This document shows, piece by piece, positions 1 to 64,000 of a stretch of 64,000 nucleotides of DNA (the first letter of the stretch is position 1; every line of letters starts with the position of its first letter). This DNA comes from Sedimentibacter sp. MB35-C1 (lineage in GTDB: Bacteria > Bacillota > Clostridia > Tissierellales > Sedimentibacteraceae). The DNA is taken from positions 868,001 through 932,000 of the forward strand of contig NZ_CP133188.1 of NCBI RefSeq assembly GCF_030913635.1, given 5' to 3'. The position numbers were made by a program, and so were the translations under genes. The notes under the pieces are model-generated. The model was not told where the DNA came from. It saw only the letters and a list, made by a program, of their open reading frames with translations, and searched no databases.

Positions 1-364
1 CCTTAAAGCCTCTTGTTACTTGCAATCGCATGTGTATATCATGTATGCCTGCCTCTATGTTCTTTTTAACAAGCTCTTTAACAACTTGTTTCATTTCGTC
101 CTGTGTCATTCCGATATTAATACCAAGTGTGTAACATGATTCATAAAGACGTTTAATGTGTTCTTCTAAGCGATAGACTCTTCTATCATATGCACGTATA
201 CCTTCATAAACGCCATCACCGTGCTGAAATCCCGAATCATAAACAGAAATTACTGCCTCTGACTTTTTCACATATTCTCCGTTTACATAAAGAATTGTGT
301 CTGCAATTTTTTCACCGTTAAGAACAATGCTGCCATCTGGTGTGAGCTGTGATAATTTGTACAT
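1..364 (-). CDS. Class IV PLP aminotransferase (branched-chain/D-amino acid type), 5' part
   Basis: Reading the minus strand from an ATG at 364 gives 121 open codons that run off the window edge. After a short leader come YVNGEYV, then VYDSGFQHGDGVYEGIR and RLEEHIKRLYES, the N-terminal signature of fold-type IV aminotransferases (IlvE, D-alanine transaminase, aminodeoxychorismate lyase). The FQHGDGVYEGIR stretch favours the IlvE-like branch, which moves amino groups between branched-chain amino acids and 2-oxoglutarate. The catalytic lysine lies outside the window, so the substrate is not settled. An AAGGAGA ribosome binding site lies at 371-377 on the minus strand. A 45-bp palindrome directly upstream overlaps the edge of that site. 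Confidence 0.85.
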   Translation of the reverse strand, partial: MYKLSQLTPDGSIVLNGEKIADTILYVNGEYVKKSEAVISVYDSGFQHGDGVYEGIRAYDRRVYRLEEHIKRLYESCYTLGINIGMTQDEMKQVVKELVKKNIEAGIHDIHMRLQVTRGFK

Positions 365-375
365 AATTATTCTCC

Positions 376-420
376 TTATAATTTTGGATAATTGGTATTA
401 CCAATTATCCAAAATTATAA
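376..420. repeat. 45-bp perfect palindrome upstream of the aminotransferase
   Basis: Two perfectly complementary 22-bp arms (376-397 and 399-420) flank a single central T. On the minus strand the 3' arm runs into the ribosome binding site of the aminotransferase. Neither strand has a T tract after the hairpin, so it does not look like a terminator. It could be an operator or an RNA hairpin that affects translation. Confidence 0.8.
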
Positions 421-547
421 TATTAAATATACATAAAGTCAAACGTTTTTCTATTTTAAATAAAACTTTTTTTAAATTCGTTAGGCTACAAAAAAGTTAA
501 TTCACAAAAAATTCTTAATAAGGGCATATATACAAAGGAACAGATAC

Positions 548-1174
548 ATTAAAATATAAAAAGCGTGGGCCAAGGTCAGGAATTGATGAAAGTAATTTAA
601 CTGAAATTGAGAAGTTAAAGCTTCAACTTGTAAAAAGAAATAGCATTAAAGAAAAGAAGAGAATACGAAAAGAAATTTCGCTTTTGAAAGTAAGGTTAGA
701 AGCAGAGTACAAAGCAGTAGATTTTTTTAAAGATAAAGGTTATCTAGTAGCCAACTATGTAAGATTCTAGATGTTTCAAGAAATGGATATTACAAATATA
801 AAAGTAGGATAAAATCTGAAAAAGAAAAACAAGATGAATTGTTCAATTATGGATATTTATGATAACAGTATTATTGAATTATCATTTAAGAAGAACAACA
901 ATAATATTGTTTGATAAAGCCATCAATAAGTATGTTGATGCAAAGTTTATATTTCATAGCGATAGAAGATTCCAGTATACTGAAAATATCTTTGAAAATA
1001 AAATTGAAAAAGCTGGAACGTATGTCTAAGGTTGGTGAGTACATAGATAATGGGCCTATGGAAGGATTTTTCGGCGCATTAAAATTCGAGATATTTTATG
1101 GAAAAAGGATTTCAAAAAAACTAGGATGCATGGCTCCTTTAGAATATCTAAACTATGCATCCATATGTGTCTAA
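548..1174 (+). pseudogene. Decayed IS3-family (IS150-like) transposase remnant
   Basis: Fragments in several frames recall the two IS3 reading frames. An OrfA-like basic coiled segment (KRGPRSGIDESNL and EIEKLKLQLVKRN) starts near 548. An OrfB start follows near 760 (KILDVSRNGYYKYKSR). The integrase core appears near 950 (FHSDRRFQYT) and, in another frame, near 1021-1090 (KVGEYIDNGPMEGFFGALK). A tail MAPLEYLNYA ends at about 1160. Stops, frameshifts and internal deletions separate the parts, and the span is shorter than an intact element. Terminal inverted repeats were not identified. It is non-functional. Confidence 0.85.
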
Positions 1175-1199
1175 TATTTAAATTGTCTACTTGACATGA

Positions 1200-1234
1200 G
1201 TCATGCTCAGTTATTTCTGAACATGACATTTTTT
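1200..1234 (+). terminator. Rho-independent terminator-like hairpin
   Basis: Arms 1200-1210 and 1217-1227 form an 11-bp stem with one G-U pair and a 6-nt loop, followed by ATTTTTTAT. It points rightward behind the IS3 remnant and touches the 3' end of the minus-strand gene. Confidence 0.65.
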
Positions 1235-1784
1235 ATAGTCTTATTAAATTAAGACGATAGATTTTTCTAAAGTTATAGGAAGCATTTATAAACAGTGCCG
1301 AAAAAACAAAGTATAAAAAAATAATTTTAGTTGTTTCGGCTGTAGCATATACAGCCATTTGAACCAGCGGATGAATTATACTTGCTAAAATTATTGATAC
1401 AATTCCCCACATAAGTGAAAAATCAAGGCAGACATATGAATGAAAATTAAAGGGTAGGTTGCTGTAATCCCACATTTTGTGGTCAAAAACCCTGTCTAAA
1501 ATTCGTCCGGATGCATATTCAAGGACAGTTACGGCCAGCATACTTCCCACAGTAGCAAGAATCAAGGCTGCAAGGCGGCTGGTGATCGTAATTTCCGTGA
1601 AGATAAATATCTGGATTATGGCTAGGCCGCAAATTCCGTAAAGAGGGCAGAACATATTTGTCAAAAAACCTCTGCTTATGACTAATCTCCTTTCCGCGGC
1701 ACTTCTAAACACAGTTTCCAGAATAAAACCTAAAAATCCGTAGACAAAGAAAAACATCAACATATTTATCAAATTATATTGCAT
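1233..1784 (-). CDS. Putative ABC-transporter type IV / CmpB-like membrane protein
   Basis: This 183-residue protein has about five hydrophobic segments. It carries features of the PF06541 family: an N-terminal FFVYGFLGFILETVFRS, the PLYGICGLAII stretch, LEYASGRILDRVF and the MWDYSNLPFNFHSYVCLDFSLMWG region. The family is annotated as a putative ABC transporter membrane protein, but no substrate is known and no ATPase gene lies next to it. The ATG at 1784 is preceded on the minus strand by AAGGAGAGA. It lies downstream of the flippase gene on the same strand, about 107 bp away, so co-transcription is possible. Confidence 0.75.
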   Translation of the reverse strand: MQYNLINMLMFFFVYGFLGFILETVFRSAAERRLVISRGFLTNMFCPLYGICGLAIIQIFIFTEITITSRLAALILATVGSMLAVTVLEYASGRILDRVFDHKMWDYSNLPFNFHSYVCLDFSLMWGIVSIILASIIHPLVQMAVYATAETTKIIFLYFVFSALFINASYNFRKIYRLNLIRL

Positions 1785-1891
1785 GATATCTCTCCTTTTT
1801 TACTTGTTAAAAGTATTTTTTGAATTAATCGAAGAAATATCCTTTGGTTTTTATGCCAATATGTTCATAATGAAGAAAGTTTCAACAGCTG

Positions 1892-3424
1892 CTATTTTTT
1901 TATATATTTTTTTAGTTCATTAATAGATGATAATTTAACGCTTCTGGTTAAAATAAGTCCCATTAAATACAAAAGCATGCATATTATTATGGAAGAAATC
2001 AACGGAAATATTTGATTTGGAGAGTTTGCCATAAAAATATTGTATGAAAATTTAGAAATAAATCCGGCTGCTGCTCCTGAAGCAACAGGCTTAAAAATCC
2101 AGTTTGAGATATCAAATACTATGCATGAAACCTGCAGAAGCCTTGTGAGATACAGTATTGTATTGAGTATGGTGGTTATGAACAACGAAAATAAGTATGC
2201 GTTAAACCCGTAGACAGGTACAAAGAAATATATTATGGATATTTTGAGTGCCGATTCAATTATATTTATTTTGAATGAGCTCATCTGCTCACCCAGTGCA
2301 TTGAGCATAGATGATATGACCATGTTTAGATACATAAACGGGCATACGAAGGATATTATTTTTATCATGACGCCAACCTGAGAATCGTTGTAAACCACAG
2401 TGGCTACTTCTTTTGGAAACGCTACAAATACGGCAACTACCAATATTCCTGAAATGGAGGTGAAATGAAGTACCTTTGAAAGAGTGCCGGAAACTTTCTT
2501 TTCATTAGAAGCGGCGTTATCACCTGCCACAGCAGGAATTAAAATTGATGACAGAGATGTCAGGAATGAAGAAGGAAAAAATAAAATCGGCAAAACCATG
2601 CCCTTAATCATTCCGTAAATGCTCATAGCAGCAGCCGGGGATAAGCCAAATAAAAGCAGTCTGGCAGGAATAAGCGTGTTTTCAACCGTCCTCAAAATAG
2701 CATTTAAATAAGATGTAGCAGAAAGAGGAAGGGATATTCCTAGAATTTTAAAAATCATGTTATCAGCTTTTATATTAGATTTTTTGAATGGTTTTTTATC
2801 AAAAATATAAAAAAACCAGGTTAATATGAGGGAAAATAATTCTTCGACGGTCATGCCTATGGCAACTGCGGCGCAGCCGTATTCAATTCCTTTCGGCAGA
2901 AAAATATCCATTATATAAAATATAACCGCAATTCTTACCAGCTGTTCTGCAACCTGAATAACTGCCGGCTTTGTTATTTTGCCCACAGCATAGAAATACC
3001 CCTTGTAGCAGTTTGAAACAGCTATGAAAGGTAGACTGGGAACAAGGTATAAAAGCGCCATGGTTGTGCGGCTGTCGTTAAGTATGCTGCCGCCCATGTA
3101 GTCTGCGAAGTAATACAAAATAAAAGCAGAAGCAAACCCTGTGAATGCGGAAAGCACCAGAGACTGACGAAGCACGCGTTTGGCATTGTTGAAATTTCTC
3201 AGCGCCAGCTCTTCTGATATAAGTCTTGAAACAGCAACTCTTATCCCAGCTGTTGCAAGAGTCACCATCAGCAGGTACACGGAAAGTATCAGCTGGTACA
3301 ATCCCATACCTTCGGCTCCCAAGACATTGGCAAGATAGATGCGAAACAGTATTCCAACAACTCTTACAACGGTTGTTGCGGCAGTCAATATTAACGTTCC
3401 GAAAATAATATTTTCCCTTCTCAT
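1892..3424 (-). CDS. SpoVB/MurJ-like polysaccharide flippase
   Basis: This 510-residue protein has about 14 membrane segments and belongs to the MOP/PST superfamily. The N-terminus (GTLILTAATTVVRVVGILFRIYL, then GAEGMGLYQLILSVYLL) and the YKGYFYAVG motif resemble stage V sporulation protein B and MurJ-type lipid II flippases. Members of the family move undecaprenyl-linked sugars across the membrane. Whether this copy serves peptidoglycan, spore cortex or another glycan is not shown by its neighbours. The ATG at 3424 follows a GAGGTGG ribosome binding site. It is divergent from the cupin regulator. Confidence 0.8.
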   Translation of the reverse strand: MRRENIIFGTLILTAATTVVRVVGILFRIYLANVLGAEGMGLYQLILSVYLLMVTLATAGIRVAVSRLISEELALRNFNNAKRVLRQSLVLSAFTGFASAFILYYFADYMGGSILNDSRTTMALLYLVPSLPFIAVSNCYKGYFYAVGKITKPAVIQVAEQLVRIAVIFYIMDIFLPKGIEYGCAAVAIGMTVEELFSLILTWFFYIFDKKPFKKSNIKADNMIFKILGISLPLSATSYLNAILRTVENTLIPARLLLFGLSPAAAMSIYGMIKGMVLPILFFPSSFLTSLSSILIPAVAGDNAASNEKKVSGTLSKVLHFTSISGILVVAVFVAFPKEVATVVYNDSQVGVMIKIISFVCPFMYLNMVISSMLNALGEQMSSFKINIIESALKISIIYFFVPVYGFNAYLFSLFITTILNTILYLTRLLQVSCIVFDISNWIFKPVASGAAAGFISKFSYNIFMANSPNQIFPLISSIIICMLLYLMGLILTRSVKLSSINELKKYIKK

Positions 3425-3553
3425 AGTCCACCTCTAAAAATATGTTCCATATAATAATATGCTTTATACTTCAATTAATGAGGAAAAGTAGGGTAGATAA
3501 ATTGTTTGTTCGGACAATATAACGTATCTGGTGCGATTTATTGTACTAAAGTG

Positions 3554-3582
3554 TTGTAATATAGTCTGATTTATTGTATAAT
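3554..3582 (+). promoter_or_regulatory. Sigma-A type promoter of the cupin regulator
   Basis: TTGTAA (3554-3559) and TATAAT (3577-3582) are separated by 17 bp. They sit about 30 bp upstream of the regulator start. Confidence 0.7.
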
Positions 3583-3613
3583 TGATTTACTAAACTAAGG
3601 AAGGTTTAATATT

Positions 3614-4162
3614 TTGGCAGATCCGTTAATTAGTATAAGCAATAAACTGAGGAAAACCCGCTTCGAAATGGAACTTACACTTGAAGAAACCTCTGCCTTG
3701 ACCGGAGTGAGCAAGGCAATGCTTGGACAGATTGAAAGAGGTGAATCTACTCCGACCATATCAACACTATGGAAAATTTCTACAGGATTGAAAATATCCT
3801 TTTCCGAGCTGCTCAGCTCTGATAAGGAAGATGATAATGCCGTTGTTATCGGAGAGCTTGATCCGGTTTATGAATCAGAGGATAAAATGGTGCTATACAA
3901 TGTTTTTCCGTTTAATCCGCTGTCAGGTTTCGAATATTTTTATATAAAGCTTCTTCCGGGAGCACATCACGTGTCACCGCCTCACAAGGCATCTACGGTT
4001 GAGTATATAGTTGTTACGGAAGGCATTCTTGAGGTTGTGGTTGACGGAAGGAAGCATGTTTTAGAAGCACCTGCCGCACTGACGTTCAGAGCAGATAAAT
4101 GTCATGAATACAATAATCCGTATGATGCGGAAGTGGTATTTCAAAACATCGTTAAATATTGA
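3614..4162 (+). CDS. XRE-family HTH regulator with C-terminal cupin domain
   Basis: The 182-residue protein has an N-terminal helix-turn-helix (residues about 8-62, with LEETSALTGVSKAMLGQIERGESTPTIS split across its helices). Residues about 100-180 form a cupin barrel (LLPGAHHVSPPHKAS and EYIVVTEGILEVVVDG). Such proteins are usually small-molecule-responsive regulators. The start is taken as TTG at 3614, since AAGGAAGG lies 9-12 bases upstream and no better start fits. It directly precedes the glycyl radical enzyme on the same strand, about 100 bp away. It is therefore the likely local regulator of that operon, although this is inferred from position only. Confidence 0.85.
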   Translation: MADPLISISNKLRKTRFEMELTLEETSALTGVSKAMLGQIERGESTPTISTLWKISTGLKISFSELLSSDKEDDNAVVIGELDPVYESEDKMVLYNVFPFNPLSGFEYFYIKLLPGAHHVSPPHKASTVEYIVVTEGILEVVVDGRKHVLEAPAALTFRADKCHEYNNPYDAEVVFQNIVKY

Positions 4163-4188
4163 TATAAGTAGCGCTGAGTCAGTTCTCG

Positions 4189-4223
4189 GCGTTATATTTT
4201 AACATCAGCATATGTTATAACGC
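4189..4223. promoter_or_regulatory. Inverted repeat upstream of the glycyl radical operon
   Basis: Perfect 8-bp arms GCGTTATA (4189-4196) and TATAACGC (4216-4223) lie in the 100-bp gap between the cupin regulator and the glycyl radical enzyme. A T tract does not follow, so it is a candidate operator rather than a terminator. Confidence 0.45.
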
Positions 4224-4264
4224 ACACAGAATGTTAAAACAAACTAATAATAGGAGGAAATTAT

Positions 4265-6634
4265 ATGACAACCGAAAGAATTGAAAGAATCAGGCAGAAC
4301 TATATTAAGTCTAAGCCTTCTGTCTCATACGAAAGGGCAAGAATATGGACAGAATCACATAAGAAAACGGAGGGACATTCAGTGCCTATCAGAAGGGCTG
4401 TGGCTTTCAAAGATGCCTGTGAGCAGCTTGCAGTAAATATATATGACGACGAGCTGATTGTGGGAGCAATCGGGGAATTCAGGAAGTGCGGTATTTTAAC
4501 TCCCGAATTCTCGTGGGTGTGGGTTGACAGAGAAATGGATAATTTCGATAAAAGGGTGCAGGACCCTTATATTATGACAGATGAGCAAAGAAATTATGTT
4601 AGAAAAAATATATTTCCTTACTGGAAAGGAAAATCTCTTGAAGAATCATTCTTAGCTCAGCTTCCGAAAGAAACAGCAAAGGTTGTGGTAGATACAGGCT
4701 TTGTAGACAATGACTCTAAGTGGCGTCAGGCAGTGGGAGAAATAACTCCCGACTACCAGGATGTATTGTTTAAAAAAGGCTTTGGGGGAATACTCAAAGA
4801 AGCAAAAATTCACATGATGGAGTTAAATCCGGCGTCAGCTGATGATATGAAAAAAATTGAATTTTATAAATCAGTTATACTTACTTCAGAGGGTATAATA
4901 TCCTATGCAAATAGATATGCCGAAAAGGCGAGCCAACTGGCGGAGAAAGAAAAAAGCGGTGCAAGGAAGAATGAGTTGCTGAAAATATCTCAAATATGCA
5001 AAAATGTGCCTGAAAATCCGCCGGAAACCTTCTACGAAGCTATACAGTTCGTGTGGTTCACTCAGGTAGGAGGAATACTTTCAGAAAATCCACTTGCTTT
5101 AAATATAGGAAGGTTTGACCAGTTTATGTATCCCTATTACAAGCATGATATTGACGAAGGCATAATGTCAAAGGAAGAAATACAAGAATTAATAGAAGCT
5201 TTTTGGCTTAAACTTTCGGAATGGGTATGGACCATATCTGCAAATACTGCGGAATTTTTTGCCGGCTACAACCAGTTTCAAAATCTGACAGTTGGAGGAA
5301 AGACAAGAGAAGGAAAGGATGCCACAAATGATTTGTCATATATGGCTCTTAAAGCAACGGAAGAAATTAAGACGCACCAGCCCGGATTGAGCGTGAGAAT
5401 TCATCAGGACAGTCCCAGAGAATTTGTAGATGCTGTAACGCACCTAGTGAGCAAGGGAACGGGATTCCCGGCAATACACAGCGATCAGGCAGGATACCAG
5501 ATGTTAATAAACGCCGGATATGAGCCTGAAGATGCCAGAGATTGGAACAATTGCGGGTGTGTGGTTCCTCACTTCCGCAAAACAGGCGAATGGACATCTG
5601 CCGCAAATATTAACTTCACAGCAGCGCTTGAGTTTGCATTGAACCGCGGGTTCAGCAGAATAATCGGTGAAAAGATAGGGCTTGACGAAAAAGATCCTGG
5701 GTTATTCAAAAGTTATCAAGATGTTGAAAATGCATTTTATAAACAGTTTGACAATCTTATAAAACATTCCGTAATATCGACAATTGTTGCTCAGAAGCTC
5801 CATAAGCAGCTTGTTCCCAGACCGTTTTTATCTTCATGCATGGAGAACTGCCTTAAGGATGGAGTGGATTTAGTTGATGCCGGAGCAAAATATAATATCG
5901 GGCCTGTACTGACAGGAATAGGGCTTGCCGTTACATCAAATTCTCTGGCTGTAATCAAGAAGCTGGTTTTTGAAGATAATATAACGGATATTAAGACTCT
6001 TGCAGATGCTTTGAATGCTAACTGGGAAGGCTACGAAGAACTTAGACAGATGGCACTAAATGTTCCAAAGTACGGCAACGACGTAGATTATGTTGATGAT
6101 ATAGCCATAAAGATGGCAAACTATTATTACAAGGAATGCCATAAATACAAGGATATAAACGGAAACAATTTTATTACGGCATTTATGGGAATATCCAATT
6201 ATCTTCCTACAGGCAAGGTGGTGGGAGCTACACCGTGCGGCAGAAGGGCTAAGGAACCTTTGTCTGAAGGAGTTTCACCATTTGCAGGCTCGGACACATC
6301 AACACCTTTGGCGGCAATGCGCTCTGCAGCTAAATTGAATCAGGATGTGCATTCCGGAGGTACGCTTTTGAACCTGAGATTAAGCCAGGATCTTGTAAAC
6401 ACAAAGAGAGGACAGAGCAATCTGGGAAGTATGATACAGACATTCTTTTCACTGGGAGCGTTCCATGTTCAATTTAATACCATTTCTACCGAAACTCTCA
6501 TAAAAGCGCAGGAGCATCCGGAAAATTACAAGGATCTTCTTGTGAGAGTGGCAGGCTACAGCACACAATTTGTTAACCTGTCAAAGAGCATGCAGGATGC
6601 AATTATTGCAAGGACATCACACGAAAAATTTTAG
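4265..6634 (+). CDS. Glycyl radical enzyme of unassigned substrate
   Basis: The 789-residue protein has the PFL-like/dehydratase architecture. The C-terminal radical loop VRVAGYS places the radical on Gly764. The active-site loop reads NNCGCVVPH, with Cys430 and Cys432 flanking a glycine; Cys432 fits the thiyl-radical position. Diol, choline and hydroxyproline eliminases have a glutamate two residues after this cysteine (GCVE type), but here that position is valine (Val434). The tail around GGTLLNLRLSQ and the region after it resemble hydroxyproline dehydratase (HypD) in layout. The missing acid and the CGC pattern argue against simply copying that function. The ATG at 4265 follows an AGGAGG site. 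The activase starts 8 bp downstream. Confidence 0.85.
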   Translation: MTTERIERIRQNYIKSKPSVSYERARIWTESHKKTEGHSVPIRRAVAFKDACEQLAVNIYDDELIVGAIGEFRKCGILTPEFSWVWVDREMDNFDKRVQDPYIMTDEQRNYVRKNIFPYWKGKSLEESFLAQLPKETAKVVVDTGFVDNDSKWRQAVGEITPDYQDVLFKKGFGGILKEAKIHMMELNPASADDMKKIEFYKSVILTSEGIISYANRYAEKASQLAEKEKSGARKNELLKISQICKNVPENPPETFYEAIQFVWFTQVGGILSENPLALNIGRFDQFMYPYYKHDIDEGIMSKEEIQELIEAFWLKLSEWVWTISANTAEFFAGYNQFQNLTVGGKTREGKDATNDLSYMALKATEEIKTHQPGLSVRIHQDSPREFVDAVTHLVSKGTGFPAIHSDQAGYQMLINAGYEPEDARDWNNCGCVVPHFRKTGEWTSAANINFTAALEFALNRGFSRIIGEKIGLDEKDPGLFKSYQDVENAFYKQFDNLIKHSVISTIVAQKLHKQLVPRPFLSSCMENCLKDGVDLVDAGAKYNIGPVLTGIGLAVTSNSLAVIKKLVFEDNITDIKTLADALNANWEGYEELRQMALNVPKYGNDVDYVDDIAIKMANYYYKECHKYKDINGNNFITAFMGISNYLPTGKVVGATPCGRRAKEPLSEGVSPFAGSDTSTPLAAMRSAAKLNQDVHSGGTLLNLRLSQDLVNTKRGQSNLGSMIQTFFSLGAFHVQFNTISTETLIKAQEHPENYKDLLVRVAGYSTQFVNLSKSMQDAIIARTSHEKF

Positions 6635-6642
6635 GAGAAGAT

Positions 6643-7548
6643 ATGGATAAAATATACGGATACTTTATGGAGCCTCAAAATTTTTCTGTTAATGATGGAG
6701 ACGGAATAAGGACAACAGTATTTTTTGCAGGATGTCCGCTTAGCTGCGAGTGGTGTGCCAATCCTGAGGCGTTGGTACGCGCAGATAGAATATCGTATAT
6801 TACCGGAAGCTGTATAGGATGCGGCAAATGTATGGTGAACTGTCCCGAAAACATAGGAATTAACCTAAATTTTCCGGGAGAGAGGGAAAAATGCACATCA
6901 TGCGGTATATGTGCCGATGTTTGTCCCTCCGGCAGCAGAAGGAAGCTAGTGAAGAGGTATTCGGCTGAAGATATACTCAATATTTTAGACAGACAGGAGA
7001 TATTTTATAGGCGCTCCGGCGGTGGAGTTACATTTTCCGGAGGAGAGGCAACAATGCAGCACAATGTATTGAGGGTTATGGTAAATAGTCTGTACGACAG
7101 AGCCATAAACTTGGCAATAGAAACCTCGGGATATTTTGAGTTTGATGAAATTCACGATATACTGGAAAAAATGGACATGATTTTTGTAGACATAAAACAT
7201 ATGGATAATGAAAAGCATATAAAGTTCACAGGCAAGGGAAATGAAAAAATACTGAACAACATAAAAAAATCCGGTGAGTTAAATGCGGACATTATTGTAA
7301 GAATTCCTCTTATAGAAGGCGTAAATGCCGATGCGGAAAATATTTTAAAAACTGCGGAATTTGTTAAATCATGCATTAAAAATCCAAAAATAGAGCTGCT
7401 GCCATATCACAGCTATGGCAATGAAAAGTATGAGGCACTCGGTCTTGAGAAGCCGTCGGGAGAATTTAAAAAACCATCTGAAGAGTGGATAAATGAACTA
7501 AAGGAAAAGATAAGATGCAGGGGAGTCTGTGTTGTAAGTTATTCTTAG
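6643..7548 (+). CDS. Glycyl radical enzyme activase (radical SAM)
   Basis: This 301-residue radical SAM protein installs the glycyl radical on the partner enzyme encoded just upstream. Cys31, Cys35 and Cys38 form the CX3CX2C motif that binds the SAM-cleaving 4Fe-4S cluster (GCPLSCEWC). Residues about 57-93 form a ferredoxin-like insert with two cluster motifs (CIGCGKCMVNCP and CTSCGICADVCPSG). This is typical of activases for eliminases and decarboxylases, while the short pyruvate formate-lyase activase lacks it. GGGVTFSGGEA and VDIKHMD are further family motifs. An AGGAG site precedes the ATG, which lies 8 bp after the enzyme stop, so the two are surely one operon. Confidence 0.95.
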   Translation: MDKIYGYFMEPQNFSVNDGDGIRTTVFFAGCPLSCEWCANPEALVRADRISYITGSCIGCGKCMVNCPENIGINLNFPGEREKCTSCGICADVCPSGSRRKLVKRYSAEDILNILDRQEIFYRRSGGGVTFSGGEATMQHNVLRVMVNSLYDRAINLAIETSGYFEFDEIHDILEKMDMIFVDIKHMDNEKHIKFTGKGNEKILNNIKKSGELNADIIVRIPLIEGVNADAENILKTAEFVKSCIKNPKIELLPYHSYGNEKYEALGLEKPSGEFKKPSEEWINELKEKIRCRGVCVVSYS

Positions 7549-7595
7549 AAAAGTAAGGATATCCTGTTTAATGATGATTTTCATAATATTTTAAA

Positions 7596-7640
7596 ATGCC
7601 GTCTTGATGACAAAGTCATTAAGACGGCATAACCGTATAT
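7596..7640 (-). terminator. Terminator of tryptophanase
   Basis: Arms 7596-7611 and 7615-7630 form a 16-bp stem with one wobble pair and an AAA loop. On the minus strand the stem is followed by TTTTAAAATATT, so it terminates tnaA. On the plus strand no T tract follows. Confidence 0.75.
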
Positions 7641-7672
7641 CTATCAAATTACTGCAATTATAATGAAAATAT

Positions 7673-9067
7673 TTATTCTATAGGCTGTAAATGAGCCTGG
7701 AAATGTCTGAGTATAGGAGGTTCCCAGACTATTTTATATCCGCGCTTGATTTCTCCGGATCTTTCTTTAATAGAAATAAGAGCATCTGCAATAACATCCA
7801 AGTGTGCTTGAGTGTACACCCTGCGCGGTATTGCCAGCCTTGTAAATTCAAAATCCGATTTTATTTGTTCACCTGTATCTGGATCGTTTCCAAGCATATA
7901 AGAACCTATGTCGCAAGATCTTATGCCGGCTTCCTTGTATAGTTCTATTGCAAGTACCTGAGCGGGGAATTCGTAATATGGTATGTGAGGCAACATTTTT
8001 TTTGCATCTATGAAAACTCCGTGACCACCGACAGGAGATTGATAGGCAATGCCGGCATCATCTAACAGTGCTGCAAGGTATTCCATCTGACCGATTCGAT
8101 ATTTCAGATAGTCTTCCTCAAGAGCTTCGTTCAAACCTATTGCCAGCGCTTCTAAATCACGGCCGTTTAATCCTCCGTATGTGATAAATCCCTCAAAGCT
8201 GATGCAATTTGCTTTAATTTTCATTATAATATCTTCAAATTTCTTTTCATCTTTTACGCCGATCATACCGCCCATATTGACAATTCCGTCTTTTTTGGAT
8301 GACATGGAGAACATGTCAGCATAAGAAAACATTTCTCTTACTATTTCTCTTATGGATTTATTTGAATATCCGTCTTCATCACGTTTTATAAAGTATGCAT
8401 TTTCAGCATATCTTGCTGAGTCAATGTCTAAAGGTATATTATATTTTTTACATATTGAAGCAACATCTTTCATATTTTTCATTGAAACAGGCTGGCCGCC
8501 GGCTGAATTATTAGTAACCGTCATAACAACGAGACCAACTTTTTCAGAACCGTGTTCCTTAATGATTTCTTCTAACTTTTCAATATCCATATTTCCTTTA
8601 AACTTTGCACGCTTTTCAGGATCTTTGGCTTCTTTGACTACACAGTCTATACAGCGTGCGCCTGCCAGTTCAACATGAGCACGAGTTGTATCGAAAAACA
8701 TATTTGAAACAGCGAACTGTCCTTTGCTTAGCAATGCCGGAAATAAAACCTTTTCCGCAGCTCTGCCTTGATGTACGGGCTGAATGTAGCTGTATCCGAA
8801 AATTTCCTTGGCAGTTTCAATAAGGCGATAGTAGCTTTTTGCACCGGCATAAGCCTCATCACCAACCATGATTCCTGCCCACTGGTTAGAGCTCATTGCA
8901 TTTGTTCCGGAATCTGTCAGAAGATCGATGTATACATCCTCTCCTCTGAGGTTAAATAGATTGTAGTTTGCTTCTTTAATTTTTTGCGCTCTTTCTTCTG
9001 GAGTTGTCATTTTGATTGTTTCAACCATTTTAATTCTAAATGGCTCAGGAATGTACTTAATTCTCAT
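7673..9067 (-). CDS. tnaA: Tryptophanase
   Basis: This 464-residue PLP enzyme splits L-tryptophan into indole, pyruvate and ammonia. The Schiff-base lysine is Lys259 in MSSKKDG. The beta-eliminating lyase motifs [24 protein letters not shown] and [13 protein letters not shown] are present. Tryptophanase is chosen over tyrosine phenol-lyase because the C-terminal loop reads [20 protein letters not shown], matching E. coli TnaA (AGIRAVEIGSFLLG). Tyrosine phenol-lyase has an arginine where isoleucine stands here (SMERG). The ATG at 9067 is preferred over an upstream ATG because GAGGAGG lies just before it. A strong promoter lies about 60 bp upstream, leaving no room for a TnaC-type leader peptide gene. 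Confidence 0.92.
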
Positions 9068-9126
9068 ATTTTTCCTCCTCAAAAACACCCCGGTTATCTT
9101 TCGACTAGCGGTCAGTATACACAATA

Positions 9127-9155
9127 ATTATATAATATTTTTAATATTGGTTCAA
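9127..9155 (-). promoter_or_regulatory. tnaA promoter
   Basis: On the minus strand TTGAAC (9155-9150) and TATAAT (9132-9127) are separated by 17 bp. Transcription would begin near 9120, giving an untranslated leader of roughly 50 nt. Confidence 0.75.
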
Positions 9156-9268
9156 GTTTTTTTACCAATTAAAGGTTGTTTCGCTTTTTTAAAAATGGAG
9201 CTGAAAGGCGTAAAATAAAATGAAAATAATTGCTCATAATAATTATACGAAAAATATTTAAAACAATG

Positions 9269-9297
9269 TTGACAAAATGATAAAAAAAGTATATCAT
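9269..9297 (+). promoter_or_regulatory. Promoter of the csoR-copA operon
   Basis: A perfect TTGACA (9269-9274) and TATCAT (9292-9297) are spaced by 17 bp. The GC-rich operator follows directly after the -10 box. Confidence 0.85.
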
Positions 9298-9306
9298 TTA
9301 GGCACA

Positions 9307-9327
9307 CCACCCCCACAGGGGGGGAGT
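9307..9327. promoter_or_regulatory. CsoR-type copper operator
   Basis: A C-run (9310-9314), ACA, then a G-run (9318-9324) form a GC-rich dyad in otherwise AT-rich DNA. This matches the C-run/G-run operator style of CsoR repressors. It lies about 10 bp after the -10 box, so binding would block initiation. Copper-dependent release is inferred from the family. Confidence 0.75.
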
Positions 9328-9342
9328 ATGCGAGGAGGAAGT

Positions 9343-9606
9343 ATGAAAGCTGATAAAAATACAATTAACCGTCTTTTAAAGACAGCTGCCGGGCAGATAG
9401 AGGGAATATCCAAGATGGTTGAAGATGATAGATACTGTATGGATATATGCAACCAAATAGCGGCAGTAATTTCGATTCTTAAAAAAACAAACAATGAAAT
9501 ATTAAAGGCTCACATGCACATGTGCGTAAAAGAGGCTTTTGAGCAGGGCAGTGAGGATGAAAAAATTGATGAAATTATTTCATTGATTAACAAGGTCTCA
9601 AAATAA
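9343..9606 (+). CDS. csoR: CsoR-family copper-sensing repressor
   Basis: The 87-residue all-helical protein is a metal-sensitive repressor of the CsoR/RcnR family. The Cys-His-Cys ligand set is visible as Cys in DDRYCMDICNQ, His in LKAHMHMC and the following Cys. The N-terminal helix NRLLKTAAGQIEGISKMVEDDRYC is typical, including the conserved RLxxxxGQIxG pattern. An upstream in-frame ATG at 9277 would place translation through the operator. The ATG at 9343 is chosen because GAGGAGG sits 5 bases before it. It lies 12 bp upstream of copA, so it likely autoregulates the pair. Confidence 0.9.
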   Translation: MKADKNTINRLLKTAAGQIEGISKMVEDDRYCMDICNQIAAVISILKKTNNEILKAHMHMCVKEAFEQGSEDEKIDEIISLINKVSK

Positions 9607-9618
9607 GAGGTGAAATGA

Positions 9619-12195
9619 ATGAAATCACAGAAATTTAATGTTACAGGCATGACATGCTCGGCATGTTCAGCAAGAGTAGAAAAAAATATAAATAAAACCG
9701 AGGGAGTTATTGAAGCCAATGTAAATCTCTTGAGTAATTCTATGACAATTAAGTATGATGAAGCTTTGCTGTCGGAAGGGGATATCATAAAGGTTGTTGA
9801 AGATACAGGTTACGGAGCTTCATCTGCGGAAAAAAGGATGCAGACGAGAGCGGAAAAAAAACCTGATGCTGAAGCGGAATTTAAGGAAATGAAGAAAAGG
9901 CTAATAATTTCATTTCTGTTTGCAGTGCCGCTGTTTTATATATCTATGGGGCACATGCTTGGATGGCCGCTTCCGGCTGTATTTCACGGAATGGAGAATT
10001 CCATAACATTTGCATTTACACAGCTTCTGCTTGCAGCCCCAGTTATGATTATTAACCAAAAATATTATGTTGTGGGGTTTAAAACTCTGTTTAAGGGATC
10101 TCCTAACATGGATTCGCTAATAGCTTTGGGTACGACGGCGGCCGTAGGGTATGGAATATTTGCCATATATAAAATAGGATATGGATTAGGCCACATGAAT
10201 ACGGATATGGTTATGCAGTATTCCATGGACTTATATTTTGAGTCGGCAGGAGTGATCCTTGCGCTTATAACTTTGGGTAAATTTCTTGAAGCCAGGGCTA
10301 AAGGAAGGACATCCGATGCTATAAGGAAGCTCATGGATCTTTCACCTAAGACGGCTTTGGTGGAAAGGAATGGAATGGAAGCTGAAATTCCCGTGGAGGA
10401 TGTTGTAAAAGGAGATATTGTAATAGTAAAACCGGGCCAGTCTGTGCCTGTTGACGGAATAATAATTTCCGGAAGCTCTTCATTGGACCAGTCTATGCTT
10501 ACCGGTGAAAGCATACCGGTTGAAAAAAAGGTCGGAGACAATGTGGTAGGAGCCAGTATAAATAAATCAGGATATTTTAAGTTTGAGGCAAAGAATGTTG
10601 GTGATGATACTACACTGTCACAGATAATAAGGCTTGTGGAAGAGGCCAGTTCCTCAAAGGCACCTATATCCAAGCTTGCTGACAAAATAAGCAGCATATT
10701 CGTTCCTGTGGTAATTTCCATATCGGTTATATCGGTAATTGTATGGCTTATATTGGGAGCAACTTTTGAATTTGCATTGTCCATAGGAATTGCAGTTCTC
10801 GTGATATCATGCCCCTGTGCTTTGGGGCTGGCGACGCCTACGGCAATAATGGTGGGGACCGGCAAGGGAGCAGAAAACGGAATACTTATTAAGTCTGCAG
10901 AAGCGCTTGAAATTGCTCATCAAATCAAGACGGTAGTAATGGATAAAACAGGGACAATAACTGAAGGTAAGCCAAAAGTTACCGACGTGTATGCAAAAGG
11001 TATAAGCGAAGAAGAGATGCTTAGAATTGCCGCATCTGCAGAAAAAAGCTCTGAACATCCTCTGGCTGAAGCTGTAGTTGAAGAAGCACGAAGAAGGAAT
11101 CTGGAGCTGTATCAGGTGGAAGACTTTGAGGCGATTCCGGGGCAGGGGCTTCAGGCACTGGTTAATGACAAAAAATATTATATAGGCAATTTAAGGCTTT
11201 TAAACGAGAAAAACATTAAAAATAATTTTGTGGAAATAGGAACAAATATGGCTGACGAAGGGAAAACTCCTTTGTATTTTGCTGACGAAAAAAATGTGCT
11301 GGGTATAATTGCTGCGGCCGATGTGGTTAAGCCTACGAGCCTGAAGGCTATTCAGGAATTTGAGGCTATGGGGATAGAGGTTGTAATGCTTACTGGAGAT
11401 AATAAAAAGACAGCAGAGGCAATCAGAAAGCAGCTTGGAATATCAAGGGCAATAGCAGAAGTTCTTCCCCAAGATAAGGAAAGAGAAATAAGAAAAATAC
11501 AGGAGCAGGGAAGAAAGGTTGCAATGATTGGTGACGGAATTAACGATGCACCTGCACTGGCGAGAGCAGATGTTGGAGTTGCCATAGGAGCCGGAACTGA
11601 TGTTGCCATAGAGTCGGCTGACATAGTGCTGATTAGAAGTGACCTATTGGATGCCGTAACTGCGGTTCAGCTAAGTAATGCAACAATTAGAAATATCAAG
11701 CAGAATCTGTTCTGGGCATTTATTTACAACACTATAGGCATACCTCTTGCTGCCGGAGTATTCTACAGTTTTCTGGACTGGAAACTGAATCCTATGTTTG
11801 CGGCAGGAGCCATGAGTATGAGTTCTGTATCAGTTGTGTCCAATGCTCTGAGGCTTAAATTTTTCAAACCGGTAAGGATGTCTGGGCAATTTGATAAAGA
11901 AATTAAAGATAATAGCTACGATGACATAAAGGTCATAAATGAAGACTTATCAGATAAATCAAATAATATAAACGGAGGAAATGAAATGAATAAAGTTATG
12001 AAAATCGAAGGAATGAGCTGCGGGCACTGCAAGGCTGCAGTTGAAAAGGCTCTGAAAGCAGTTGACGGAGTTGAAAGCGCAGAAGTTAACCTGGCAGAAA
12101 AGAAAGCCCATGTGATATTGGCAAAAGAAGTAAGCAGCGAGGTGCTGTCTAAAGCAGTTACAGATGCAGGCTATGATGTAACAGAAGTAAAATAA
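9619..12195 (+). CDS. copA: Cu+-exporting P1B-type ATPase with C-terminal CopZ-like domain
   Basis: The 858-residue copper pump has an N-terminal heavy-metal-associated domain ([13 protein letters not shown], residues about 1-70) and eight expected membrane helices. It has the transmembrane CPC motif (Cys398, Cys400), the phosphorylated Asp442 in [19 protein letters not shown] and [10 protein letters not shown]. After the last helix pair, a linker of about 55 residues leads to a second metal-binding domain ([17 protein letters not shown], residues about 790-858). This is unusual for CopA, whose metal domains are normally N-terminal, and it looks like a fused CopZ chaperone. An in-frame GGAGG and ATG at the domain boundary suggest that a free CopZ may also be made. 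Confidence 0.95.
11974..11988 (+). promoter_or_regulatory. Internal ribosome binding site and start for a free CopZ-like protein
   Basis: GGAGG at 11974-11978 is followed 7 bases later by an in-frame ATG at 11986 (codon 790 of copA). Translation from it would give a 69-residue CopZ-like copper chaperone ending at 12195. This site is as good as those of real genes in the window. Confidence 0.55.
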
Positions 12196-12201
12196 TTTTC
12201 T

Positions 12202-12241
12202 CAGAGCGTCCTCAATTATAAATGAGGGCGCTCTGTTCTTT
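12202..12241 (+). terminator. Terminator between copA and glsA
   Basis: Arms 12202-12214 and 12223-12235 form a 13-bp stem with one wobble pair, followed by TTCTTTT on the plus strand. It ends the copper operon; the minus-strand tail is poorer. Confidence 0.85.
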
Positions 12242-13158
12242 TAATATATTTGCAAATCAAGTTTATCTGAAAGTTCCTTTAGTATTTGAATTCCGGCTAT
12301 GGAATTTCCTTTTTCATCCAGCGCGGGCCCGTATACACCAATACCCATTCTTTTTGGAACGGCTCCCATAATTCCACCGCCTACTCCTGATTTTGCCGGA
12401 ATGCCTATATGTACGGCGAACTCGCCGGAAGCATCGTATAATCCACATGTTGACATAATAGTCTTTGCTATTCGACAAATATGCTTAGGAACTATTGATT
12501 TGCCTGTTTTTGGAGATACGCCGTCGTTAGCCAGCACGGAGCCCATGTCGGCAATATCGCGGCAATTTACTTCTATTGAGCATTGCTTGAAATATACATC
12601 TAATATTTCTTCAACTGAACCATCTATAATATTAAAGCTTTTCATGAAGTAAGCGATTGAACGATTCCTGTCTCCAGTCAGCTTTTCAGACAAATAAACA
12701 CTGTTATTTATTTGAATTTCAGGATTATTTGCAAGTTTTCTCGCTAAATCCAGTATTCTTTCTGTTTTTTCTTCTACGGAGGTTCCTGCAAGAAGTGAGG
12801 TTGTTGCTATAGCTCCCGCATTTATCATGGGATTGTACGGTTTGTGTATGTTTTTTAATTCCAGATCTACTATGGAGTTGAAGCTTTCTCCCGTAGGCTC
12901 CATACCAACTTTTTCAAATACTTTTTTTTCTCCGTTGTCCATCAAAGAAAGAATGAAAGTCAAAACTTTTGAAATACTCTGCATGGTAAACTTTTTGCTG
13001 TAATCTCCCGCGGAATATTCACGTCCGTCCAATGTAACCAAACATACCCCAAGGTCTCCGGGATTTGCTTTTGCCAGTTCAGGAATATAAGTGGCAACTT
13101 TTCCTCGCCATGTGTATCCGATATTATTTTTAATTATATCTCTGAAAATATCCTCCAT
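12241..13158 (-). CDS. glsA: Glutaminase
   Basis: The 305-residue enzyme hydrolyses L-glutamine to glutamate and ammonia in the cytoplasm. It belongs to the serine-dependent beta-lactamase-like glutaminase family: the catalytic SxxK is in MQSISK (residues about 60-65), with NPMINAGAI, FNSIVDLE and the C-terminal SGVGGGIMGAVP motif. The length matches the family (about 300-310). An AGGAGG-like site precedes the ATG on the minus strand. It is convergent with copA and appears to be a single-gene unit. Confidence 0.93.
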   Translation of the reverse strand: MEDIFRDIIKNNIGYTWRGKVATYIPELAKANPGDLGVCLVTLDGREYSAGDYSKKFTMQSISKVLTFILSLMDNGEKKVFEKVGMEPTGESFNSIVDLELKNIHKPYNPMINAGAIATTSLLAGTSVEEKTERILDLARKLANNPEIQINNSVYLSEKLTGDRNRSIAYFMKSFNIIDGSVEEILDVYFKQCSIEVNCRDIADMGSVLANDGVSPKTGKSIVPKHICRIAKTIMSTCGLYDASGEFAVHIGIPAKSGVGGGIMGAVPKRMGIGVYGPALDEKGNSIAGIQILKELSDKLDLQIY

Positions 13159-13307
13159 TTAATCCTCCAAAAAAATTCTTACATTAATAATATATCCGAA
13201 AGGGAAATATTTCAAGAAAATTAAACATTGATAAATATGATCATGTATTTTTAATATTATTTTAATACTTTATGGTATAATAACATTATTAAACAGGAGG
13301 GGCAGTT

Positions 13308-14375
13308 ATGAACAAAAAAGTCCTTATTACAATTTTTATTGCCGCTTCGGTGATGCTTACAGCATGTGCGAGGCTTTATGATGGATTTGCGGAATTTTAC
13401 GCATTAAGAATATATCCATTTTTTGCGGAAACAGTTTCTTTTTTTACATCTAAGATTAAATTTTCATTAGCAGAATTTATTATAATAGCATTAATTGCGG
13501 CAGGGGTTGCTTTTTTATCAGTTACAGTATTTAGAACCGCATCAGATAAATCAATGTCTCATTTAAAGAATTTTTTTGTGAATACCGTCCTTGTGGTGAG
13601 TGTAATTTTGTTTACTTTTGTTTTGTTTTGCGGCATAAATTACCACAGGTATGAATTTGCTTATTACAGCGGCTTGGAAATAAAGGAATCGTCTGAGGAG
13701 GAATTAATTAATCTCTGCAAACAGTTGATAAAAGATGCAAATAATCTAAGGGAAGGTCTGGATACAGGGGAACAGAATACTGCAAAGCTGTTTGATGAAA
13801 ATTATTATGAAACAGCTGAAAGAGCTAAGATATCATTTGACAGCCTGTCACAAAAATACAAAGTGTTGGAGGGAAACTACCCTCAGCCCAAGCTGGTTAC
13901 TTTCTCAAATGTTATGTCAAACATGCGCATAACGGGAATGTTTTTTCCTTTTACATTTGAGGCAAATGTGAATAAAAATGTACCTCCTTACCAGCTGCCG
14001 TCTACGATGTTGCATGAGCTGGTACATTTAAGAGGATTTATGAGGGAGGATGAAGCTAATTTTATTTCTTATCTTGCCTGCATGAGTTCAGGCTATGATG
14101 ATTTTGCATACAGCGGAACAATGCTTGCCTTGTCATACAGCATGAATGCACTTTATCGCGAGGATTATAATGCATATACGAATTTAATTGAAATGTACTC
14201 GGAAAAAGTCAAAAATGACATGAGATACTCGACAAGTTATTGGAAGAGGTATGAAACGAAGGTCGCTGAAATATCAACTAAAATAAATGACGGATATTTG
14301 AAAAGCAACAATCAGAAGGACGGGGTAAAAAGCTACGGAAGAATGGTTGATTTGCTTCTTGCATATTTTTCGTAA
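13308..14375 (+). CDS. DUF3810 family membrane protein with HExxH motif
   Basis: This 355-residue protein starts with a hydrophobic segment that includes a cysteine at a lipobox-like position (MLTACARL). Two further membrane helices follow (residues about 45-110). The rest carries MLHELVHLRGFMREDEANFISYLAC, an HExxH zinc-binding motif with a downstream Glu, as in the DUF3810 family. A membrane-bound metallopeptidase role is likely from the motif, but no substrate is known. The ATG follows AGGAGGGG, and a TATAAT box lies at 13276-13281. It is a stand-alone gene between the glutaminase and DUF1540 genes. Confidence 0.8.
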   Translation: MNKKVLITIFIAASVMLTACARLYDGFAEFYALRIYPFFAETVSFFTSKIKFSLAEFIIIALIAAGVAFLSVTVFRTASDKSMSHLKNFFVNTVLVVSVILFTFVLFCGINYHRYEFAYYSGLEIKESSEEELINLCKQLIKDANNLREGLDTGEQNTAKLFDENYYETAERAKISFDSLSQKYKVLEGNYPQPKLVTFSNVMSNMRITGMFFPFTFEANVNKNVPPYQLPSTMLHELVHLRGFMREDEANFISYLACMSSGYDDFAYSGTMLALSYSMNALYREDYNAYTNLIEMYSEKVKNDMRYSTSYWKRYETKVAEISTKINDGYLKSNNQKDGVKSYGRMVDLLLAYFS

Positions 14376-14454
14376 GACTATGACCGTACAGTTGTGCATA
14401 ATTTGGTTCAGAAAGGATAGACTACTTTAAAAATGAACTGAAGGGAGAAAAAAC

Positions 14455-14763
14455 ATGGCGCATATTGTTTGTACGGTATCAAACTGCTATTTTAACAAAA
14501 GAGAAGGGTGTACAGCTCCGAACTTGAACGTAGACGGAGAGAAAGCTAACGAGAGCAGGTTCACATGCTGTGAAACATTTATAGAACAAAAGCCTGGAGT
14601 CAGAAGTTCCGTTCATGAACCTAAAAGCGAAACGGATATTATGTGCAAGGCAGGAAACTGTGTGTACAATACAAATGAGAGATGCGAGGCATCCAGAGTA
14701 GTTGTGAACGGAAAAAATGCTCAGCATTCGGAGGAAACATGCTGCAGTACATTTAAAGATTAG
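14455..14763 (+). CDS. Tandem DUF1540 cysteine-rich protein
   Basis: The 102-residue protein contains two copies of the DUF1540 pattern: CTVSNCYFNKREGCTAPN ... CCETF (residues about 6-43) and CKAGNCVYNTNERCEASR ... CCSTF (about 63-100). Each copy has five cysteines spaced for metal or disulfide binding. DUF1540 proteins are common in spore-forming clostridia and have no settled function. A GGGAG site precedes the ATG, and a strong terminator follows, so the gene is probably monocistronic. Confidence 0.85.
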   Translation: MAHIVCTVSNCYFNKREGCTAPNLNVDGEKANESRFTCCETFIEQKPGVRSSVHEPKSETDIMCKAGNCVYNTNERCEASRVVVNGKNAQHSEETCCSTFKD

Positions 14764-14783
14764 AATAGAATTATTAAGGGTAT

Positions 14784-14832
14784 AAAAGGAAGTGTCATCA
14801 ATCCTAAAAGGATACGGCGCTTCCTTTTTTAT
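14784..14832 (+). terminator. Terminator after the DUF1540 gene
   Basis: AAAAGGAAGTGTC (14784-14796) pairs with GGCGCTTCCTTTT using two G-U pairs, and a T run follows. Confidence 0.8.
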
Positions 14833-14969
14833 TGTGTAGCTTTAATATTTGAAAGTAGTAATATGGGTATCAAGAAGTTGCTGGATTCAGGAACAAATTA
14901 TAATGCGGTTCGTCTAAGTTAATATAACAGAGAAAGGTAAAAAGCCCTTAATAATAGAAAGGAGATATT

Positions 14970-17201
14970 ATGAAAAATATACTTAGAAAATCAGCAGTGC
15001 TTATAATTGTTTTCATATTCAGCTTCAGCTTTGCCGCGTTTGCTTCAACCGAAGTTAATGTCTACGTAAATAACAAATATGTGGAATTCGATGTCAGTCC
15101 TGTGATAGAAAACGGCAGAACGCTGGTACCGCTAAGGGGAGTTTTTGAAAAAATCGGTGCAAAGGTTGACTGGAATAAAAGCTTATCAGAAGCGGTAATA
15201 AAGGACGATTACAACGAAATTGAAATGATTCTGGGTAAGGACAAAGTTATGGTCAACGGTGAAATCAGAACAATTGATGTTCCTACAAGAATGATAAACA
15301 GCAGGACATTTGTTCCTTTGAGATTTATAACTGAAAGCTTGGGTCATACGGTAAGTTGGGACGGCAACTCAAACTCAATATACATAACGACAAACGCTCC
15401 ATCCGAAATTTCAAGAAGCATTGTATTGACAGTGGGATCAAAAGATAACCTTTTAGCGTTGCTTGAGTACAACTCAAGGCTTTTTGGTTATATAGGTCTT
15501 GAAAGCGGTATTGCCATAGATGATATAGTGGAAGATACAAACGAAAACACTGTTTCAAAAGAGGTCGGAACTTCGCAGGCTCCTATGGCTCCGGAAATGA
15601 ATGATAGTTCAGATACAAATAATCAGGTGGACGGAGTGCAGGAAGGAGATATAATTAAAAATGACGGCAGATACATATTTATTAATACTGAAAGCGGTTT
15701 GAAAATAATTGACTCAGACCCTGATAATCCAAAGGTAGAAGCAGAAATAAATGTACCCGAAAACACGTACATCAGCGAAATATTTGCTGCCGGCGGAAAG
15801 CTGGCTGTAATCGGGGAGAACAATTATTTCCACACAATGAATTATAATAAATCAATGGAAGTAGGTTCTTTGATGATGCCGTATAGGTATTATGAAGACA
15901 GAGTAAATGTGTTGGTTTACAATATTGAAAATATCAGAAAGCCTGTTCTGGAAAAAGAATACCTTTTTGACGGAAATTATTTGTCGGGAAGAATGATAGA
16001 AGACAAATTATATTTAATAAGTACAAAGTATATAAATTACGGATATGACATGTACAGCAAAAGTGATGTCGAAATACCTATGCCGTATTATACAGATGTG
16101 CTGGCTGATTCAACATATGAATTTGATTATGATGAAATAAAGTATTTTCCCAATCACATTGAAGCAAGGTATATGTACACGGCGGGGATAGATTTGTCGG
16201 ATAAATCTTCAAAGCCCGATGTAGATGTGTACCTGGGAGGCTCGGATTCCATTTATGTATCTAAAGACAATATGTATGCCGCCATAACGGATTATTCCTA
16301 TGACGATTCAATTGAGCAGAAAGAATTATATAATCCGGTCTATACTTCCGGAACCGTAATTTATAAATTCAGCTTAAACAAAGGAAACGTAGATGTTGTA
16401 TCGCAGGGCAGTGTACCGGGAACTATTATAAATCAATTTTCCATGGATGAGCACAACGGGATGTTCAGGATAGCTACTACCACAGGAGAAATGTGGAGGG
16501 GCACTTCTCAAAATAATGTTTATATATTGGATGAAAAGTTAAATGCTATCGGAAAATTAGAGGGATTAGCCCCGGGAGAAAAAATATATTCAACAAGATT
16601 TGCCGGAGACCGCATCTATATGGTTACATTTAAGCAGGTAGACCCGCTTTATGTTATAAATGCATCTGACTCTGCAAAACCTGTGGTCGAGGGAATGCTG
16701 AAAGTACCGGGCTATAGCACATATCTTCATGTAGTGGACGAGAATCATATTATTGGATTTGGTTACGACACAGAACAAAATTCAGGCGGAGTAACCACTA
16801 ACGGAGGGTTAAAATTATCATTGTTCGATGTCACAGATGCAGATAAGCCGGCTGAACTGCAAACGGAAACGATCGGAAAAGCAGGCACATATTCTGAGAT
16901 CCTGTATAATCATAAAGCGCTGATGTTTTCACTGAACAAGGGACTGATGACATTTCCTGTTACTGTTAACGGGGAAAACTATAAGACTGAATTTAACGGT
17001 GCATATATATACAATGTGAATAATAACGGCTTCAAGCTGAAAAATAAAATAAGCCATGAGACAGAAAATTCTTCATATGGCGGTTCAGAAATAAGAAGAG
17101 TTATATATATCGGAGACTACATATACAGTTTTTCATACAATGAGATGCAGATATATAACATTGGTACTGATAAAAAGGTCAACGAGCTAATAATTAAGTA
17201 A
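14970..17201 (+). CDS. Secreted beta-propeller protein with copper amine oxidase-like N-domain
   Basis: The 743-residue protein has a signal peptide (residues 1-25, with the hydrophobic core VLIIVFIFSFSFAAFA). Residues about 28-145 carry two stalk repeats of the copper amine oxidase N-terminal type (NGRTLVPLRGVFEKIGAKVDW and NSRTFVPLRFITESLGHTVSW), which bind the cell wall or act as spacers in clostridial exoproteins. From about residue 215 to the end is a predicted beta-propeller (PF09826-like, starting near NQVDGVQEGDIIKNDGRYIF). It is likely cell-surface exposed; its ligand is unknown. An AAAGGAG site precedes the ATG. Confidence 0.85.
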   Translation: MKNILRKSAVLIIVFIFSFSFAAFASTEVNVYVNNKYVEFDVSPVIENGRTLVPLRGVFEKIGAKVDWNKSLSEAVIKDDYNEIEMILGKDKVMVNGEIRTIDVPTRMINSRTFVPLRFITESLGHTVSWDGNSNSIYITTNAPSEISRSIVLTVGSKDNLLALLEYNSRLFGYIGLESGIAIDDIVEDTNENTVSKEVGTSQAPMAPEMNDSSDTNNQVDGVQEGDIIKNDGRYIFINTESGLKIIDSDPDNPKVEAEINVPENTYISEIFAAGGKLAVIGENNYFHTMNYNKSMEVGSLMMPYRYYEDRVNVLVYNIENIRKPVLEKEYLFDGNYLSGRMIEDKLYLISTKYINYGYDMYSKSDVEIPMPYYTDVLADSTYEFDYDEIKYFPNHIEARYMYTAGIDLSDKSSKPDVDVYLGGSDSIYVSKDNMYAAITDYSYDDSIEQKELYNPVYTSGTVIYKFSLNKGNVDVVSQGSVPGTIINQFSMDEHNGMFRIATTTGEMWRGTSQNNVYILDEKLNAIGKLEGLAPGEKIYSTRFAGDRIYMVTFKQVDPLYVINASDSAKPVVEGMLKVPGYSTYLHVVDENHIIGFGYDTEQNSGGVTTNGGLKLSLFDVTDADKPAELQTETIGKAGTYSEILYNHKALMFSLNKGLMTFPVTVNGENYKTEFNGAYIYNVNNNGFKLKNKISHETENSSYGGSEIRRVIYIGDYIYSFSYNEMQIYNIGTDKKVNELIIK

Positions 17202-17365
17202 TGGAAACATAATTTTACATAAGTGCAACAATGATTTATGCAAAATTAATTGTATTTCTTATTTATTGTTCAGCTTCCCAATATAAAAGGCGATGAGGTA
17301 TTAAAGTTGATCAATATTTTGATATGTATATGCAGGTATAGTGTGGACAAAAACTAATTAACGTA

Positions 17366-17394
17366 TTGTCAAACTTTGAGCAATATGTTATAAT
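17366..17394 (+). promoter_or_regulatory. Promoter of the FMN-binding lipoprotein gene
   Basis: TTGTCA (17366-17371) and TATAAT (17389-17394) are separated by 17 bp, about 47 bp before the start codon. The rest of the 240-bp gap (17202-17440) shows no gene. Confidence 0.75.
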
Positions 17395-17440
17395 CGGACA
17401 TGTTTGATTAAAAAATTATATACATAATTTGGAGGGTTTT

Positions 17441-18826
17441 ATGAAAAAAACAGTATCATTAATTTTAGTAGTTTTGATGGTGGTATCACTATTCGGATGC
17501 GCCAGCCAGCCTGCAAATGAACCTGCTGCAGAAGCAGTTACATTAAACGGTACAGGCGAAGGCTTTGGTGGAGAAGTAACTGTTACAGTTACAAAAGAAG
17601 GAGATAAAATAACTGATGTTAAGGCAGTTGGAGATAGCGAAACAGCAGGTATAGGTTCAAATGCAATTGATGAACTTCCTGCAAAAATAGTTGAAGCTAA
17701 TTCAGCCGATGTAGATGTTGTAGCGGGTGCTACGGTAACAAGTAATGCTATAATCTATGCGGTTAAAAACGCTTTGGATCCTGAAGCAAACCCATGGCCT
17801 ATAGAAGCTGAAGAGCCTAAGGAAGAACCAGAGGAAGAGCCAAAAGAAGAGCAGCCTGTAGGAGAAGCAGGATCTATTTCAAAAATAGGCCTAGGCCAAG
17901 GTATTTCAATAGCTAAATCAAAAGACGCAACAGCTGATGCTACAGCTACAGCACAGGCAGACGTAACTATAGCTGCTGTAGGTTTTGATGCTGAAGGTAA
18001 GGTTGCCAGCGTAACAATTGATGTGGCTCAGACAAAAGTTGCTTTTGACGAAGATATGAAGGTTACTTCAGACAGAGAAGCTGAAGTTAAGACTAAAAAA
18101 GATATAGGCGCTGACTACGGAATGGTTAAAGCTTCAAGCATAGGCAAAGAATGGTATGAGCAGATAGAAGCTTTAGAAAACTGGATGATTGGCAAGACTG
18201 TTGAAGAAATTGCCGGCTTAAATGTTAAAGTAAAAGATGAAAACCACACTGCAGTTCCGGATGTTCCGGAATTGACATCATCGGTTACAATTTCGGTTGA
18301 AAGTTATATAGCAGCAGTTGAAGAAGCTTGGGAAAAAGCAGAAGATGTTGCAGGAGCTGAATCAGTTGGACTTGGAATTGAAACTCACATTGGAAAGTCA
18401 AAAGATAAATCAGCAGATGAGCTGCCAATGGCACAGGTTGATACTTACATGACAGCAGTAGCTCTTGATAAAGATGGAAAAGTTGCTAAATCAATAGTTG
18501 ACGTTGCTCAGGTTAGAATTAACTATGATGACAGCGGTGTTTTAACTTCTGACAAGACTGCAGAATTAAAAACAAAGAAAGAAATTGGAGCCGACTACGG
18601 AATGGTTAAAGCTTCAAGCATAGGCAAAGAATGGTTCGAGCAAATGGAAGCATTCGAAGAGTGGATGGCAGGCAAAACAGCTGATGAAATTGCAGGGCTG
18701 CAAGTTAAAGAAAGAGATGCTAGCCATACAGCAGTTCCAGATGTACCAGAATTAACATCATCTGTAACAATAACTGTTGACGGATATCAAAAAATAGTTG
18801 CGGAAGCAATTGAAAACGCAAGATAA
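17441..18826 (+). CDS. FMN-binding lipoprotein with a duplicated C-terminal domain
   Basis: The 461-residue protein has a lipoprotein signal (LILVVLMVVSLFGC, lipidated Cys near residue 21). An FMN-binding domain follows (residues about 32-115), whose VVAGATVTSNAI motif is the usual place for threonine flavinylation. After an acidic, glutamate/proline-rich linker come two copies of a domain of about 160 residues, each containing the identical core GADYGMVKASSIGKEW and HTAVPDVPELTSSVTI. I do not recognise this repeated domain. The ATG at 17441 follows GGAGGG. An ApbE flavin transferase gene lies 88 bp downstream, which supports covalent flavinylation and a role in extracytoplasmic electron transfer. 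Confidence 0.85.
   Translation: MKKTVSLILVVLMVVSLFGCASQPANEPAAEAVTLNGTGEGFGGEVTVTVTKEGDKITDVKAVGDSETAGIGSNAIDELPAKIVEANSADVDVVAGATVTSNAIIYAVKNALDPEANPWPIEAEEPKEEPEEEPKEEQPVGEAGSISKIGLGQGISIAKSKDATADATATAQADVTIAAVGFDAEGKVASVTIDVAQTKVAFDEDMKVTSDREAEVKTKKDIGADYGMVKASSIGKEWYEQIEALENWMIGKTVEEIAGLNVKVKDENHTAVPDVPELTSSVTISVESYIAAVEEAWEKAEDVAGAESVGLGIETHIGKSKDKSADELPMAQVDTYMTAVALDKDGKVAKSIVDVAQVRINYDDSGVLTSDKTAELKTKKEIGADYGMVKASSIGKEWFEQMEAFEEWMAGKTADEIAGLQVKERDASHTAVPDVPELTSSVTITVDGYQKIVAEAIENAR
18113..18635 (+). repeat. Internal direct repeat of the FMN-binding lipoprotein gene
   Basis: A 43-bp stretch at 18113-18155 recurs without change at 18593-18635, a period of exactly 480 bp (160 codons). 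Flanking bases are similar but not identical, so this marks a duplicated domain with recent homogenisation or strong constraint in its core. Confidence 0.85.
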
Positions 18827-18836
18827 ATTATAAAAC

Positions 18837-18868
18837 AAAACTCCCCTCTATTGTCAGGGGAGTTTTTT
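18837..18868 (+). terminator. Terminator after the FMN-binding lipoprotein gene
   Basis: AAAACTCCCCT (18837-18847) pairs with AGGGGAGTTTT (18856-18866), and a T run follows. Confidence 0.9.
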
Positions 18869-18869
18869 A

Positions 18870-18898
18870 TTGATAATGTTTAAAATATTTGTTATTAT
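18870..18898 (+). promoter_or_regulatory. Promoter of apbE
   Basis: TTGATA (18870-18875) and TATTAT (18893-18898) lie 17 bp apart, just after the terminator, so apbE can be transcribed separately from the lipoprotein gene. Confidence 0.6.
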
Positions 18899-18914
18899 AA
18901 CCTAGGGTGATAAA

Positions 18915-20015
18915 ATGAAAAAAATAATTGCTTTTATTTTGGCAGCAGTTTTAACCTTTACTTTGCTAACAAGCTGTCAGGAAGAAGAACCTCCAACTGA
19001 ACAGGAATATGAAAAGTATACAAATACTTTTTTTGATACCTTTGATACTGTAACTCAGGTTGTAGGATATGCAAAGACTGAAGAAGAATTTAACGGATAT
19101 GCGGAGCATATTCATGAGAGAATGCAGAAACTTCATAAATTATATGACAAGTACAATGACTATGAAGGAATTAACAACATTAAGACAATCAACGACAATG
19201 CTGGAGTAAAGCCGGTTAAGGTTGACAAGGAAATTATTGATTTAATACTGTTCTGCAAAAAACAGTATGAGGAAGTAGGAACAAAGACAAACATAGCTAT
19301 GGGTGCTGTGCTGAACATATGGCATGAATACAGAGATGAGGCTGATTATAATCCTGCTGATGCAAAGCTGCCTCCAATGGAGGATCTTGTTGCTGCAAAT
19401 GAACACACAGATATTGAAAAAATAATGGTTGATGTGGAAAACAGCACTGTTTATATTAATGACCCGCTTATGAATATTGATGTGGGAGCTGTTGCAAAAG
19501 GCTTTGCCACTGAGATTGTTGTGAAGGAAATAACCGAGGAAGGTTTAACATCGGGAATCATCAGTGCAGGTGGAAATATTAGAGCATTTGGTAAACCTAT
19601 GGATGGCTTAAGAGATAAGTGGGGTGTTGGAATTCAAAACCCTGATGCAGTAGTGGGAAATTCAGAAGACAGCATTATTGAAACGGTGTTTCTTACAGAT
19701 GCTTCTGTAGTTACAAGTGGAGATTACCAGAGATTCTACATGGTAGGAGACAAGGTGGTACATCATTTGATAGATCCCGATACATTGATGCCGGGAGATT
19801 ATTTTAGGGCTGTTTCTGTTATAACTGCCAATTCAGGGATGGCAGACTTTCTGTCTACTACGGTTTTCCTCATGCCGTACGAGGAAGGCAGAGTCTTGGT
19901 TGAATCTTTAGATGCTGAAGCATTGTGGATATTTAAGGATGGAACTATTGAAACAACAGAAGGCATGAAGGAAATAATGAAATCTACCGGAGCAACTGCG
20001 GCCAAAGGAAAATAA
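18915..20015 (+). CDS. apbE: FAD:protein FMN transferase (ApbE), lipoprotein
   Basis: This 366-residue exported enzyme attaches FMN from FAD to a threonine of partner proteins. The lipobox is LTFTLLTSC (Cys about residue 21). Family motifs are NTFFDTFDTVTQVVGY near the start, MNIDVGAVAKGFATE (residues about 188-202), ISAGGNIRAFGKP and the C-terminal DASVVTSGDYQRFY with HHLIDPDTLMP. The obvious client is the FMN-binding lipoprotein just upstream. A GGGTGAT site lies before the ATG. Length and motifs look intact. Confidence 0.93.
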   Translation: MKKIIAFILAAVLTFTLLTSCQEEEPPTEQEYEKYTNTFFDTFDTVTQVVGYAKTEEEFNGYAEHIHERMQKLHKLYDKYNDYEGINNIKTINDNAGVKPVKVDKEIIDLILFCKKQYEEVGTKTNIAMGAVLNIWHEYRDEADYNPADAKLPPMEDLVAANEHTDIEKIMVDVENSTVYINDPLMNIDVGAVAKGFATEIVVKEITEEGLTSGIISAGGNIRAFGKPMDGLRDKWGVGIQNPDAVVGNSEDSIIETVFLTDASVVTSGDYQRFYMVGDKVVHHLIDPDTLMPGDYFRAVSVITANSGMADFLSTTVFLMPYEEGRVLVESLDAEALWIFKDGTIETTEGMKEIMKSTGATAAKGK

Positions 20016-20058
20016 ATTTATATACGATTTTCACAAGGAATTTGAATATGGAGAATTT

Positions 20059-20643
20059 ATGAAAAAATCGAACTTTTATGCCCTTATTTCCAGGATGAAG
20101 TACATTAACAGGTGGGGGCTAATGAGAAACACGAAAGAGGAGAATGTGTCGGAACACAGTCTTGACGTTTCGGTAATTGCACATGCTTTGGCAATTATAC
20201 AGAAAAAAAGAATGGGAAAAGATATTGATGTCAATAAGACTGTATTATTTGCAATTTATCATGATTCGTCGGAAATATTGACAGGTGATATGCCAACACC
20301 GATTAAGTATTTTAATCCCGCAATCAATAATGCGTACAAAGAAGTTGAATTGTCTGCAAGCAAAACTCTCCTAAAGATGCTGCCGGAGGATTTTTATCAG
20401 GAATATGAGCCCATACTTATACCTGAGGCTGAGGATGAAGAAGTATGGAAAACAGTTAAGGCTGCGGACAAGCTGAGCGCTTACATCAAATGTATTGAAG
20501 AAGAAAAATCCGGCAACAGAGAATTTACAAATGCAAAGCAATCCATATTCAGGGAACTGAGCAGTATGAACAGGCAGGATGTAAAAATCTTTATGGATGA
20601 ATTTTTGGGCGGTTATGGTTTAACTTTGGATGAAATGGAATAG
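20059..20643 (+). CDS. YfbR-like 5'-deoxynucleotidase (HD domain)
   Basis: The 194-residue HD-domain phosphohydrolase resembles E. coli YfbR, which dephosphorylates deoxynucleoside 5'-monophosphates. It starts NFYALISRMKYINRWGLMRN, as YfbR does. Metal ligands are visible in NVSEHSLDVSVIAH and in FAIYHDSSEILTGDMPTPIKYF, and a C-terminal KAADKLSAYIKC carries another Asp. The ATG follows GGAG closely. It lies 43 bp after apbE, so it may be read through from there. Confidence 0.88.
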   Translation: MKKSNFYALISRMKYINRWGLMRNTKEENVSEHSLDVSVIAHALAIIQKKRMGKDIDVNKTVLFAIYHDSSEILTGDMPTPIKYFNPAINNAYKEVELSASKTLLKMLPEDFYQEYEPILIPEAEDEEVWKTVKAADKLSAYIKCIEEEKSGNREFTNAKQSIFRELSSMNRQDVKIFMDEFLGGYGLTLDEME

Positions 20644-20656
20644 ATAAAAGTATATA

Positions 20657-20695
20657 AAAAAGGTTATAATAGAATCTGTTATTATAACTTTTTTT
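20657..20695 (+). terminator. Terminator after the YfbR-like gene
   Basis: GTTATAATA and TATTATAAC (20680-20688) pair, extended by A-T pairs, and a run of seven T follows. Confidence 0.75.
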
Positions 20696-20756
20696 CATTA
20701 GACTGTTAGGCTATGTATGATATACTGAAATTGAGTATAAAATAAGAAGGTACAAT

Positions 20757-20981
20757 ATGGATCAATATAACTACATGACATTTAAATCTGTGTCCTATGC
20801 TATGAAAGTGGAAACAGAGGTAAAAAAACATGACATTGAATACAAGGTAATACCTGTTCCCAGAAGTATAAGCTCAAGCTGCGGGATATGCATTCGTTTT
20901 TTTAAGTCAGATATGAATAAAATGAAGGATATTATTGAAAACAACAAGCTTGTTTATGATAATATCTATTTAAGCGCGTGA
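20757..20981 (+). CDS. DUF3343 Se/S carrier-like small protein
   Basis: The 74-residue protein fits DUF3343 (PF11823). It contains the pattern YMTFKSVSYAMKVE near the start and VIPVPRSISSSCGICIRF in the middle. That paired-cysteine motif is described for putative selenium/sulfur carrier proteins such as those beside YedF and SelD. It is not in an operon with selenium genes here, but the window encodes two selenoproteins, so the presence of the family is consistent. An AGAAGG site precedes the ATG. Its stop abuts the stop of the convergent ZIP gene. Confidence 0.8.
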   Translation: MDQYNYMTFKSVSYAMKVETEVKKHDIEYKVIPVPRSISSSCGICIRFFKSDMNKMKDIIENNKLVYDNIYLSA

Positions 20982-21719
20982 TTATACAGCATAGCTTAAA
21001 TAACATCCGCATATGAATCCCACAAGTAAAAATACTGCATTGCTTCTTCCTCTGTGCAATAGGTTTGCTTCCGGAATAAGCTCGTTTGCGGAAACATAAA
21101 GCATGCTGCTGGCTGCTGCCGATAGGCAGAAAGCTATGAAATATTTAGAAATACCCCCAAGAGCCGCTCCGACCACTGCTCCAAATGCTGTGGGAAGCCC
21201 GGTTAGTATTGTCAAAAGTATTACTGATAACGGTGAAACTCCGCTCATGATTAGGGGAATTCCTACGCTCATTCCCTCTGGTATGTCGTGCGCGGCAATT
21301 AAAATACCTATTTTTAAACCGAGAGTTTCTGAATATACAGCACTTGAACCCACAGCAATTCCTTCTGGAAAGTTGTGGAGGCTCATGCTAATCATAATTA
21401 TTAAGCTCATTTTTATGTAGCTTAATTTTTTTCCCTTATATCGGGCAAACTTATGTGAGGGTATCATTTTTTCTGCTGTAAACACAATTAAGAGTCCAAT
21501 TGCCAAGCCTAGTGTAACTATAAAAAAGCCGCCTATTTCGTATGCTTCAGGTATGAGATCAAAAGATATTACTGAAAGCATTATACCTGCAGCAAGGCAC
21601 AACATACCAGACAGCGTTCGTTCATCAGGCTTTGGAATAATGACGGCAATCAATCCTCCTATTAGTGTTCCTATTCCTCCTATTATGAAACCTGCTGCAA
21701 AATAATATAAAATGTTCAC
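20982..21719 (-). CDS. ZIP-family divalent metal transporter
   Basis: The 245-residue membrane protein has eight hydrophobic segments and the two ZIP metal-site motifs, HNFPEGIAVG and HDIPEGMSVG. These line the transport path in helices IV and V of ZupT/GufA-type carriers. It likely imports zinc or another divalent metal. The ATG at 21719 follows a GGAGGA site on the minus strand. No metal-responsive operator was recognised upstream. Confidence 0.9.
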   Translation of the reverse strand: MNILYYFAAGFIIGGIGTLIGGLIAVIIPKPDERTLSGMLCLAAGIMLSVISFDLIPEAYEIGGFFIVTLGLAIGLLIVFTAEKMIPSHKFARYKGKKLSYIKMSLIIMISMSLHNFPEGIAVGSSAVYSETLGLKIGILIAAHDIPEGMSVGIPLIMSGVSPLSVILLTILTGLPTAFGAVVGAALGGISKYFIAFCLSAAASSMLYVSANELIPEANLLHRGRSNAVFLLVGFICGCYLSYAV

Positions 21720-21806
21720 GTTTGTCCTCCTGTAACCTTTTATATTAATATATATGTGGATATTTAAATTTTAGGTTTATGAAATAAAATATTAAGAAGT
21801 AAAATC

Positions 21807-21835
21807 TTGTTTATGTTTATAATGTGTTATATAAT
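21807..21835 (+). promoter_or_regulatory. Promoter of the tsaC-ywlE-rpiB-tagO-mnaA operon
   Basis: TTGTTT (21807-21812) and TATAAT (21830-21835) are spaced by 17 bp and lie about 45 bp before tsaC. Confidence 0.65.
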
Positions 21836-21879
21836 AAGCCTTAGATTGGCAGAGATATCAATTTTGACAGAGGTGTAAC

Positions 21880-22938
21880 ATGGAAAAAATGATAAAGACT
21901 AAAGTAGTGAAGATGGATCGTGAAAATATAGATATTGGTGTGATTAAGGAAGCGGCATATATTATTAACAGGGGAGGAACTGTTGTATTTCCTACAGAAA
22001 CAGTGTATGGCATAGGTGCGGACGCATTTAACGGCGAGGCTGTTGACAAGATATTCGAAGCAAAGGGAAGGCCGCAAGATAATCCGCTTATTGTACATAT
22101 TTCAGAGCTTGATGAACTGTACAGCTTGGCGAAAACCATCCCGGAAAATGCAAAGAAGCTGGCTGAAAAATATTGGCCGGGACCTCTTACGATGATATTT
22201 TACAAAAAAGATATATTGTCAGATAAGATAACAGCCGGTCTTGATACGGCGGCAATCCGTCTTCCGGAAAATAAAATCGCACTGGCGTTGATAAAAGAAA
22301 GCGGTAAGCCTATTGCAGCACCAAGTGCAAATACATCGGGCAAACCAAGTCCCACTGAAGCTGATCATGTAATAGAGGATTTAATGGGAAAAGTGGATAT
22401 GATAATTGACGGAGGCAGCACGGATATAGGTCTGGAATCCACAGTAGTTGATATGACTTCCGAGGTCCCGATGATACTAAGACCAGGCAGAGTTACCGGT
22501 GAGGAAATAAAAGATTTGCTAGGGGATTGTAAGTATGATCCCGCAATCATTAAAAGCAGTGAAAAAATAGTTCCAAAGTCTCCGGGACAAAAATACAGGC
22601 ACTATTCTCCCAAGGCGAAGGTGATTCTGTATAAGGGAGATATTGAGAAAATTGCTTTAAAAATAAACGAAGATTATGCAAAGTTTTCTTCTGATGGATA
22701 TAAAGTAGGCATAATGTCAACTGCGCAGACTGAAAAATATTATAAAGGAAAATTAACTATTTTATGCGGAGACAGAACAAAACCCCTTTCCATATCGTCT
22801 AATCTATTTAAGGACCTTAGAAATTTTGACCACATGGGAGTTAATATCATACTTGCTGAAGCCGTAGATGAAAATGGTCTTGGAAAGGCAATAATGAACA
22901 GGCTGGGAAAGGCTTCCAGTGAAACAATAATAGTATAG
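21880..22938 (+). CDS. tsaC: L-threonylcarbamoyladenylate synthase (Sua5 type)
   Basis: This 352-residue enzyme makes threonylcarbamoyl-AMP for the t6A37 tRNA modification. The YrdC-like domain (residues about 15-205) shows GGTVVFPTETVYGIGADAF, KGRPQDNPLIVHI, WPGPLT and AAPSANTSGKPSPT. A C-terminal Sua5 domain (about 235-350) follows the QKYRHYSPKA linker, giving the long Sua5 form rather than the short TsaC. An AGAGGTG site precedes the ATG. It heads a tight operon, with ywlE starting 8 bp later. Confidence 0.95.
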   Translation: MEKMIKTKVVKMDRENIDIGVIKEAAYIINRGGTVVFPTETVYGIGADAFNGEAVDKIFEAKGRPQDNPLIVHISELDELYSLAKTIPENAKKLAEKYWPGPLTMIFYKKDILSDKITAGLDTAAIRLPENKIALALIKESGKPIAAPSANTSGKPSPTEADHVIEDLMGKVDMIIDGGSTDIGLESTVVDMTSEVPMILRPGRVTGEEIKDLLGDCKYDPAIIKSSEKIVPKSPGQKYRHYSPKAKVILYKGDIEKIALKINEDYAKFSSDGYKVGIMSTAQTEKYYKGKLTILCGDRTKPLSISSNLFKDLRNFDHMGVNIILAEAVDENGLGKAIMNRLGKASSETIIV

Positions 22939-22946
22939 AGGTGTTT

Positions 22947-23447
22947 ATGTATATTTTGTTCGTATGTACGGGTAATACTTGTAGAAGCAGTATGGCCGAA
23001 GGTATTTTTAAATATATGATTAAAGAAAAAAATATTGAGAATATCCATGTGTCATCAGCTGGAATCAGCACGTTTGAAGGTGAAAGTGCAAATGAGAAAG
23101 CAATACGTACATTGGCAGGAAAAGGTATTGATATATCAAATCACAGATCAAGACAGCTTACTAAACAAATTATTTCCGAATCAGATTTGATTTTAACTAT
23201 GACATTGAGACATAAAAAAATCATAGTGGACGCGGCTCCGGAGTATTCGGACAGAGTTTATACCCTTAAGGAATTTGCACTGATTATAAATGGCGAAGAA
23301 ACAGAAAGAAAAAATTTGGATATTGCAGACCCTTACGGTCTGAATTATAATGTCTATGAAAGCAGTGCAAAAGAAATAGAAGAACAACTAAACATAATAG
23401 TGAATAATATACAAATAACTATAGAAGAACAATGGAGGAAAAAATGA
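22947..23447 (+). CDS. ywlE: Low-molecular-weight protein arginine phosphatase
   Basis: The 166-residue protein has the P-loop CTGNTCRSSMAEG near the N-terminus and the catalytic aspartate in DIADPYG near residue 129. The threonine in the P-loop (CxGNT) marks the YwlE arginine phosphatase branch; tyrosine phosphatases have Ile or Leu there. YwlE reverses McsB arginine phosphorylation, which tags proteins for ClpCP. The ATG at 22947 is chosen over GTG at 22941 because GAGGTG overlaps the latter. Its stop overlaps the rpiB start by 4 bp. Confidence 0.88.
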   Translation: MYILFVCTGNTCRSSMAEGIFKYMIKEKNIENIHVSSAGISTFEGESANEKAIRTLAGKGIDISNHRSRQLTKQIISESDLILTMTLRHKKIIVDAAPEYSDRVYTLKEFALIINGEETERKNLDIADPYGLNYNVYESSAKEIEEQLNIIVNNIQITIEEQWRKK

Positions 23448-23905
23448 AAATAGTACTTGCATGTGACCATGGAGGATTTCAATTAAAGGAAACTATCAAG
23501 GAACACTTAGTAACAAACGGCTATGATGTTAATGACATCGGTGTTTATAATACAGAATCCGTGGATTATCCTGATTATGGGAAGAAAGCTGCAGAAATTG
23601 TTGCATGTAATGAAGCGGACAGAGGAATAATAATATGCGGAACCGGAATAGGAATTTCCATAGCTGCAAACAAGGTAAAAGGAATAAGATGCGCATTATG
23701 CACCAATGAATTTATGGCAAGAATGTCAAGAATGCACAACAATGCAAACATGCTTGCATTGGGAGGAAGAGTAATCGGAAAAGGATTGGCTCTTAATATT
23801 GTTGATACATGGATTTCGACGGATTTTGAAGGTGGCAGACATGAAAGAAGGGTCAATAAATTAATTGATATGGATATAGAAAAAACGCTTAAAGTCGAGG
23901 AATAA
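23444..23905 (+). CDS. rpiB: Ribose 5-phosphate isomerase B
   Basis: The 153-residue enzyme interconverts ribose 5-phosphate and ribulose 5-phosphate. Motifs are ACDHGGFQLKE at the start, VDYPDYGKKAAEIV, GIIICGTGIGISIAANKVKGIRCA (with the catalytic cysteine in ICGTG) and HNNANMLALGGRVIG. The ATG at 23444 is used because GGAGGA lies just upstream within the ywlE 3' end. A longer upstream start would read through that site. Confidence 0.93.
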   Translation: MKIVLACDHGGFQLKETIKEHLVTNGYDVNDIGVYNTESVDYPDYGKKAAEIVACNEADRGIIICGTGIGISIAANKVKGIRCALCTNEFMARMSRMHNNANMLALGGRVIGKGLALNIVDTWISTDFEGGRHERRVNKLIDMDIEKTLKVEE

Positions 23906-23906
23906 T

Positions 23907-24935
23907 ATGAACGGTTATATTGTAGCATTTATATCGGCAGTCATAATATCTTTTATTATGACTCCTCCTGCGCGTAAGCTTGCAATTAAAGTCGGGGCAT
24001 TGGATGTTCCGAAAGATCCGAGAAAAATACACAGCAAACCTATGCCATATTTTGGAGGACTTGCTATTTACATTTCTATAATGGCATGCATGTTTGTGTA
24101 CATGCCGAGAAACGCAACAAACCTGCATATAATGGCTGGAGCTACCTTGATTGTTCTTACGGGAATAGTTGATGACATGTATGATATGCCTGCAAAGATT
24201 AAAATGCTTATGCAGGTTATAGCTGCTATGGTTGCCATAAAGGGTGGAGTTCAGATTCATTTTATTACGAACCCTCTCTCGGAAACAGGCATGAGCTATC
24301 TTTTGACATGGCTTTCATATCCCGTAACATTATTTTGGCTAGTTGGGATAACAAATACAATAAATCTAATTGACGGACTGGACGGACTTGCTTCCGGAGT
24401 AGCCAGCATAGCGGCTACAACTCTTCTTTTTACTGCAGCAAATATGGGACATGATTTTATTGTTATGCAGTGTGCTATTATTGCGGGAGCTTCGCTGGGA
24501 TTTCTTCCTTTTAACTTCAATCCCGCAAAAATATTTATGGGAGATACAGGCGCGCTGTTGCTTGGATACATGCTTGCTGTTACGTCCGTTTCGGGAATGG
24601 TAAAAAGTGTTGCGGCTGTTGCGTTGGCGGTGCCTATATTTGCATTGGGACTTCCGATTTTTGATACAACTTTTGCCATTATCAGAAGATATTTGAACAA
24701 TAAACCGATAATGCAGGCTGATAAAGATCATCTGCATCACAAGCTGATGAAGTCAGGGCTTAACCAGAGACAGACTGTACTTATAATGTATTTTATAAGC
24801 ATGATGCTGGGAATTGTTTCAATAGCAATAGCCGATACAGAACCGTTTGTAGGCATAATTGTTGCTACGATTGTAGTTGTGGCAGTATTTTATTTTGCTA
24901 AAATCGGCGGATTGTTTACCAGAAAAGAACAGTAA
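23907..24935 (+). CDS. tagO: Undecaprenyl-phosphate GlcNAc-1-phosphate transferase
   Basis: This 342-residue polytopic enzyme transfers GlcNAc-1-P from UDP-GlcNAc to undecaprenyl phosphate, starting teichoic acid or other wall-glycan synthesis. The MraY/WecA family motifs are present: DPRKIHSKPMPYFGGLAIY, GIVDDMYDMPAKIK (Asp pair), NLIDGLDGLASG, NPAKIFMGDTGALLLGY and the C-terminal DHLHHKLM histidine motif. The ATG follows rpiB by 1 bp with AGGAAT upstream. Pairing with mnaA supports a role in wall teichoic acid or ManNAc-containing glycan. Confidence 0.92.
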   Translation: MNGYIVAFISAVIISFIMTPPARKLAIKVGALDVPKDPRKIHSKPMPYFGGLAIYISIMACMFVYMPRNATNLHIMAGATLIVLTGIVDDMYDMPAKIKMLMQVIAAMVAIKGGVQIHFITNPLSETGMSYLLTWLSYPVTLFWLVGITNTINLIDGLDGLASGVASIAATTLLFTAANMGHDFIVMQCAIIAGASLGFLPFNFNPAKIFMGDTGALLLGYMLAVTSVSGMVKSVAAVALAVPIFALGLPIFDTTFAIIRRYLNNKPIMQADKDHLHHKLMKSGLNQRQTVLIMYFISMMLGIVSIAIADTEPFVGIIVATIVVVAVFYFAKIGGLFTRKEQ

Positions 24936-24963
24936 AAAATAATCTTGTTACATAGGAGGTTTC

Positions 24964-26085
24964 ATGAATAAAATAAAAACTCTCATTATCTTTGGGACAC
25001 GCCCGGAGGCAGTTAAAATGGCTCCAATAGTTAAGGCACTTAAAAGTGATGAAGAGCATTTCACAACGAAAATATGCGTTACTGCACAGCATAGAGATAT
25101 GCTTGACCAGGTTCTGAAAATATTTGCCATAGAGCCGGATTATGACTTGAACATTTTCCAAAGCGGACAGACGCTTACGCAAATAACATGCAGAGCACTG
25201 AGCGGTCTGGAGGAGGTTGTTGAGGATTTTAAGCCTGATTTGATACTGGTTCAGGGAGATACTACAACAGTATTTACCGGAGCTTTGGCAGCCTTTTATC
25301 ATCAAGTAAAAATAGGACATGTTGAAGCGGGGCTGAGAAGCGGAAATATGTATTCTCCATATCCGGAAGAAGCAAACCGCAAGTTGACCGGAGTTATAAC
25401 GGACTTTCATTTCGCTCCCACCGAAATATCAAAAAATAATTTGCTGCGTGAGGGCTATGAAGAGTCTAAAATATTTATTACAGGAAATACGTCCATAGAC
25501 GCATTAAAATGGGTTATAGATGATAATTATAAATTTGAAAATGAGAGTCTTAACAAAATAGATTTTAAAAATAAAAAGGTTGTGCTACTAACTGCTCACA
25601 GAAGAGAAAATATTGGCAAGCCTATGGAGGATATTTTCTCAGCGGTTAAAGAAGCTGTACAGAAGAATGATGATGTGGAGGTAATATACCCCATGCATTT
25701 GAATCCAAAGGTGAGAGAAATAGCAAGGAAGGTTTTTGGAGACATGGACAGAATTCATTTAACAGAGCCTTTTGATTACCTTCCATTCACCAACCTAATG
25801 AATAAGTGCTACCTGGTTGTTACAGACTCGGGAGGTGTTCAGGAAGAGGCGCCGTCACTTGGGAAGCCTGTGCTTGTTGTAAGAAGAGAAACCGAAAGAC
25901 CCGAAGGCATTGATGCCGGTACGGCAAAACTGGTTGGAACTGACAAAGAGAAAATATTTGCTGAGTTGGATGCGCTTATTAACAGTGAAGATGAATACAA
26001 AAAAATGGCTAATGCAGTTAATCCTTACGGAGACGGAATGGCTGCAGAACATATCAGAAAAGCTATTATAAGCAAAATGCTTTAA
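24964..26085 (+). CDS. mnaA: UDP-N-acetylglucosamine 2-epimerase
   Basis: The 373-residue enzyme converts UDP-GlcNAc to UDP-ManNAc. Motifs include FGTRPEAVKMAP, VTAQHRDMLDQ, VQGDTTTVFTGALAAFY, GHVEAGLRSG, YPEEANRKL, TAHRRENIG, and TDSGGVQEEAPSLGKPVLVVR with the downstream TERPEG. These are all the non-hydrolysing epimerase signatures. AGGAGGTTTC precedes the ATG. It is the last gene of the operon and is followed by a strong terminator. Confidence 0.95.
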   Translation: MNKIKTLIIFGTRPEAVKMAPIVKALKSDEEHFTTKICVTAQHRDMLDQVLKIFAIEPDYDLNIFQSGQTLTQITCRALSGLEEVVEDFKPDLILVQGDTTTVFTGALAAFYHQVKIGHVEAGLRSGNMYSPYPEEANRKLTGVITDFHFAPTEISKNNLLREGYEESKIFITGNTSIDALKWVIDDNYKFENESLNKIDFKNKKVVLLTAHRRENIGKPMEDIFSAVKEAVQKNDDVEVIYPMHLNPKVREIARKVFGDMDRIHLTEPFDYLPFTNLMNKCYLVVTDSGGVQEEAPSLGKPVLVVRRETERPEGIDAGTAKLVGTDKEKIFAELDALINSEDEYKKMANAVNPYGDGMAAEHIRKAIISKML

Positions 26086-26104
26086 TATTGGATAATACGA
26101 ATTT

Positions 26105-26129
26105 AACCCGCCCTTTGGCGGGTTTTTTT
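26105..26129 (+). terminator. Terminator after mnaA
   Basis: AACCCGCC (26105-26112) pairs with GGCGGGTT (26117-26124) across a CTTT loop, followed by a T run. Confidence 0.95.
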
Positions 26130-26139
26130 AAAAAAAATA

Positions 26140-26168
26140 TTGACAAAGAATTATTTTTATTATATACT
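26140..26168 (+). promoter_or_regulatory. Promoter of the acpP-fab operon
   Basis: TTGACA (26140-26145) and TATACT (26163-26168) are spaced by 17 bp. The -10 box is immediately followed by the FabT-like operator. Confidence 0.9.
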
Positions 26169-26182
26169 TCGAATATCAAAAT
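26166..26182. promoter_or_regulatory. FabT-like operator upstream of acpP
   Basis: ACTTCGAATATCAAAAT resembles the FabT (MarR family) site of streptococci (ANTTTGATTATCAAATT). It overlaps the end of the -10 box, as a repressor site would. The same layout recurs at 40144-40160. Confidence 0.65.
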
Positions 26183-26231
26183 ATTAGACAAAGGATAAAT
26201 GTATAAATCAAAATAATAGATATTTAAATCA

Positions 26232-26474
26232 ATGGAGGACATAATGATCTTAGAAAAGGTTAAAGAAATTTTAGTTGAAGAATTGGATGTTGAAGAGGAA
26301 AATATAAAATTAGAAAGCAAAATTAAGGACGATTTGGGAGCTGATTCACTGGACTTATTTGAATTAATAAGCAAAATTGAAGATGAACTGGATGTAACGA
26401 TTGAGGAAGATGATTACGGCAAGCTTGTCACAGTAGGGGACATCGTAAATTACATTGAAAGCAAACAAAATTAA
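26232..26474 (+). CDS. acpP: Acyl carrier protein
   Basis: The 80-residue acidic protein carries growing acyl chains on phosphopantetheine attached to the serine of DLGADSLDLFELISKIED (about residue 40). It heads the fatty acid synthesis operon. GGAGG sits just before the ATG. A small hairpin follows the gene and may raise acpP mRNA relative to the downstream genes, which would fit the high demand for this protein. Confidence 0.95.
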   Translation: MEDIMILEKVKEILVEELDVEEENIKLESKIKDDLGADSLDLFELISKIEDELDVTIEEDDYGKLVTVGDIVNYIESKQN

Positions 26475-26504
26475 TAATATCATCTTGATGATTTTCATCA
26501 ACCT

Positions 26505-26527
26505 AAAACGCCTTGACAGGCGTTTTC
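26505..26527 (+). terminator. Hairpin between acpP and fabK, possible attenuator
   Basis: AAAACGCC (26505-26512) pairs with GGCGTTTT (26519-26526), followed only by CTCATATG. With its short T tract it could be a partial terminator that leaves more acpP than fabK transcript. Confidence 0.5.
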
Positions 26528-26575
26528 TCATATGTGAAACATGTCAGATTAAGTAATAAATACAAAGGAGATTAT

Positions 26576-27535
26576 ATGTTAAAGTCAAATATATGTAGCC
26601 TCTTGAATATAAAGTATCCAATATTTCAAGGGGGCATGGCTCAAATATCAGATGCGGGGTTGGCGGCTGCGGTTTCAGAGGCGGGAGGTCTCGGTGTAAT
26701 AGCTGCGGGAAACAATACTGCCGAAGCACTCAGAAAAGAAATAAAAAAGATTAAGGATCTTACAGATAAGCCGTTTGGCGTTAATGTTATGCTTTTAAGC
26801 CCTCATGCAAAGGAAGTGGGGATGATGCTTATTGAAGAAAAAGTTCCCGTTATTATAACAGGTGCCGGTAATCCGGGGAAATATATGAAGCTGTGGAAGG
26901 AAGCGGGAATCAAGGTTATACCTGTAGTTCCGTCAGTTGCATATGCAAAGCATTTGGAGAAAGCAGGAGCTGATGCCCTAATTTGTGAAGGGACGGAATC
27001 AGGCGGACATGTGGGTGAAATAACGACTATGTGTATTACACCACAGGTTGTTGATGCTGTAAGTGTTCCAGTTGTAGCAGCAGGAGGTATAGGTGACGGA
27101 AGAGGAATTGCCGCTGCATTCAGTCTCGGTGCGCAGGGTGTGCAGGTTGGAACAAGATTTTTGCTGGCAAAAGAATGCAATGTACATTCAAACTATAAAA
27201 ACAAGGTTAAAAATGCCAATGATACAGATACAGCGGTAACAGGCAGAAAAACCGGACATCCGGTTAGGGTTTTGAAAAATAAGTTGGTTAAGCAATTTAA
27301 AGATTTAGAAAAAAATAACGCTGATGTTGAAGAAATGGAGCAGCTGGGAAGAGGACGGCTTTACAAGGCGGCTGTAGAAGGAGATGTGGATTACGGCTCT
27401 GTAATGTCCGGGCAAATTGCCGGGTTGGTTAATAAAGAGCAGTGCTGTGAGGAAATAATTGAAGAGATGTTTGAAGAAGCAGAAAAAATAATGCAAGAAT
27501 TAAGTTCATTAGTAACGGGAGGAAAAGATGAGTAA
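26576..27535 (+). CDS. fabK: Enoyl-ACP reductase II (FMN-dependent)
   Basis: The 319-residue TIM-barrel flavoprotein reduces trans-2-enoyl-ACP in the last elongation step. Motifs are YPIFQGGMAQISDAGLAAAVSEAGGLGVIAAG at the N-terminus (split here by function: FMN loop and substrate side), ICEGTESGGHVGEITT, VPVVAAGGIGDGRGIAAAFSLGAQGVQVGTRF. No FabI gene is visible, so FabK is likely the main reductase, a type that resists triclosan. The ATG at 26576 follows AAGGAG; an upstream ATG at 26513 lies inside the hairpin and is rejected. Confidence 0.93.
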   Translation: MLKSNICSLLNIKYPIFQGGMAQISDAGLAAAVSEAGGLGVIAAGNNTAEALRKEIKKIKDLTDKPFGVNVMLLSPHAKEVGMMLIEEKVPVIITGAGNPGKYMKLWKEAGIKVIPVVPSVAYAKHLEKAGADALICEGTESGGHVGEITTMCITPQVVDAVSVPVVAAGGIGDGRGIAAAFSLGAQGVQVGTRFLLAKECNVHSNYKNKVKNANDTDTAVTGRKTGHPVRVLKNKLVKQFKDLEKNNADVEEMEQLGRGRLYKAAVEGDVDYGSVMSGQIAGLVNKEQCCEEIIEEMFEEAEKIMQELSSLVTGGKDE

Positions 27536-28469
27536 GACCGCTTTTGTATTTCCGGGACAGGGTGCACAATATGCCGGAATGGGAAAAGACTTTTATGAAA
27601 ATTTTAATGAAAGCAGGGAAATATTCGAAAAAGCAAACCAAGCCCTTGGATTTGACATAACAAAATTATGCTTTGAAGGTCCGGATGAGGACTTGAGCAT
27701 AACTAAAATTACACAGCCTGCCTTGTTGACGGTATGCATGGCAATTTATGAGGTTATTAAGAAGAATTCAAAGATGGATTCTGTTGTGATGGGAGGATTG
27801 AGCCTTGGAGAATATTCAGCGCTTACAGCTGCCTCTGCAATGGATTTTGAAACTGCGGTAAAACTTGTTTATAACCGAGGTAACTATATGCAGAATGCCG
27901 TTCCTGTAGGTGAGGGAGGAATGATGGCTCTGTTGGGATGTACGGCTGAGGACGCAATTCGCTTTTGCAATACTGCTACAGAGAGGTTTGGATTGTTGGA
28001 ACCTGCTAATTTTAATTGCCCCGGTCAAATTGTAGTGGGCGGTAAAAAAGAAGCAATTGAAAATGCCATGCAGCAGACCAAGGAATTCAATATTAAGAGA
28101 GCTGTACCTCTTCAGGTAAGCGCGCCTTTTCACACATCCATGCTTAAACCGGCAGGGGCAAGGCTGAAAGAAGATCTAGAAAAAATAAAATTCAGCAAAC
28201 CATTATGTTCAGTAATATCCAACGTGGATACTGAATACTACAATGATGATTCCGCTATTGCCGACAAGCTTGAGAAGCAGGTTTACAACCCGGTGAGATG
28301 GGAAGAATGCGTAAGAAAAATGATATCAGACGGTGTGAGCACATTTGTTGAGATAGGACCCGGAAAAACACTGTCAAGTTTTTTAAAGAAAATCGACAAA
28401 AATGTCAAATCGATAAATGTGGACAGCATTGCTTCTCTTGAAACGTACCTGCAGATGTCATACGCATAG
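27528..28469 (+). CDS. fabD: Malonyl-CoA:ACP transacylase
   Basis: The 313-residue enzyme loads malonate from CoA to acyl carrier protein. It starts with TAFVFPGQGAQYAGMGKDFYE and has the catalytic serine in GLSLGEYSALTAA (GLSLG rather than GHSLG). The catalytic histidine is in SAPFHTSMLKPA, and NPVRWEECV with VEIGPGKTLSSFLKK complete the family pattern. It overlaps fabK by 8 bp, with GGAGG inside the fabK 3' end. Confidence 0.95.
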   Translation: MSKTAFVFPGQGAQYAGMGKDFYENFNESREIFEKANQALGFDITKLCFEGPDEDLSITKITQPALLTVCMAIYEVIKKNSKMDSVVMGGLSLGEYSALTAASAMDFETAVKLVYNRGNYMQNAVPVGEGGMMALLGCTAEDAIRFCNTATERFGLLEPANFNCPGQIVVGGKKEAIENAMQQTKEFNIKRAVPLQVSAPFHTSMLKPAGARLKEDLEKIKFSKPLCSVISNVDTEYYNDDSAIADKLEKQVYNPVRWEECVRKMISDGVSTFVEIGPGKTLSSFLKKIDKNVKSINVDSIASLETYLQMSYA

Positions 28470-28525
28470 GCAACGTTGTTAAAAAAGGAAGTTTATTTTA
28501 AATATCGATAAAAGGAAGGGGAATT

Positions 28526-29257
28526 ATGAAAACTGCAATAATAACAGGAGCTTCAAAAGGAATTGGAGCTGTCATTGCGTCAAGATTAAATGAATTGGGA
28601 TATAATCTTGTGCTAAATTACAGAAGCAGCACGTCTTGTATGGAAGAGCTTATAAGCAATTTCAGCAACAAGGATACGGAGAATATTATTGTTCAATGCG
28701 ATATATCAGTGTATGATGATGCAAAAAAACTTATAGACTCGGCTTTCAAGGAGTTTGGATCTGTGGACGTGCTTATTAACAATGCAGGAATAACTAAGGA
28801 CAATCTTCTTCCTCTAATGACGGAGGAAGAATTCGACAAGGTTATTGATACAAACCTGAAAGGAACATTTAACTGCTGCAGGCACATAGCGAAAAGAATG
28901 CTGAAGCAGAAGCACGGAAGAATTATAAATGTATCATCAGTGGTAGGGCTTGCTGGAAATGCAGGGCAGGTTAATTATTCCGCGTCTAAGGCGGGAGTAA
29001 TAGGTATGACCAAGTCCATGGCGAGAGAATTAGGAAAGAAAAATATTCTTGTTAATGCCATAGCACCGGGATTTATACAGACAGAAATGACTGATAAAAT
29101 CCCTGATAATATAAAAGCAGAAATGATGAAAAATATTCCGCTGCAGAGATTAGGGCAGCCAAGTGATATTGCGGATGCAGTAGAATTTTTAATTTCAGAT
29201 AAAGCATCATATATAACTGGGCAGGTATTGTCTGTTAACGGCGGATTTTATATGTAA
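28526..29257 (+). CDS. fabG: 3-oxoacyl-ACP reductase
   Basis: The 243-residue short-chain dehydrogenase reduces beta-ketoacyl-ACP with NADPH. It has TGASKGIGAVIA for cofactor binding, NNAGITKDNLLPLMTEEEFDKV, the catalytic Ser in INVSSVVG and the YSASKAG motif with Tyr and Lys. GFIQTEMTDKIP is also typical of FabG. AAGGAAGGGG precedes the ATG. It sits between fabD and fabF in the usual clostridial order. Confidence 0.95.
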   Translation: MKTAIITGASKGIGAVIASRLNELGYNLVLNYRSSTSCMEELISNFSNKDTENIIVQCDISVYDDAKKLIDSAFKEFGSVDVLINNAGITKDNLLPLMTEEEFDKVIDTNLKGTFNCCRHIAKRMLKQKHGRIINVSSVVGLAGNAGQVNYSASKAGVIGMTKSMARELGKKNILVNAIAPGFIQTEMTDKIPDNIKAEMMKNIPLQRLGQPSDIADAVEFLISDKASYITGQVLSVNGGFYM

Positions 29258-29307
29258 TAAGAATGCAGGAGCTGGTAGATAGCACAGCTCATTTAGTAGG
29301 AGGATTT

Positions 29308-30546
29308 ATGAAAAGAAGAGTTGTAATAACAGGTGTTGGTGTTATAAGTCCCATAGGTTCAGGAGATGAATTTTGGGAAAATGTAAAAAAAGGCAAGTGC
29401 GGAGTCAGCCCCATTGAATCTTTTGACACAAGCAATTTCAATGTAAAGCTGGCGGCAGAAATTAAAGATTTTGAACCGACGAATTATATAGATAAGAAAG
29501 AATCAAAAAGAATGGACAGATACAGTCAGTTTGCAATAGCGGCAGCTGATATAGCAGTTAAAGATTCGGGTCTGGACATTGAAAAAACAGACAGTGACAG
29601 GTTTGGATGTGTTGTAGGAAGCGCTGTAGGCGGTATACACACCATTGAAAAAGAACACGAAAAGCTTCTTACGAGAGGCCCTGGAAAGGTATCTACATTT
29701 TTTATACCTATGATGCTTTCAAATATGGCATCGGGGCTTGTTGCTATAAAATATAAAGCTAAAAATATCAACTATTCAACGGTGACTGCATGTGCCACAG
29801 GAGCTAATGCCATAGGAGAATCCTATAAAAGGATTCAGGACGGAATATGTGATGTTATGCTGGCCGGAGGTTCGGAGGCAGCCATAACTCCGTGCTCTAT
29901 AGCAGGCTTTCATGCGTTGACTACTTTGTCAACAACTACAGATGTTAACAGGGCATCAATACCGTTCGATCAGGAAAGAAACGGATTTGTAATGGGCGAA
30001 GGCGCCGGTGTAATGGTGTTGGAAGACTATGAGCATGCTGTTAAAAGAGGTGCCAAAATATATGCCGAAATAGTGGGATACGGAGCAACATGTGATGCAT
30101 ACCATATGACATCTCCTGATCCAAGCTCAGAGGGACAATCAAGTTCCATGCTTCACTCAATTGAGGATGCAGGCATTAAACCGGAAGAAATAGGATATAT
30201 AAACGCTCACGGAACAAGCACTAAGTATAATGACAAGTTTGAAACACAGGCAATTAAGAACATATTTAAAGAGTATGCTGTCAAAATTCCTATAAGCTCA
30301 ACTAAATCAATGACAGGCCATTTGCTTGGAGCTGCCGGTGCTGTTGAAGCAATAGTTTGTGCAAAGTCCCTGCAGGATTCATTTATACCCGCAACAATAA
30401 ACCACTTGGTAACAGACCCCGATTTAGGATTGGATTTTGTTCCCAACAAAGGTGTTGAAAGAGAATATGACTACGCACTGTCCAATGCTTTTGGGTTCGG
30501 AGGGCATAATGCCACACTTATATTAAAAAAATATAAAGGGAACTAA
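29308..30546 (+). CDS. fabF: Beta-ketoacyl-ACP synthase II
   Basis: The 412-residue condensing enzyme adds malonyl-ACP to acyl-ACP. The catalytic Cys162 is in TACATGAN. The two histidines are in NAHGTSTKYND and MTGHLLGAAGAVEA, and the C-terminal NAFGFGGHNA is present. The ATG at 29308 is used because AGGAGGA lies just before it. An in-frame start 45 bp upstream would give a non-homologous extension. FabZ begins 4 bp after its stop. Confidence 0.95.
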   Translation: MKRRVVITGVGVISPIGSGDEFWENVKKGKCGVSPIESFDTSNFNVKLAAEIKDFEPTNYIDKKESKRMDRYSQFAIAAADIAVKDSGLDIEKTDSDRFGCVVGSAVGGIHTIEKEHEKLLTRGPGKVSTFFIPMMLSNMASGLVAIKYKAKNINYSTVTACATGANAIGESYKRIQDGICDVMLAGGSEAAITPCSIAGFHALTTLSTTTDVNRASIPFDQERNGFVMGEGAGVMVLEDYEHAVKRGAKIYAEIVGYGATCDAYHMTSPDPSSEGQSSSMLHSIEDAGIKPEEIGYINAHGTSTKYNDKFETQAIKNIFKEYAVKIPISSTKSMTGHLLGAAGAVEAIVCAKSLQDSFIPATINHLVTDPDLGLDFVPNKGVEREYDYALSNAFGFGGHNATLILKKYKGN

Positions 30547-30549
30547 GCC

Positions 30550-30993
30550 ATGATTTATGACTCAATTGATATACAAAGAATAATTCCACACAGATATCCA
30601 ATGCTCTTGGTTGATAAAATAGTTGAGCTGAAAAAAGGAGAAAAAGCTGTGGGGATAAAGAACGTTACAATTAATGAGCAGTTTTTTCAGGGGCACTTCC
30701 CGGGAAATCCTGTAATGCCGGGAGTGTTAATAATAGAAGCGCTGGCACAAACGGGAGCGGTGGCTATATTATCTCTTGAAAAATTCAGCGGAAGTACAGT
30801 TTATTTTGGCGGTATTAAAAGTGCCAGGTTTAAGAAGAAAGTAATTCCCGGAGATACTCTTAAGTTAGTTACGGAAATAACGAAGTTGAAGGGAAGTTTT
30901 GGAATCGGCAGTGCTGTTGCATACGTAAACGATGAAATTGCAGCAGAAGCAGAGTTAATTTTTGCGGTGGAAAAGCAAACAAATGTAAAATAA
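30550..30993 (+). CDS. fabZ: 3-hydroxyacyl-ACP dehydratase
   Basis: The 147-residue hot-dog-fold enzyme dehydrates 3-hydroxyacyl-ACP. IIPHRYPMLLVDKI, the catalytic histidine in FFQGHFPGNPVMPGVLIIEALAQ (His of HFPG, Glu of IIEA) and KSARFKKKVIPGD are all present. It is the last gene of the operon. No fabA, fabH or acetyl-CoA carboxylase genes occur in the window, so those steps must be encoded elsewhere. Confidence 0.94.
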   Translation: MIYDSIDIQRIIPHRYPMLLVDKIVELKKGEKAVGIKNVTINEQFFQGHFPGNPVMPGVLIIEALAQTGAVAILSLEKFSGSTVYFGGIKSARFKKKVIPGDTLKLVTEITKLKGSFGIGSAVAYVNDEIAAEAELIFAVEKQTNVK

Positions 30994-31010
30994 CAATATA
31001 ATTTAATGGA

Positions 31011-31053
31011 AAAGTATGTTATAATAAGAGAGTTATAACATACTTTATATTTT
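31011..31053 (+). terminator. Terminator of the fab operon
   Basis: A perfect 14-bp stem (31011-31024 and 31033-31046) with an 8-nt loop is followed by ATATTTTTG. Confidence 0.8.
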
Positions 31054-31138
31054 TGTGGAAACAATATTAAAAAATGGATATTTAACAATATGTTAATATT
31101 TTAACGTAAATATTAAAAAAAGTTAAATATTTTATGTG

Positions 31139-31154
31139 CGTAACATATGTTACG
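31139..31154. promoter_or_regulatory. 16-bp perfect palindrome upstream of the V-ATPase operon
   Basis: CGTAACATATGTTACG is a perfect dyad in the 380-bp gap between fabZ and the V-ATPase genes. It is about 150 bp upstream of the V-ATPase promoter. No function can be assigned. Confidence 0.4.
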
Positions 31155-31222
31155 GATAAATATAAAAAAACCATTATTTTTTTAATAAGACAAAAGTCAA
31201 AAATCAATTACATTATTTTTGT

Positions 31223-31250
31223 AAGGAAACACAGTGGATTTCCTTTTTTA
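31223..31250 (+). terminator. Second terminator before the V-ATPase operon
   Basis: AAGGAAA (31223-31229) pairs with TTTCCTT (31239-31245), followed by T residues. No coding gene lies between it and the fab terminator, so it either backs that one up or ends a short unannotated RNA. Confidence 0.55.
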
Positions 31251-31289
31251 TTAAGCAGGCAATTGTTTTCGAAAAATAGTTATGCTGTC

Positions 31290-31318
31290 TTGACAATTTT
31301 GTTTTTTGAAATTATAGT
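31290..31318 (+). promoter_or_regulatory. Promoter of the V-ATPase operon
   Basis: TTGACA (31290-31295) and TATAGT (31313-31318) lie 17 bp apart, about 57 bp upstream of the first gene. Confidence 0.85.
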
Positions 31319-31374
31319 AGTAGCATGGGCAGAATTTTTATATTTAAAAAATTTTAAACAGAGGCGGTGGTAAA

Positions 31375-31701
31375 GTGTCAATTGAGGTTATCAAGGTAAT
31401 AAAAGAAGCTGAAGAAAAGGCAGAATCAATTAAAAAAGAAGCCGGGCAGCAAGCTAAGCAAATTATTACCGATGCTAATGCGCAAGCTCTGCAAATTACA
31501 GAACAAGCCCGAGAGTCTGCTGAAAATGCAAGCTCCGAAGTTTTGAAAGTTGCAGAATCCCAAGGTCGGGAATTATTTGATGACATTATTAATAAAGCCG
31601 ATAAAGAATGTGAGGACATTTTAGAGAAGGCAGATGAAAAAATGGATAAAGCAGCTTCTATAATACTGGAAAGGATAGTGAATACCAGTGGCGATAGTTA
31701 A
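31375..31701 (+). CDS. ntpF: V-type ATPase peripheral stalk subunit (G/H type)
   Basis: The 108-residue, highly charged, Ala/Glu/Lys-rich protein is almost all heptad-like helix. This is the form of the peripheral stalk partner of subunit E (NtpF in Enterococcus, AhaH in archaea). It would form the stator coiled coil. The start is GTG at 31375, preceded by GAGGCGG. Its 3' end overlaps subunit I by 14 bp. The assignment rests on composition, size and operon position, since such stalks have few fixed motifs. Confidence 0.82.
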   Translation: MSIEVIKVIKEAEEKAESIKKEAGQQAKQIITDANAQALQITEQARESAENASSEVLKVAESQGRELFDDIINKADKECEDILEKADEKMDKAASIILERIVNTSGDS

Positions 31702-33661
31702 TATGAACAAAATAAGCATAGTGGGCTTAAACAGCGAGAAATCATGGCTTGTAAAGGATATTATGGATTTAGGCGTTGTTGAAGTAAGCTCTCAGGATTC
31801 AAAGTTAGCAGATCCCGAATGGCTTAGCTATGTGAAAAAAGACGGAAACGAAGATGCAGTGCTGAACTACGATTCTAAAATTTCAAAAATCAATGATGTT
31901 CTTATTACTCTTGAAGGTTATGATACCAGCAAAAAACCACTATTTAGCACAAGAAGGTTAGTATCATCGAAGGAATTTGACAGCATGGTTGACAACATCA
32001 ATGATGTTGAAGGAAATGTAGCAAAGGTGGTCGAGCTAAGCAAGTCATACAATAACCTGTGCTCTGAACAAAATAAATTGGAAACTTCAATTTTGAGTTT
32101 AAAGCCATGGGTAAAATATGAATTGCCCCTAGAATTTCGTGAAACAATATATACAAGCATATTTATCGGTGTTGTTCCCAGTGTCATTGATGTTGACAGG
32201 CTGAAAAGTGATCTAGACCAAGAAACTGATAAATATGTTATAGACATACTTGCTAGCGACAAAGAGCAGTATTATATTACTACTATTTGCTTAACTAAAG
32301 AAAAAGATGACGTTTATGAAGTATTAAAGCAATTTGGCTTTAATAATGCTGAATTTAAGGATTTAACTGGAACAGCTTCAGAAAATATTGCTTTGTATGA
32401 GAAAAGGTTAAAAGAAATATCAGAAAGTAAATCTGCTATTGAAAAAAACTTTTCTGAATATGTTCAATATAAAGAAGAAATACAAGCTTATTATGATTAT
32501 TTGACAATCGAAAAAGACAAGAATAAAATATTAGGCAACATGCTTAAGACAGATACTACATTTTACCTTCAGGGATGGATCCCTGATTCAAGTAAGGAAC
32601 AGATTGGCTCCGTATTAAAAAAATATGAATGCTGGTTTGAAATCAGTGAACCTGAAGAAGGGGAACCGTATCCTATATTATTAAATAATAATTCTTTTTC
32701 ACAACCATTTGAATCAATTACAGAGTTGTACAGCCTACCTTCACCTACGAGTATTGACCCTACAAGTATAATGGCTCCGTTCTACATGATGTTTTTCGGT
32801 CTGATGCTTGCAGATGTAGGCTATGGCGCGATAATATCCGGTGCATGTTTCATAATCCTCAGAAAATTTAATATCGAAGGCAACTTGAAAAAGATGATGA
32901 AAATGTTTTTCTACTGCGGATTAGCTACAATTTTTTGGGGAATAATGTTTGGAAGCTATTTTGGAGATGCACTTACAACTATTGCAAGAGTTATGTTTAA
33001 TGGAGACTTTGCAATAAAACCTATATGGATTAACCCTATTACTGAACCGATGACGCTTTTAATTTTCTCTTTATTGTTTGGCGTGGTGCACCTTTTTGTG
33101 GGAATGGGCATCAAGGCATACATGGATATAAGGGACGGACATCCGTTGGACGCATTGTTTGATATAGGGTTCTGGTATGGTTTCATAATCGGTATCGCGT
33201 TATGGTTATTTGGAAACTCAGTAATAGCAGGCTCTAACGTAGTTGGAAAATGGATGACAATTGTATTTGGAATCGGCCTTATTTTGACTCAGGGAAGAGA
33301 GAAGGAAGGATTGATTTCAAAGCTATTTAGCGGAGTGTTGAGCTTATATGGAATTACAAGTTATTTAAGTGATGTATTATCATACTCTAGACTGCTTGCA
33401 TTAGGCCTTGCTACAGGAGTAATATCTTCCGTTGTAAGCGTACTAGGTTCGTTAGGTGGCACAGGGATATTTGCATCAATACTGCTGGTAGTTGTTTTAC
33501 TGATAGGACACACATTTAATATTGCAATAAACTCACTGGGTACATTTGTCCATGCAGCCAGATTGCAATATGTTGAATTCTTCGGTAAATTCTACGAAGG
33601 CGGAGGGGACGCGTTTAACCCTTTTATGAAGAAAACAAAGTATATAAAAATTACAAAATAA
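31688..33661 (+). CDS. ntpI: V-type ATPase subunit I (subunit a)
   Basis: The 657-residue protein has a cytoplasmic N-terminal half of about 330 residues with coiled segments. The C-terminal half has about eight membrane helices and forms the ion half-channels against the c ring. Typical motifs are SIMAPFYMMFFGLMLADVGYG near residue 360, LSYSRLLALGLATGVI with the essential arginine, and HTFNIAINSLGTFVHAARLQYVEFFGKFYEGGG near the end. It anchors the peripheral stalks and couples ion flow to rotation. Confidence 0.95.
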   Translation: MAIVNMNKISIVGLNSEKSWLVKDIMDLGVVEVSSQDSKLADPEWLSYVKKDGNEDAVLNYDSKISKINDVLITLEGYDTSKKPLFSTRRLVSSKEFDSMVDNINDVEGNVAKVVELSKSYNNLCSEQNKLETSILSLKPWVKYELPLEFRETIYTSIFIGVVPSVIDVDRLKSDLDQETDKYVIDILASDKEQYYITTICLTKEKDDVYEVLKQFGFNNAEFKDLTGTASENIALYEKRLKEISESKSAIEKNFSEYVQYKEEIQAYYDYLTIEKDKNKILGNMLKTDTTFYLQGWIPDSSKEQIGSVLKKYECWFEISEPEEGEPYPILLNNNSFSQPFESITELYSLPSPTSIDPTSIMAPFYMMFFGLMLADVGYGAIISGACFIILRKFNIEGNLKKMMKMFFYCGLATIFWGIMFGSYFGDALTTIARVMFNGDFAIKPIWINPITEPMTLLIFSLLFGVVHLFVGMGIKAYMDIRDGHPLDALFDIGFWYGFIIGIALWLFGNSVIAGSNVVGKWMTIVFGIGLILTQGREKEGLISKLFSGVLSLYGITSYLSDVLSYSRLLALGLATGVISSVVSVLGSLGGTGIFASILLVVVLLIGHTFNIAINSLGTFVHAARLQYVEFFGKFYEGGGDAFNPFMKKTKYIKITK

Positions 33662-33686
33662 ACAATATCTTAGGAGGTAATTTTAA

Positions 33687-34169
33687 ATGGAACAACTTTT
33701 TTCAACAGGTACTTTTTTAGCAATTTTTGGAGCAGCAATAGCAGCACTTGCAGGATGCGGTAGTGCAGTAGGTATAGGATATGCCGGTTCAGCGGCATGT
33801 GGAGTTATGGCAGAAGACCCTAAGAAATTCGGAGCTACATTGATTCTGCAGGCATTACCTGGAACTCAAGGTATTTACGGGCTTTTGATATCTTTCATTA
33901 TCTTAAATAAGATAGGATTTTTAGGCGCAGACGTAGCAGCTTTAACAGTTGCTCAGGGCGGATACTTTTTGGCAGGATCCATACCCATCGGTTTAGTAGG
34001 TATTATTTCTGGTATTCATCAAGGTAAAGTATGTGCATCTGGTATCATGCTGATTTCTAAAAAACCTGACCAAATCGCTAAACCTATGGTTTATGCAGCT
34101 ATGGTTGAAACATACGCAGTATTGGCTCTGCTTGTATCATTCCTTATAATAAACGGTATAGTTATATAA
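33687..34169 (+). CDS. ntpK: V-type ATPase subunit K (c-ring proteolipid), Na+ type
   Basis: The 160-residue proteolipid has four membrane helices made of two fused hairpins. The residues that bind Na+ in Enterococcus hirae NtpK all have counterparts: Leu57, Thr60 and Gln61 in LPGTQG, Gln112 in HQGKV, and the carboxylate Glu141 in MVETYA. This strongly suggests Na+ rather than H+ transport. TAGGAGGT precedes the ATG. It lies in its usual place between subunits I and E. Confidence 0.95.
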   Translation: MEQLFSTGTFLAIFGAAIAALAGCGSAVGIGYAGSAACGVMAEDPKKFGATLILQALPGTQGIYGLLISFIILNKIGFLGADVAALTVAQGGYFLAGSIPIGLVGIISGIHQGKVCASGIMLISKKPDQIAKPMVYAAMVETYAVLALLVSFLIINGIVI

Positions 34170-34215
34170 TGTATATTTGGTTAAAGATAAAAAATATAAT
34201 AAGGATGTGATATAG

Positions 34216-34797
34216 GTGGGCATTGAAAATATTACTAAGAATATTTTAGATGAAGCGAACAGCACTGCTGAAGGCATAATAAAGAACGCAGAAAATAAAA
34301 GCTTGCAAATAATTGAAGAAGCTAAAAAACAAGCAGAAGAAATTTTAAGCGGTGAAGAACAAAAATCTAAAGCTGATGCTGAAAATTTAAAAAACAGAAT
34401 GATTTCTTCCGCCGAGCTTCAAAGAAGAAAGATGATTCTAGGCACTAAACAGCAAGGTATAAAAAAAGGATTCGGTGCTGCTTTAAATAAACTTAAAGAA
34501 ATGCCTGAAGATAAATATATAAGCTTTTTAACGGAACAAATTATAAATATTCCCAATTGCAGCGGAACTATTATCTTAAATGAAAAAGATAAGGAAAGAA
34601 TTGGCGATAAGTTGGTAAATCTGGTTAATAATAAATTAAACGGAGAGAAGCTTACATTGAGCGAAAAAACAACTAACTCAATTGGAGGTTTCATCCTTAA
34701 AAACGGAGATATTGAAATTAACAGCACATTTGAAATGCTGTTAGACTCCATAAAAGATGAACTGACAAATGATGTAGCTAATGTTCTTTTCGATTAA
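34216..34797 (+). CDS. ntpE: V-type ATPase subunit E
   Basis: The 193-residue protein has a long charged N-terminal helix (residues about 5-90) and a globular C-terminal domain. It forms the peripheral stalk with the G/H subunit and caps subunit B of the catalytic head. The N-terminal helix is rich in Glu, Lys and Ala and pairs in style with ntpF. The start is GTG at 34216, the first start after the AAGGATGTGATATAG leader. Similarity to family members is in overall layout more than motifs. Confidence 0.88.
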   Translation: MGIENITKNILDEANSTAEGIIKNAENKSLQIIEEAKKQAEEILSGEEQKSKADAENLKNRMISSAELQRRKMILGTKQQGIKKGFGAALNKLKEMPEDKYISFLTEQIINIPNCSGTIILNEKDKERIGDKLVNLVNNKLNGEKLTLSEKTTNSIGGFILKNGDIEINSTFEMLLDSIKDELTNDVANVLFD

Positions 34798-34821
34798 TTT
34801 CAGCTGAAAGGAGGAATGACT

Positions 34822-35829
34822 TTGGCTAAATTAACAGGTACGGATTATATTTTTTCTGTTGCTAGAGTGCGAAGTGTTGAAAAATATATGTTGTCGCATG
34901 AGAGAGCTGAGAGAATGATAGATGCAAAAACCGCTGAAGATTCCATTAGAATATTGGAAGAATGCAATTACGGATATGAAAATGAAGCTGTAAATCCGGA
35001 TGATTTTGAAAAACTATTGACGGAAGAGCATAAGAAGTCTTATGATTTTATTATGTCAATAGCTCCGGAGCTCAGTTACTTCAGAATGTTTTTGTATCCA
35101 TATGACTATCATAATTTAAAAGTTCTTATGAAAGCAGAATATTTGGGGATTGACGCAACGGATTTATTGGTAGATACAGGGACGATTAATATAAAAGTTC
35201 TTAAAAACTCACTTAATGAAAGAGACTTTTTACCATTGACCGAAAATATGGGCAAGGCATTGAATGAAATTATAGATGCTTTTCCAAAGTTAAATGATCC
35301 TCAAATAATAGATATTATATTAGATAAGTATTGTTACGATGAAATGTATAAATCGGCGGAAGATACAGGAAGCCAGTTTATTGTTGATTATGTTAGAATG
35401 CTTATTGATACAATTAATATAAAAACTTATGTGCGTTTGAAGAGGATGGATAAATCTTGGGATTTTTTCAGCAAAGTTTTTATTAAAGGCGGAAATATCA
35501 GCGAGCAAACTTTTATAAGCAATTATAATGAGACGCTAGAAAAATTTGCAGAACAAATTTCCGGATATGGATTTAAGGAAGCTTTTCTTGAAGGTGCTCA
35601 ATACTTAGAAGAAACCGGTTTATTTGCGGTATTTGAAAAACTTCTTGACAATAAATTAATTCAATTCATTAAAGATGCTAAGTTTGTTTCATTTGGCATT
35701 GATCCGCTTGCGGCATATTTGATTGCAAAGGATAATGAGATAAAAATTGCAAGGATTATAATGGCAGGTAAACTTGCAGGTATCTCGCCTGAATTAATAA
35801 GAGAGAGGTTGAGAGAAACTTATGTATAA
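34822..35829 (+). CDS. ntpC: V-type ATPase subunit C (d type)
   Basis: The 335-residue, mostly helical protein is the funnel-like socket that joins the central stalk to the membrane ring. DYIFSVARVRSVEKYMLS at the start, FLYPYDYHNLKVLMKAEYLG near residue 95 and the C-terminal GIDPLAAYLIAKDNEIKIARII are typical. The TTG at 34822 is chosen because AAGGAGG ends 7 bases before it. The ATG at 34816 is only one base from that site and is unlikely. It overlaps subunit F by 8 bp. Confidence 0.92.
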   Translation: MAKLTGTDYIFSVARVRSVEKYMLSHERAERMIDAKTAEDSIRILEECNYGYENEAVNPDDFEKLLTEEHKKSYDFIMSIAPELSYFRMFLYPYDYHNLKVLMKAEYLGIDATDLLVDTGTINIKVLKNSLNERDFLPLTENMGKALNEIIDAFPKLNDPQIIDIILDKYCYDEMYKSAEDTGSQFIVDYVRMLIDTINIKTYVRLKRMDKSWDFFSKVFIKGGNISEQTFISNYNETLEKFAEQISGYGFKEAFLEGAQYLEETGLFAVFEKLLDNKLIQFIKDAKFVSFGIDPLAAYLIAKDNEIKIARIIMAGKLAGISPELIRERLRETYV

Positions 35830-36142
35830 AATAGGTATTATAGGAGATAAACAAAGTGTTCTCGGGTTTAAGGCTGTGGGACTCGACGTGTTTGGTTGCA
35901 CCACCAAGGACGATGCAAAAGGTAAACTGCAGAAAATTGCAAATGAAGACTATGCTATTATCTATATAACAGAAAACTTCTATGACGAAATCAGAGACAC
36001 TATCTATGAATATGGTGAAAAGCGTCTGCCGGCAATTATTCCTATACCGGGTATGAGCGGAAGCCGCGGAATAGGATTTGAAAATATCAAAAAGGCTGTT
36101 GAAAAGGCAGTTGGTGCGGATATATTATTTAACAACGATTAA
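35822..36142 (+). CDS. ntpG: V-type ATPase subunit F
   Basis: The 106-residue Rossmann-like protein starts KIGIIGDKQSVLGFKAVGLDVF, the hallmark of this central-stalk subunit. AIIYITENFYDEI and LPAIIPIPGMSGSRGIGFENIKKAVEKAVGADIL (the last with its GSRG loop) follow. It attaches to subunit D and is thought to regulate ATP hydrolysis. The start overlaps the 3' end of subunit C. Confidence 0.93.
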   Translation: MYKIGIIGDKQSVLGFKAVGLDVFGCTTKDDAKGKLQKIANEDYAIIYITENFYDEIRDTIYEYGEKRLPAIIPIPGMSGSRGIGFENIKKAVEKAVGADILFNND

Positions 36143-36179
36143 CTAGAGTTATAAAAAATGAAAGCAGGTGATTCTTTTA

Positions 36180-37952
36180 ATGAGCCAAGGTAGAGTAGTA
36201 AAAATATCAGGGCCGCTGGTTATAGCCGAAGGTATGAAGGAAGCAGACATGTTTGACGTTGTACGTGTTGGTGATCAGGCGCTGATTGGCGAAATTATTG
36301 AGATGCGCGGTGACAAAGCATCCATTCAGGTATATGAAGAAACAGCAGGGTTAGCTCCAGGAGCTCCTGTAGTAACAACAGGTGCTCAGTTATCGGTTGA
36401 ACTGGGACCTGGCCTTATAGAAACAATTTATGACGGAATTCAGCGACCGCTGGAAGAAATAAGAAAAATTGCAGGACCGAACATTGCCAGAGGTATAAGT
36501 GTTCCGTCTCTTGACAGAGAAAAGAAGTGGGAATTTGTACCGGTTGCAAAATCAGGAGACAAGGTTCAAACTGGCGATATTATCGGTACTGTTCAGGAAA
36601 CAATGGTTGTTCAGCAAAAAATTATGGTTCCTTACGGTATAAGCGGAACCATAACTGAAATAAAATCAGGCAACTTTACTATTGAAGAAACAGTATGTGT
36701 TGTAAAAAAAGAAAACGGTGAAACAGTTAATGTAACAATGATGCAAAAATGGCCTGTAAGAAAAGGCAGACCATATAAAGAAAAACTGGTTCCTGATAAG
36801 CCTCTTGTAACAGGACAGAGAGTAATAGATACTATGTTTCCTATTTCAAAAGGCGGAGTTGCAGCTGTTCCGGGGCCGTTCGGAAGTGGCAAGACGGTTG
36901 TGCAGCATCAGCTAGCTAAATGGGCGGATGCAGAAATTGTTGTTTATATAGGATGTGGTGAGCGAGGAAACGAGATGACTGACGTTTTGATGGAGTTTCC
37001 TGAGCTTAAAGACCCAAGAACAGGCGAATCATTGATGAAGCGTACAGTATTAATTGCCAACACTTCAGATATGCCTGTTGCGGCCCGTGAAGCGTCAATA
37101 TACACAGGTATCACAATTGCAGAGTATTTTAGAGACATGGGATACTCAGTTGCTCTTATGGCAGATTCTACATCGCGCTGGGCGGAGGCTCTTCGTGAAA
37201 TGTCCGGACGTCTTGAAGAAATGCCGGGTGAAGAAGGTTATCCAGCATATTTGGCATCCAGACTTGCTCAGTTCTATGAAAGAGCAGGAAGGGTAATCAG
37301 CCTCGGAGCTGAAGGAAGAGAAGGTGCGTTATCAGCCATCGGTGCTGTATCACCTCCTGGAGGAGACATATCAGAACCGGTATCACAGGCAACATTGCGT
37401 ATAGTTAAGGTTTTCTGGGCACTTGATGCACAGCTTGCATACAGACGTCACTTCCCTGCTATTAACTGGCTGAACAGTTACTCTTTATATGCAGACAGAT
37501 TGAATAAATGGTTTAATGAAAATGTAGCAAAAGATTGGTCGGATCTTCGTTCGGAAGCAATAAAGATGCTTCAGGAAGAAGCTGAGTTAAATGAAATAGT
37601 TCAGTTGGTAGGTGTCGACTCACTATCTGTTGGAGACAGATTAAAGCTCGAGGCAACACGATCAATAAGAGAGGACTATTTGCACCAAAATGCGTTCCAT
37701 GATGTGGATACTTACTCGTCTCTTGATAAACAGCATAAGCTGCTTACATTAATTTTGAAATATCATGATGACGGTATTGCAGCCTTGAAAGAAGGAGCTG
37801 ATTTTAAAGCACTATCAGACCTTCCTGTAAGGGAGAAAATAGGGAGATTCAAATATACTGAAGAAAAGAATGTACAAGAAGCTTTTGATAGTATTAAAAA
37901 ACAGCTTGAAACTGAAATGTCAGCTCTTGTATCAAGCAAGGAGGTCGAATAA
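36180..37952 (+). CDS. ntpA: V-type ATPase catalytic subunit A
   Basis: The 590-residue subunit carries the catalytic nucleotide sites. The Walker A P-loop is [13 protein letters not shown] (residues about 233-245). [19 protein letters not shown], the Walker B region [34 protein letters not shown] and the nonhomologous insert after residue 110 all mark the A subunit. The ATG at 36180 is used rather than GTG at 36168, since the GCAGGTGA site fits it and [13 protein letters not shown] is the family start. Confidence 0.96.
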
Positions 37953-37953
37953 T

Positions 37954-39330
37954 ATGATTAGAGAATATAAAACAATATCTGAAGTAGCGGGACCTTTGAT
38001 GCTTGTAAAAAATGTTGAGAATGTTGCGTATGATGAATTAGGCGTTATCGAACTTCCAAGCGGCGAAACAAGGAGCTGCAGGGTTTTGGAAATTAACGGC
38101 AGCAACGCATTGGTTCAGCTTTTTGAAAGTTCAGCAGGTATTAACCTTGCAGAGAGCAAGGTGAAATTTCTCGGAAGAGGCATGGAGCTTGCAGTATCCT
38201 ATGATATGCTTGGCCGTGTATTTGACGGGCTGGGCAGACCTATTGACAACGGACCGGAAATAATACCGGAAAAAAGACTTGATATAAGTGGTCTTCCGAT
38301 GAATCCTTCGGCGCGTGACTATCCCGATGAGTTTATACAGACAGGTGTTTCGGCAATAGATGGACTGAATACATTGGTTAGAGGGCAGAAGCTGCCTATA
38401 TTCTCAGGATCAGGTCTTCCGCACGCTGACTTGGCTGCTCAAATTGCACGTCAGTCAAAAGTTTTGGGAACAGAGTCTAAATTTGCCGTTGTATTTGCGG
38501 CTATTGGTATAACATATGAAGAAGCGGATTTCTTTATTTCAGACTTTAGAAAAACAGGTGCCATTGACAGAACGGTTCTGTTTATGAATCTGGCTGATGA
38601 CCCTGCTATTGAGCGTATTTCTACTCCTCGTATGGCTCTTACCGCAGCTGAATATCTTGCATTTGATAAAGGAATGCACGTGCTTGTAATTCTTACAGAT
38701 ATTACAAACTATGCAGAGGCACTTCGTGAGGTTTCGGCAGCTCGTAAGGAAGTTCCAGGAAGACGTGGATATCCAGGATATTTGTACACTGACCTTGCTA
38801 CACTTTATGAAAGAGCCGGAAGGAAAAGAGGTATGGAAGGATCTATAACAATGATCCCTATATTGACTATGCCTGAGGATGACAAAACACATCCTATTCC
38901 GGACTTAACAGGATATATTACAGAGGGCCAGATAATTTTGTCTCGTGAATTATACAGAAAGAACATCAAGCCTCCTATAGATGTACTTCCTTCATTGTCA
39001 CGTTTGAAGGACAAAGGTATAGGAAAAGGAAAGACAAGAGAAGATCACTCAGATGTTTTAAATCAGCTTTTTGCGGCGTATGCTCGAGGTAAGGAAGCTA
39101 AGGAACTTATGGCAATTCTTGGAGAAGCAGCACTTTCGGATACAGATAAGTTTTATGCAAAATTTGCCGATGAGTTTGAGAAAAAATATGTTTCTCAGGG
39201 TTATGAAACAAACAGATCAATAGAAGAAACATTGTCTATTGGTTGGGATTTGCTGACACTTCTTCCAAAGAGCGAATTAAAACGTATCAGAGACGAATAT
39301 CTTGAAAAATACTATCCGAAACAAAATTAG
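37954..39330 (+). CDS. ntpB: V-type ATPase subunit B
   Basis: The 458-residue subunit is homologous to A but lacks a Walker A motif; the corresponding loop is [19 protein letters not shown]. It still contributes an arginine to the catalytic site at the A/B interface. FSACPTED-like regions are replaced by [20 protein letters not shown] and [44 protein letters not shown] (both typical). The ATG at 37954 follows AAGGAGG located within the end of ntpA. Confidence 0.96.
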
Positions 39331-39346
39331 TGAGGGGTGTTAAGTT

Positions 39347-40042
39347 ATGGCAAGATTAAATGTAAATCCGACCAGAATGGTATTAACCTCTCTGAAAAAG
39401 CGCTTAAAGGTGGCAGTAAAGGGTCACAAGATGCTTAAGGATAAACGTGATGAGCTTATGAAGCAATTTTTGGAGCTTGCCAGAGAAAATAAAGTTTTGC
39501 GTGAGAAGGTTGATTCACTTATAGGTGATGTATATTCAAACTTTGTTATAGCCAGTGCTGTAATGTCATCAGAGGTGCTGAACGAAGCGTTGATGTATCC
39601 AAAACAGGGTGTTTCAATAGAGGTGAGCAATAAAAATGTTATGAGTGTAGATGTTCCGGTTTTTGATTTTAAAACAACAACTGACGATACATCAAACATT
39701 TATCCATATGGTTTTGCAAATACTTCTGCCGAACTGGACAGCGCTATTGAGAATTTGTCGGATATTTTTCCGGAAATGCTTAAATTGGCGGCAGTGGAAA
39801 AAGAGGTACAGCTTTTAGCGGCTGAAATTGAAAAAACCAGAAGAAGGGTTAATGCTCTTGAATATGTTATGATTCCTCAGTTCCAGGAAACAATTAAGTA
39901 TATACAGATGAAACTGGATGAAAACGAGAGAGGGAACCAAACCAGACTTATGAAGGTTAAAGACATGATGGTTCAGGAAGCAATAGAAGAAAAACAAGAA
40001 TTCACGAAGGCTGCTCTTGATGAATTCAGTTCAAAAGAGTAG
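39347..40042 (+). CDS. ntpD: V-type ATPase subunit D
   Basis: The 231-residue protein forms the rotating central shaft. It begins [35 protein letters not shown], with the long antiparallel helices at both ends (residues about 10-75 and 145-205), and contains [17 protein letters not shown]. It is the last gene of the nine-gene operon, and no H or J gene follows. A GAGGGGTG site precedes the ATG. Confidence 0.95.
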
Positions 40043-40078
40043 ATTTGATTGATTTTACTAACAGCTTAAATGTTATTT

Positions 40079-40115
40079 AAAGGCAGTGCCTATATAATTA
40101 GGGCGCTGCCTTTTT
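40079..40115 (+). terminator. Terminator of the V-ATPase operon
   Basis: AAAGGCAGTGCC (40079-40090) pairs with GGCGCTGCCTTT (40102-40113) with one wobble pair, followed by TT. Confidence 0.9.
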
Positions 40116-40117
40116 AC

Positions 40118-40146
40118 TTGACAAAAATTAATAAAACATATATACT
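40118..40146 (+). promoter_or_regulatory. Promoter of the FabK-like gene
   Basis: TTGACA (40118-40123) and TATACT (40141-40146) lie 17 bp apart, the same boxes and spacing as in front of acpP. Confidence 0.9.
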
Positions 40147-40160
40147 TTGACTATCAAATA
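40144..40160. promoter_or_regulatory. FabT-like operator upstream of the FabK-like gene
   Basis: ACTTTGACTATCAAATA closely matches the FabT consensus ANTTTGATTATCAAATT and overlaps the end of the -10 box exactly as in front of acpP. Confidence 0.75.
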
Positions 40161-40188
40161 AATAGATATTTAAAACAATGGAGAAAAT

Positions 40189-41232
40189 ATGGAATTAAAA
40201 GAATTGAAAATAGGAAATCTAACCGCTAAAATTCCAATAATACAAGGCGGTATGGGCATTGGTGTATCGTTGTCAAATCTTGCGTCCGCAGTTGCCAATG
40301 AAGGCGGGATAGGTACAATATCCGGCGTGCAGATAGGTTTTCGTGAACCTGACTTTGAAAATAATCCTGTTGAAGCTAATTTGAGAGCTATGGCAAAGGA
40401 AATAAGAAGAGCTAGAGAAAAAACAAAAGGAATTATAGCCATGAACCTGATGGCTGCCATGAACAATTATGAGCTTTATGTAAAAAAAGCTGTGGAAGAA
40501 AAGATAGATTTAATAATTTCAGGCGCGGGATTGCCGCTTGCGTTGCCAAAAATTGTGAAAGGTACATCAACAAAAATTGCTCCAATAGTATCGTCTGCTA
40601 AGGCAGCAAGGATAATAATAAAAAGCTATTTAAAACATGATAGACTTCCGGATGCCGTAATAGTGGAAGGTCCGCTGGCCGGAGGGCATCTGGGATTTAA
40701 AATGGATGAAATGCTCCAAAAAAAATATGCGTCTTTAAAGGAAATTGTTAAGGAAGTTAAGGAACTTATAATAGGGATTGAAGCAGAAAATGGTGTTAGA
40801 ATTCCTGTTATTGCTGCAGGGGGTATACGAACGAAAGCTGATATGGCAGAACTGGCTGCCCAGGGGGCAGACGGATTTCAAATAGCTAGCTTGTTTGTGC
40901 CAACTGTTGAATGTGATGCTCATGAAAATTTTAAACTTGCATATGTCAATACATCCGAAGACGACGAAATGATAATTAAGAGTCCGGTTGGTATGCCTGC
41001 GAGAGCAATTAGAACTAATTTTCTTATTGATTCAATTTCAAATGGATGCAAGGTGGGCAAGTGTTTTAAGTGCATGCCCGGATGCAATCCTTTGACAATT
41101 CCTTATTGTATCTCAAAGGGTCTGATAGATGCGGTGGAAGGTCGTGACGGATTAATATTTTCCGGTTCAAATTTAAGTGGCATTAATAAAATATCCACGG
41201 TAAGAGAAGTAGTCAACAGTTTGTTAATATAG
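40189..41232 (+). CDS. FabK-like / nitronate monooxygenase family flavoprotein
   Basis: The 347-residue FMN TIM-barrel protein has the family motifs IPIIQGGMGIGVSLSNLASAVANEGGIGTISG (N-terminus), VEGPLAGGHLGF with the catalytic-type His, and IPVIAAGGIRTKADMAELAAQGADGFQIAS. Unlike FabK, it has a cysteine-rich C-terminal segment (SNGCKVGKCFKCMPGCN, then YCISKG) that could bind a metal or iron-sulfur cluster. It is often annotated as nitronate monooxygenase, but an operator shared with the fab operon points to a role in fatty acid or membrane lipid metabolism. GGAGAA precedes the ATG. Confidence 0.82.
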   Translation: MELKELKIGNLTAKIPIIQGGMGIGVSLSNLASAVANEGGIGTISGVQIGFREPDFENNPVEANLRAMAKEIRRAREKTKGIIAMNLMAAMNNYELYVKKAVEEKIDLIISGAGLPLALPKIVKGTSTKIAPIVSSAKAARIIIKSYLKHDRLPDAVIVEGPLAGGHLGFKMDEMLQKKYASLKEIVKEVKELIIGIEAENGVRIPVIAAGGIRTKADMAELAAQGADGFQIASLFVPTVECDAHENFKLAYVNTSEDDEMIIKSPVGMPARAIRTNFLIDSISNGCKVGKCFKCMPGCNPLTIPYCISKGLIDAVEGRDGLIFSGSNLSGINKISTVREVVNSLLI

Positions 41233-41373
41233 AGTTTCAAAAGAATAGAAATGCACTATAATGCATGTATATTCTTTTACATTAACGACATATGGCATGT
41301 ATAATCAGCATTTTAGATACACATAGCCTTTTATTAATATCTATAAAGTTTCAAATTACTCTATTATTTATAC

Positions 41374-41402
41374 TTGACTTCATTTAAAATTGCAATTATA
41401 CT
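41374..41402 (+). promoter_or_regulatory. Promoter of the putP-like gene
   Basis: TTGACT (41374-41379) and TATACT (41397-41402) are spaced by 17 bp. The remaining 41233-41373 shows no gene or clear site. Confidence 0.75.
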
Positions 41403-41453
41403 TATAATATTATATTGCTGAAACAGCAATAAATACTATAAGGAGGTTGTATT

Positions 41454-43010
41454 ATGAGAGGAGATACACTACAAATATTTATTTCGATGATTGTGTATAT
41501 GGCCGTTGTAATAGGCATCGGATTGTATTTCGCAAAACGTGCCAATGAAAGCAGCGAGAACTTTTTTTTAGGAGGAAGATCGCTGGGTCCACTGGTTACG
41601 GCAATGAGTGCAGAAGCTTCGGACATGAGCGGATGGTTGTTGATGGGTCTGCCTGGAGTGGCTTATTGGTACGGTTTGAGTGATGCAATATGGACAGCTA
41701 TTGGTCTTGCAGCGGGAACATATCTTAACTGGTTGTTTGTAGCTAAAAGGCTGCACAACTATTCTATAATAGCAGGAGACTCCATAACGCTTCCCGACTA
41801 TTTCAGCAATCGGTTTAAGGAAAAGAACAAGGTAATTATGACTATTTCTGCTGTATTTATTTTGGTATTTTTTACTGTGTACGCATCAAGCTGCTTTGTT
41901 ACTGTAGGTAAACTGTTTAATGCATTGTTCGGCTTTAACTACCATTTTATGATGATTGCAGGGGCTGTATTTGTGCTGGCGTATACATTTTTAGGAGGAT
42001 TTCTGGCTGAAACTGCATCCGATACAATGCAGGCATTTGTAATGATTTTTGCACTAATTGTTATTTTATCTATTGGTACGGCTGCTGCAGGAGGAATATC
42101 TGTGGTTGTTGCCAATGCTGAGAGTATTCCGGGATTCTTTGAATTTTTCGGTATAGCATCGCCTGCTTTGGATGCAAGCGGTAAGCAGATTGTTGCTAAT
42201 GGAGTTCCGCAATTTAATGAAGCCGGAAAATATGGTTTATATACAATTTTATCAACAATGGCCTGGGGGCTGGGCTACTTTGGTATGCCTCAAGTGCTTT
42301 TGAGGTTCATGGCTATACGTAATTCAAATGAGTTAAAAACGTCAAGAAGAATTGCAACAGTTTGGGTTGTTATTTCTTTGGCTGCTGCCGTATCAATAGG
42401 TATTATAGGAAGAAGCTTATTTCCTGTTGCTCTTGCAACCTACAGCGAATCAGAAAGCATATTTATAGTCATGTCATCAAAATTATTGCCTTCAATGCTT
42501 GCAGGATTTGTAATGGCTGGTATTTTAGCAGCAACTATAAGTTCATCGGATTCTTATCTGCTTATAGCAGCATCAGCATTTTCAAAGAATATTTACCAGC
42601 ACCTTATTAATAAAGAGGCAACAGATTTAAAGGTTATGAATCTTTCAAAAATTATCTTATTTGTGATAACAGTGGTAGGAATGATAATAGCTCTTGATGA
42701 AAACAGCGTGATATTTACAATTGTTTCATTTGCATGGGCAGGATTTGGAGCAACGTTCGGACCTATTATTCTTCTATCTTTGTTCTGGAAGAGAACAACA
42801 AGAGAGGGAGCTATTGCCGGTATGCTGTCAGGAGGAATAATAGTATTCATATGGAAGCTTATTCTAAAACCCATGGGCGGAGTATTCGGAGTATACGAAC
42901 TGCTTCCTGCATTCATAGTTTCATGTATATTTATCTATGTTGTTTCAAAATTAACTCCGGAACCGTCTGATGAAATACAAAAAGAATTTGATATGGCAAG
43001 AAGCAAATAA
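41454..43010 (+). CDS. putP: Sodium:proline symporter (SSF family)
   Basis: The 518-residue carrier has 13 predicted helices and the PutP signature. Motifs include ERANES-like NESSENFFLGGRSLGPLVTAMSAEASDMSGWLLMGLPG near residue 30-70, WTAIGLAAGTYLNW and the second signature MAWGLGYFGMPQVLLRFMAI. The Na+ site region AGILAATISSSDSYLLIAAS is present. PutP imports proline with Na+. Substrate is inferred from similarity and from the proline reductase genes about 11 kb away; a different solute is possible within this family. AAGGAGG precedes the ATG. Confidence 0.88.
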   Translation: MRGDTLQIFISMIVYMAVVIGIGLYFAKRANESSENFFLGGRSLGPLVTAMSAEASDMSGWLLMGLPGVAYWYGLSDAIWTAIGLAAGTYLNWLFVAKRLHNYSIIAGDSITLPDYFSNRFKEKNKVIMTISAVFILVFFTVYASSCFVTVGKLFNALFGFNYHFMMIAGAVFVLAYTFLGGFLAETASDTMQAFVMIFALIVILSIGTAAAGGISVVVANAESIPGFFEFFGIASPALDASGKQIVANGVPQFNEAGKYGLYTILSTMAWGLGYFGMPQVLLRFMAIRNSNELKTSRRIATVWVVISLAAAVSIGIIGRSLFPVALATYSESESIFIVMSSKLLPSMLAGFVMAGILAATISSSDSYLLIAASAFSKNIYQHLINKEATDLKVMNLSKIILFVITVVGMIIALDENSVIFTIVSFAWAGFGATFGPIILLSLFWKRTTREGAIAGMLSGGIIVFIWKLILKPMGGVFGVYELLPAFIVSCIFIYVVSKLTPEPSDEIQKEFDMARSK

Positions 43011-43080
43011 AAAGTCGATAATGATACGCTTTTATAAATTTTTAAACTTATAGAAATATTATTATTTTAGAAATTATATA

Positions 43081-43113
43081 TAGATTCCGCAATTTTGCGG
43101 AATCTATTGTTTT
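43081..43113 (+). terminator. Terminator after putP
   Basis: TAGATTCCGCAA (43081-43092) pairs with TTGCGGAATCTA (43095-43106), followed by TTGTTTTA. The rest of 43011-43256 shows nothing else clear. Confidence 0.8.
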
Positions 43114-43256
43114 ATAGAGAATCATAGGAAGTTTTAGTAATCCGTTAATTGACATTAAAGTTAGCTTGTGCTAACAAAAATTAAATGTTTTAATTTTAAT
43201 ATAGAAATTGCTTGCTTAGGAACAGGAATGATATGAATATAAGTAAAGCCGTGCTG

Positions 43257-44411
43257 TTATGTAATATTTTCTTGCGAATGAAGACGTTGTTTATTTAAAT
43301 ACATAAGATTATCGATACGTTCCAAAAATACCTTTGAGCTTATCTCTTTCTCGGATTTATTTGAGAAATAATCATATCCGATACTCAGACTTATTTTATA
43401 TGGAACCGAATTTTTAATATTAAAAAGTGATACGTTTTTCTTAAGCCTTTGTACCGTAGCAGCAAGGTCTGACGGCGTACATATTTCCATCATAACGATG
43501 AATTCGTCTCCTCCATATCTTGCAATGAAATCATTTTTTCTGAAGGTATCTTTAAGAATGGAGGCAGTATATTTAAGAGCCTGATCTCCAATATGGTGAC
43601 CGTATGAATCATTAATCATTTTGAAATAATTTAAGTCAATCATAATGCCGGCAACAAGCCTGTTGTTTCGGCTTTTAATTTTTGTGTTTAAGTAGTTATC
43701 CAGAGATCTTCTATTATAAAGGCCCGTAAGGTAGTCTTTGTGAAGCTGATTATTCTGAATGTTTATAAAAATAATCAATATAGATGCGGTTACGCAAGTC
43801 CAAATAATGATAACACCGTAAAAAAAATATTGGATAATGCCTCCGACTGCAGTTATAATTCCAAATGAAATCAAACAAAAATATTCTTTTTTTTCTACAT
43901 TTTTTCTATTTTGCACCATAAACGAAGTTGTATAAATTATTATTAAAAGACATATAATCAGCAAAAGATGGACATATTTCCCACGATTATAGATGTTGTT
44001 GTCATCGATAATAAAATAAATATTTTCAAAAATACTTGCAATTGACAATATTAAGTTGATTAAAACAGGTATAAGCATCGGGAAAAACATCTTTTTCAAA
44101 TGCTCTTTACTGCCGTTAATGTAAAAATCTACATAAAAATACCATGTGATACATATTAACGGGTTAAGAATATTATACATTACAGCTGATAGAATATGCA
44201 GAAATCTGGTATGGTTTCCTTGAATTCCGTTTAATGACCACATTGCAGTGTCAAAAAACAGAATAAGAATATCAGTAAAAATCAGAACTAAAAAAAGTTC
44301 TTTGCCAGTTATACAGTGATTGCATTGATGATAAATACTTATAAATATTAGTAATAGTATTATTATAGAAAAGCAATTCAACTCAATATATTGAAGTGTT
44401 TGAAGCTCCAT
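43257..44411 (-). CDS. Membrane-bound diguanylate cyclase (GGDEF)
   Basis: The 384-residue protein has about six or seven hydrophobic helices in residues 10-220 and a GGDEF domain from about 220 to 375. The active-site motif is intact (ARYGGDEFIVMME), with DYLTGLYNRRSLDNYL and DLNYFKMINDSYGHHIGDQALKY as further family motifs. It should make cyclic di-GMP from two GTP. No RxxD inhibitory site is evident right before GGDEF. The N-terminal sensor region has no domain I can name. GGAGGA precedes the ATG at 44411 on the minus strand. Confidence 0.9.
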   Translation of the reverse strand: MELQTLQYIELNCFSIIILLLIFISIYHQCNHCITGKELFLVLIFTDILILFFDTAMWSLNGIQGNHTRFLHILSAVMYNILNPLICITWYFYVDFYINGSKEHLKKMFFPMLIPVLINLILSIASIFENIYFIIDDNNIYNRGKYVHLLLIICLLIIIYTTSFMVQNRKNVEKKEYFCLISFGIITAVGGIIQYFFYGVIIIWTCVTASILIIFINIQNNQLHKDYLTGLYNRRSLDNYLNTKIKSRNNRLVAGIMIDLNYFKMINDSYGHHIGDQALKYTASILKDTFRKNDFIARYGGDEFIVMMEICTPSDLAATVQRLKKNVSLFNIKNSVPYKISLSIGYDYFSNKSEKEISSKVFLERIDNLMYLNKQRLHSQENIT

Positions 44412-44585
44412 GGGGAGTCCTCCTTAATCATTTGCACGTATGATTTAATTATATTTCGAAAATAGAGCTAGAGATTTTATACGATTTCAATTATATTATT
44501 AACATAAAAATTATTCAAGTGAGAAATGACGTATTTTAGAAGGATGTCATATTTACCAATGCTTTGCGTTGAAGATTAAATTAAT

Positions 44586-44614
44586 TTGCAGATTTATTTG
44601 GTGTATGGTATAAT
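44586..44614 (+). promoter_or_regulatory. Promoter of the S-layer protein gene
   Basis: TTGCAG (44586-44591) and TATAAT (44609-44614) are spaced by 17 bp, 30 bp upstream of the start. Confidence 0.75.
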
Positions 44615-44644
44615 TTATTATATTATGGCTGGTTAGGAGGTATT

Positions 44645-46492
44645 ATGAAAAATAGTAAAATAAATAAAATATTGATGCTTGTTGTTGTCCTTTCTCTTCT
44701 ATTTACAATGGCTGCGGAAGCCGCTGTATTTACAGATATATCAAGTCATTGGGCAAAAAGTTATATAGAAAGAGTTTCTGAAAAAGGGATTGTATCAGGT
44801 TACGATGACAAGACATTTAAACCCGACAACAATGTCACAGTCTTGGAAGCATTAGTGATGTTATCAAGGCTTTACGATATTGACGACGATTTAAAGGATG
44901 AAGTTATAGAGAACTATGAAGATACTTTAGAATCGATGTCTAATACTAAGGGATACGAATGGTCATTTGATTATTTGTCAGTTATTATAGAAATGGGTGT
45001 TGTATCGGAAAACGGCCTAAAAGACATGTTTTCAAAAAAGACTATTTTTCAGGATGCAACAAGAGAAGAAATAGCCGTGTTGCTTACAAAGGCCATGATG
45101 CTTGCGGATGAAGCGCAAAAATTAAAGGTGTATACTCTGCCTTTTACTGATGCGGAAGACATTTCAACAGCAGCAAGACCATACATATACATTATGTACG
45201 ACAAGGAAATTCTTCAGGGAGACACTAAGAAAAATATAAATCCGAAGGATAACATAACAAGGGCCGAGGTTGCTACTGTTTTGGACAAGGCTTGCGATTA
45301 CATAGAAGATAATGATATATATCCTGAATTTGAAAATTATGTACCTACAACTGTAGAAGAGGGAATTATCACTAAATTGGAGGATAAAAGCTCGGAATCA
45401 TATATCTATATTGAAGATATTGACGGAACTGAGAGCATTATAAGGATTGACGATGATACAAAGATATATGTTAATGATAGAGTACGAAAATTTTCTGATT
45501 TGAAGGAAGAAATGATTGTTAAATGCAAGATTGACGAAGATAGACTTGCCGTTAAAATTGAAGCTGATAAAAGTAAAGATGTTGTAAGAGGGATCATATA
45601 TTATGTAGCATATTCATCACCTGCATCTATTACTATTTATGACGAGGATGATGATAAGGTTGTATATGATGTTTTAAGCAGTGCGGATGTTTTTCTTGAC
45701 GGAAAAGAAATTGCACTAAGGGATCTTGATAAAAAAGATGAAGCTACTCTTTTGGTTGAAGACGATAAGGTTTATCAAATTAATTCTGTAAGCAGAATTA
45801 AAGATTATGAAGGAGTTATAGCATCAATCGATTATAAATCATATCCTATTAAGGTTTCGCTGAAAACAAAGAAAGATGTAGTTAAAATCTTCGAATTTGA
45901 CAGCGAAGTTGAAGTTACAAGAAACGACAAGGAATCAAGTTTTGACAGAGTCAGAGTAGGAGATGAGGCTACTGTTACTACTGAATACAATGAAATGACA
46001 AAGATAAACACTGTTGCTAAGGAAGCCGAAATGAGCGGTACAATTAAAGAAATCATCATAGGTACCGAAAATAAAATTAAGATATCTGACAGCAACGGGG
46101 ATGTTGAACAGTATATAGTCAGCAGCAATGCTGTTATAACCATCGGGGATAAGAATGCATCAATTAATGATCTTCGTGTTGGATACAATGTTGATATTAA
46201 TACATCAGGAGATGAAATTGTAACTATCGAAGCAGCTCAAATTCAGGCAGCCATGAATTTTGCCGGTAAAATAATATTTGTAAATACAGACGATAAGCTT
46301 GTAATGATGCAGAATGTTAACGGAAACGGTCAGACGGAACTGATTTATTTAAGAGTTACAAACAATACCAGGATATTTAATACATCGGGTGATACAAAGT
46401 ATTTAAAGAACCTGGAAGAAGGGCAGAGCATAATGAGTACTGCCATATCTCAAAACGGTGAATATACAGCTATAAGTATTATGATACAATAA
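44645..46492 (+). CDS. S-layer homology domain protein
   Basis: The 615-residue exported protein has a signal peptide (residues 1-26, MLVVVLSLLFTMAAEAA-like core). Three S-layer homology domains follow at residues about 27-75, 100-150 and 170-220 (FTDISSHWAKSYIERVSEKGIVSGY, YEWSFDYLSVIIEMGVVS and FTDAEDISTAARPYIYIMYDKEIL). These bind wall polysaccharide. The rest (about 235-615) is acidic and beta-rich, with recurring units of about 65-75 residues such as EGIITKLEDKSSESYIYIED and EGVIASIDYKSYPIKVSLK. It has no recognised catalytic domain. AGGAGGT precedes the ATG. Confidence 0.88.
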   Translation: MKNSKINKILMLVVVLSLLFTMAAEAAVFTDISSHWAKSYIERVSEKGIVSGYDDKTFKPDNNVTVLEALVMLSRLYDIDDDLKDEVIENYEDTLESMSNTKGYEWSFDYLSVIIEMGVVSENGLKDMFSKKTIFQDATREEIAVLLTKAMMLADEAQKLKVYTLPFTDAEDISTAARPYIYIMYDKEILQGDTKKNINPKDNITRAEVATVLDKACDYIEDNDIYPEFENYVPTTVEEGIITKLEDKSSESYIYIEDIDGTESIIRIDDDTKIYVNDRVRKFSDLKEEMIVKCKIDEDRLAVKIEADKSKDVVRGIIYYVAYSSPASITIYDEDDDKVVYDVLSSADVFLDGKEIALRDLDKKDEATLLVEDDKVYQINSVSRIKDYEGVIASIDYKSYPIKVSLKTKKDVVKIFEFDSEVEVTRNDKESSFDRVRVGDEATVTTEYNEMTKINTVAKEAEMSGTIKEIIIGTENKIKISDSNGDVEQYIVSSNAVITIGDKNASINDLRVGYNVDINTSGDEIVTIEAAQIQAAMNFAGKIIFVNTDDKLVMMQNVNGNGQTELIYLRVTNNTRIFNTSGDTKYLKNLEEGQSIMSTAISQNGEYTAISIMIQ

Positions 46493-46498
46493 AGAATT

Positions 46499-46525
46499 AA
46501 AAGCATCTTTTTAGATGCTTTTTTA
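46499..46525 (+). terminator. Terminator after the S-layer protein gene
   Basis: AAAAGCATCT (46499-46508) pairs with AGATGCTTTT (46513-46522) across TTTT, followed by T residues. Confidence 0.85.
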
Positions 46526-46573
46526 CTAGAATCATGAAAGGCTAACCTATTTATAATAGCGGAGGGGATTATT

Positions 46574-47638
46574 ATGAAGAGAATTTTCTCGATTTTTATT
46601 ATAGCAAGTTTGCTTGTGCTTATTCTATCAGGCTGCACCGTACTTCCCGCATCAGAAGAAACCGGGGTTGGACCTAAGGAATATGCTGAAATGAGGGAAG
46701 CAGAAAAGTTGAAAAAGGAGAACGAAGGTTTAAAGACAACGATAGAAGACTTAAATACAGAACTAGAAAAAATAAAAAAAGATTATTTGAAGTTATCTAA
46801 AAATAAAGATTCACTTGATTCAAAGCTGAGCGATGCGGAAGCAAAGCTGGATATTTTAGAAAATGACGGTGTTCCTAAGTTTATTTCCGAGGAAACTGAC
46901 AAGAATAGTATTATGGCTTATTTGAACAACAACAAAAAAGTACTGGACAAAAGTCTGAGAGGAATTGAGATAATCGATAATTCAGCGTATGATAAAGTGC
47001 TGTTTTATACAACTGGCTATGGCGAAAGCTTCAATCAGATTTTTATATGGGAAACAGGAAAGGAAAAACCTGAATTAATTGACAATGCTTCATTTTCAAA
47101 GAAAGGAAATATTTCTGCCATTGATGAAAAGTTTCTGTTAATTGATACAGGGAACAACGAAGAATATAAAATATTGGACATTGAGAATAATTTAGTAGTG
47201 AATACTTTTTATTCAGTGCAAAATGTTTTTTTGTTGCCGGACACATCTACGTTTATAATTCAAAAACCGGAAACAAATTTGTTTGAGTTGTACGACTTTA
47301 TAAGCTTGAAAGAACAGGAAATAGATCTGGATCAGAAAAGCAGGTTTACTTCGTTTAAGCGTGATGATGCATCAGGCGACCTGATTTTTGAAGGATACTA
47401 CAATGATGAAAATGAAGTTTCGTATTTATTTAAGGCAACAGTTAAAATTGATACGCTGAAAGAAAAATATGATGTTTTGACACTGAATCAGTCATTGGAG
47501 TTAAAAGATGACGGTACAGAAGAGCAGGAAAAAAGTATGGTAGAATCAAAACCGGAAGAAGAAGTAAATGATGGTGCAAGCACAGATGAAAATTCGGAAA
47601 CAGGAAAAGCAGAAGAAACAGAAGGAAATTTACAATGA
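46574..47638 (+). CDS. Coiled-coil lipoprotein of unknown function
   Basis: This 354-residue protein has a lipoprotein signal with the lipobox VLILSGC (Cys about residue 21). Residues about 38-105 form a Lys/Glu/Leu-rich coiled coil (AEKLKKENEGLKTTIEDL, then LSDAEAKLDILEN). The middle (about 110-300) is beta-rich and may form repeated blades, but I cannot name a domain. The tail is a long acidic, Glu/Ser/Thr-rich stretch. GGAGGGG precedes the ATG. Its stop overlaps the following flavoprotein start by 4 bp, so they are co-translated. Confidence 0.75.
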   Translation: MKRIFSIFIIASLLVLILSGCTVLPASEETGVGPKEYAEMREAEKLKKENEGLKTTIEDLNTELEKIKKDYLKLSKNKDSLDSKLSDAEAKLDILENDGVPKFISEETDKNSIMAYLNNNKKVLDKSLRGIEIIDNSAYDKVLFYTTGYGESFNQIFIWETGKEKPELIDNASFSKKGNISAIDEKFLLIDTGNNEEYKILDIENNLVVNTFYSVQNVFLLPDTSTFIIQKPETNLFELYDFISLKEQEIDLDQKSRFTSFKRDDASGDLIFEGYYNDENEVSYLFKATVKIDTLKEKYDVLTLNQSLELKDDGTEEQEKSMVESKPEEEVNDGASTDENSETGKAEETEGNLQ

Positions 47639-48855
47639 AATATGATGTTATAGTAATAGGAGCAGGCCCTGCGGGTCTGCTCAGTGCGTTGTCTGTTAAA
47701 AATAAAAAAGTATTGGTTTTGGAAAAAAATAAAGAGCCCGGAAGAAAGTTGCTTATTTCGGGTCTTGGACAATGCAACTATACTAATAGTATGGATATTG
47801 AAGATTTTTTGAAAAGGTACGGCAGGAACGGCAGGTTTTTAAAATCTGCACTTTATAATTTTACAAACATTGATACAATGAATTTTTTCAGTGAAAATGG
47901 TCTTGAAAGCTTTATAAGGGAGGACGGAAAAGTTTTTCCTGCTTCTATGAAGTCATCAGACGTATTGAATGTGCTTATTAACTGTTTGCAAAAAAGAGGA
48001 GTTGATATACTTTATGATGAAGGAGCAAAGAAAGCTGCCTATGATGAATTGAATAAAATGTACTTGATTAAGACAAATAAAGCATCCTATGCATCAACTA
48101 ATCTTATTATTTCGACAGGAGGCAAATCATATCCCCGCACTGGGTCTACAGGTGACGGATACAATTTAGCTGAACAATTAGGACACACTATAGTGGAGCC
48201 AAAAGAAGCACTTGTGCCTGTCTATACCGTAAACTATAAATTTAAGGAACTGGCAGGGATATCTTTTGAGGATATTAAGGTTTCACTTTGGAGAAACAAC
48301 AGAAAGTCAGATGAATTTAACGGAGATTTTCTTTTTACTCATACCGGAATATCCGGCCCTGTAATTCTTAATAACTCAAGATACATCGAAGAAGGGGACG
48401 TTCTGAAAATTAATTTTACTTCTTTTAAGAATTCAGAAGAGTTTAAAAGGTATTTTGATAATTTAATTTTAAGCTCCGGTAAATTAAGTGTAAAAACGGT
48501 TCTAAAGCAGATGAATATTCCGAAGCGTTTTACTGAAAAGATTATGGAGCTGGCAGGTGTAAATGAAAATAAACTATGCAGCATATTAGAGAAAGCTGAA
48601 AGAAAGAACTTGTGCGGACTTCTTTCTGCCCACGAATTCAAAGTTGAGAGACTTGGTGGTTTTAATACTGCAATGGTAACTGCCGGCGGTGTTTCAACAC
48701 GTGAAATAAGCTCTAAAACCATGGAGTCAAAGATAAGGCCAGGTCTGTATTTTGCCGGAGAAGTAGTTGATTATGACGGTGATACGGGTGGATTCAATAT
48801 TCAGGCAGCATTTTCAACAGGAAAGCTGGCTGCTGACAGCATAAATAAAAAATAA
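47635..48855 (+). CDS. BaiN/HI0933-family FAD-dependent oxidoreductase
   Basis: The 406-residue flavoprotein begins with an FAD-binding fold (YDVIVIGAGPAGLLSALS). It has the family motifs EPGRKLLISGLGQCNYTN, ATGG-type LIISTGGKSYPRTGSTGDGYNLAEQLGH and a C-terminal AGEVVDYDGDTGGFNIQAAFSTGKLAA. The HI0933-like family includes BaiN, a bile acid intermediate reductase, but most members have no known substrate. The start overlaps the lipoprotein gene (ATGA). Confidence 0.88.
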   Translation: MKYDVIVIGAGPAGLLSALSVKNKKVLVLEKNKEPGRKLLISGLGQCNYTNSMDIEDFLKRYGRNGRFLKSALYNFTNIDTMNFFSENGLESFIREDGKVFPASMKSSDVLNVLINCLQKRGVDILYDEGAKKAAYDELNKMYLIKTNKASYASTNLIISTGGKSYPRTGSTGDGYNLAEQLGHTIVEPKEALVPVYTVNYKFKELAGISFEDIKVSLWRNNRKSDEFNGDFLFTHTGISGPVILNNSRYIEEGDVLKINFTSFKNSEEFKRYFDNLILSSGKLSVKTVLKQMNIPKRFTEKIMELAGVNENKLCSILEKAERKNLCGLLSAHEFKVERLGGFNTAMVTAGGVSTREISSKTMESKIRPGLYFAGEVVDYDGDTGGFNIQAAFSTGKLAADSINKK

Positions 48856-48893
48856 ATCACCTTGGTGGGATTCCAAGGTGATTTTTTCTTATA
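48854..48893. terminator. Bidirectional terminator between the flavoprotein gene and folT
   Basis: AAATCACCTTGG (48854-48865) pairs with CCAAGGTGATTT (48873-48884). T runs follow on both strands, so it serves the two convergent genes. Confidence 0.9.
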
Positions 48894-49635
48894 TTTTAAA
48901 CCTTCCTTTAACTACGTTCAATACTGCGGTTATTGCTACCGAATACAAAGGAATCATGAAAAAATTTGCAAGTATTCGCGCCGGCAGAAATATCATAACT
49001 CCCTTGCCGTAGACAACCGACAGAAAATAGGTGTTCAGTATTACAGACGTAATAAGTTGTGTGACACTAACAGTAAAAACTATTTTGTTCATGTTTAAAT
49101 TGTTGTTTGCCGATGTCATTTTTATTGGAATCATAATGTAAATTGCAACTAAAGTGAAGAATCCGGCAATATATAAAATGCTTAATGGTTTTCCGTCATA
49201 AAATATTCCGCCGTCAAATGTAATCAAACCTTTATATAAAAATACGGAAACAAACCCAACAGACAACAAAGAAATAAATATTGTATTTAACAGATTATAA
49301 TTTAAATCCTTTTTTATATACTTGTATATCAGACCTGGCAAGAAACCGGACAATGCACTTACTAATGTAAATCCAGGGAAAAATGGTCCGCCCGGCTTGG
49401 CGATGAAGTTAATTATATCTGCAGCGGCACCGGATATAAAACCGGCTGCAGGCCCTAATAACATTCCCGATATTATCAGTGGAACAGATGCAAAATTTAT
49501 ACGCAGTGCAGGAATACCTGCAAGCGGTATATAAATTTCAAAAATAATTTTCAATACAAGGCTCATTGCTATGAATAGCCCTGCCCTCACTATTGTCAGT
49601 GATGTAAATTTCTGTGAATCAGTATTACCTCTCAT
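48889..49635 (-). CDS. folT: ECF transporter S component, folate type
   Basis: The 248-residue membrane protein has about six helices and the folate-family pattern for energy-coupling factor substrate-binding subunits: PALRINFASVPLIISGMLLGPAAGFISGAAADIINFI and GGPFFPGFTLVSALSGFLPGLIYKYI (cited as regions near residues 45-115). It binds folate and docks to the shared EcfAAT module, which is not in this window. The ATG at 49635 is chosen because AAGGAGG lies 5 bases before it. The tetrahydrofolate riboswitch in its leader confirms the ligand class. Confidence 0.92.
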   Translation of the reverse strand: MRGNTDSQKFTSLTIVRAGLFIAMSLVLKIIFEIYIPLAGIPALRINFASVPLIISGMLLGPAAGFISGAAADIINFIAKPGGPFFPGFTLVSALSGFLPGLIYKYIKKDLNYNLLNTIFISLLSVGFVSVFLYKGLITFDGGIFYDGKPLSILYIAGFFTLVAIYIMIPIKMTSANNNLNMNKIVFTVSVTQLITSVILNTYFLSVVYGKGVMIFLPARILANFFMIPLYSVAITAVLNVVKGRFKI

Positions 49636-49711
49636 ATTATCCTCCTTTATTGAGCAATAATACCTCCGCACAATACAGGAGAATAATCCTATAATTAATA
49701 GGTTCTCGAAT

Positions 49712-49802
49712 ACAGCGGAAGCGACAAGACACCGCAGACACGGTCTTTCGTTCAAGGGCGACATCCCATCCCTTAACACTTTACGCATCTTGTCTACTCT
49801 GT
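49712..49802 (-). promoter_or_regulatory. Tetrahydrofolate (THF) riboswitch
   Basis: Read on the minus strand, the RNA has a short P1 (ACAG with CUGU) and P2 (ACAAGA with UCUUGU). P3 is AAGGG with CCCUU, closed by the loop AUGGGAUGUCG. A GCGGUG strand precedes P2. The P3 loop is identical to my recollection of that in the Streptococcus mutans folT riboswitch, and the helix order matches. It lies 77 nt upstream of the folT start. The expression platform is probably translational, as no terminator with a T run follows. Confidence 0.9.
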
Positions 49803-49939
49803 TATGCTAATATTGATTTTTTATATATGTTACCACAGTATGTACCAATATACAATTGAATTTTTAAGAATGTAAAAATAGTTAAATAATAGCGCAAGAA
49901 TGAAGAAGTATTGTTTTAAAATTATTTAATAATTTGAAT

Positions 49940-49968
49940 TTGTTGTCGTTGCTTTTATCTGTTATAAT
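49940..49968 (+). promoter_or_regulatory. Promoter of fhs
   Basis: TTGTTG (49940-49945) and TATAAT (49963-49968) are spaced by 17 bp. Confidence 0.6.
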
Positions 49969-50019
49969 TGTAGGGTAAAGAATAAGCTAACGATTTCAAA
50001 ATATTAATCAGGAGGAAAC

Positions 50020-51705
50020 ATGTCAGAAAAATACTTAAGCGACATAGAAATAGCACAGCAGGCAGAAATGAAGGTAATCAATACAATAGCCGATAAGATT
50101 GAAATACCTGATAAATACGTGGAAAATTACGGCAAGTACAAAGCAAAAATCGATTACAGATATTTGCAGAATGAATTAAAAGATAACAAAGAAGCTAAAC
50201 TGGTACTGGTTACTGCAATAAATCCAACACCTGCCGGAGAAGGAAAAACAACTACAACAATAGGACTTGGAGATGCACTTACAAAACTAGGCAAAAGAAC
50301 AATAGTAGCGCTTCGCGAGCCGTCCCTTGGACCTGTATTCGGAGTTAAGGGAGGAGCAGCAGGCGGAGGCTATGCACAGGTTGTTCCAATGGAAGATATA
50401 AACCTTCATTTTACCGGTGACTTTCATGCAATAGGAGCAGCAAACAACCTTTTGGCAGCAATGATAGATAACCATATACACCAGGGAAACAAATTGAATA
50501 TCGACACAAGAAGAATAGTGTGGAGAAGAGCCGTTGATATGAATGACAGACAATTAAGACATATAGTAGACGGCCTTGGAGGAAAGACAGAAGGAGTAAC
50601 CAGAGAAGACGGGTTTGACATTACAGTAGCATCAGAAGTAATGGCAGTATTCTGTTTGTCAAATGATATAACAGAACTAAAAGAAAATCTGGCGAAAATA
50701 ATAGTTGCATACACAAGAGACGGCGAACCGATAACAGCCGGACAATTAAAAGCACAGGGAGCAATGGCAGCACTGTTGAAAGATGCGCTTAAGCCGAATA
50801 TAGTTCAGACATTAGAAGGAACACCGGCATTTATACACGGAGGGCCATTTGCAAACATCGCACACGGCTGCAATAGTGTAATAGCAACAAAGATGGCAAG
50901 CAAAATTGCAGAATACACAATTACAGAAGCAGGCTTCGGAGCAGACTTGGGAGCAGAAAAATTCATAGACATCAAGTGCAGAAAAACAGGATTAAACCCA
51001 AGTGCAGTGGTAATAGTAGCAACAGTTAAGGCATTGAAATACAATGGAGGAATACCAAAAGCAGAGCTTGCAGAAGAGAATCTGGATGCGCTGGAAAAAG
51101 GACTTCCAAATTTATTAAAGCACGTTGAAAACATAACACAGGTATTTAAGCTTCCGGCAGTAGTAGCAATAAACAGATTCCCCACAGATACAGAAGCAGA
51201 ACTGAAATTGATTGAAAGTAAGTGTAACGAGCTAGGAGTAAATGTAGCATTGTCAGAAGTATGGGGCAAAGGAAGCGAAGGCGGAAAAGAGTTAGCGCAA
51301 GAAGTATTGAGGTTGACAGAAAAAGAAAGCAGTATGGAATACGCATACCAGCTGGAGATGACAATAAAAGAAAAGATAAAGGCCATAGCCAGAAAGCTTT
51401 ATGGTGCAGATGATGTTGAATTTTCAACAAAGGCCAATAAAGAAATAGCAAATTTCGAAAAGCTTGGATTTGGAAACCTTCCAATATGCATGGCTAAAAA
51501 TCAATATTCATTGACAGACGATCCTAAGATATTGGGACGACCATCCGGTTTCAAAATAACAATCAGAGATATAACAATATCTGCGGGAGCAGGATTTTTA
51601 GTTGCAATGACAGGAGATATAATGAAGATGCCTGGGCTTCCTAAGGTTCCTGCTGCAGAAAACATCGATGTGGATGTTGATGGACGAATTAAGGGATTGT
51701 TCTAA
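50020..51705 (+). CDS. fhs: Formate-tetrahydrofolate ligase
   Basis: The 561-residue enzyme joins formate to tetrahydrofolate with ATP to give 10-formyl-THF. The P-loop is [18 protein letters not shown] (residues about 67-84). [39 protein letters not shown], the [13 protein letters not shown] stretch and [14 protein letters not shown] are all family signatures. AGGAGGA precedes the ATG. It is transcribed away from folT, so two THF-linked genes share this intergenic region. It could serve purine synthesis, Wood-Ljungdahl type reactions or formate recovery. Confidence 0.97.
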
Positions 51706-51732
51706 TAAATAATAAAATATAAATTTTACAAT

Positions 51733-51787
51733 ATACAGGTAATTAAAACCTCTAAGCCTATGATTTTTTAATTATCTGTATTATTTT
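51733..51787 (+). terminator. Terminator after fhs
   Basis: ATACAGGTAATTAAAA (51733-51748) pairs with TTTTAATTATCTGTAT (51766-51781) with one wobble pair, followed by TATTTTG. Confidence 0.75.
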
Positions 51788-51890
51788 GTCATTACTTATT
51801 TTTATAAATATGATGATTACTTAAAACAAATTTTATTGAATAATAAAAAAAACAATGTTATTATATAGTAAAAAATTTAACGGAGAATGC

Positions 51891-52892
51891 ATGATGAACG
51901 TTATTATTTTAAAAAAGGATGATATTTGTAAAATATTTTCCATGAAGGATGCTATTAAGGCTTGCAGGGACGCGCTGAAAATTTATTCTGAAGGAGGAAG
52001 TTCGATACCGCTTAGAACAAATATAGATATTGCCGGTAAAGGAGGTCAGAGCCTTTATATGCCGGGATATGCCGAAGGAGCGAATGCTCTTGGGATAAAA
52101 ATTGTGTCTGTTTATCCCAATAATGTTAAACGTGGATTGACAGCAGTTCCTTCTACCATGGTTTTGCTTGATGAAGAAACAGGCATGGTAAATTCGATTA
52201 TTGACGGAACATACCTAACGCAAATAAGAACTGGTGCTGTTTCCGGCGCGGCAACTGATATATTGGCAAGAAAAGATTCAGCTGTACTTGCTTTAATAGG
52301 TACAGGAGGACAGGCTGAAAGTCAGTTGGATGCCGTGCTAAGCGTGAGAGATATTAAGGAAGTAAGAATACACAGTAAAAATATTGAACATGCAAGAAAA
52401 TTTGCTGATAAAATGAGAGAAAAGTATAAATATAAACCAAGCATTGAAATTACAGCAGTTTTATCCTCAGGAGAAGCCGTAACTGGTGCAGACATTATTA
52501 CTACTGTAACAACGTCAATGCAGCCTACATTTGACGGAAGGCTGATTAAAAAAGGTGCTCATATAAACGGAGTAGGCTCATATACGCCTGCTATGCAGGA
52601 GTTAGATGAATGGACTCTTCTTAATGCGGACAAGGTATACGTTGACACAAGAGATGGTGTTCTCAATGAGAGCGGGGATTTTATTATACCTATGAAAGAA
52701 GGTAAATTTACTAAGGATATTGTGACAGGAGAACTTGGCGAAGTAATTTTAGGAAAGGTTCCTTCCAGAGAGAATGAGGATGAAGTTACCTTGTTTAAAA
52801 CTGTGGGAAGCAGTATTTTAGATATTGTAACATCCCGTAGAATTTACGAAAAAGCATTAGCTAGCAGAATAGGGAAGGTTGTAGAAATTTAA
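51891..52892 (+). CDS. Ornithine cyclodeaminase / mu-crystallin family protein
   Basis: The 333-residue NAD(P)-dependent protein has the family motifs SIPLRTNI, YMPGYAEGANALGIKIVSVYP, NSIIDGTYLTQIRTGAVSGAATDILARKDS (the TxxRTGA motif), LALIGTGGQAESQLDAVLSV for the dinucleotide and GAHINGVGSYTPAMQELDE. Ornithine cyclodeaminase turns ornithine into proline with loss of ammonia. Other family members reduce pyrroline-2-carboxylate. Position directly upstream of prdR favours the ornithine-to-proline reaction, feeding the reductase. ATG codons at 51891 and 51894 are both possible after GGAG at 51882. Confidence 0.85.
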   Translation: MMNVIILKKDDICKIFSMKDAIKACRDALKIYSEGGSSIPLRTNIDIAGKGGQSLYMPGYAEGANALGIKIVSVYPNNVKRGLTAVPSTMVLLDEETGMVNSIIDGTYLTQIRTGAVSGAATDILARKDSAVLALIGTGGQAESQLDAVLSVRDIKEVRIHSKNIEHARKFADKMREKYKYKPSIEITAVLSSGEAVTGADIITTVTTSMQPTFDGRLIKKGAHINGVGSYTPAMQELDEWTLLNADKVYVDTRDGVLNESGDFIIPMKEGKFTKDIVTGELGEVILGKVPSRENEDEVTLFKTVGSSILDIVTSRRIYEKALASRIGKVVEI

Positions 52893-52979
52893 CTAAAAAG
52901 TAAAAACTAAAATATTAAATTATGATTATAATGACGCACTTACCATTGATGCGACAAACAAAAAACAGGAGGTACATTT

Positions 52980-54743
52980 ATGTTTCTCAATATGAATGTC
53001 AAATTTAAGGTTATGGATATCATGGACACTAATATCATTAAGGTTCCACCAAGCAAAACAGTTGCGGATATAATAGAAGAATTTGCGGAAAAAGACTGCG
53101 GTGAAGCCTTTGTGATTGAAACTGATTCTGATGGTGCGGAAAATATACAGGGAATGCTCACAATGAGTGGAATTTATAAGCTTATAAAGGAAAATAAATC
53201 ATTGAGGACTCCTGTAAGTGCTGCTATGAATTCTTCTGTGCTTACTGTATCACCTGAATTACATGTTGAAGATGCGCAGAAATTTATGCTTAAGGAAAAA
53301 GCTAAGAGCGCAGCTGTATGCAATCATGGTAAAATTGTAGGCATTATTGAAAATCATGCTATTGAATACGGATGCTATAAATCAATAATTGAAATGAGAA
53401 ATGAACTGATCGAAATAATAGATCACCTGCATGAAGGCGTATGTGTGGTAGATAAGTACGGTGTAGTAGGCCTTTGGAATAAAAGTGCAGAAAAGTTGTA
53501 TAATGTAAGCTCAGACGAAATCATGGGAAAGAAATTAAAAGATTTTTTTCCTACTGCGCTGTTAAATATAGTTTTGGAAAGAAAAAAAGCCATAGAGAAT
53601 GTTTATCATTCGCCGAGAGAAAATTCTGTCGTGGCTATATCGGCAAAGCCTATTATGACAAACAATTGTATTATTGGGGCTGTGTCATCAGAGACAGATA
53701 TTACAGAGAGAGCAAATCTAACTATAAAGCTTGAAGAAGCAAAAGAAAGAGTGAGCTTTCTTGAAACAGAATATAAGAAGCTTACGGAAGACTGCTGCCA
53801 AATGGGATCAATAATAGGCAGAAGCAAAAAGATTACGGAAGTTATTGTGTTAGCTAAGCAGCTGTCCAAAACAGACGTGAACGTATTGATTACCGGTGAA
53901 AGCGGTACGGGCAAAGAAGTTTTTGCCAGAGCGATACATACTGAAAGCGGGCGTAAAGGCGACTTTGTTGCAATAAACTGCGGAGCTGTTCCGGAAAATT
54001 TGCTTGAAAGTGAATTGTTTGGATATGAAGGGGGCGCTTTTACAGGAGCTCTTTCAAAAGGTAAGAAGGGCAAATTTTTTCTTGCAGATAAGGGAACATT
54101 GTTTTTAGATGAAATAGGTGAGATGCCGCTTGATATGCAGGTAAAACTTTTGAGAGTTCTTCAGGATGGAGAAATCCATCCGCTGGGAGGGGAAAAGCCG
54201 ATAAAAGTCGATGCGCGAATTATAGCGGCAACGAATCAGAATCTGCAAAAAATGATGAATAATGGAGAGTTCAGGGAAGATCTTTATTATAGGCTTAATG
54301 TTGTTACACTGTATCTTCCGCCATTAAGAGAAAGGTCAATGGATATACCGCTGTTTATTAATGAATTTCTTAAAGAGTTTTCAGAGAGGCACCATAAGGA
54401 AGTAAGGAGCATTTCCCCTCAAATTCTTAAGATACTTTTGGATTATGAATGGAAGGGAAATATAAGAGAGCTGAAAAATACAATAGAGCGTCTTGTGGTA
54501 TTGTCAGATGACAAATCAATAAATATAGAGGCGCTTCCTGAAGACATTTTAAAAAATGTAAACGAAAAAAGCATTAATGAGCTTGACCAGTACAATCTTC
54601 AGAAAGTACTTGAAAATACTGAAAAAAAAATAATAACTCAAGTTATGAAACTTAATGAAAATAACAAAAAGAAGGCGGCTGAAATGCTAAATATTCCAAG
54701 AAGCACTCTATATTATAAATTAAAACAGTATACTATTGAATAG
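52980..54743 (+). CDS. prdR: Sigma-54-dependent regulator of proline reductase
   Basis: This 587-residue protein has two CBS repeats (residues about 8-130), a PAS domain (about 140-250), and a sigma-54 AAA+ domain (about 275-510). Residues about 540-587 form a Fis-type helix-turn-helix (NNKKKAAEMLNIPRSTLYYKL). The AAA+ domain has GESGTGKE and the GAFTGA loop that contacts sigma-54. C. difficile PrdR has this kind of activator layout and switches on prd genes in the presence of proline. Here the gene precedes prdC, while in C. difficile it lies between prdC and prdA. AGGAGGT precedes the ATG. Confidence 0.93.
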   Translation: MFLNMNVKFKVMDIMDTNIIKVPPSKTVADIIEEFAEKDCGEAFVIETDSDGAENIQGMLTMSGIYKLIKENKSLRTPVSAAMNSSVLTVSPELHVEDAQKFMLKEKAKSAAVCNHGKIVGIIENHAIEYGCYKSIIEMRNELIEIIDHLHEGVCVVDKYGVVGLWNKSAEKLYNVSSDEIMGKKLKDFFPTALLNIVLERKKAIENVYHSPRENSVVAISAKPIMTNNCIIGAVSSETDITERANLTIKLEEAKERVSFLETEYKKLTEDCCQMGSIIGRSKKITEVIVLAKQLSKTDVNVLITGESGTGKEVFARAIHTESGRKGDFVAINCGAVPENLLESELFGYEGGAFTGALSKGKKGKFFLADKGTLFLDEIGEMPLDMQVKLLRVLQDGEIHPLGGEKPIKVDARIIAATNQNLQKMMNNGEFREDLYYRLNVVTLYLPPLRERSMDIPLFINEFLKEFSERHHKEVRSISPQILKILLDYEWKGNIRELKNTIERLVVLSDDKSINIEALPEDILKNVNEKSINELDQYNLQKVLENTEKKIITQVMKLNENNKKKAAEMLNIPRSTLYYKLKQYTIE

Positions 54744-54762
54744 TGTCAGTTTATTGTAAGAG

Positions 54763-54780
54763 GTGTCGAAATATTGACGC
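54763..54780. promoter_or_regulatory. Upstream activator site 1 (imperfect palindrome)
   Basis: GTGTCGAAATATTGACGC has the same core as site 2 at 54853 and is centred about 91 bp from it. It lies just after the prdR stop. Confidence 0.65.
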
Positions 54781-54852
54781 TGATTTGACAAGTTATTAAC
54801 ATAACAAAACAATGGGCTTTATTAGATAAAAAACTAAAATCCAAAGTATATA

Positions 54853-54872
54853 TGTGTCGAAATATCGACACA
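54853..54872. promoter_or_regulatory. Upstream activator site 2 (perfect palindrome)
   Basis: TGTGTCGAAATATCGACACA has perfect 8-bp arms around AATA. Its centre lies about 105 bp upstream of the -24 element of the sigma-54 promoter, the usual distance for an activator bound upstream. PrdR is the likely binder. Confidence 0.8.
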
Positions 54873-54906
54873 AAAAAACCAACGAAGTATAAAAAAAAAT
54901 TATAAT

Positions 54907-54950
54907 AAACAAAGCAAACTATTGAAAAATGTTTGCTTTGTTTGTTTTTT
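54907..54950 (+). terminator. Terminator of prdR
   Basis: A perfect 13-bp stem (54907-54919 and 54931-54943) is followed by GTTTTTT. It separates the activator sites from the prdC promoter, so prdC-prdF expression depends on that promoter. Confidence 0.92.
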
Positions 54951-54966
54951 AATTTACAAACAAAAA

Positions 54967-54984
54967 TTGGCATAAATTATGCAA
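54967..54984 (+). promoter_or_regulatory. Sigma-54 promoter of the prd operon
   Basis: TTGGCATAAATTATGCAA has GG at -24 and GC at -12 with the correct 12-bp register, close to TTGGCA-N6-TTGCA. It lies 57 bp before prdC. Confidence 0.9.
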
Positions 54985-55040
54985 TATATGAATGGCAGGT
55001 AAGCTTTTTACTAATAATACAAAAGAAGGAGGTGAATAAA

Positions 55041-56324
55041 ATGGATTTTAGATTTCTCTTGAGACAACATGTAGGCGCACCCTGCGTTCCGATGGTAAAA
55101 GTATCGGATCAGGTAAGAAGAGGTCAAAAAATAGCCGAGCCTAACGGACTTGGAGCATATATTCACAGCAGCGTAAACGGAAAAGTATCTGAAATAAATG
55201 ATACGGAAATTATTATTTCGGGAGATGAAAATCAATCGAAAGAATATCTTCCTATCGATGACACAAAGGATTTTCTTGAAGCAATAAAGGAATCCGGAAT
55301 TGTCGGAGCCGGAGGAGCAGGATTTCCAACACATGTGAAATTAAAGACCAAAATTCCCGGCGGTTATGCAATTGTTAATGCTGCGGAGTGCGAGCCCGTT
55401 TTAGGCCATAATATACAATATATTGAAAAATTCGCTTCTAAAATTATAAGTGGATTAAAAATAGTTATGGAAATTACTGATGCGGAACACGGAATTGTGG
55501 CTATAAAGCCTAAACACAAGCATGCGATCAATGTGCTTGAAAAAGCAATAGGAAAAGATAATATTAAAATTAAATTTCTTCCGGATTTGTACCCGGCCGG
55601 AGATGAGAGAGTTATAGTCAGAGAGATTCTAGGGATAGAATTAAAACCCGGGCAATTGCCGAGTGAAGCAAATGCAGTAATACAAAATGTTGAAACAGTA
55701 AAAAATATTGCTTTTGCGGTTGAAGACAGAAAACCTGTAATAGACAAAGATGTTACAGTGGGAGGCAGAGTAAGAAATGCTGGGGATGGTAAAACATTTC
55801 TGGATGTGCCGATAGGATACCCGGTAAAAAAACTTATTGATTCCCTTGGAGGATACATTGAACCACATGGGGAAATAGTACTGGGAGGACCATTTACAGG
55901 CAAGCATGGAAGTGAAGAAGCTCCTGTAACAAAAATACTTGGTGGAATTCTTGTGGCAATGCCTTTCCCTACTGATAAGAGAAAATTCGGCATACTTGCA
56001 TGTGAATGCGGAGCTCAGGAAAGCAGACTTAAAGAAATTGTAAATGCAATGGGTGGTCAGGTAGTTGCTGAAGAAAAATGCAAAAGGATGACTGAAGTAA
56101 ACGGCAGATACAGATGTGAGCTTCCAGGAGTTTGTCCCGGACAGGCACAGACTGTTATAAGCCTTAGAAAAAAAGGTGCTGAAGTTATTTTAACAGGAAG
56201 CTGTGGTGACTGAACTAACACTGTAATGACAGTTACTCCTAGGTTAGGAGTTCCAACATATCACCACACTGACCATGTTCTTAGGGCAGCAGGCCATAAG
56301 TTAGTAAGAAAAATAAAAGAATAG
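55041..56324 (+). CDS. prdC: Proline reductase-associated electron transfer protein PrdC (selenoprotein)
   Basis: The 427-residue RnfC-like protein carries electrons towards proline reductase. It starts DFRFLLRQHVGAPCVPMVKVSDQVRRGQ and has GIVGAGGAGFPTHVKL and NAAECEPVLGHN, as in RnfC. An in-frame UGA at 56211-56213 (codon 391) lies in GSCGD-U-TNTVMTV. Reading through it continues without a stop for 36 codons, including RLGVPTYHHTDHVLRAAG, to a TAG at 56322-56324, and a hairpin follows the UGA. The C-terminal cysteines and Sec would form the redox centre. AAGGAGGTG precedes the ATG at 55041; stopping at the UGA would cut off a conserved-looking tail. Confidence 0.9.
56211..56251 (+). other. 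Selenocysteine UGA and bacterial SECIS-like hairpin in prdC
   Basis: After the UGA (56211-56213), ACTCCTA (56235-56241) pairs perfectly with TAGGAGT (56245-56251) around a GGT apical loop. The loop begins about 28 nt after the UGA, within the usual 16-37 nt window, and starts with G as bacterial SECIS loops do. Confidence 0.8.
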
Positions 56325-56347
56325 AAGTTAAAAAGGAGGTATTTATT

Positions 56348-58228
56348 ATGTCCATTACTCCAGAAACTGCTGAACAACACAAAAAGGATTATGCGGTGGT
56401 ATGCTGCAGGACAGAAGCCGGCAAGATTATTGAAGCCGATTCATTGGAAGATCCTGCTATATTTGCAGACTTAGAAGATTCAGGGTTGCTAAACATTCCT
56501 GATAACTGTTTAAAGATAGGTGAAGTATTAGGTGCAAAGCTAATATCAACCATTGATTCTTTAACACCGATTACTCCGGATGTTGTCGAAGGGGCAAAAA
56601 TAAATGAAGATAATGGTGCTGAAGTAGCAAAATTAACTGAGACAGTTACTGAAGAAGTTGCTGAAAAACCGGCAATTGTACCTGTGGCACCAAGTAATGC
56701 AGGTGTTTTAAAAATACACATTGGAGAGGGAAAAGACATTAATTTAGAAATTCCGATGGGGTATTCATCTGTGGGAACAGGCGTGTCATCTGCAAAAGCA
56801 GAAGAAGCAGCAGCTGTTCAAGAAACAGTGCTAAATGAAGTTCAGGTTAATGGTGAATTACCTGAAAAGAAAATAAGAGAGCTTGTTAAAAAGCACTATA
56901 AAATTGATAAAGTTGAATTAGGACCTGAAACTAAAATTGAAGGTACTACATTATTTATCAGAGAAAATATCTGTGAAGATGCAATTAAAGAAAGCGACTT
57001 AGTTAAAAAAATCAAATTTGACATTATTACTCCTGACAAATACAACTTGTACAGCGAGACTATAATGGATGTTCAGCCTATTGCAACTAAGGAAGGCGAT
57101 TCTAAGATAGGTACCGGAGTTACAAGAGTATTAGACGGTGTAATATTAATGGTTACTGGCGTGGATGAAGGCGGAGTACAGATAGGCGAATTTGGTTCTT
57201 CAGAAGGAATCCTTGAAGAAAACATTATGTGGAACAGACCTGGATCACCTGATAAAGGCGAGATATTTATCAAGACAGAGGTAGTAATTCAGGAACATAC
57301 AAACATGGAAAGACGCGGACCTTATGCTGCTCACAAGGCTTCAGACTTTATCACGCAGGAAATTAGAAATGCGTTAAAGAAATTGGATGATGAGAGTTTG
57401 GTTGTTAACACAGAATTAACAGAACAATACAGAAGACCCGGCAAGAAAAAAGTGGTTGTAGTAAAAGAAATAATGGGTCAGGGAGCAATGCATGATAACT
57501 TGATACTTCCAGTTGAACCTGTAGGTGTTTTAGGTGGAAAGCCAAATGTTGATTTAGGAAATCTTCCTGTAATGATGAGCCCGCTGGAAGTATTGGATGG
57601 AGGTATTCATGCACTCACATGCATAGGACCTGCTTCTAAGGAATGCTCAAGACATTATTGGAGAGAGCCTCTTGTAATTGAAGCTATGAATGATCCCGAC
57701 ATTGATCTTTGCGGTGTAATATTTGTAGGAAGTCCACAGATAAACTCTGAAAAATTCTATGTATCTGAAAGACTTGGAATGATTGTTGAAGGACTGGATG
57801 TTGACGGAGCTGTTGTAACTACAGAAGGCTTTGGAAACAACCATATCGACTTCGTAAGTCATATTGAACAGATAGGAATGAGAGGAATCCCTGTTGTAGG
57901 TATGTCATTCTGTGCTGTTCAGGGCGCTCTGGTAGTAGGAAATCCATATGTAAAATACATGGTGGATAACAACAAATCTCAGGAGGGTATTGAAAATGAG
58001 GTTCTCTCTTGTAATACTCTGTGTCCTGAAGATGCAGTACGTGCGGTAAGCATGCTCAAGTCTGTTATGTCCGGAGAAGAAGTGAAGGAAGCCGAAAGAA
58101 AATGGAATGCAAATGTTAAGGAAAACAATTTGGAGCTTATAGAAAAAGAATGCGACGTTAATATAGAAAGACAAAAAAATGAACAGTCGCTTCCAATGAG
58201 CCAAAAAAGGAAAGAGAAGTACTCATAA
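56348..58228 (+). CDS. prdA: D-proline reductase proprotein PrdA
   Basis: The 626-residue proprotein is cut before Cys425 in GGIHALTCIGPASKEC, and that cysteine becomes the pyruvoyl group that binds D-proline. This would give fragments of about 424 and 202 residues, matching the known 45 and 23 kDa subunits. The N-terminal part holds an alanine/valine-rich linker (about 75-170), then SKIGTGVTRVLDGVILMVTGVDEGGVQIGEFGSSEGIL (a segment shared with PrdD). The C-terminal part (GVIFVGSPQ, GFGNNHIDFVSHIEQIGMR) is shared with PrdE. AGGAGGT precedes the ATG. The next gene starts on the last base of its stop codon. Confidence 0.96.
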   Translation: MSITPETAEQHKKDYAVVCCRTEAGKIIEADSLEDPAIFADLEDSGLLNIPDNCLKIGEVLGAKLISTIDSLTPITPDVVEGAKINEDNGAEVAKLTETVTEEVAEKPAIVPVAPSNAGVLKIHIGEGKDINLEIPMGYSSVGTGVSSAKAEEAAAVQETVLNEVQVNGELPEKKIRELVKKHYKIDKVELGPETKIEGTTLFIRENICEDAIKESDLVKKIKFDIITPDKYNLYSETIMDVQPIATKEGDSKIGTGVTRVLDGVILMVTGVDEGGVQIGEFGSSEGILEENIMWNRPGSPDKGEIFIKTEVVIQEHTNMERRGPYAAHKASDFITQEIRNALKKLDDESLVVNTELTEQYRRPGKKKVVVVKEIMGQGAMHDNLILPVEPVGVLGGKPNVDLGNLPVMMSPLEVLDGGIHALTCIGPASKECSRHYWREPLVIEAMNDPDIDLCGVIFVGSPQINSEKFYVSERLGMIVEGLDVDGAVVTTEGFGNNHIDFVSHIEQIGMRGIPVVGMSFCAVQGALVVGNPYVKYMVDNNKSQEGIENEVLSCNTLCPEDAVRAVSMLKSVMSGEEVKEAERKWNANVKENNLELIEKECDVNIERQKNEQSLPMSQKRKEKYS

Positions 58229-58497
58229 TGAAGTACGGCGAAAAGACAATATATGTCGAAGGCATTATAACCAGAGTAACAGACGGCTCGATGGAGGTTG
58301 ATTTTAAAGGAAGGTTGGGACATATAAGTGTTCCACTTAGAATGGTAATAACAGATTATCCTTTGGAAGTAGGGCAGGAAGTTGCGCTGAATATGAGCTT
58401 TTTAGAAGTCATAAGCCCAAAAGTTAATGAAAAATATAGAAGCAATTTTGATAGACATATTGAAGTTGAGGAGGTAAAAAATGAGTCAGATAGTTAA
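58228..58497 (+). CDS. Small conserved protein of the proline reductase operon
   Basis: This 89-residue protein begins KYGEKTIYVEGIITRVTDGSMEVDFKGRLGHISVPLRMVITDYPLEVGQEV and looks like a small beta-barrel, with the C-terminus rich in Glu, Asn and Ser. I recall a similar small gene (CBO2795-like) between prdA and prdB in other clostridia, but its function is unknown. Its start shares a base with the prdA stop (TAATG), and it overlaps prdB by 17 bp, so it is surely translated with them. A role in assembly or maturation is only a guess. Confidence 0.75.
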   Translation: MKYGEKTIYVEGIITRVTDGSMEVDFKGRLGHISVPLRMVITDYPLEVGQEVALNMSFLEVISPKVNEKYRSNFDRHIEVEEVKNESDS

Positions 58498-59203
58498 AGG
58501 CTTACAATCTGAAATATTTGCCCCAATTACACCACCATCTGTTTTCACTCCTGTTACAATGGAGTTGAAAGATATGAAGGTGGCATTGGCATCAGCTGCC
58601 GGAATACACTTGAAAAGTGATAAAAGATTTAATTTAGCAGGAGATTTTACTTACAGAATAGTTCCTGGAGATACTCCTACAAGTGAATTAATGGTATCAC
58701 ACGGCGGTTATGATAATGGCGATGTTAATAAGGATGTAAACTGTATGTTTCCTCTTGACAGGTTGAGAGAGCTTAAAGAGGAAGGGTTAATTAAAGAAGT
58801 GGCTGAAAGTCATGTAGGATTTATGGGAGGCGGCGGAAATCAGCAGAAATTTACTGAAGAAACCGGACCTCAGATAGCTAAAATATTGAAGGATGAGAAT
58901 GTGGATGCAGTGCTGCTTACAGCAGGCTGAGGTACTTGCCACCGCTCTGCCGTGATTGTGCAGAGAGCGATTGAGGAAGCTGGAATACCAACTATTATTA
59001 TAGCAGCTCTTCCTCCGGTAGTGCGCCAAAATGGTACTCCGAGAGCCGTATCTCCAAGAGTCCCTATGGGTGCTAATGCAGGTGAACCGAATAATCCTGA
59101 GATGCAAAGAAATATTGTTAGAGATACACTTAAGCAATTGGTTGAAATTCAGACACCAGGTAAGATTGTTCCACTGCCTTACGAATATATTGCTAAGGTT
59201 TAA
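58481..59203 (+). CDS. prdB: D-proline reductase selenoprotein subunit PrdB
   Basis: The 240-residue subunit contains the catalytic selenocysteine at codon 150, an in-frame UGA at 58928-58930, in LLTAG-U-GTCHRSAVIVQRAIEEAG. The downstream frame is open to 59203 and matches the family (PTIIIAALPPVVRQNGTPRA, GEPNNPEMQR). Read without recoding it would be split into 149 and 90 residue parts. The protein reduces the D-proline bound to the pyruvoyl group of PrdA to 5-aminovalerate. TGAGGAGG lies before the ATG at 58481. A hairpin follows the UGA. Confidence 0.97.
58928..58965 (+). other. Selenocysteine UGA and bacterial SECIS-like hairpin in prdB
   Basis: CTCTGC (58945-58950) pairs with GCAGAG (58960-58965) around a 9-nt loop, CGTGATTGT, which has G at its second position. 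The loop begins about 21 nt after the UGA, within the usual distance. Confidence 0.75.
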
Positions 59204-59213
59204 GCTTAAATAT

Positions 59214-59245
59214 ACTATCTGTCTCATTTAAATGAGACAGATAGT
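59214..59245. repeat. 32-bp perfect palindrome between prdB and prdD
   Basis: Two 16-bp perfectly complementary arms (59214-59229 and 59230-59245) lie in the 54-bp gap between prdB and prdD. No T run follows on either strand, so it is not a standard terminator. It may stabilise or process the mRNA and so separate the abundance of prdAB from that of prdDE. Confidence 0.85.
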
Positions 59246-59257
59246 TAAAAAAGGGTG

Positions 59258-60031
59258 ATGAAATTGGAATACAATCAGGAAATAGTAATAAGAAGACTTG
59301 TTATTAAGTCGTATCACATAACAGAGGTTGAAGCTAACGATGAATTTTTAATAAATAACAGAACTCTTGCTATTCAGAACAATTACTTTAATAAGATAAT
59401 TGATAATAATGAATATGTGGAAAAAATTGATGTTCATGTTATAAAACCAGGTGAGCATAATAGATTTGTCAATAGCATTATGGATATTATCCCAATATCA
59501 ACTAAAGTGCTTGGAGTGATAGGAGAAGGAATAACCCACACTTTAACAGGAGTGTATGTTATGATGACCGGCGCTGATAAAAATGGTGTACAAATGGCTG
59601 AATTTGGATCCTCAGAAGGTATTTTGAAAGAAAAATTATTTCTTGGAAAAGCAGGAACTCCTGGAGAGAACGATTATATAATTCATGTTGATATAACATT
59701 TAAAGAAGGGTTAATGTCAAACAGAATGTATCCAACGGAGGGACACAGGCTATGCGATTCTTTTATACAAGAAATAAGAAATATATTAAAAAAAATACCT
59801 GCGCAAGAATTTAATGAAAAGTATGAATACTTCGACAAAATTAGGCCTGGTAAAAAGAGAGTAGCTATTGTCAAGCAAATAGCGGGGCAGGGAACTATGT
59901 ACGACAACCAGTTATTCAGCGAAGAACCTTCAGGATTTGCCGGTGGGAAATCCATAATTGACATGAAAAATCTCCCTATTGTTCTTAGCCCTAATGAATA
60001 TAGGGACGGAGCACTGAGAGCAATGGTATAA
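59258..60031 (+). CDS. prdD: PrdD, paralogue of the N-terminal part of PrdA
   Basis: The 257-residue protein aligns with PrdA residues about 190-424. Shared segments are LGVIGEGITHTLTGVYVMMTGADKNGVQMAEFGSSEGIL (PrdA: the matching GVTRVLDGV region) and IVKQIAGQGTMYDNQL with PrdA VVKEIMGQGAMHDNLI. It ends at VLSPNEYRDGALRAMV, which is where PrdA has LTC and is cut. PrdD lacks the alanine-rich linker and the processing cysteine. The start is ATG at 59258; TTG at 59264 fits the AAGG site slightly better. Its role is unknown, possibly structural or regulatory for the reductase. Confidence 0.88.
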   Translation: MKLEYNQEIVIRRLVIKSYHITEVEANDEFLINNRTLAIQNNYFNKIIDNNEYVEKIDVHVIKPGEHNRFVNSIMDIIPISTKVLGVIGEGITHTLTGVYVMMTGADKNGVQMAEFGSSEGILKEKLFLGKAGTPGENDYIIHVDITFKEGLMSNRMYPTEGHRLCDSFIQEIRNILKKIPAQEFNEKYEYFDKIRPGKKRVAIVKQIAGQGTMYDNQLFSEEPSGFAGGKSIIDMKNLPIVLSPNEYRDGALRAMV

Positions 60032-60043
60032 GGAGGTGTTTTT

Positions 60044-60514
60044 ATGGGTATAGGACCATCGACTAAAGAGACGACACTTCATCATTTTAGAGATCCTTTA
60101 CTGGAAATTGCTTCATCTGATGATGATTTAGATGTTGTAGGAGTAGTACTTGTGGGAACTCCGCAAGATAATGAGTATAAAAATTTTGTAGGTAAAAGAA
60201 CTGCTGCGTGGCTGGAAGCAATGAGGGTTGATGGAGCTATCATATCCTGTGACGGATGGGGAAACAGCCATGTGGATTATGCTAACACTATTGAAGAGAT
60301 AGGGAAACGTAATATCCCTTTGGTAGGTATGGCATTTATAGGAACTCAGGCACAATTTGTTGTTACAAATAAGTATATGGATACTATTGTGGATATAAAT
60401 AAGTCTGAAGAAGGAATAGAAACAGAAAATGTCGGAGAAAATAATGCAAGTAAGATTGATGCGAAAAAAGCTGTTGCATTGTTAAAATTAAAAATGCGGA
60501 GAGGGCGTAAGTAG
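60044..60514 (+). CDS. prdE: PrdE, paralogue of the C-terminal part of PrdA
   Basis: The 156-residue protein aligns with PrdA from Cys425 onwards: MGIGPSTKETTLHHFRDPLLEI against CIGPASKECSRHYWREPLVIE, then VVGVVLVGTPQ, GWGNSHVDYANTIEEIGKRNIPLVGMAF. The initiator methionine lies beside the position of the pyruvoyl-forming cysteine, so no such cofactor can form here. Together PrdD and PrdE look like a PrdA split at the cleavage point into two genes. AAGGAGGTG precedes the ATG. Confidence 0.88.
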   Translation: MGIGPSTKETTLHHFRDPLLEIASSDDDLDVVGVVLVGTPQDNEYKNFVGKRTAAWLEAMRVDGAIISCDGWGNSHVDYANTIEEIGKRNIPLVGMAFIGTQAQFVVTNKYMDTIVDINKSEEGIETENVGENNASKIDAKKAVALLKLKMRRGRK

Positions 60515-60582
60515 AAAATTTAGCATACAAATCAACGTTAAAATTTTAACAACAACACAATTTAAGTGAGGGAGGTAATTCT

Positions 60583-61590
60583 ATGAAATTTTCTAGAAGT
60601 ATAGTGGCTATAGATTCTCATACTATGGGAGAACCTACAAGAGTAATTGTAGGAGGTGTACCATCAATAAAAGGTGCAACTATGCCGGAAAAGAAAAAAT
60701 ATTTAGAAGATCACATGGACTATATTAGAACATCAATTATGCACGAACCGAGAGGGCATAATGATATGTTCGGATCTATTATTACACAGCCAACATCTGA
60801 TAAAGCGGATATCGGTATTATCTTTATGGATGGGGGAGGATACCTGAATATGTGCGGTCATGGTTCCATAGGAGCTGCGACGGTTGTTGTTGAAAATGGA
60901 ATGGTTCCTATGGTTGAGCCTGTAACAGAAATAAATTTGGAAGCTCCGGCCGGCATAGTGAAAGCAAAAGTTTTCGTAGAATGCGGTAAAGTAAAAGAAG
61001 TATCTATAACTAATGTACCGGCTTTTCTCTATAAGAGAGATGTAAAAATAAATGTTCCTGAAATTGGAGAAATTATATTAGATATTTCATTTGGAGGAAG
61101 CTTTTTTGCAATATTAAATGCAAAGCAGCTTGGTCTCGAGATTATACCTGCTAATGCAGATAAGTTGAAAAATATTGGAATGGTTATTCGCGACGTCGTT
61201 AATAAGGAGATTAAGGTACAACATCCTACTCTTCCGCATATCAACACAGTTGACTTGGTGGAAATATATGACGAGCCGACTAATCCAGAAGCAACATATA
61301 AGAATGTAGTTGTGTTTGGTGACGGACAAGTAGATCGATCGCCATGCGGAACGGGAACATCAGCGAAAATGGCCACATTGTATGCAAAAGGTAAGCTAAA
61401 ACTGGGTGAACCATTTGTGTATGAAAGCATAATAGGGACGTTGTTCAGAGGCAGAGTTCTAGAAACAACTAAAGTAGGGGATCTAGATGCAATAGTTCCG
61501 GAAATTACAGGCAGTGCTTATATTACAGGATACAGTAACTACGTCATAGATGACAGTGACCCAGTAAGGCATGGATTTATGCTACAGTAA
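60583..61590 (+). CDS. prdF: Proline racemase
   Basis: The 335-residue enzyme interconverts L- and D-proline, supplying D-proline to the reductase. The two catalytic cysteines are Cys91 in NMCGHGSIGA and Cys255 in DRSPCGTGTSAKM. SIVAIDSHTMGEPTRVI at the start is typical, and the length agrees with the family. Hydroxyproline epimerases share this fold, but two Cys with this context and the operon support proline. GGGAGG precedes the ATG. It is near the end of the prd operon. Confidence 0.95.
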   Translation: MKFSRSIVAIDSHTMGEPTRVIVGGVPSIKGATMPEKKKYLEDHMDYIRTSIMHEPRGHNDMFGSIITQPTSDKADIGIIFMDGGGYLNMCGHGSIGAATVVVENGMVPMVEPVTEINLEAPAGIVKAKVFVECGKVKEVSITNVPAFLYKRDVKINVPEIGEIILDISFGGSFFAILNAKQLGLEIIPANADKLKNIGMVIRDVVNKEIKVQHPTLPHINTVDLVEIYDEPTNPEATYKNVVVFGDGQVDRSPCGTGTSAKMATLYAKGKLKLGEPFVYESIIGTLFRGRVLETTKVGDLDAIVPEITGSAYITGYSNYVIDDSDPVRHGFMLQ

Positions 61591-61641
61591 AGTATTATTG
61601 TTAATTAAAATTAAAAACCAAAAAATTATGGAGGATTGTTT

Positions 61642-62547
61642 ATGGTAAGTATATTACTCAGTGTCTTAGGACTGTTTACATTAGCATTTCTAGTTGTATT
61701 TTTAAAAGACTTTTTTGCAAATAAGAATAATCTTGAGGAAGAAACAAACTGGTTGAAGTCAGGCATAATTGGGCTTCTAACAAATTTCTTTGACACTCTG
61801 GGAATAGGAAGTTTTGCTCCTACGACAGCTTTGCTGAGAACATTTAAACAAATAAAAGATAGAGTAATTCCGGGAACTTTAAATGTTTCTTGTACAGTAC
61901 CGGTTGTAATCGAAGCGTTTGCGTTTATAACTGTAGTTAAGGTAGAACCGATAACTTTGACATCGATGTTGGTAGCTGCTGTACTGGGTTCGGTACTTGG
62001 TGCAGGATATGTTTCTAAGATGCCGGAAAAGAAAATACAGCTTATCATGGGAGTTGCATTGCTTGCAACAGCATTCTTGATGTTTTCTAAGCAGTTGGGA
62101 TGGATTGCAGGATTAGGAACAGGAACTGAAATTGGACTTACAGGAGCCAAATTAATTGCAGCAGTAGTCGGCAACTTCATACTGGGTGCATTAATGACGG
62201 CAGGAATAGGACTTTATGCTCCGTGCATGGCTTTAGTTTATATACTTGGAATGTCTCCGGCTGTTGCTTTCCCTGTTATGATGGGTTCTTGCGCATTCTT
62301 AATGCCAGTAGCTTCTATTAAGTTTGTAAAAGAAGGGGCGTACAACAGAAAGGTATCATTAGCAATTACTATAGGCGGTATAATAGGTGTATTATTAGCT
62401 GTATTTGTATTCACTTCACTGCCATTGGATGTGTTAACTTGGCTTGTAATTGCAGTAGTAACATACACAGGTATAACTTTGTTGAAAGCTTCAATGAAAG
62501 AGGTAGCGATAGAAGCTGCTGAAACAAACAATAAACCAATTCAATAA
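61642..62547 (+). CDS. TSUP-family (TauE/SafE-like) permease
   Basis: The 301-residue membrane protein has about eight helices. It resembles TauE/SafE sulfite/organic anion permeases, with the paired SGIIGLLTNFFDTLGIGSFAPTTALLRTF and GNFILGALMTAGIGLYAPCMALVYILGMSPAVAFPVMMGSCAF regions at the two half-repeats. It follows prdF by 51 bp and is likely in the prd operon. The substrate is not known; export of a product such as 5-aminovalerate is conceivable but unproven. The ATG at 61642 follows GGAGG by 7 bases; a TTG at 61636 is less likely. Confidence 0.78.
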   Translation: MVSILLSVLGLFTLAFLVVFLKDFFANKNNLEEETNWLKSGIIGLLTNFFDTLGIGSFAPTTALLRTFKQIKDRVIPGTLNVSCTVPVVIEAFAFITVVKVEPITLTSMLVAAVLGSVLGAGYVSKMPEKKIQLIMGVALLATAFLMFSKQLGWIAGLGTGTEIGLTGAKLIAAVVGNFILGALMTAGIGLYAPCMALVYILGMSPAVAFPVMMGSCAFLMPVASIKFVKEGAYNRKVSLAITIGGIIGVLLAVFVFTSLPLDVLTWLVIAVVTYTGITLLKASMKEVAIEAAETNNKPIQ

Positions 62548-62560
62548 CTTTAATTGATAC

Positions 62561-62611
62561 AGCCGATAATTGGCAGGTTGAATTGAGCGATCAGTCTGTC
62601 AATTATCGGCT
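62561..62611. terminator. Long inverted repeat after the permease gene
   Basis: Arms 62561-62576 and 62596-62611 form a 16-bp stem with one wobble pair and a 19-nt loop. No strong T run follows, but its position makes it the likely end of the prd operon. Confidence 0.5.
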
Positions 62612-62898
62612 AATATTCAAACTTAATTAGCTTAAATATTCATACATTGGAGCAACTATTGATTATACGCAGTTCACGTCTATAGAAACAATTATGTTTA
62701 CGGAAAATGTGTTTTATCCGTTTTTTGCGAGTTATATATGCAATTTCGCACACTAAGCCAATAATACACCTATTATACTAAAACTTGCTTTTAAAAAAGA
62801 ATTACTCCTAATGCGATGAAGATTATGCAATTTTCTTGATTCATCAACACAAACATATGCCGTGACAAGCACATGTTTATTTTTTATACAAGGGGAAA
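62612..62898. other. Intergenic stretch without a recognised gene
   Basis: This AT-rich gap between the permease and the SEC-C gene has no supported gene, RNA or repeat beyond the preceding inverted repeat. A short plus-strand reading frame over 62873-63064 is antisense to the SEC-C gene and is not supported. Confidence 0.6.
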
Positions 62899-63396
62899 TT
62901 ATTTACCGCAGCATTTTTTATATTTTTTTCCGGAGCCGCACGGGCACGGATCATTTCTTCCAATCTTGGTTTCTGCAATTACTTGCTTTGATCTGTTGAA
63001 GTCTTTTTTTATTTTTTTCCTTTTATCATCATCAAATATATTGCTCCACTCATTCATTCCATAAAGCCATTCCGCTTTTGCGTCATGCATATTCCACAAA
63101 AGTTTTTCCCAATCTAGCTCTGCTTTTAACACCGACTCTTCTGTTAATGAATCTAAGTCAAGACCTTCCTTGAAGCTTGTGTTTGCACCGTCAAGAAATC
63201 CTATATATTCCATACTGGTCATATCGTTATGTTTTGATAAATCAACTACTTTCCCCTCAATTACAGGGCTTTTAGATTCAAGTATTTTTCTGTAGCATTC
63301 AGCTTCTTTAGCCATGTAATCCTTGAAAAAATTTTGGTATTCTTCCTGTGTTTTAATATTCTTTAAAGCTTCATTCCATTCTGTATATAAACTCAT
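62899..63396 (-). CDS. SEC-C motif protein
   Basis: The 165-residue protein ends in the zinc-binding SEC-C motif, [21 protein letters not shown] (C-terminal 21 residues, with the [13 protein letters not shown] core), as at the end of SecA. The rest (about 1-140) is a charged helical region with no recognised domain. Stand-alone SEC-C proteins are common, and few have known roles. The ATG at 63396 follows a GGAGGC site on the minus strand; a longer upstream reading frame lacks one. Confidence 0.85.
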
Positions 63397-63456
63397 TTTT
63401 GCCTCCAAATAATTTACTATCGTTATTTTAACAGCAAAATAATAAAATATCAAGAC

Positions 63457-63487
63457 AAAAAATGCCGCAGAATGTGCGGCATTTTTG
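63457..63487 (-). terminator. Terminator upstream of the SEC-C gene
   Basis: AAAAATGCCGCA (63458-63469) pairs with TGCGGCATTTTT (63475-63486); T runs exist on both strands. It ends transcription of the minus-strand remnant and the partial gene to its right. Confidence 0.85.
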
Positions 63488-63490
63488 CTA

Positions 63491-63553
63491 TTATTTTTGT
63501 TTAAGCAGATCTCTTATTTCTGTTAAAAGTTCCTCTTGGTAGTCTATATTGAT
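63491..63553 (-). pseudogene. 3' remnant of mscL
   Basis: On the minus strand these 20 codons and a stop read [20 protein letters not shown]. Twelve or so of them match the C-terminal cytoplasmic helix of the large mechanosensitive channel MscL ([13 protein letters not shown] in E. coli). A stop lies just upstream and nothing else of the channel remains. The remnant sits right against the terminator, as a gene end would. Confidence 0.6.
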
Positions 63554-63576
63554 TTAACATACTAATGAAGGAATTA

Positions 63577-64000
63577 TCAATTTTTATATTTTAATCCATT
63601 GTTTGTTATTCCAAGTTCAAAGCTGTCATCATATGAAATGTAGCGTACATTGTTTTCTATTACCGTATTTTCTTTGTCTCCTTTGTAAACGACAAATACC
63701 TGATTATTCTCAGATGCTGCTTCAAGTATTTCTTTTAAAATTTTCACTTCCCGCGCATCATAAATTGTATCAAGATTAGCATTCATAGTAAGCACGAGCA
63801 CCTTATCTTCATAATTTACAAAGCTCTTTATATTGTTCCACATAGTTGTATTGCTTGAGCTCATCGTTGCATTGGAAATTATGCCGTCAAAGTATATAAT
63901 TTCGCCATTTCCGGACAAAATTTCTTTCTTATCAGGTGAAACAACCAATTTTTCAGAGTAGTCGGATATTTCATCAGACTTCATGTGATCCACAAATTCA
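63577..64000 (-). CDS. Partial protein of unknown function
   Basis: An open frame enters from the right edge and stops at 63577, giving about 140 residues of a C-terminal part. An in-frame GTG at 63993 could be a start, but the frame stays open beyond it to the edge. It shows alternating beta and alpha segments (DKVLVLTMNANLD, NQVFVVYKGD, NNVRYISYDD). I recognise no family. It could be the C-terminal domain of an exported enzyme such as a metallophosphoesterase, which is a weak guess. Confidence 0.6.
   Translation of the reverse strand, partial: EFVDHMKSDEISDYSEKLVVSPDKKEILSGNGEIIYFDGIISNATMSSSNTTMWNNIKSFVNYEDKVLVLTMNANLDTIYDAREVKILKEILEAASENNQVFVVYKGDKENTVIENNVRYISYDDSFELGITNNGLKYKN

Follow-up and report, generated by a model that had tools for sequence, protein, structure and literature searches.

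Nie et al. 2019 (PMC6615313) predicted that PrdR controls proline genes in nine species of Clostridiales, Clostridioides difficile among them. The predicted PrdR motif consists of TGT/ACA inverted repeats 10–12 bp apart, with several sites preceding the C. difficile prd genes. Repeats of this kind are attributed to 15 activator groups, PrdR among them, and most activator sites lie at a distance of 100–250 bp from the promoter, where more than one copy is frequent (PMC6615313). Proline switches on prdC and the prdA operon of C. difficile, and this response depends on PrdR (PMC7438776). Soutourina et al. 2020 (PMC7438776) likewise predicted sigma-54 promoters for prdC and for prdA, both of which are bound by SigL in gel shift assays (PMC6615313). 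PrdR control of proline reduction, a central Stickland pathway, has been linked in this organism to toxin production and sporulation (PMC6615313, PMC12285225). Our search of the open literature found no published report on PrdR binding.

The window analyzed here is a 64,000-nucleotide stretch (positions 868001–932000) of the genome of Sedimentibacter sp. MB35-C1 (G000), a single contig of 3.62 Mb. It contains, in order and all on the + strand, an ornithine-cyclodeaminase-family gene, prdR, a 297-bp gap, prdC, prdA, a CBO2463-domain gene, prdB, prdD, a PrdE-type gene and a proline racemase gene. The genes and codons that bear on the analysis are as follows.

52980..54743, + strand: prdR, a sigma-54-dependent activator of 587 aa with CBS, PAS, AAA+ (Sigma54_activat) and Fis-type HTH_8 domains (Pfam)
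54693..54719, + strand: codons of the PrdR recognition helix IPRSTLYYK; the second Tyr is Tyr579, the column of the HTH alignment that separates the operator classes described below
55041..56324, + strand: prdC, a selenoprotein gene (TIGR04481), with an in-frame TGA at 56211-56213 that is read through
56348..58228, + strand: prdA, D-proline reductase proprotein (TIGR04480, 982.5 bits), 23 bp after prdC
58481..59203, + strand: prdB (TIGR04483), with an in-frame TGA (Sec) at 58928-58930
59255-60031, + strand: prdD (TIGR04482)
60044-60514, + strand: PrdE-type gene, with a PrdA-type C-terminal match
60583-61590, + strand: proline racemase (NF010576)

The activator is called PrdR on the basis of its domain content, its linkage to the prd genes, with prdC directly downstream, and its full-length match to NF041552 (TF_PrdR). 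This is by far its best family, with 754.9 bits over positions 5–576 of 577, a score that stays under the curated 795-bit cut-off. The protein is 97% identical to PrdR of Sedimentibacter sp. LM3-B4.1. The genome also encodes sigma-54 (TIGR02395, 456.8 bits, over the cut-off, G000:C1:2539615-2540991). Mechanically called open reading frames of prdC and prdB stop too early, at the selenocysteine TGA codons; the genome-level prdC match crosses one TGA, and many PrdC relatives have a TGA at the same place. Because prdC and prdA are separated by only 23 bp, a single promoter before prdC would serve the whole operon, of which prdD, the PrdE-type gene and the racemase gene (59255..61590) are likely the remainder. 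The ornithine-cyclodeaminase-family gene (51855-52892) lies directly upstream of prdR, and its product could feed ornithine-derived proline to the reductase.

A second proline-reductase-like cluster is present outside the window (L206, G000:C1:3299000-3310500). It encodes a PrdC that lacks the TGA, a divergent PrdA, PrdB, and PrdE- and PrdD-type proteins, followed by a 474-aa PrdR-like activator without the CBS part and with the helix IPRTTLYHK. The cluster has a sigma-54 promoter and neither of the two operator types defined below, and its substrate may differ from D-proline. A Rex-like sequence with one mismatch, TAGTTAATTAAATAACAA, is located between the sigma-54 promoter and the prdC start of this cluster (G000:C1:3301723-3301740; L206/L271). 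Similar second clusters are found in G015, G301, G216, G282, G357, G379 and G529.

The gap between prdR and prdC contains the following elements, where matches are given to the pattern TGTCRA-N4-TYGACA, hereafter type A.

54763..54780, + strand: UAS 1, distal predicted PrdR site, GTGTCGAAATATTGACGC, centre 197.5 bp from the promoter GG
54775..54790, + strand: possible weak overlapping site TGACGCTGATTTGACA, 11 bp downstream of UAS 1, with two mismatches to type A; uncertain
54853..54872, no strand assigned: UAS 2, proximal predicted PrdR site, TGTGTCGAAATATCGACACA, an exact match to type A, centre 106.5 bp from the promoter GG
54904..54952, + strand: intrinsic terminator of prdR, RNA fold of -19 kcal/mol (z -6.1) followed by a T run, 16-nt arms 94% complementary
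54967..54983, + strand: sigma-54 -24/-12 promoter TTGGCATAAATTATGCA, one mismatch to TTGGCAY-N5-TTGCW, in the -12 box

The two upstream sites had been proposed in an initial annotation made from the sequence, and both are present, with their cores 91 bp apart. That annotation described the second site as a perfect palindrome. It is symmetric at 18 of 20 positions, with two perfect 8-bp arms surrounding an asymmetric AATA, and so falls short of that description; symmetry at the first site is 12/20. Site 1 ends in ACG, which leaves it one mismatch from the type-A pattern, and site 2 contains TGTCGAAATATCGACA, an inverted TGT/ACA repeat within the 10–12 bp spacing of PMC6615313. A single palindrome is not remarkable in this AT-rich gap, since an inverted repeat with 8-bp arms arose in 159 of 2000 shuffles of the 297 bp. 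A repeated 13-mer appeared in just six of the 2000. The terminator that had been placed between the elements is a strong hairpin positioned between site 2 and the promoter. The promoter, called canonical in the same annotation, lies at the position given there and has GG-N10-GC spacing, but its -12 box reads ATGC, not TTGC.

The operator consensus originally proposed, GTGTCGA-N4-TYGACRC, accommodates both sites and matches exactly nowhere else in the 3.62-Mb genome. With three mismatches allowed it shows no excess within the window, and as a genome-wide regulon finder the 18-bp form with mismatches shows no excess over a reversed control. At up to one mismatch, type A has 22 matches in the genome compared with 44 for the reversed control, so most of these are chance occurrences. 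Inspection of all 22 showed a good sigma-54 promoter close to the two in the window and to no others; in this genome it is the prd locus alone that pairs type-A sites with one. A regulon beyond prd was considered and rejected, as the other 20 sites lack a good sigma-54 promoter, two of them having weak ones with two mismatches. The other perfect match to the core, at 2144864, falls within a gene and has no promoter close by.

Close relatives in which prdR is retained (L200/L037, L198) have the site, as the initial annotation's reading of it would predict. The closest, Sedimentibacter LM3-B4.1 (L037), keeps both sites, UAS 1 as GTGTCGAACCGTTGACGA and UAS 2 as TGTGTCGAAATATTGACACA. In site 1 the changes affect the spacer and the final base, and in site 2 the Y position of the right arm. 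The possible weak site beside UAS 1 has a single mismatch to type A in the relative L200. We also scanned 25 genomes of the genus for exact matches to GTGTCGA-N4-TYGACR, which were found in three: the genome studied here, G015 at the same prd locus, and G008, in which no PrdA match was found. The G008 match is the middle one of three tandem type-A sites (L301 1483-1533) that adjoin a zero-mismatch sigma-54 promoter, TTGGCATATTAATTGCT. Judged from sequence, the genes downstream (L304 1855-5165) encode a 2Fe-2S protein, an FAD oxidoreductase, a ferredoxin and a DAO-type oxidoreductase; they may form an amino-acid dehydrogenase operon controlled by a PrdR-like activator. Given these sites before a non-prd operon in a genome that lacks prd, and the 15 activator groups that share TGT/ACA repeats, the motif is neither exclusive to prd nor specific to PrdR.

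Three overlapping genome sets were searched for PrdC, namely 100 relatives, 391 members of the class and 249 members of the order, and the loci recovered were compared. This yielded 53 prdR genes from Clostridia, each followed on its own strand by a prd target, a few of the pairs being near-duplicates. After removal of near-duplicates, a -24/-12 element is present in 43 of 47 prd upstream regions, and the sites are mostly 60–350 bp upstream of it. Many regions carry a distal site, or a close pair 17–20 bp apart, plus a separate proximal site, and the window has this distal-plus-proximal layout. Two operator types were recognized, type A and a second, TGACTA-N4-TAGTCA (type B).

Because both types had been spotted by eye in upstream regions, we screened every one of the 4096 hexamer inverted repeats, with spacers of 2–8, in an unbiased way. 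Among regions whose adjacent PrdR has a non-Ser helix, TGTCAA-N4-TTGACA ranks first, with 14 of 33 non-redundant regions against a null maximum of 8. In the Ser-helix group TGACTA-N4-TAGTCA ranks first, with 10 of 12 regions against a null maximum of 4. A third operator class was sought for PrdR2 helices ending in YHK, for which only two usable regions were available and nothing rose above the null.

The operator type follows the recognition helix of the adjacent PrdR. Type A at up to one mismatch accompanies 20 of 33 pairs with a YYK or HYK helix, the other 13 having no such site, and none of the 13 pairs with an HSK helix. Conversely, type B accompanies 11 of the 13 HSK pairs and none of the 33 others. 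Shuffling gives an expectation of 0.07 regions for type A in the YYK/HYK group and 0.02 for type B in the HSK group. A single HTH column, Tyr579 in the window's PrdR, splits the classes fully, being Tyr in 20/20 cases with type A and Ser in 11/11 with type B; the helix of the Ser class is IPRTTLHSK. On a PrdR tree built without the HTH (a quick tree, with long branches flagged), the Ser class forms one clade, and helix and operator each change once. This covariation points to PrdR as the binder. As a single event on the tree, it does not prove the role of the residue in the Tyr579 column, and it leaves no statistical test of independent changes. The consensus first proposed is thus too narrow, the wider form being TGTCRA-N4-TYGACA, with TGACTA-N4-TAGTCA in one PrdR clade.

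We put the probability at about 0.87 that the two sites in the gap are upstream activator sequences through which PrdR activates the sigma-54 promoter of the prd operon. PrdR as the binder and sigma-54 as the polymerase partner, both named in the initial annotation, are well supported by the genome comparison. In the mechanism we envisage, proline availability would be sensed through the N-terminal CBS/PAS region of PrdR, and PrdR dimers would bind the distal and proximal TGTCRA-N4-TYGACA inverted repeats via the Fis-type HTH. PrdR would assemble through its AAA+ domains, and with the DNA in between looped out these could touch sigma-54 polymerase at TTGGCAT-N5-ATGCA. They would then open the promoter from which the prdC-A-B-D-E-racemase operon is transcribed, while the terminator would keep prdR transcription out of the operon.

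A different sigma-54 activator could instead bind the sites, alone or with PrdR. One such protein is encoded at G000:C1 about 1483245-1484669 and has a Tyr-class helix, LPRATLYYK. Its ortholog is present in G008, the genome with three tandem type-A sites and no prd genes, and many activator groups share TGT/ACA sites (PMC6615313). However, across genomes a change of helix in the adjacent PrdR comes with a change of operator, and prdR is the neighbouring gene, the usual arrangement for such activators. There is no type-A site in the 10 kb around the second activator, which has no evident adjacent target operon. We therefore consider it unlikely that an activator other than PrdR accounts for the sites; this second Tyr-class protein is a possible additional binder.

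Rex is a poorer candidate. The sequence AAGTTATTAACATAACAA at 54790-54807, between the two UAS, has two mismatches to TTGTTA-N6-TAACAA, is unchanged in L037, and one relative (L191) has an exact Rex-type match. A Rex repressor bound here would add redox control, and conservation of the gap would reflect Rex, not PrdR. Yet the Rex pattern at up to two mismatches occurs 647 times in the genome compared with 929 in the reversed control, which places this candidate operator no higher than genomic background. Most relatives have no Rex-type match, and Rex would not account for the TGTC/GACA sites. This reading is accordingly very improbable. That the palindrome is an RNA hairpin or terminator and not a protein site is scarcely credible: site 2 could form an 8-bp stem and a scan lists it as terminator-like on the minus strand, but termination is the task of another hairpin, at 54904-54952, site 1 shares the core yet pairs weakly (12/20), and it is the arm sequence, not merely its pairing, that recurs in many genomes.

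Returning to PrdR as the binder, comparing genomes refines its operator consensus and defines two classes of regulator and operator, told apart completely by one residue of the recognition helix. The odds seem about even that PrdR has two DNA-reading classes set mainly by this residue, with Tyr reading TGTCRA-N4-TYGACA and Ser, in IPRTTLHSK, reading TGACTA-N4-TAGTCA, operator and helix having changed together once while the target operon stayed the same. With a single residue that discriminates fully, the recognition code of the Fis-type activator family becomes directly testable.

The Sedimentibacter locus resembles those of C. difficile and the eight other Clostridiales in having a PrdR ortholog with a Fis-type HTH, an inverted TGT...ACA repeat (TGT-N10-ACA in site 2), several sites, a -24/-12 promoter 100–250 bp downstream and the same target genes. 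In its general form the operator is not undescribed, as the initial annotation had supposed, since TGT/ACA sites for PrdR were already predicted in nine species (PMC6615313). Unlike C. difficile, in which prdC and prdA have separate promoters, Sedimentibacter has both genes in one operon with one promoter downstream of prdR. Sedimentibacter adds a genus to those with predicted PrdR sites, and its ATGC -12 box is a further difference. The sites of FhlA and NifA are similar in that Fis-type HTH activators are paired with TGT/ACA inverted repeats upstream of a sigma-54 promoter (PMC6615313). However, the regulators, signals and target genes are different, and the comparison covered the outer TGT/ACA bases of the repeats. 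Beyond these parallels, a second operator class, TGACTA-N4-TAGTCA, found only with the IPRTTLHSK form of PrdR, appears to be new relative to the main text of PMC6615313, whose motif description it does not fit.
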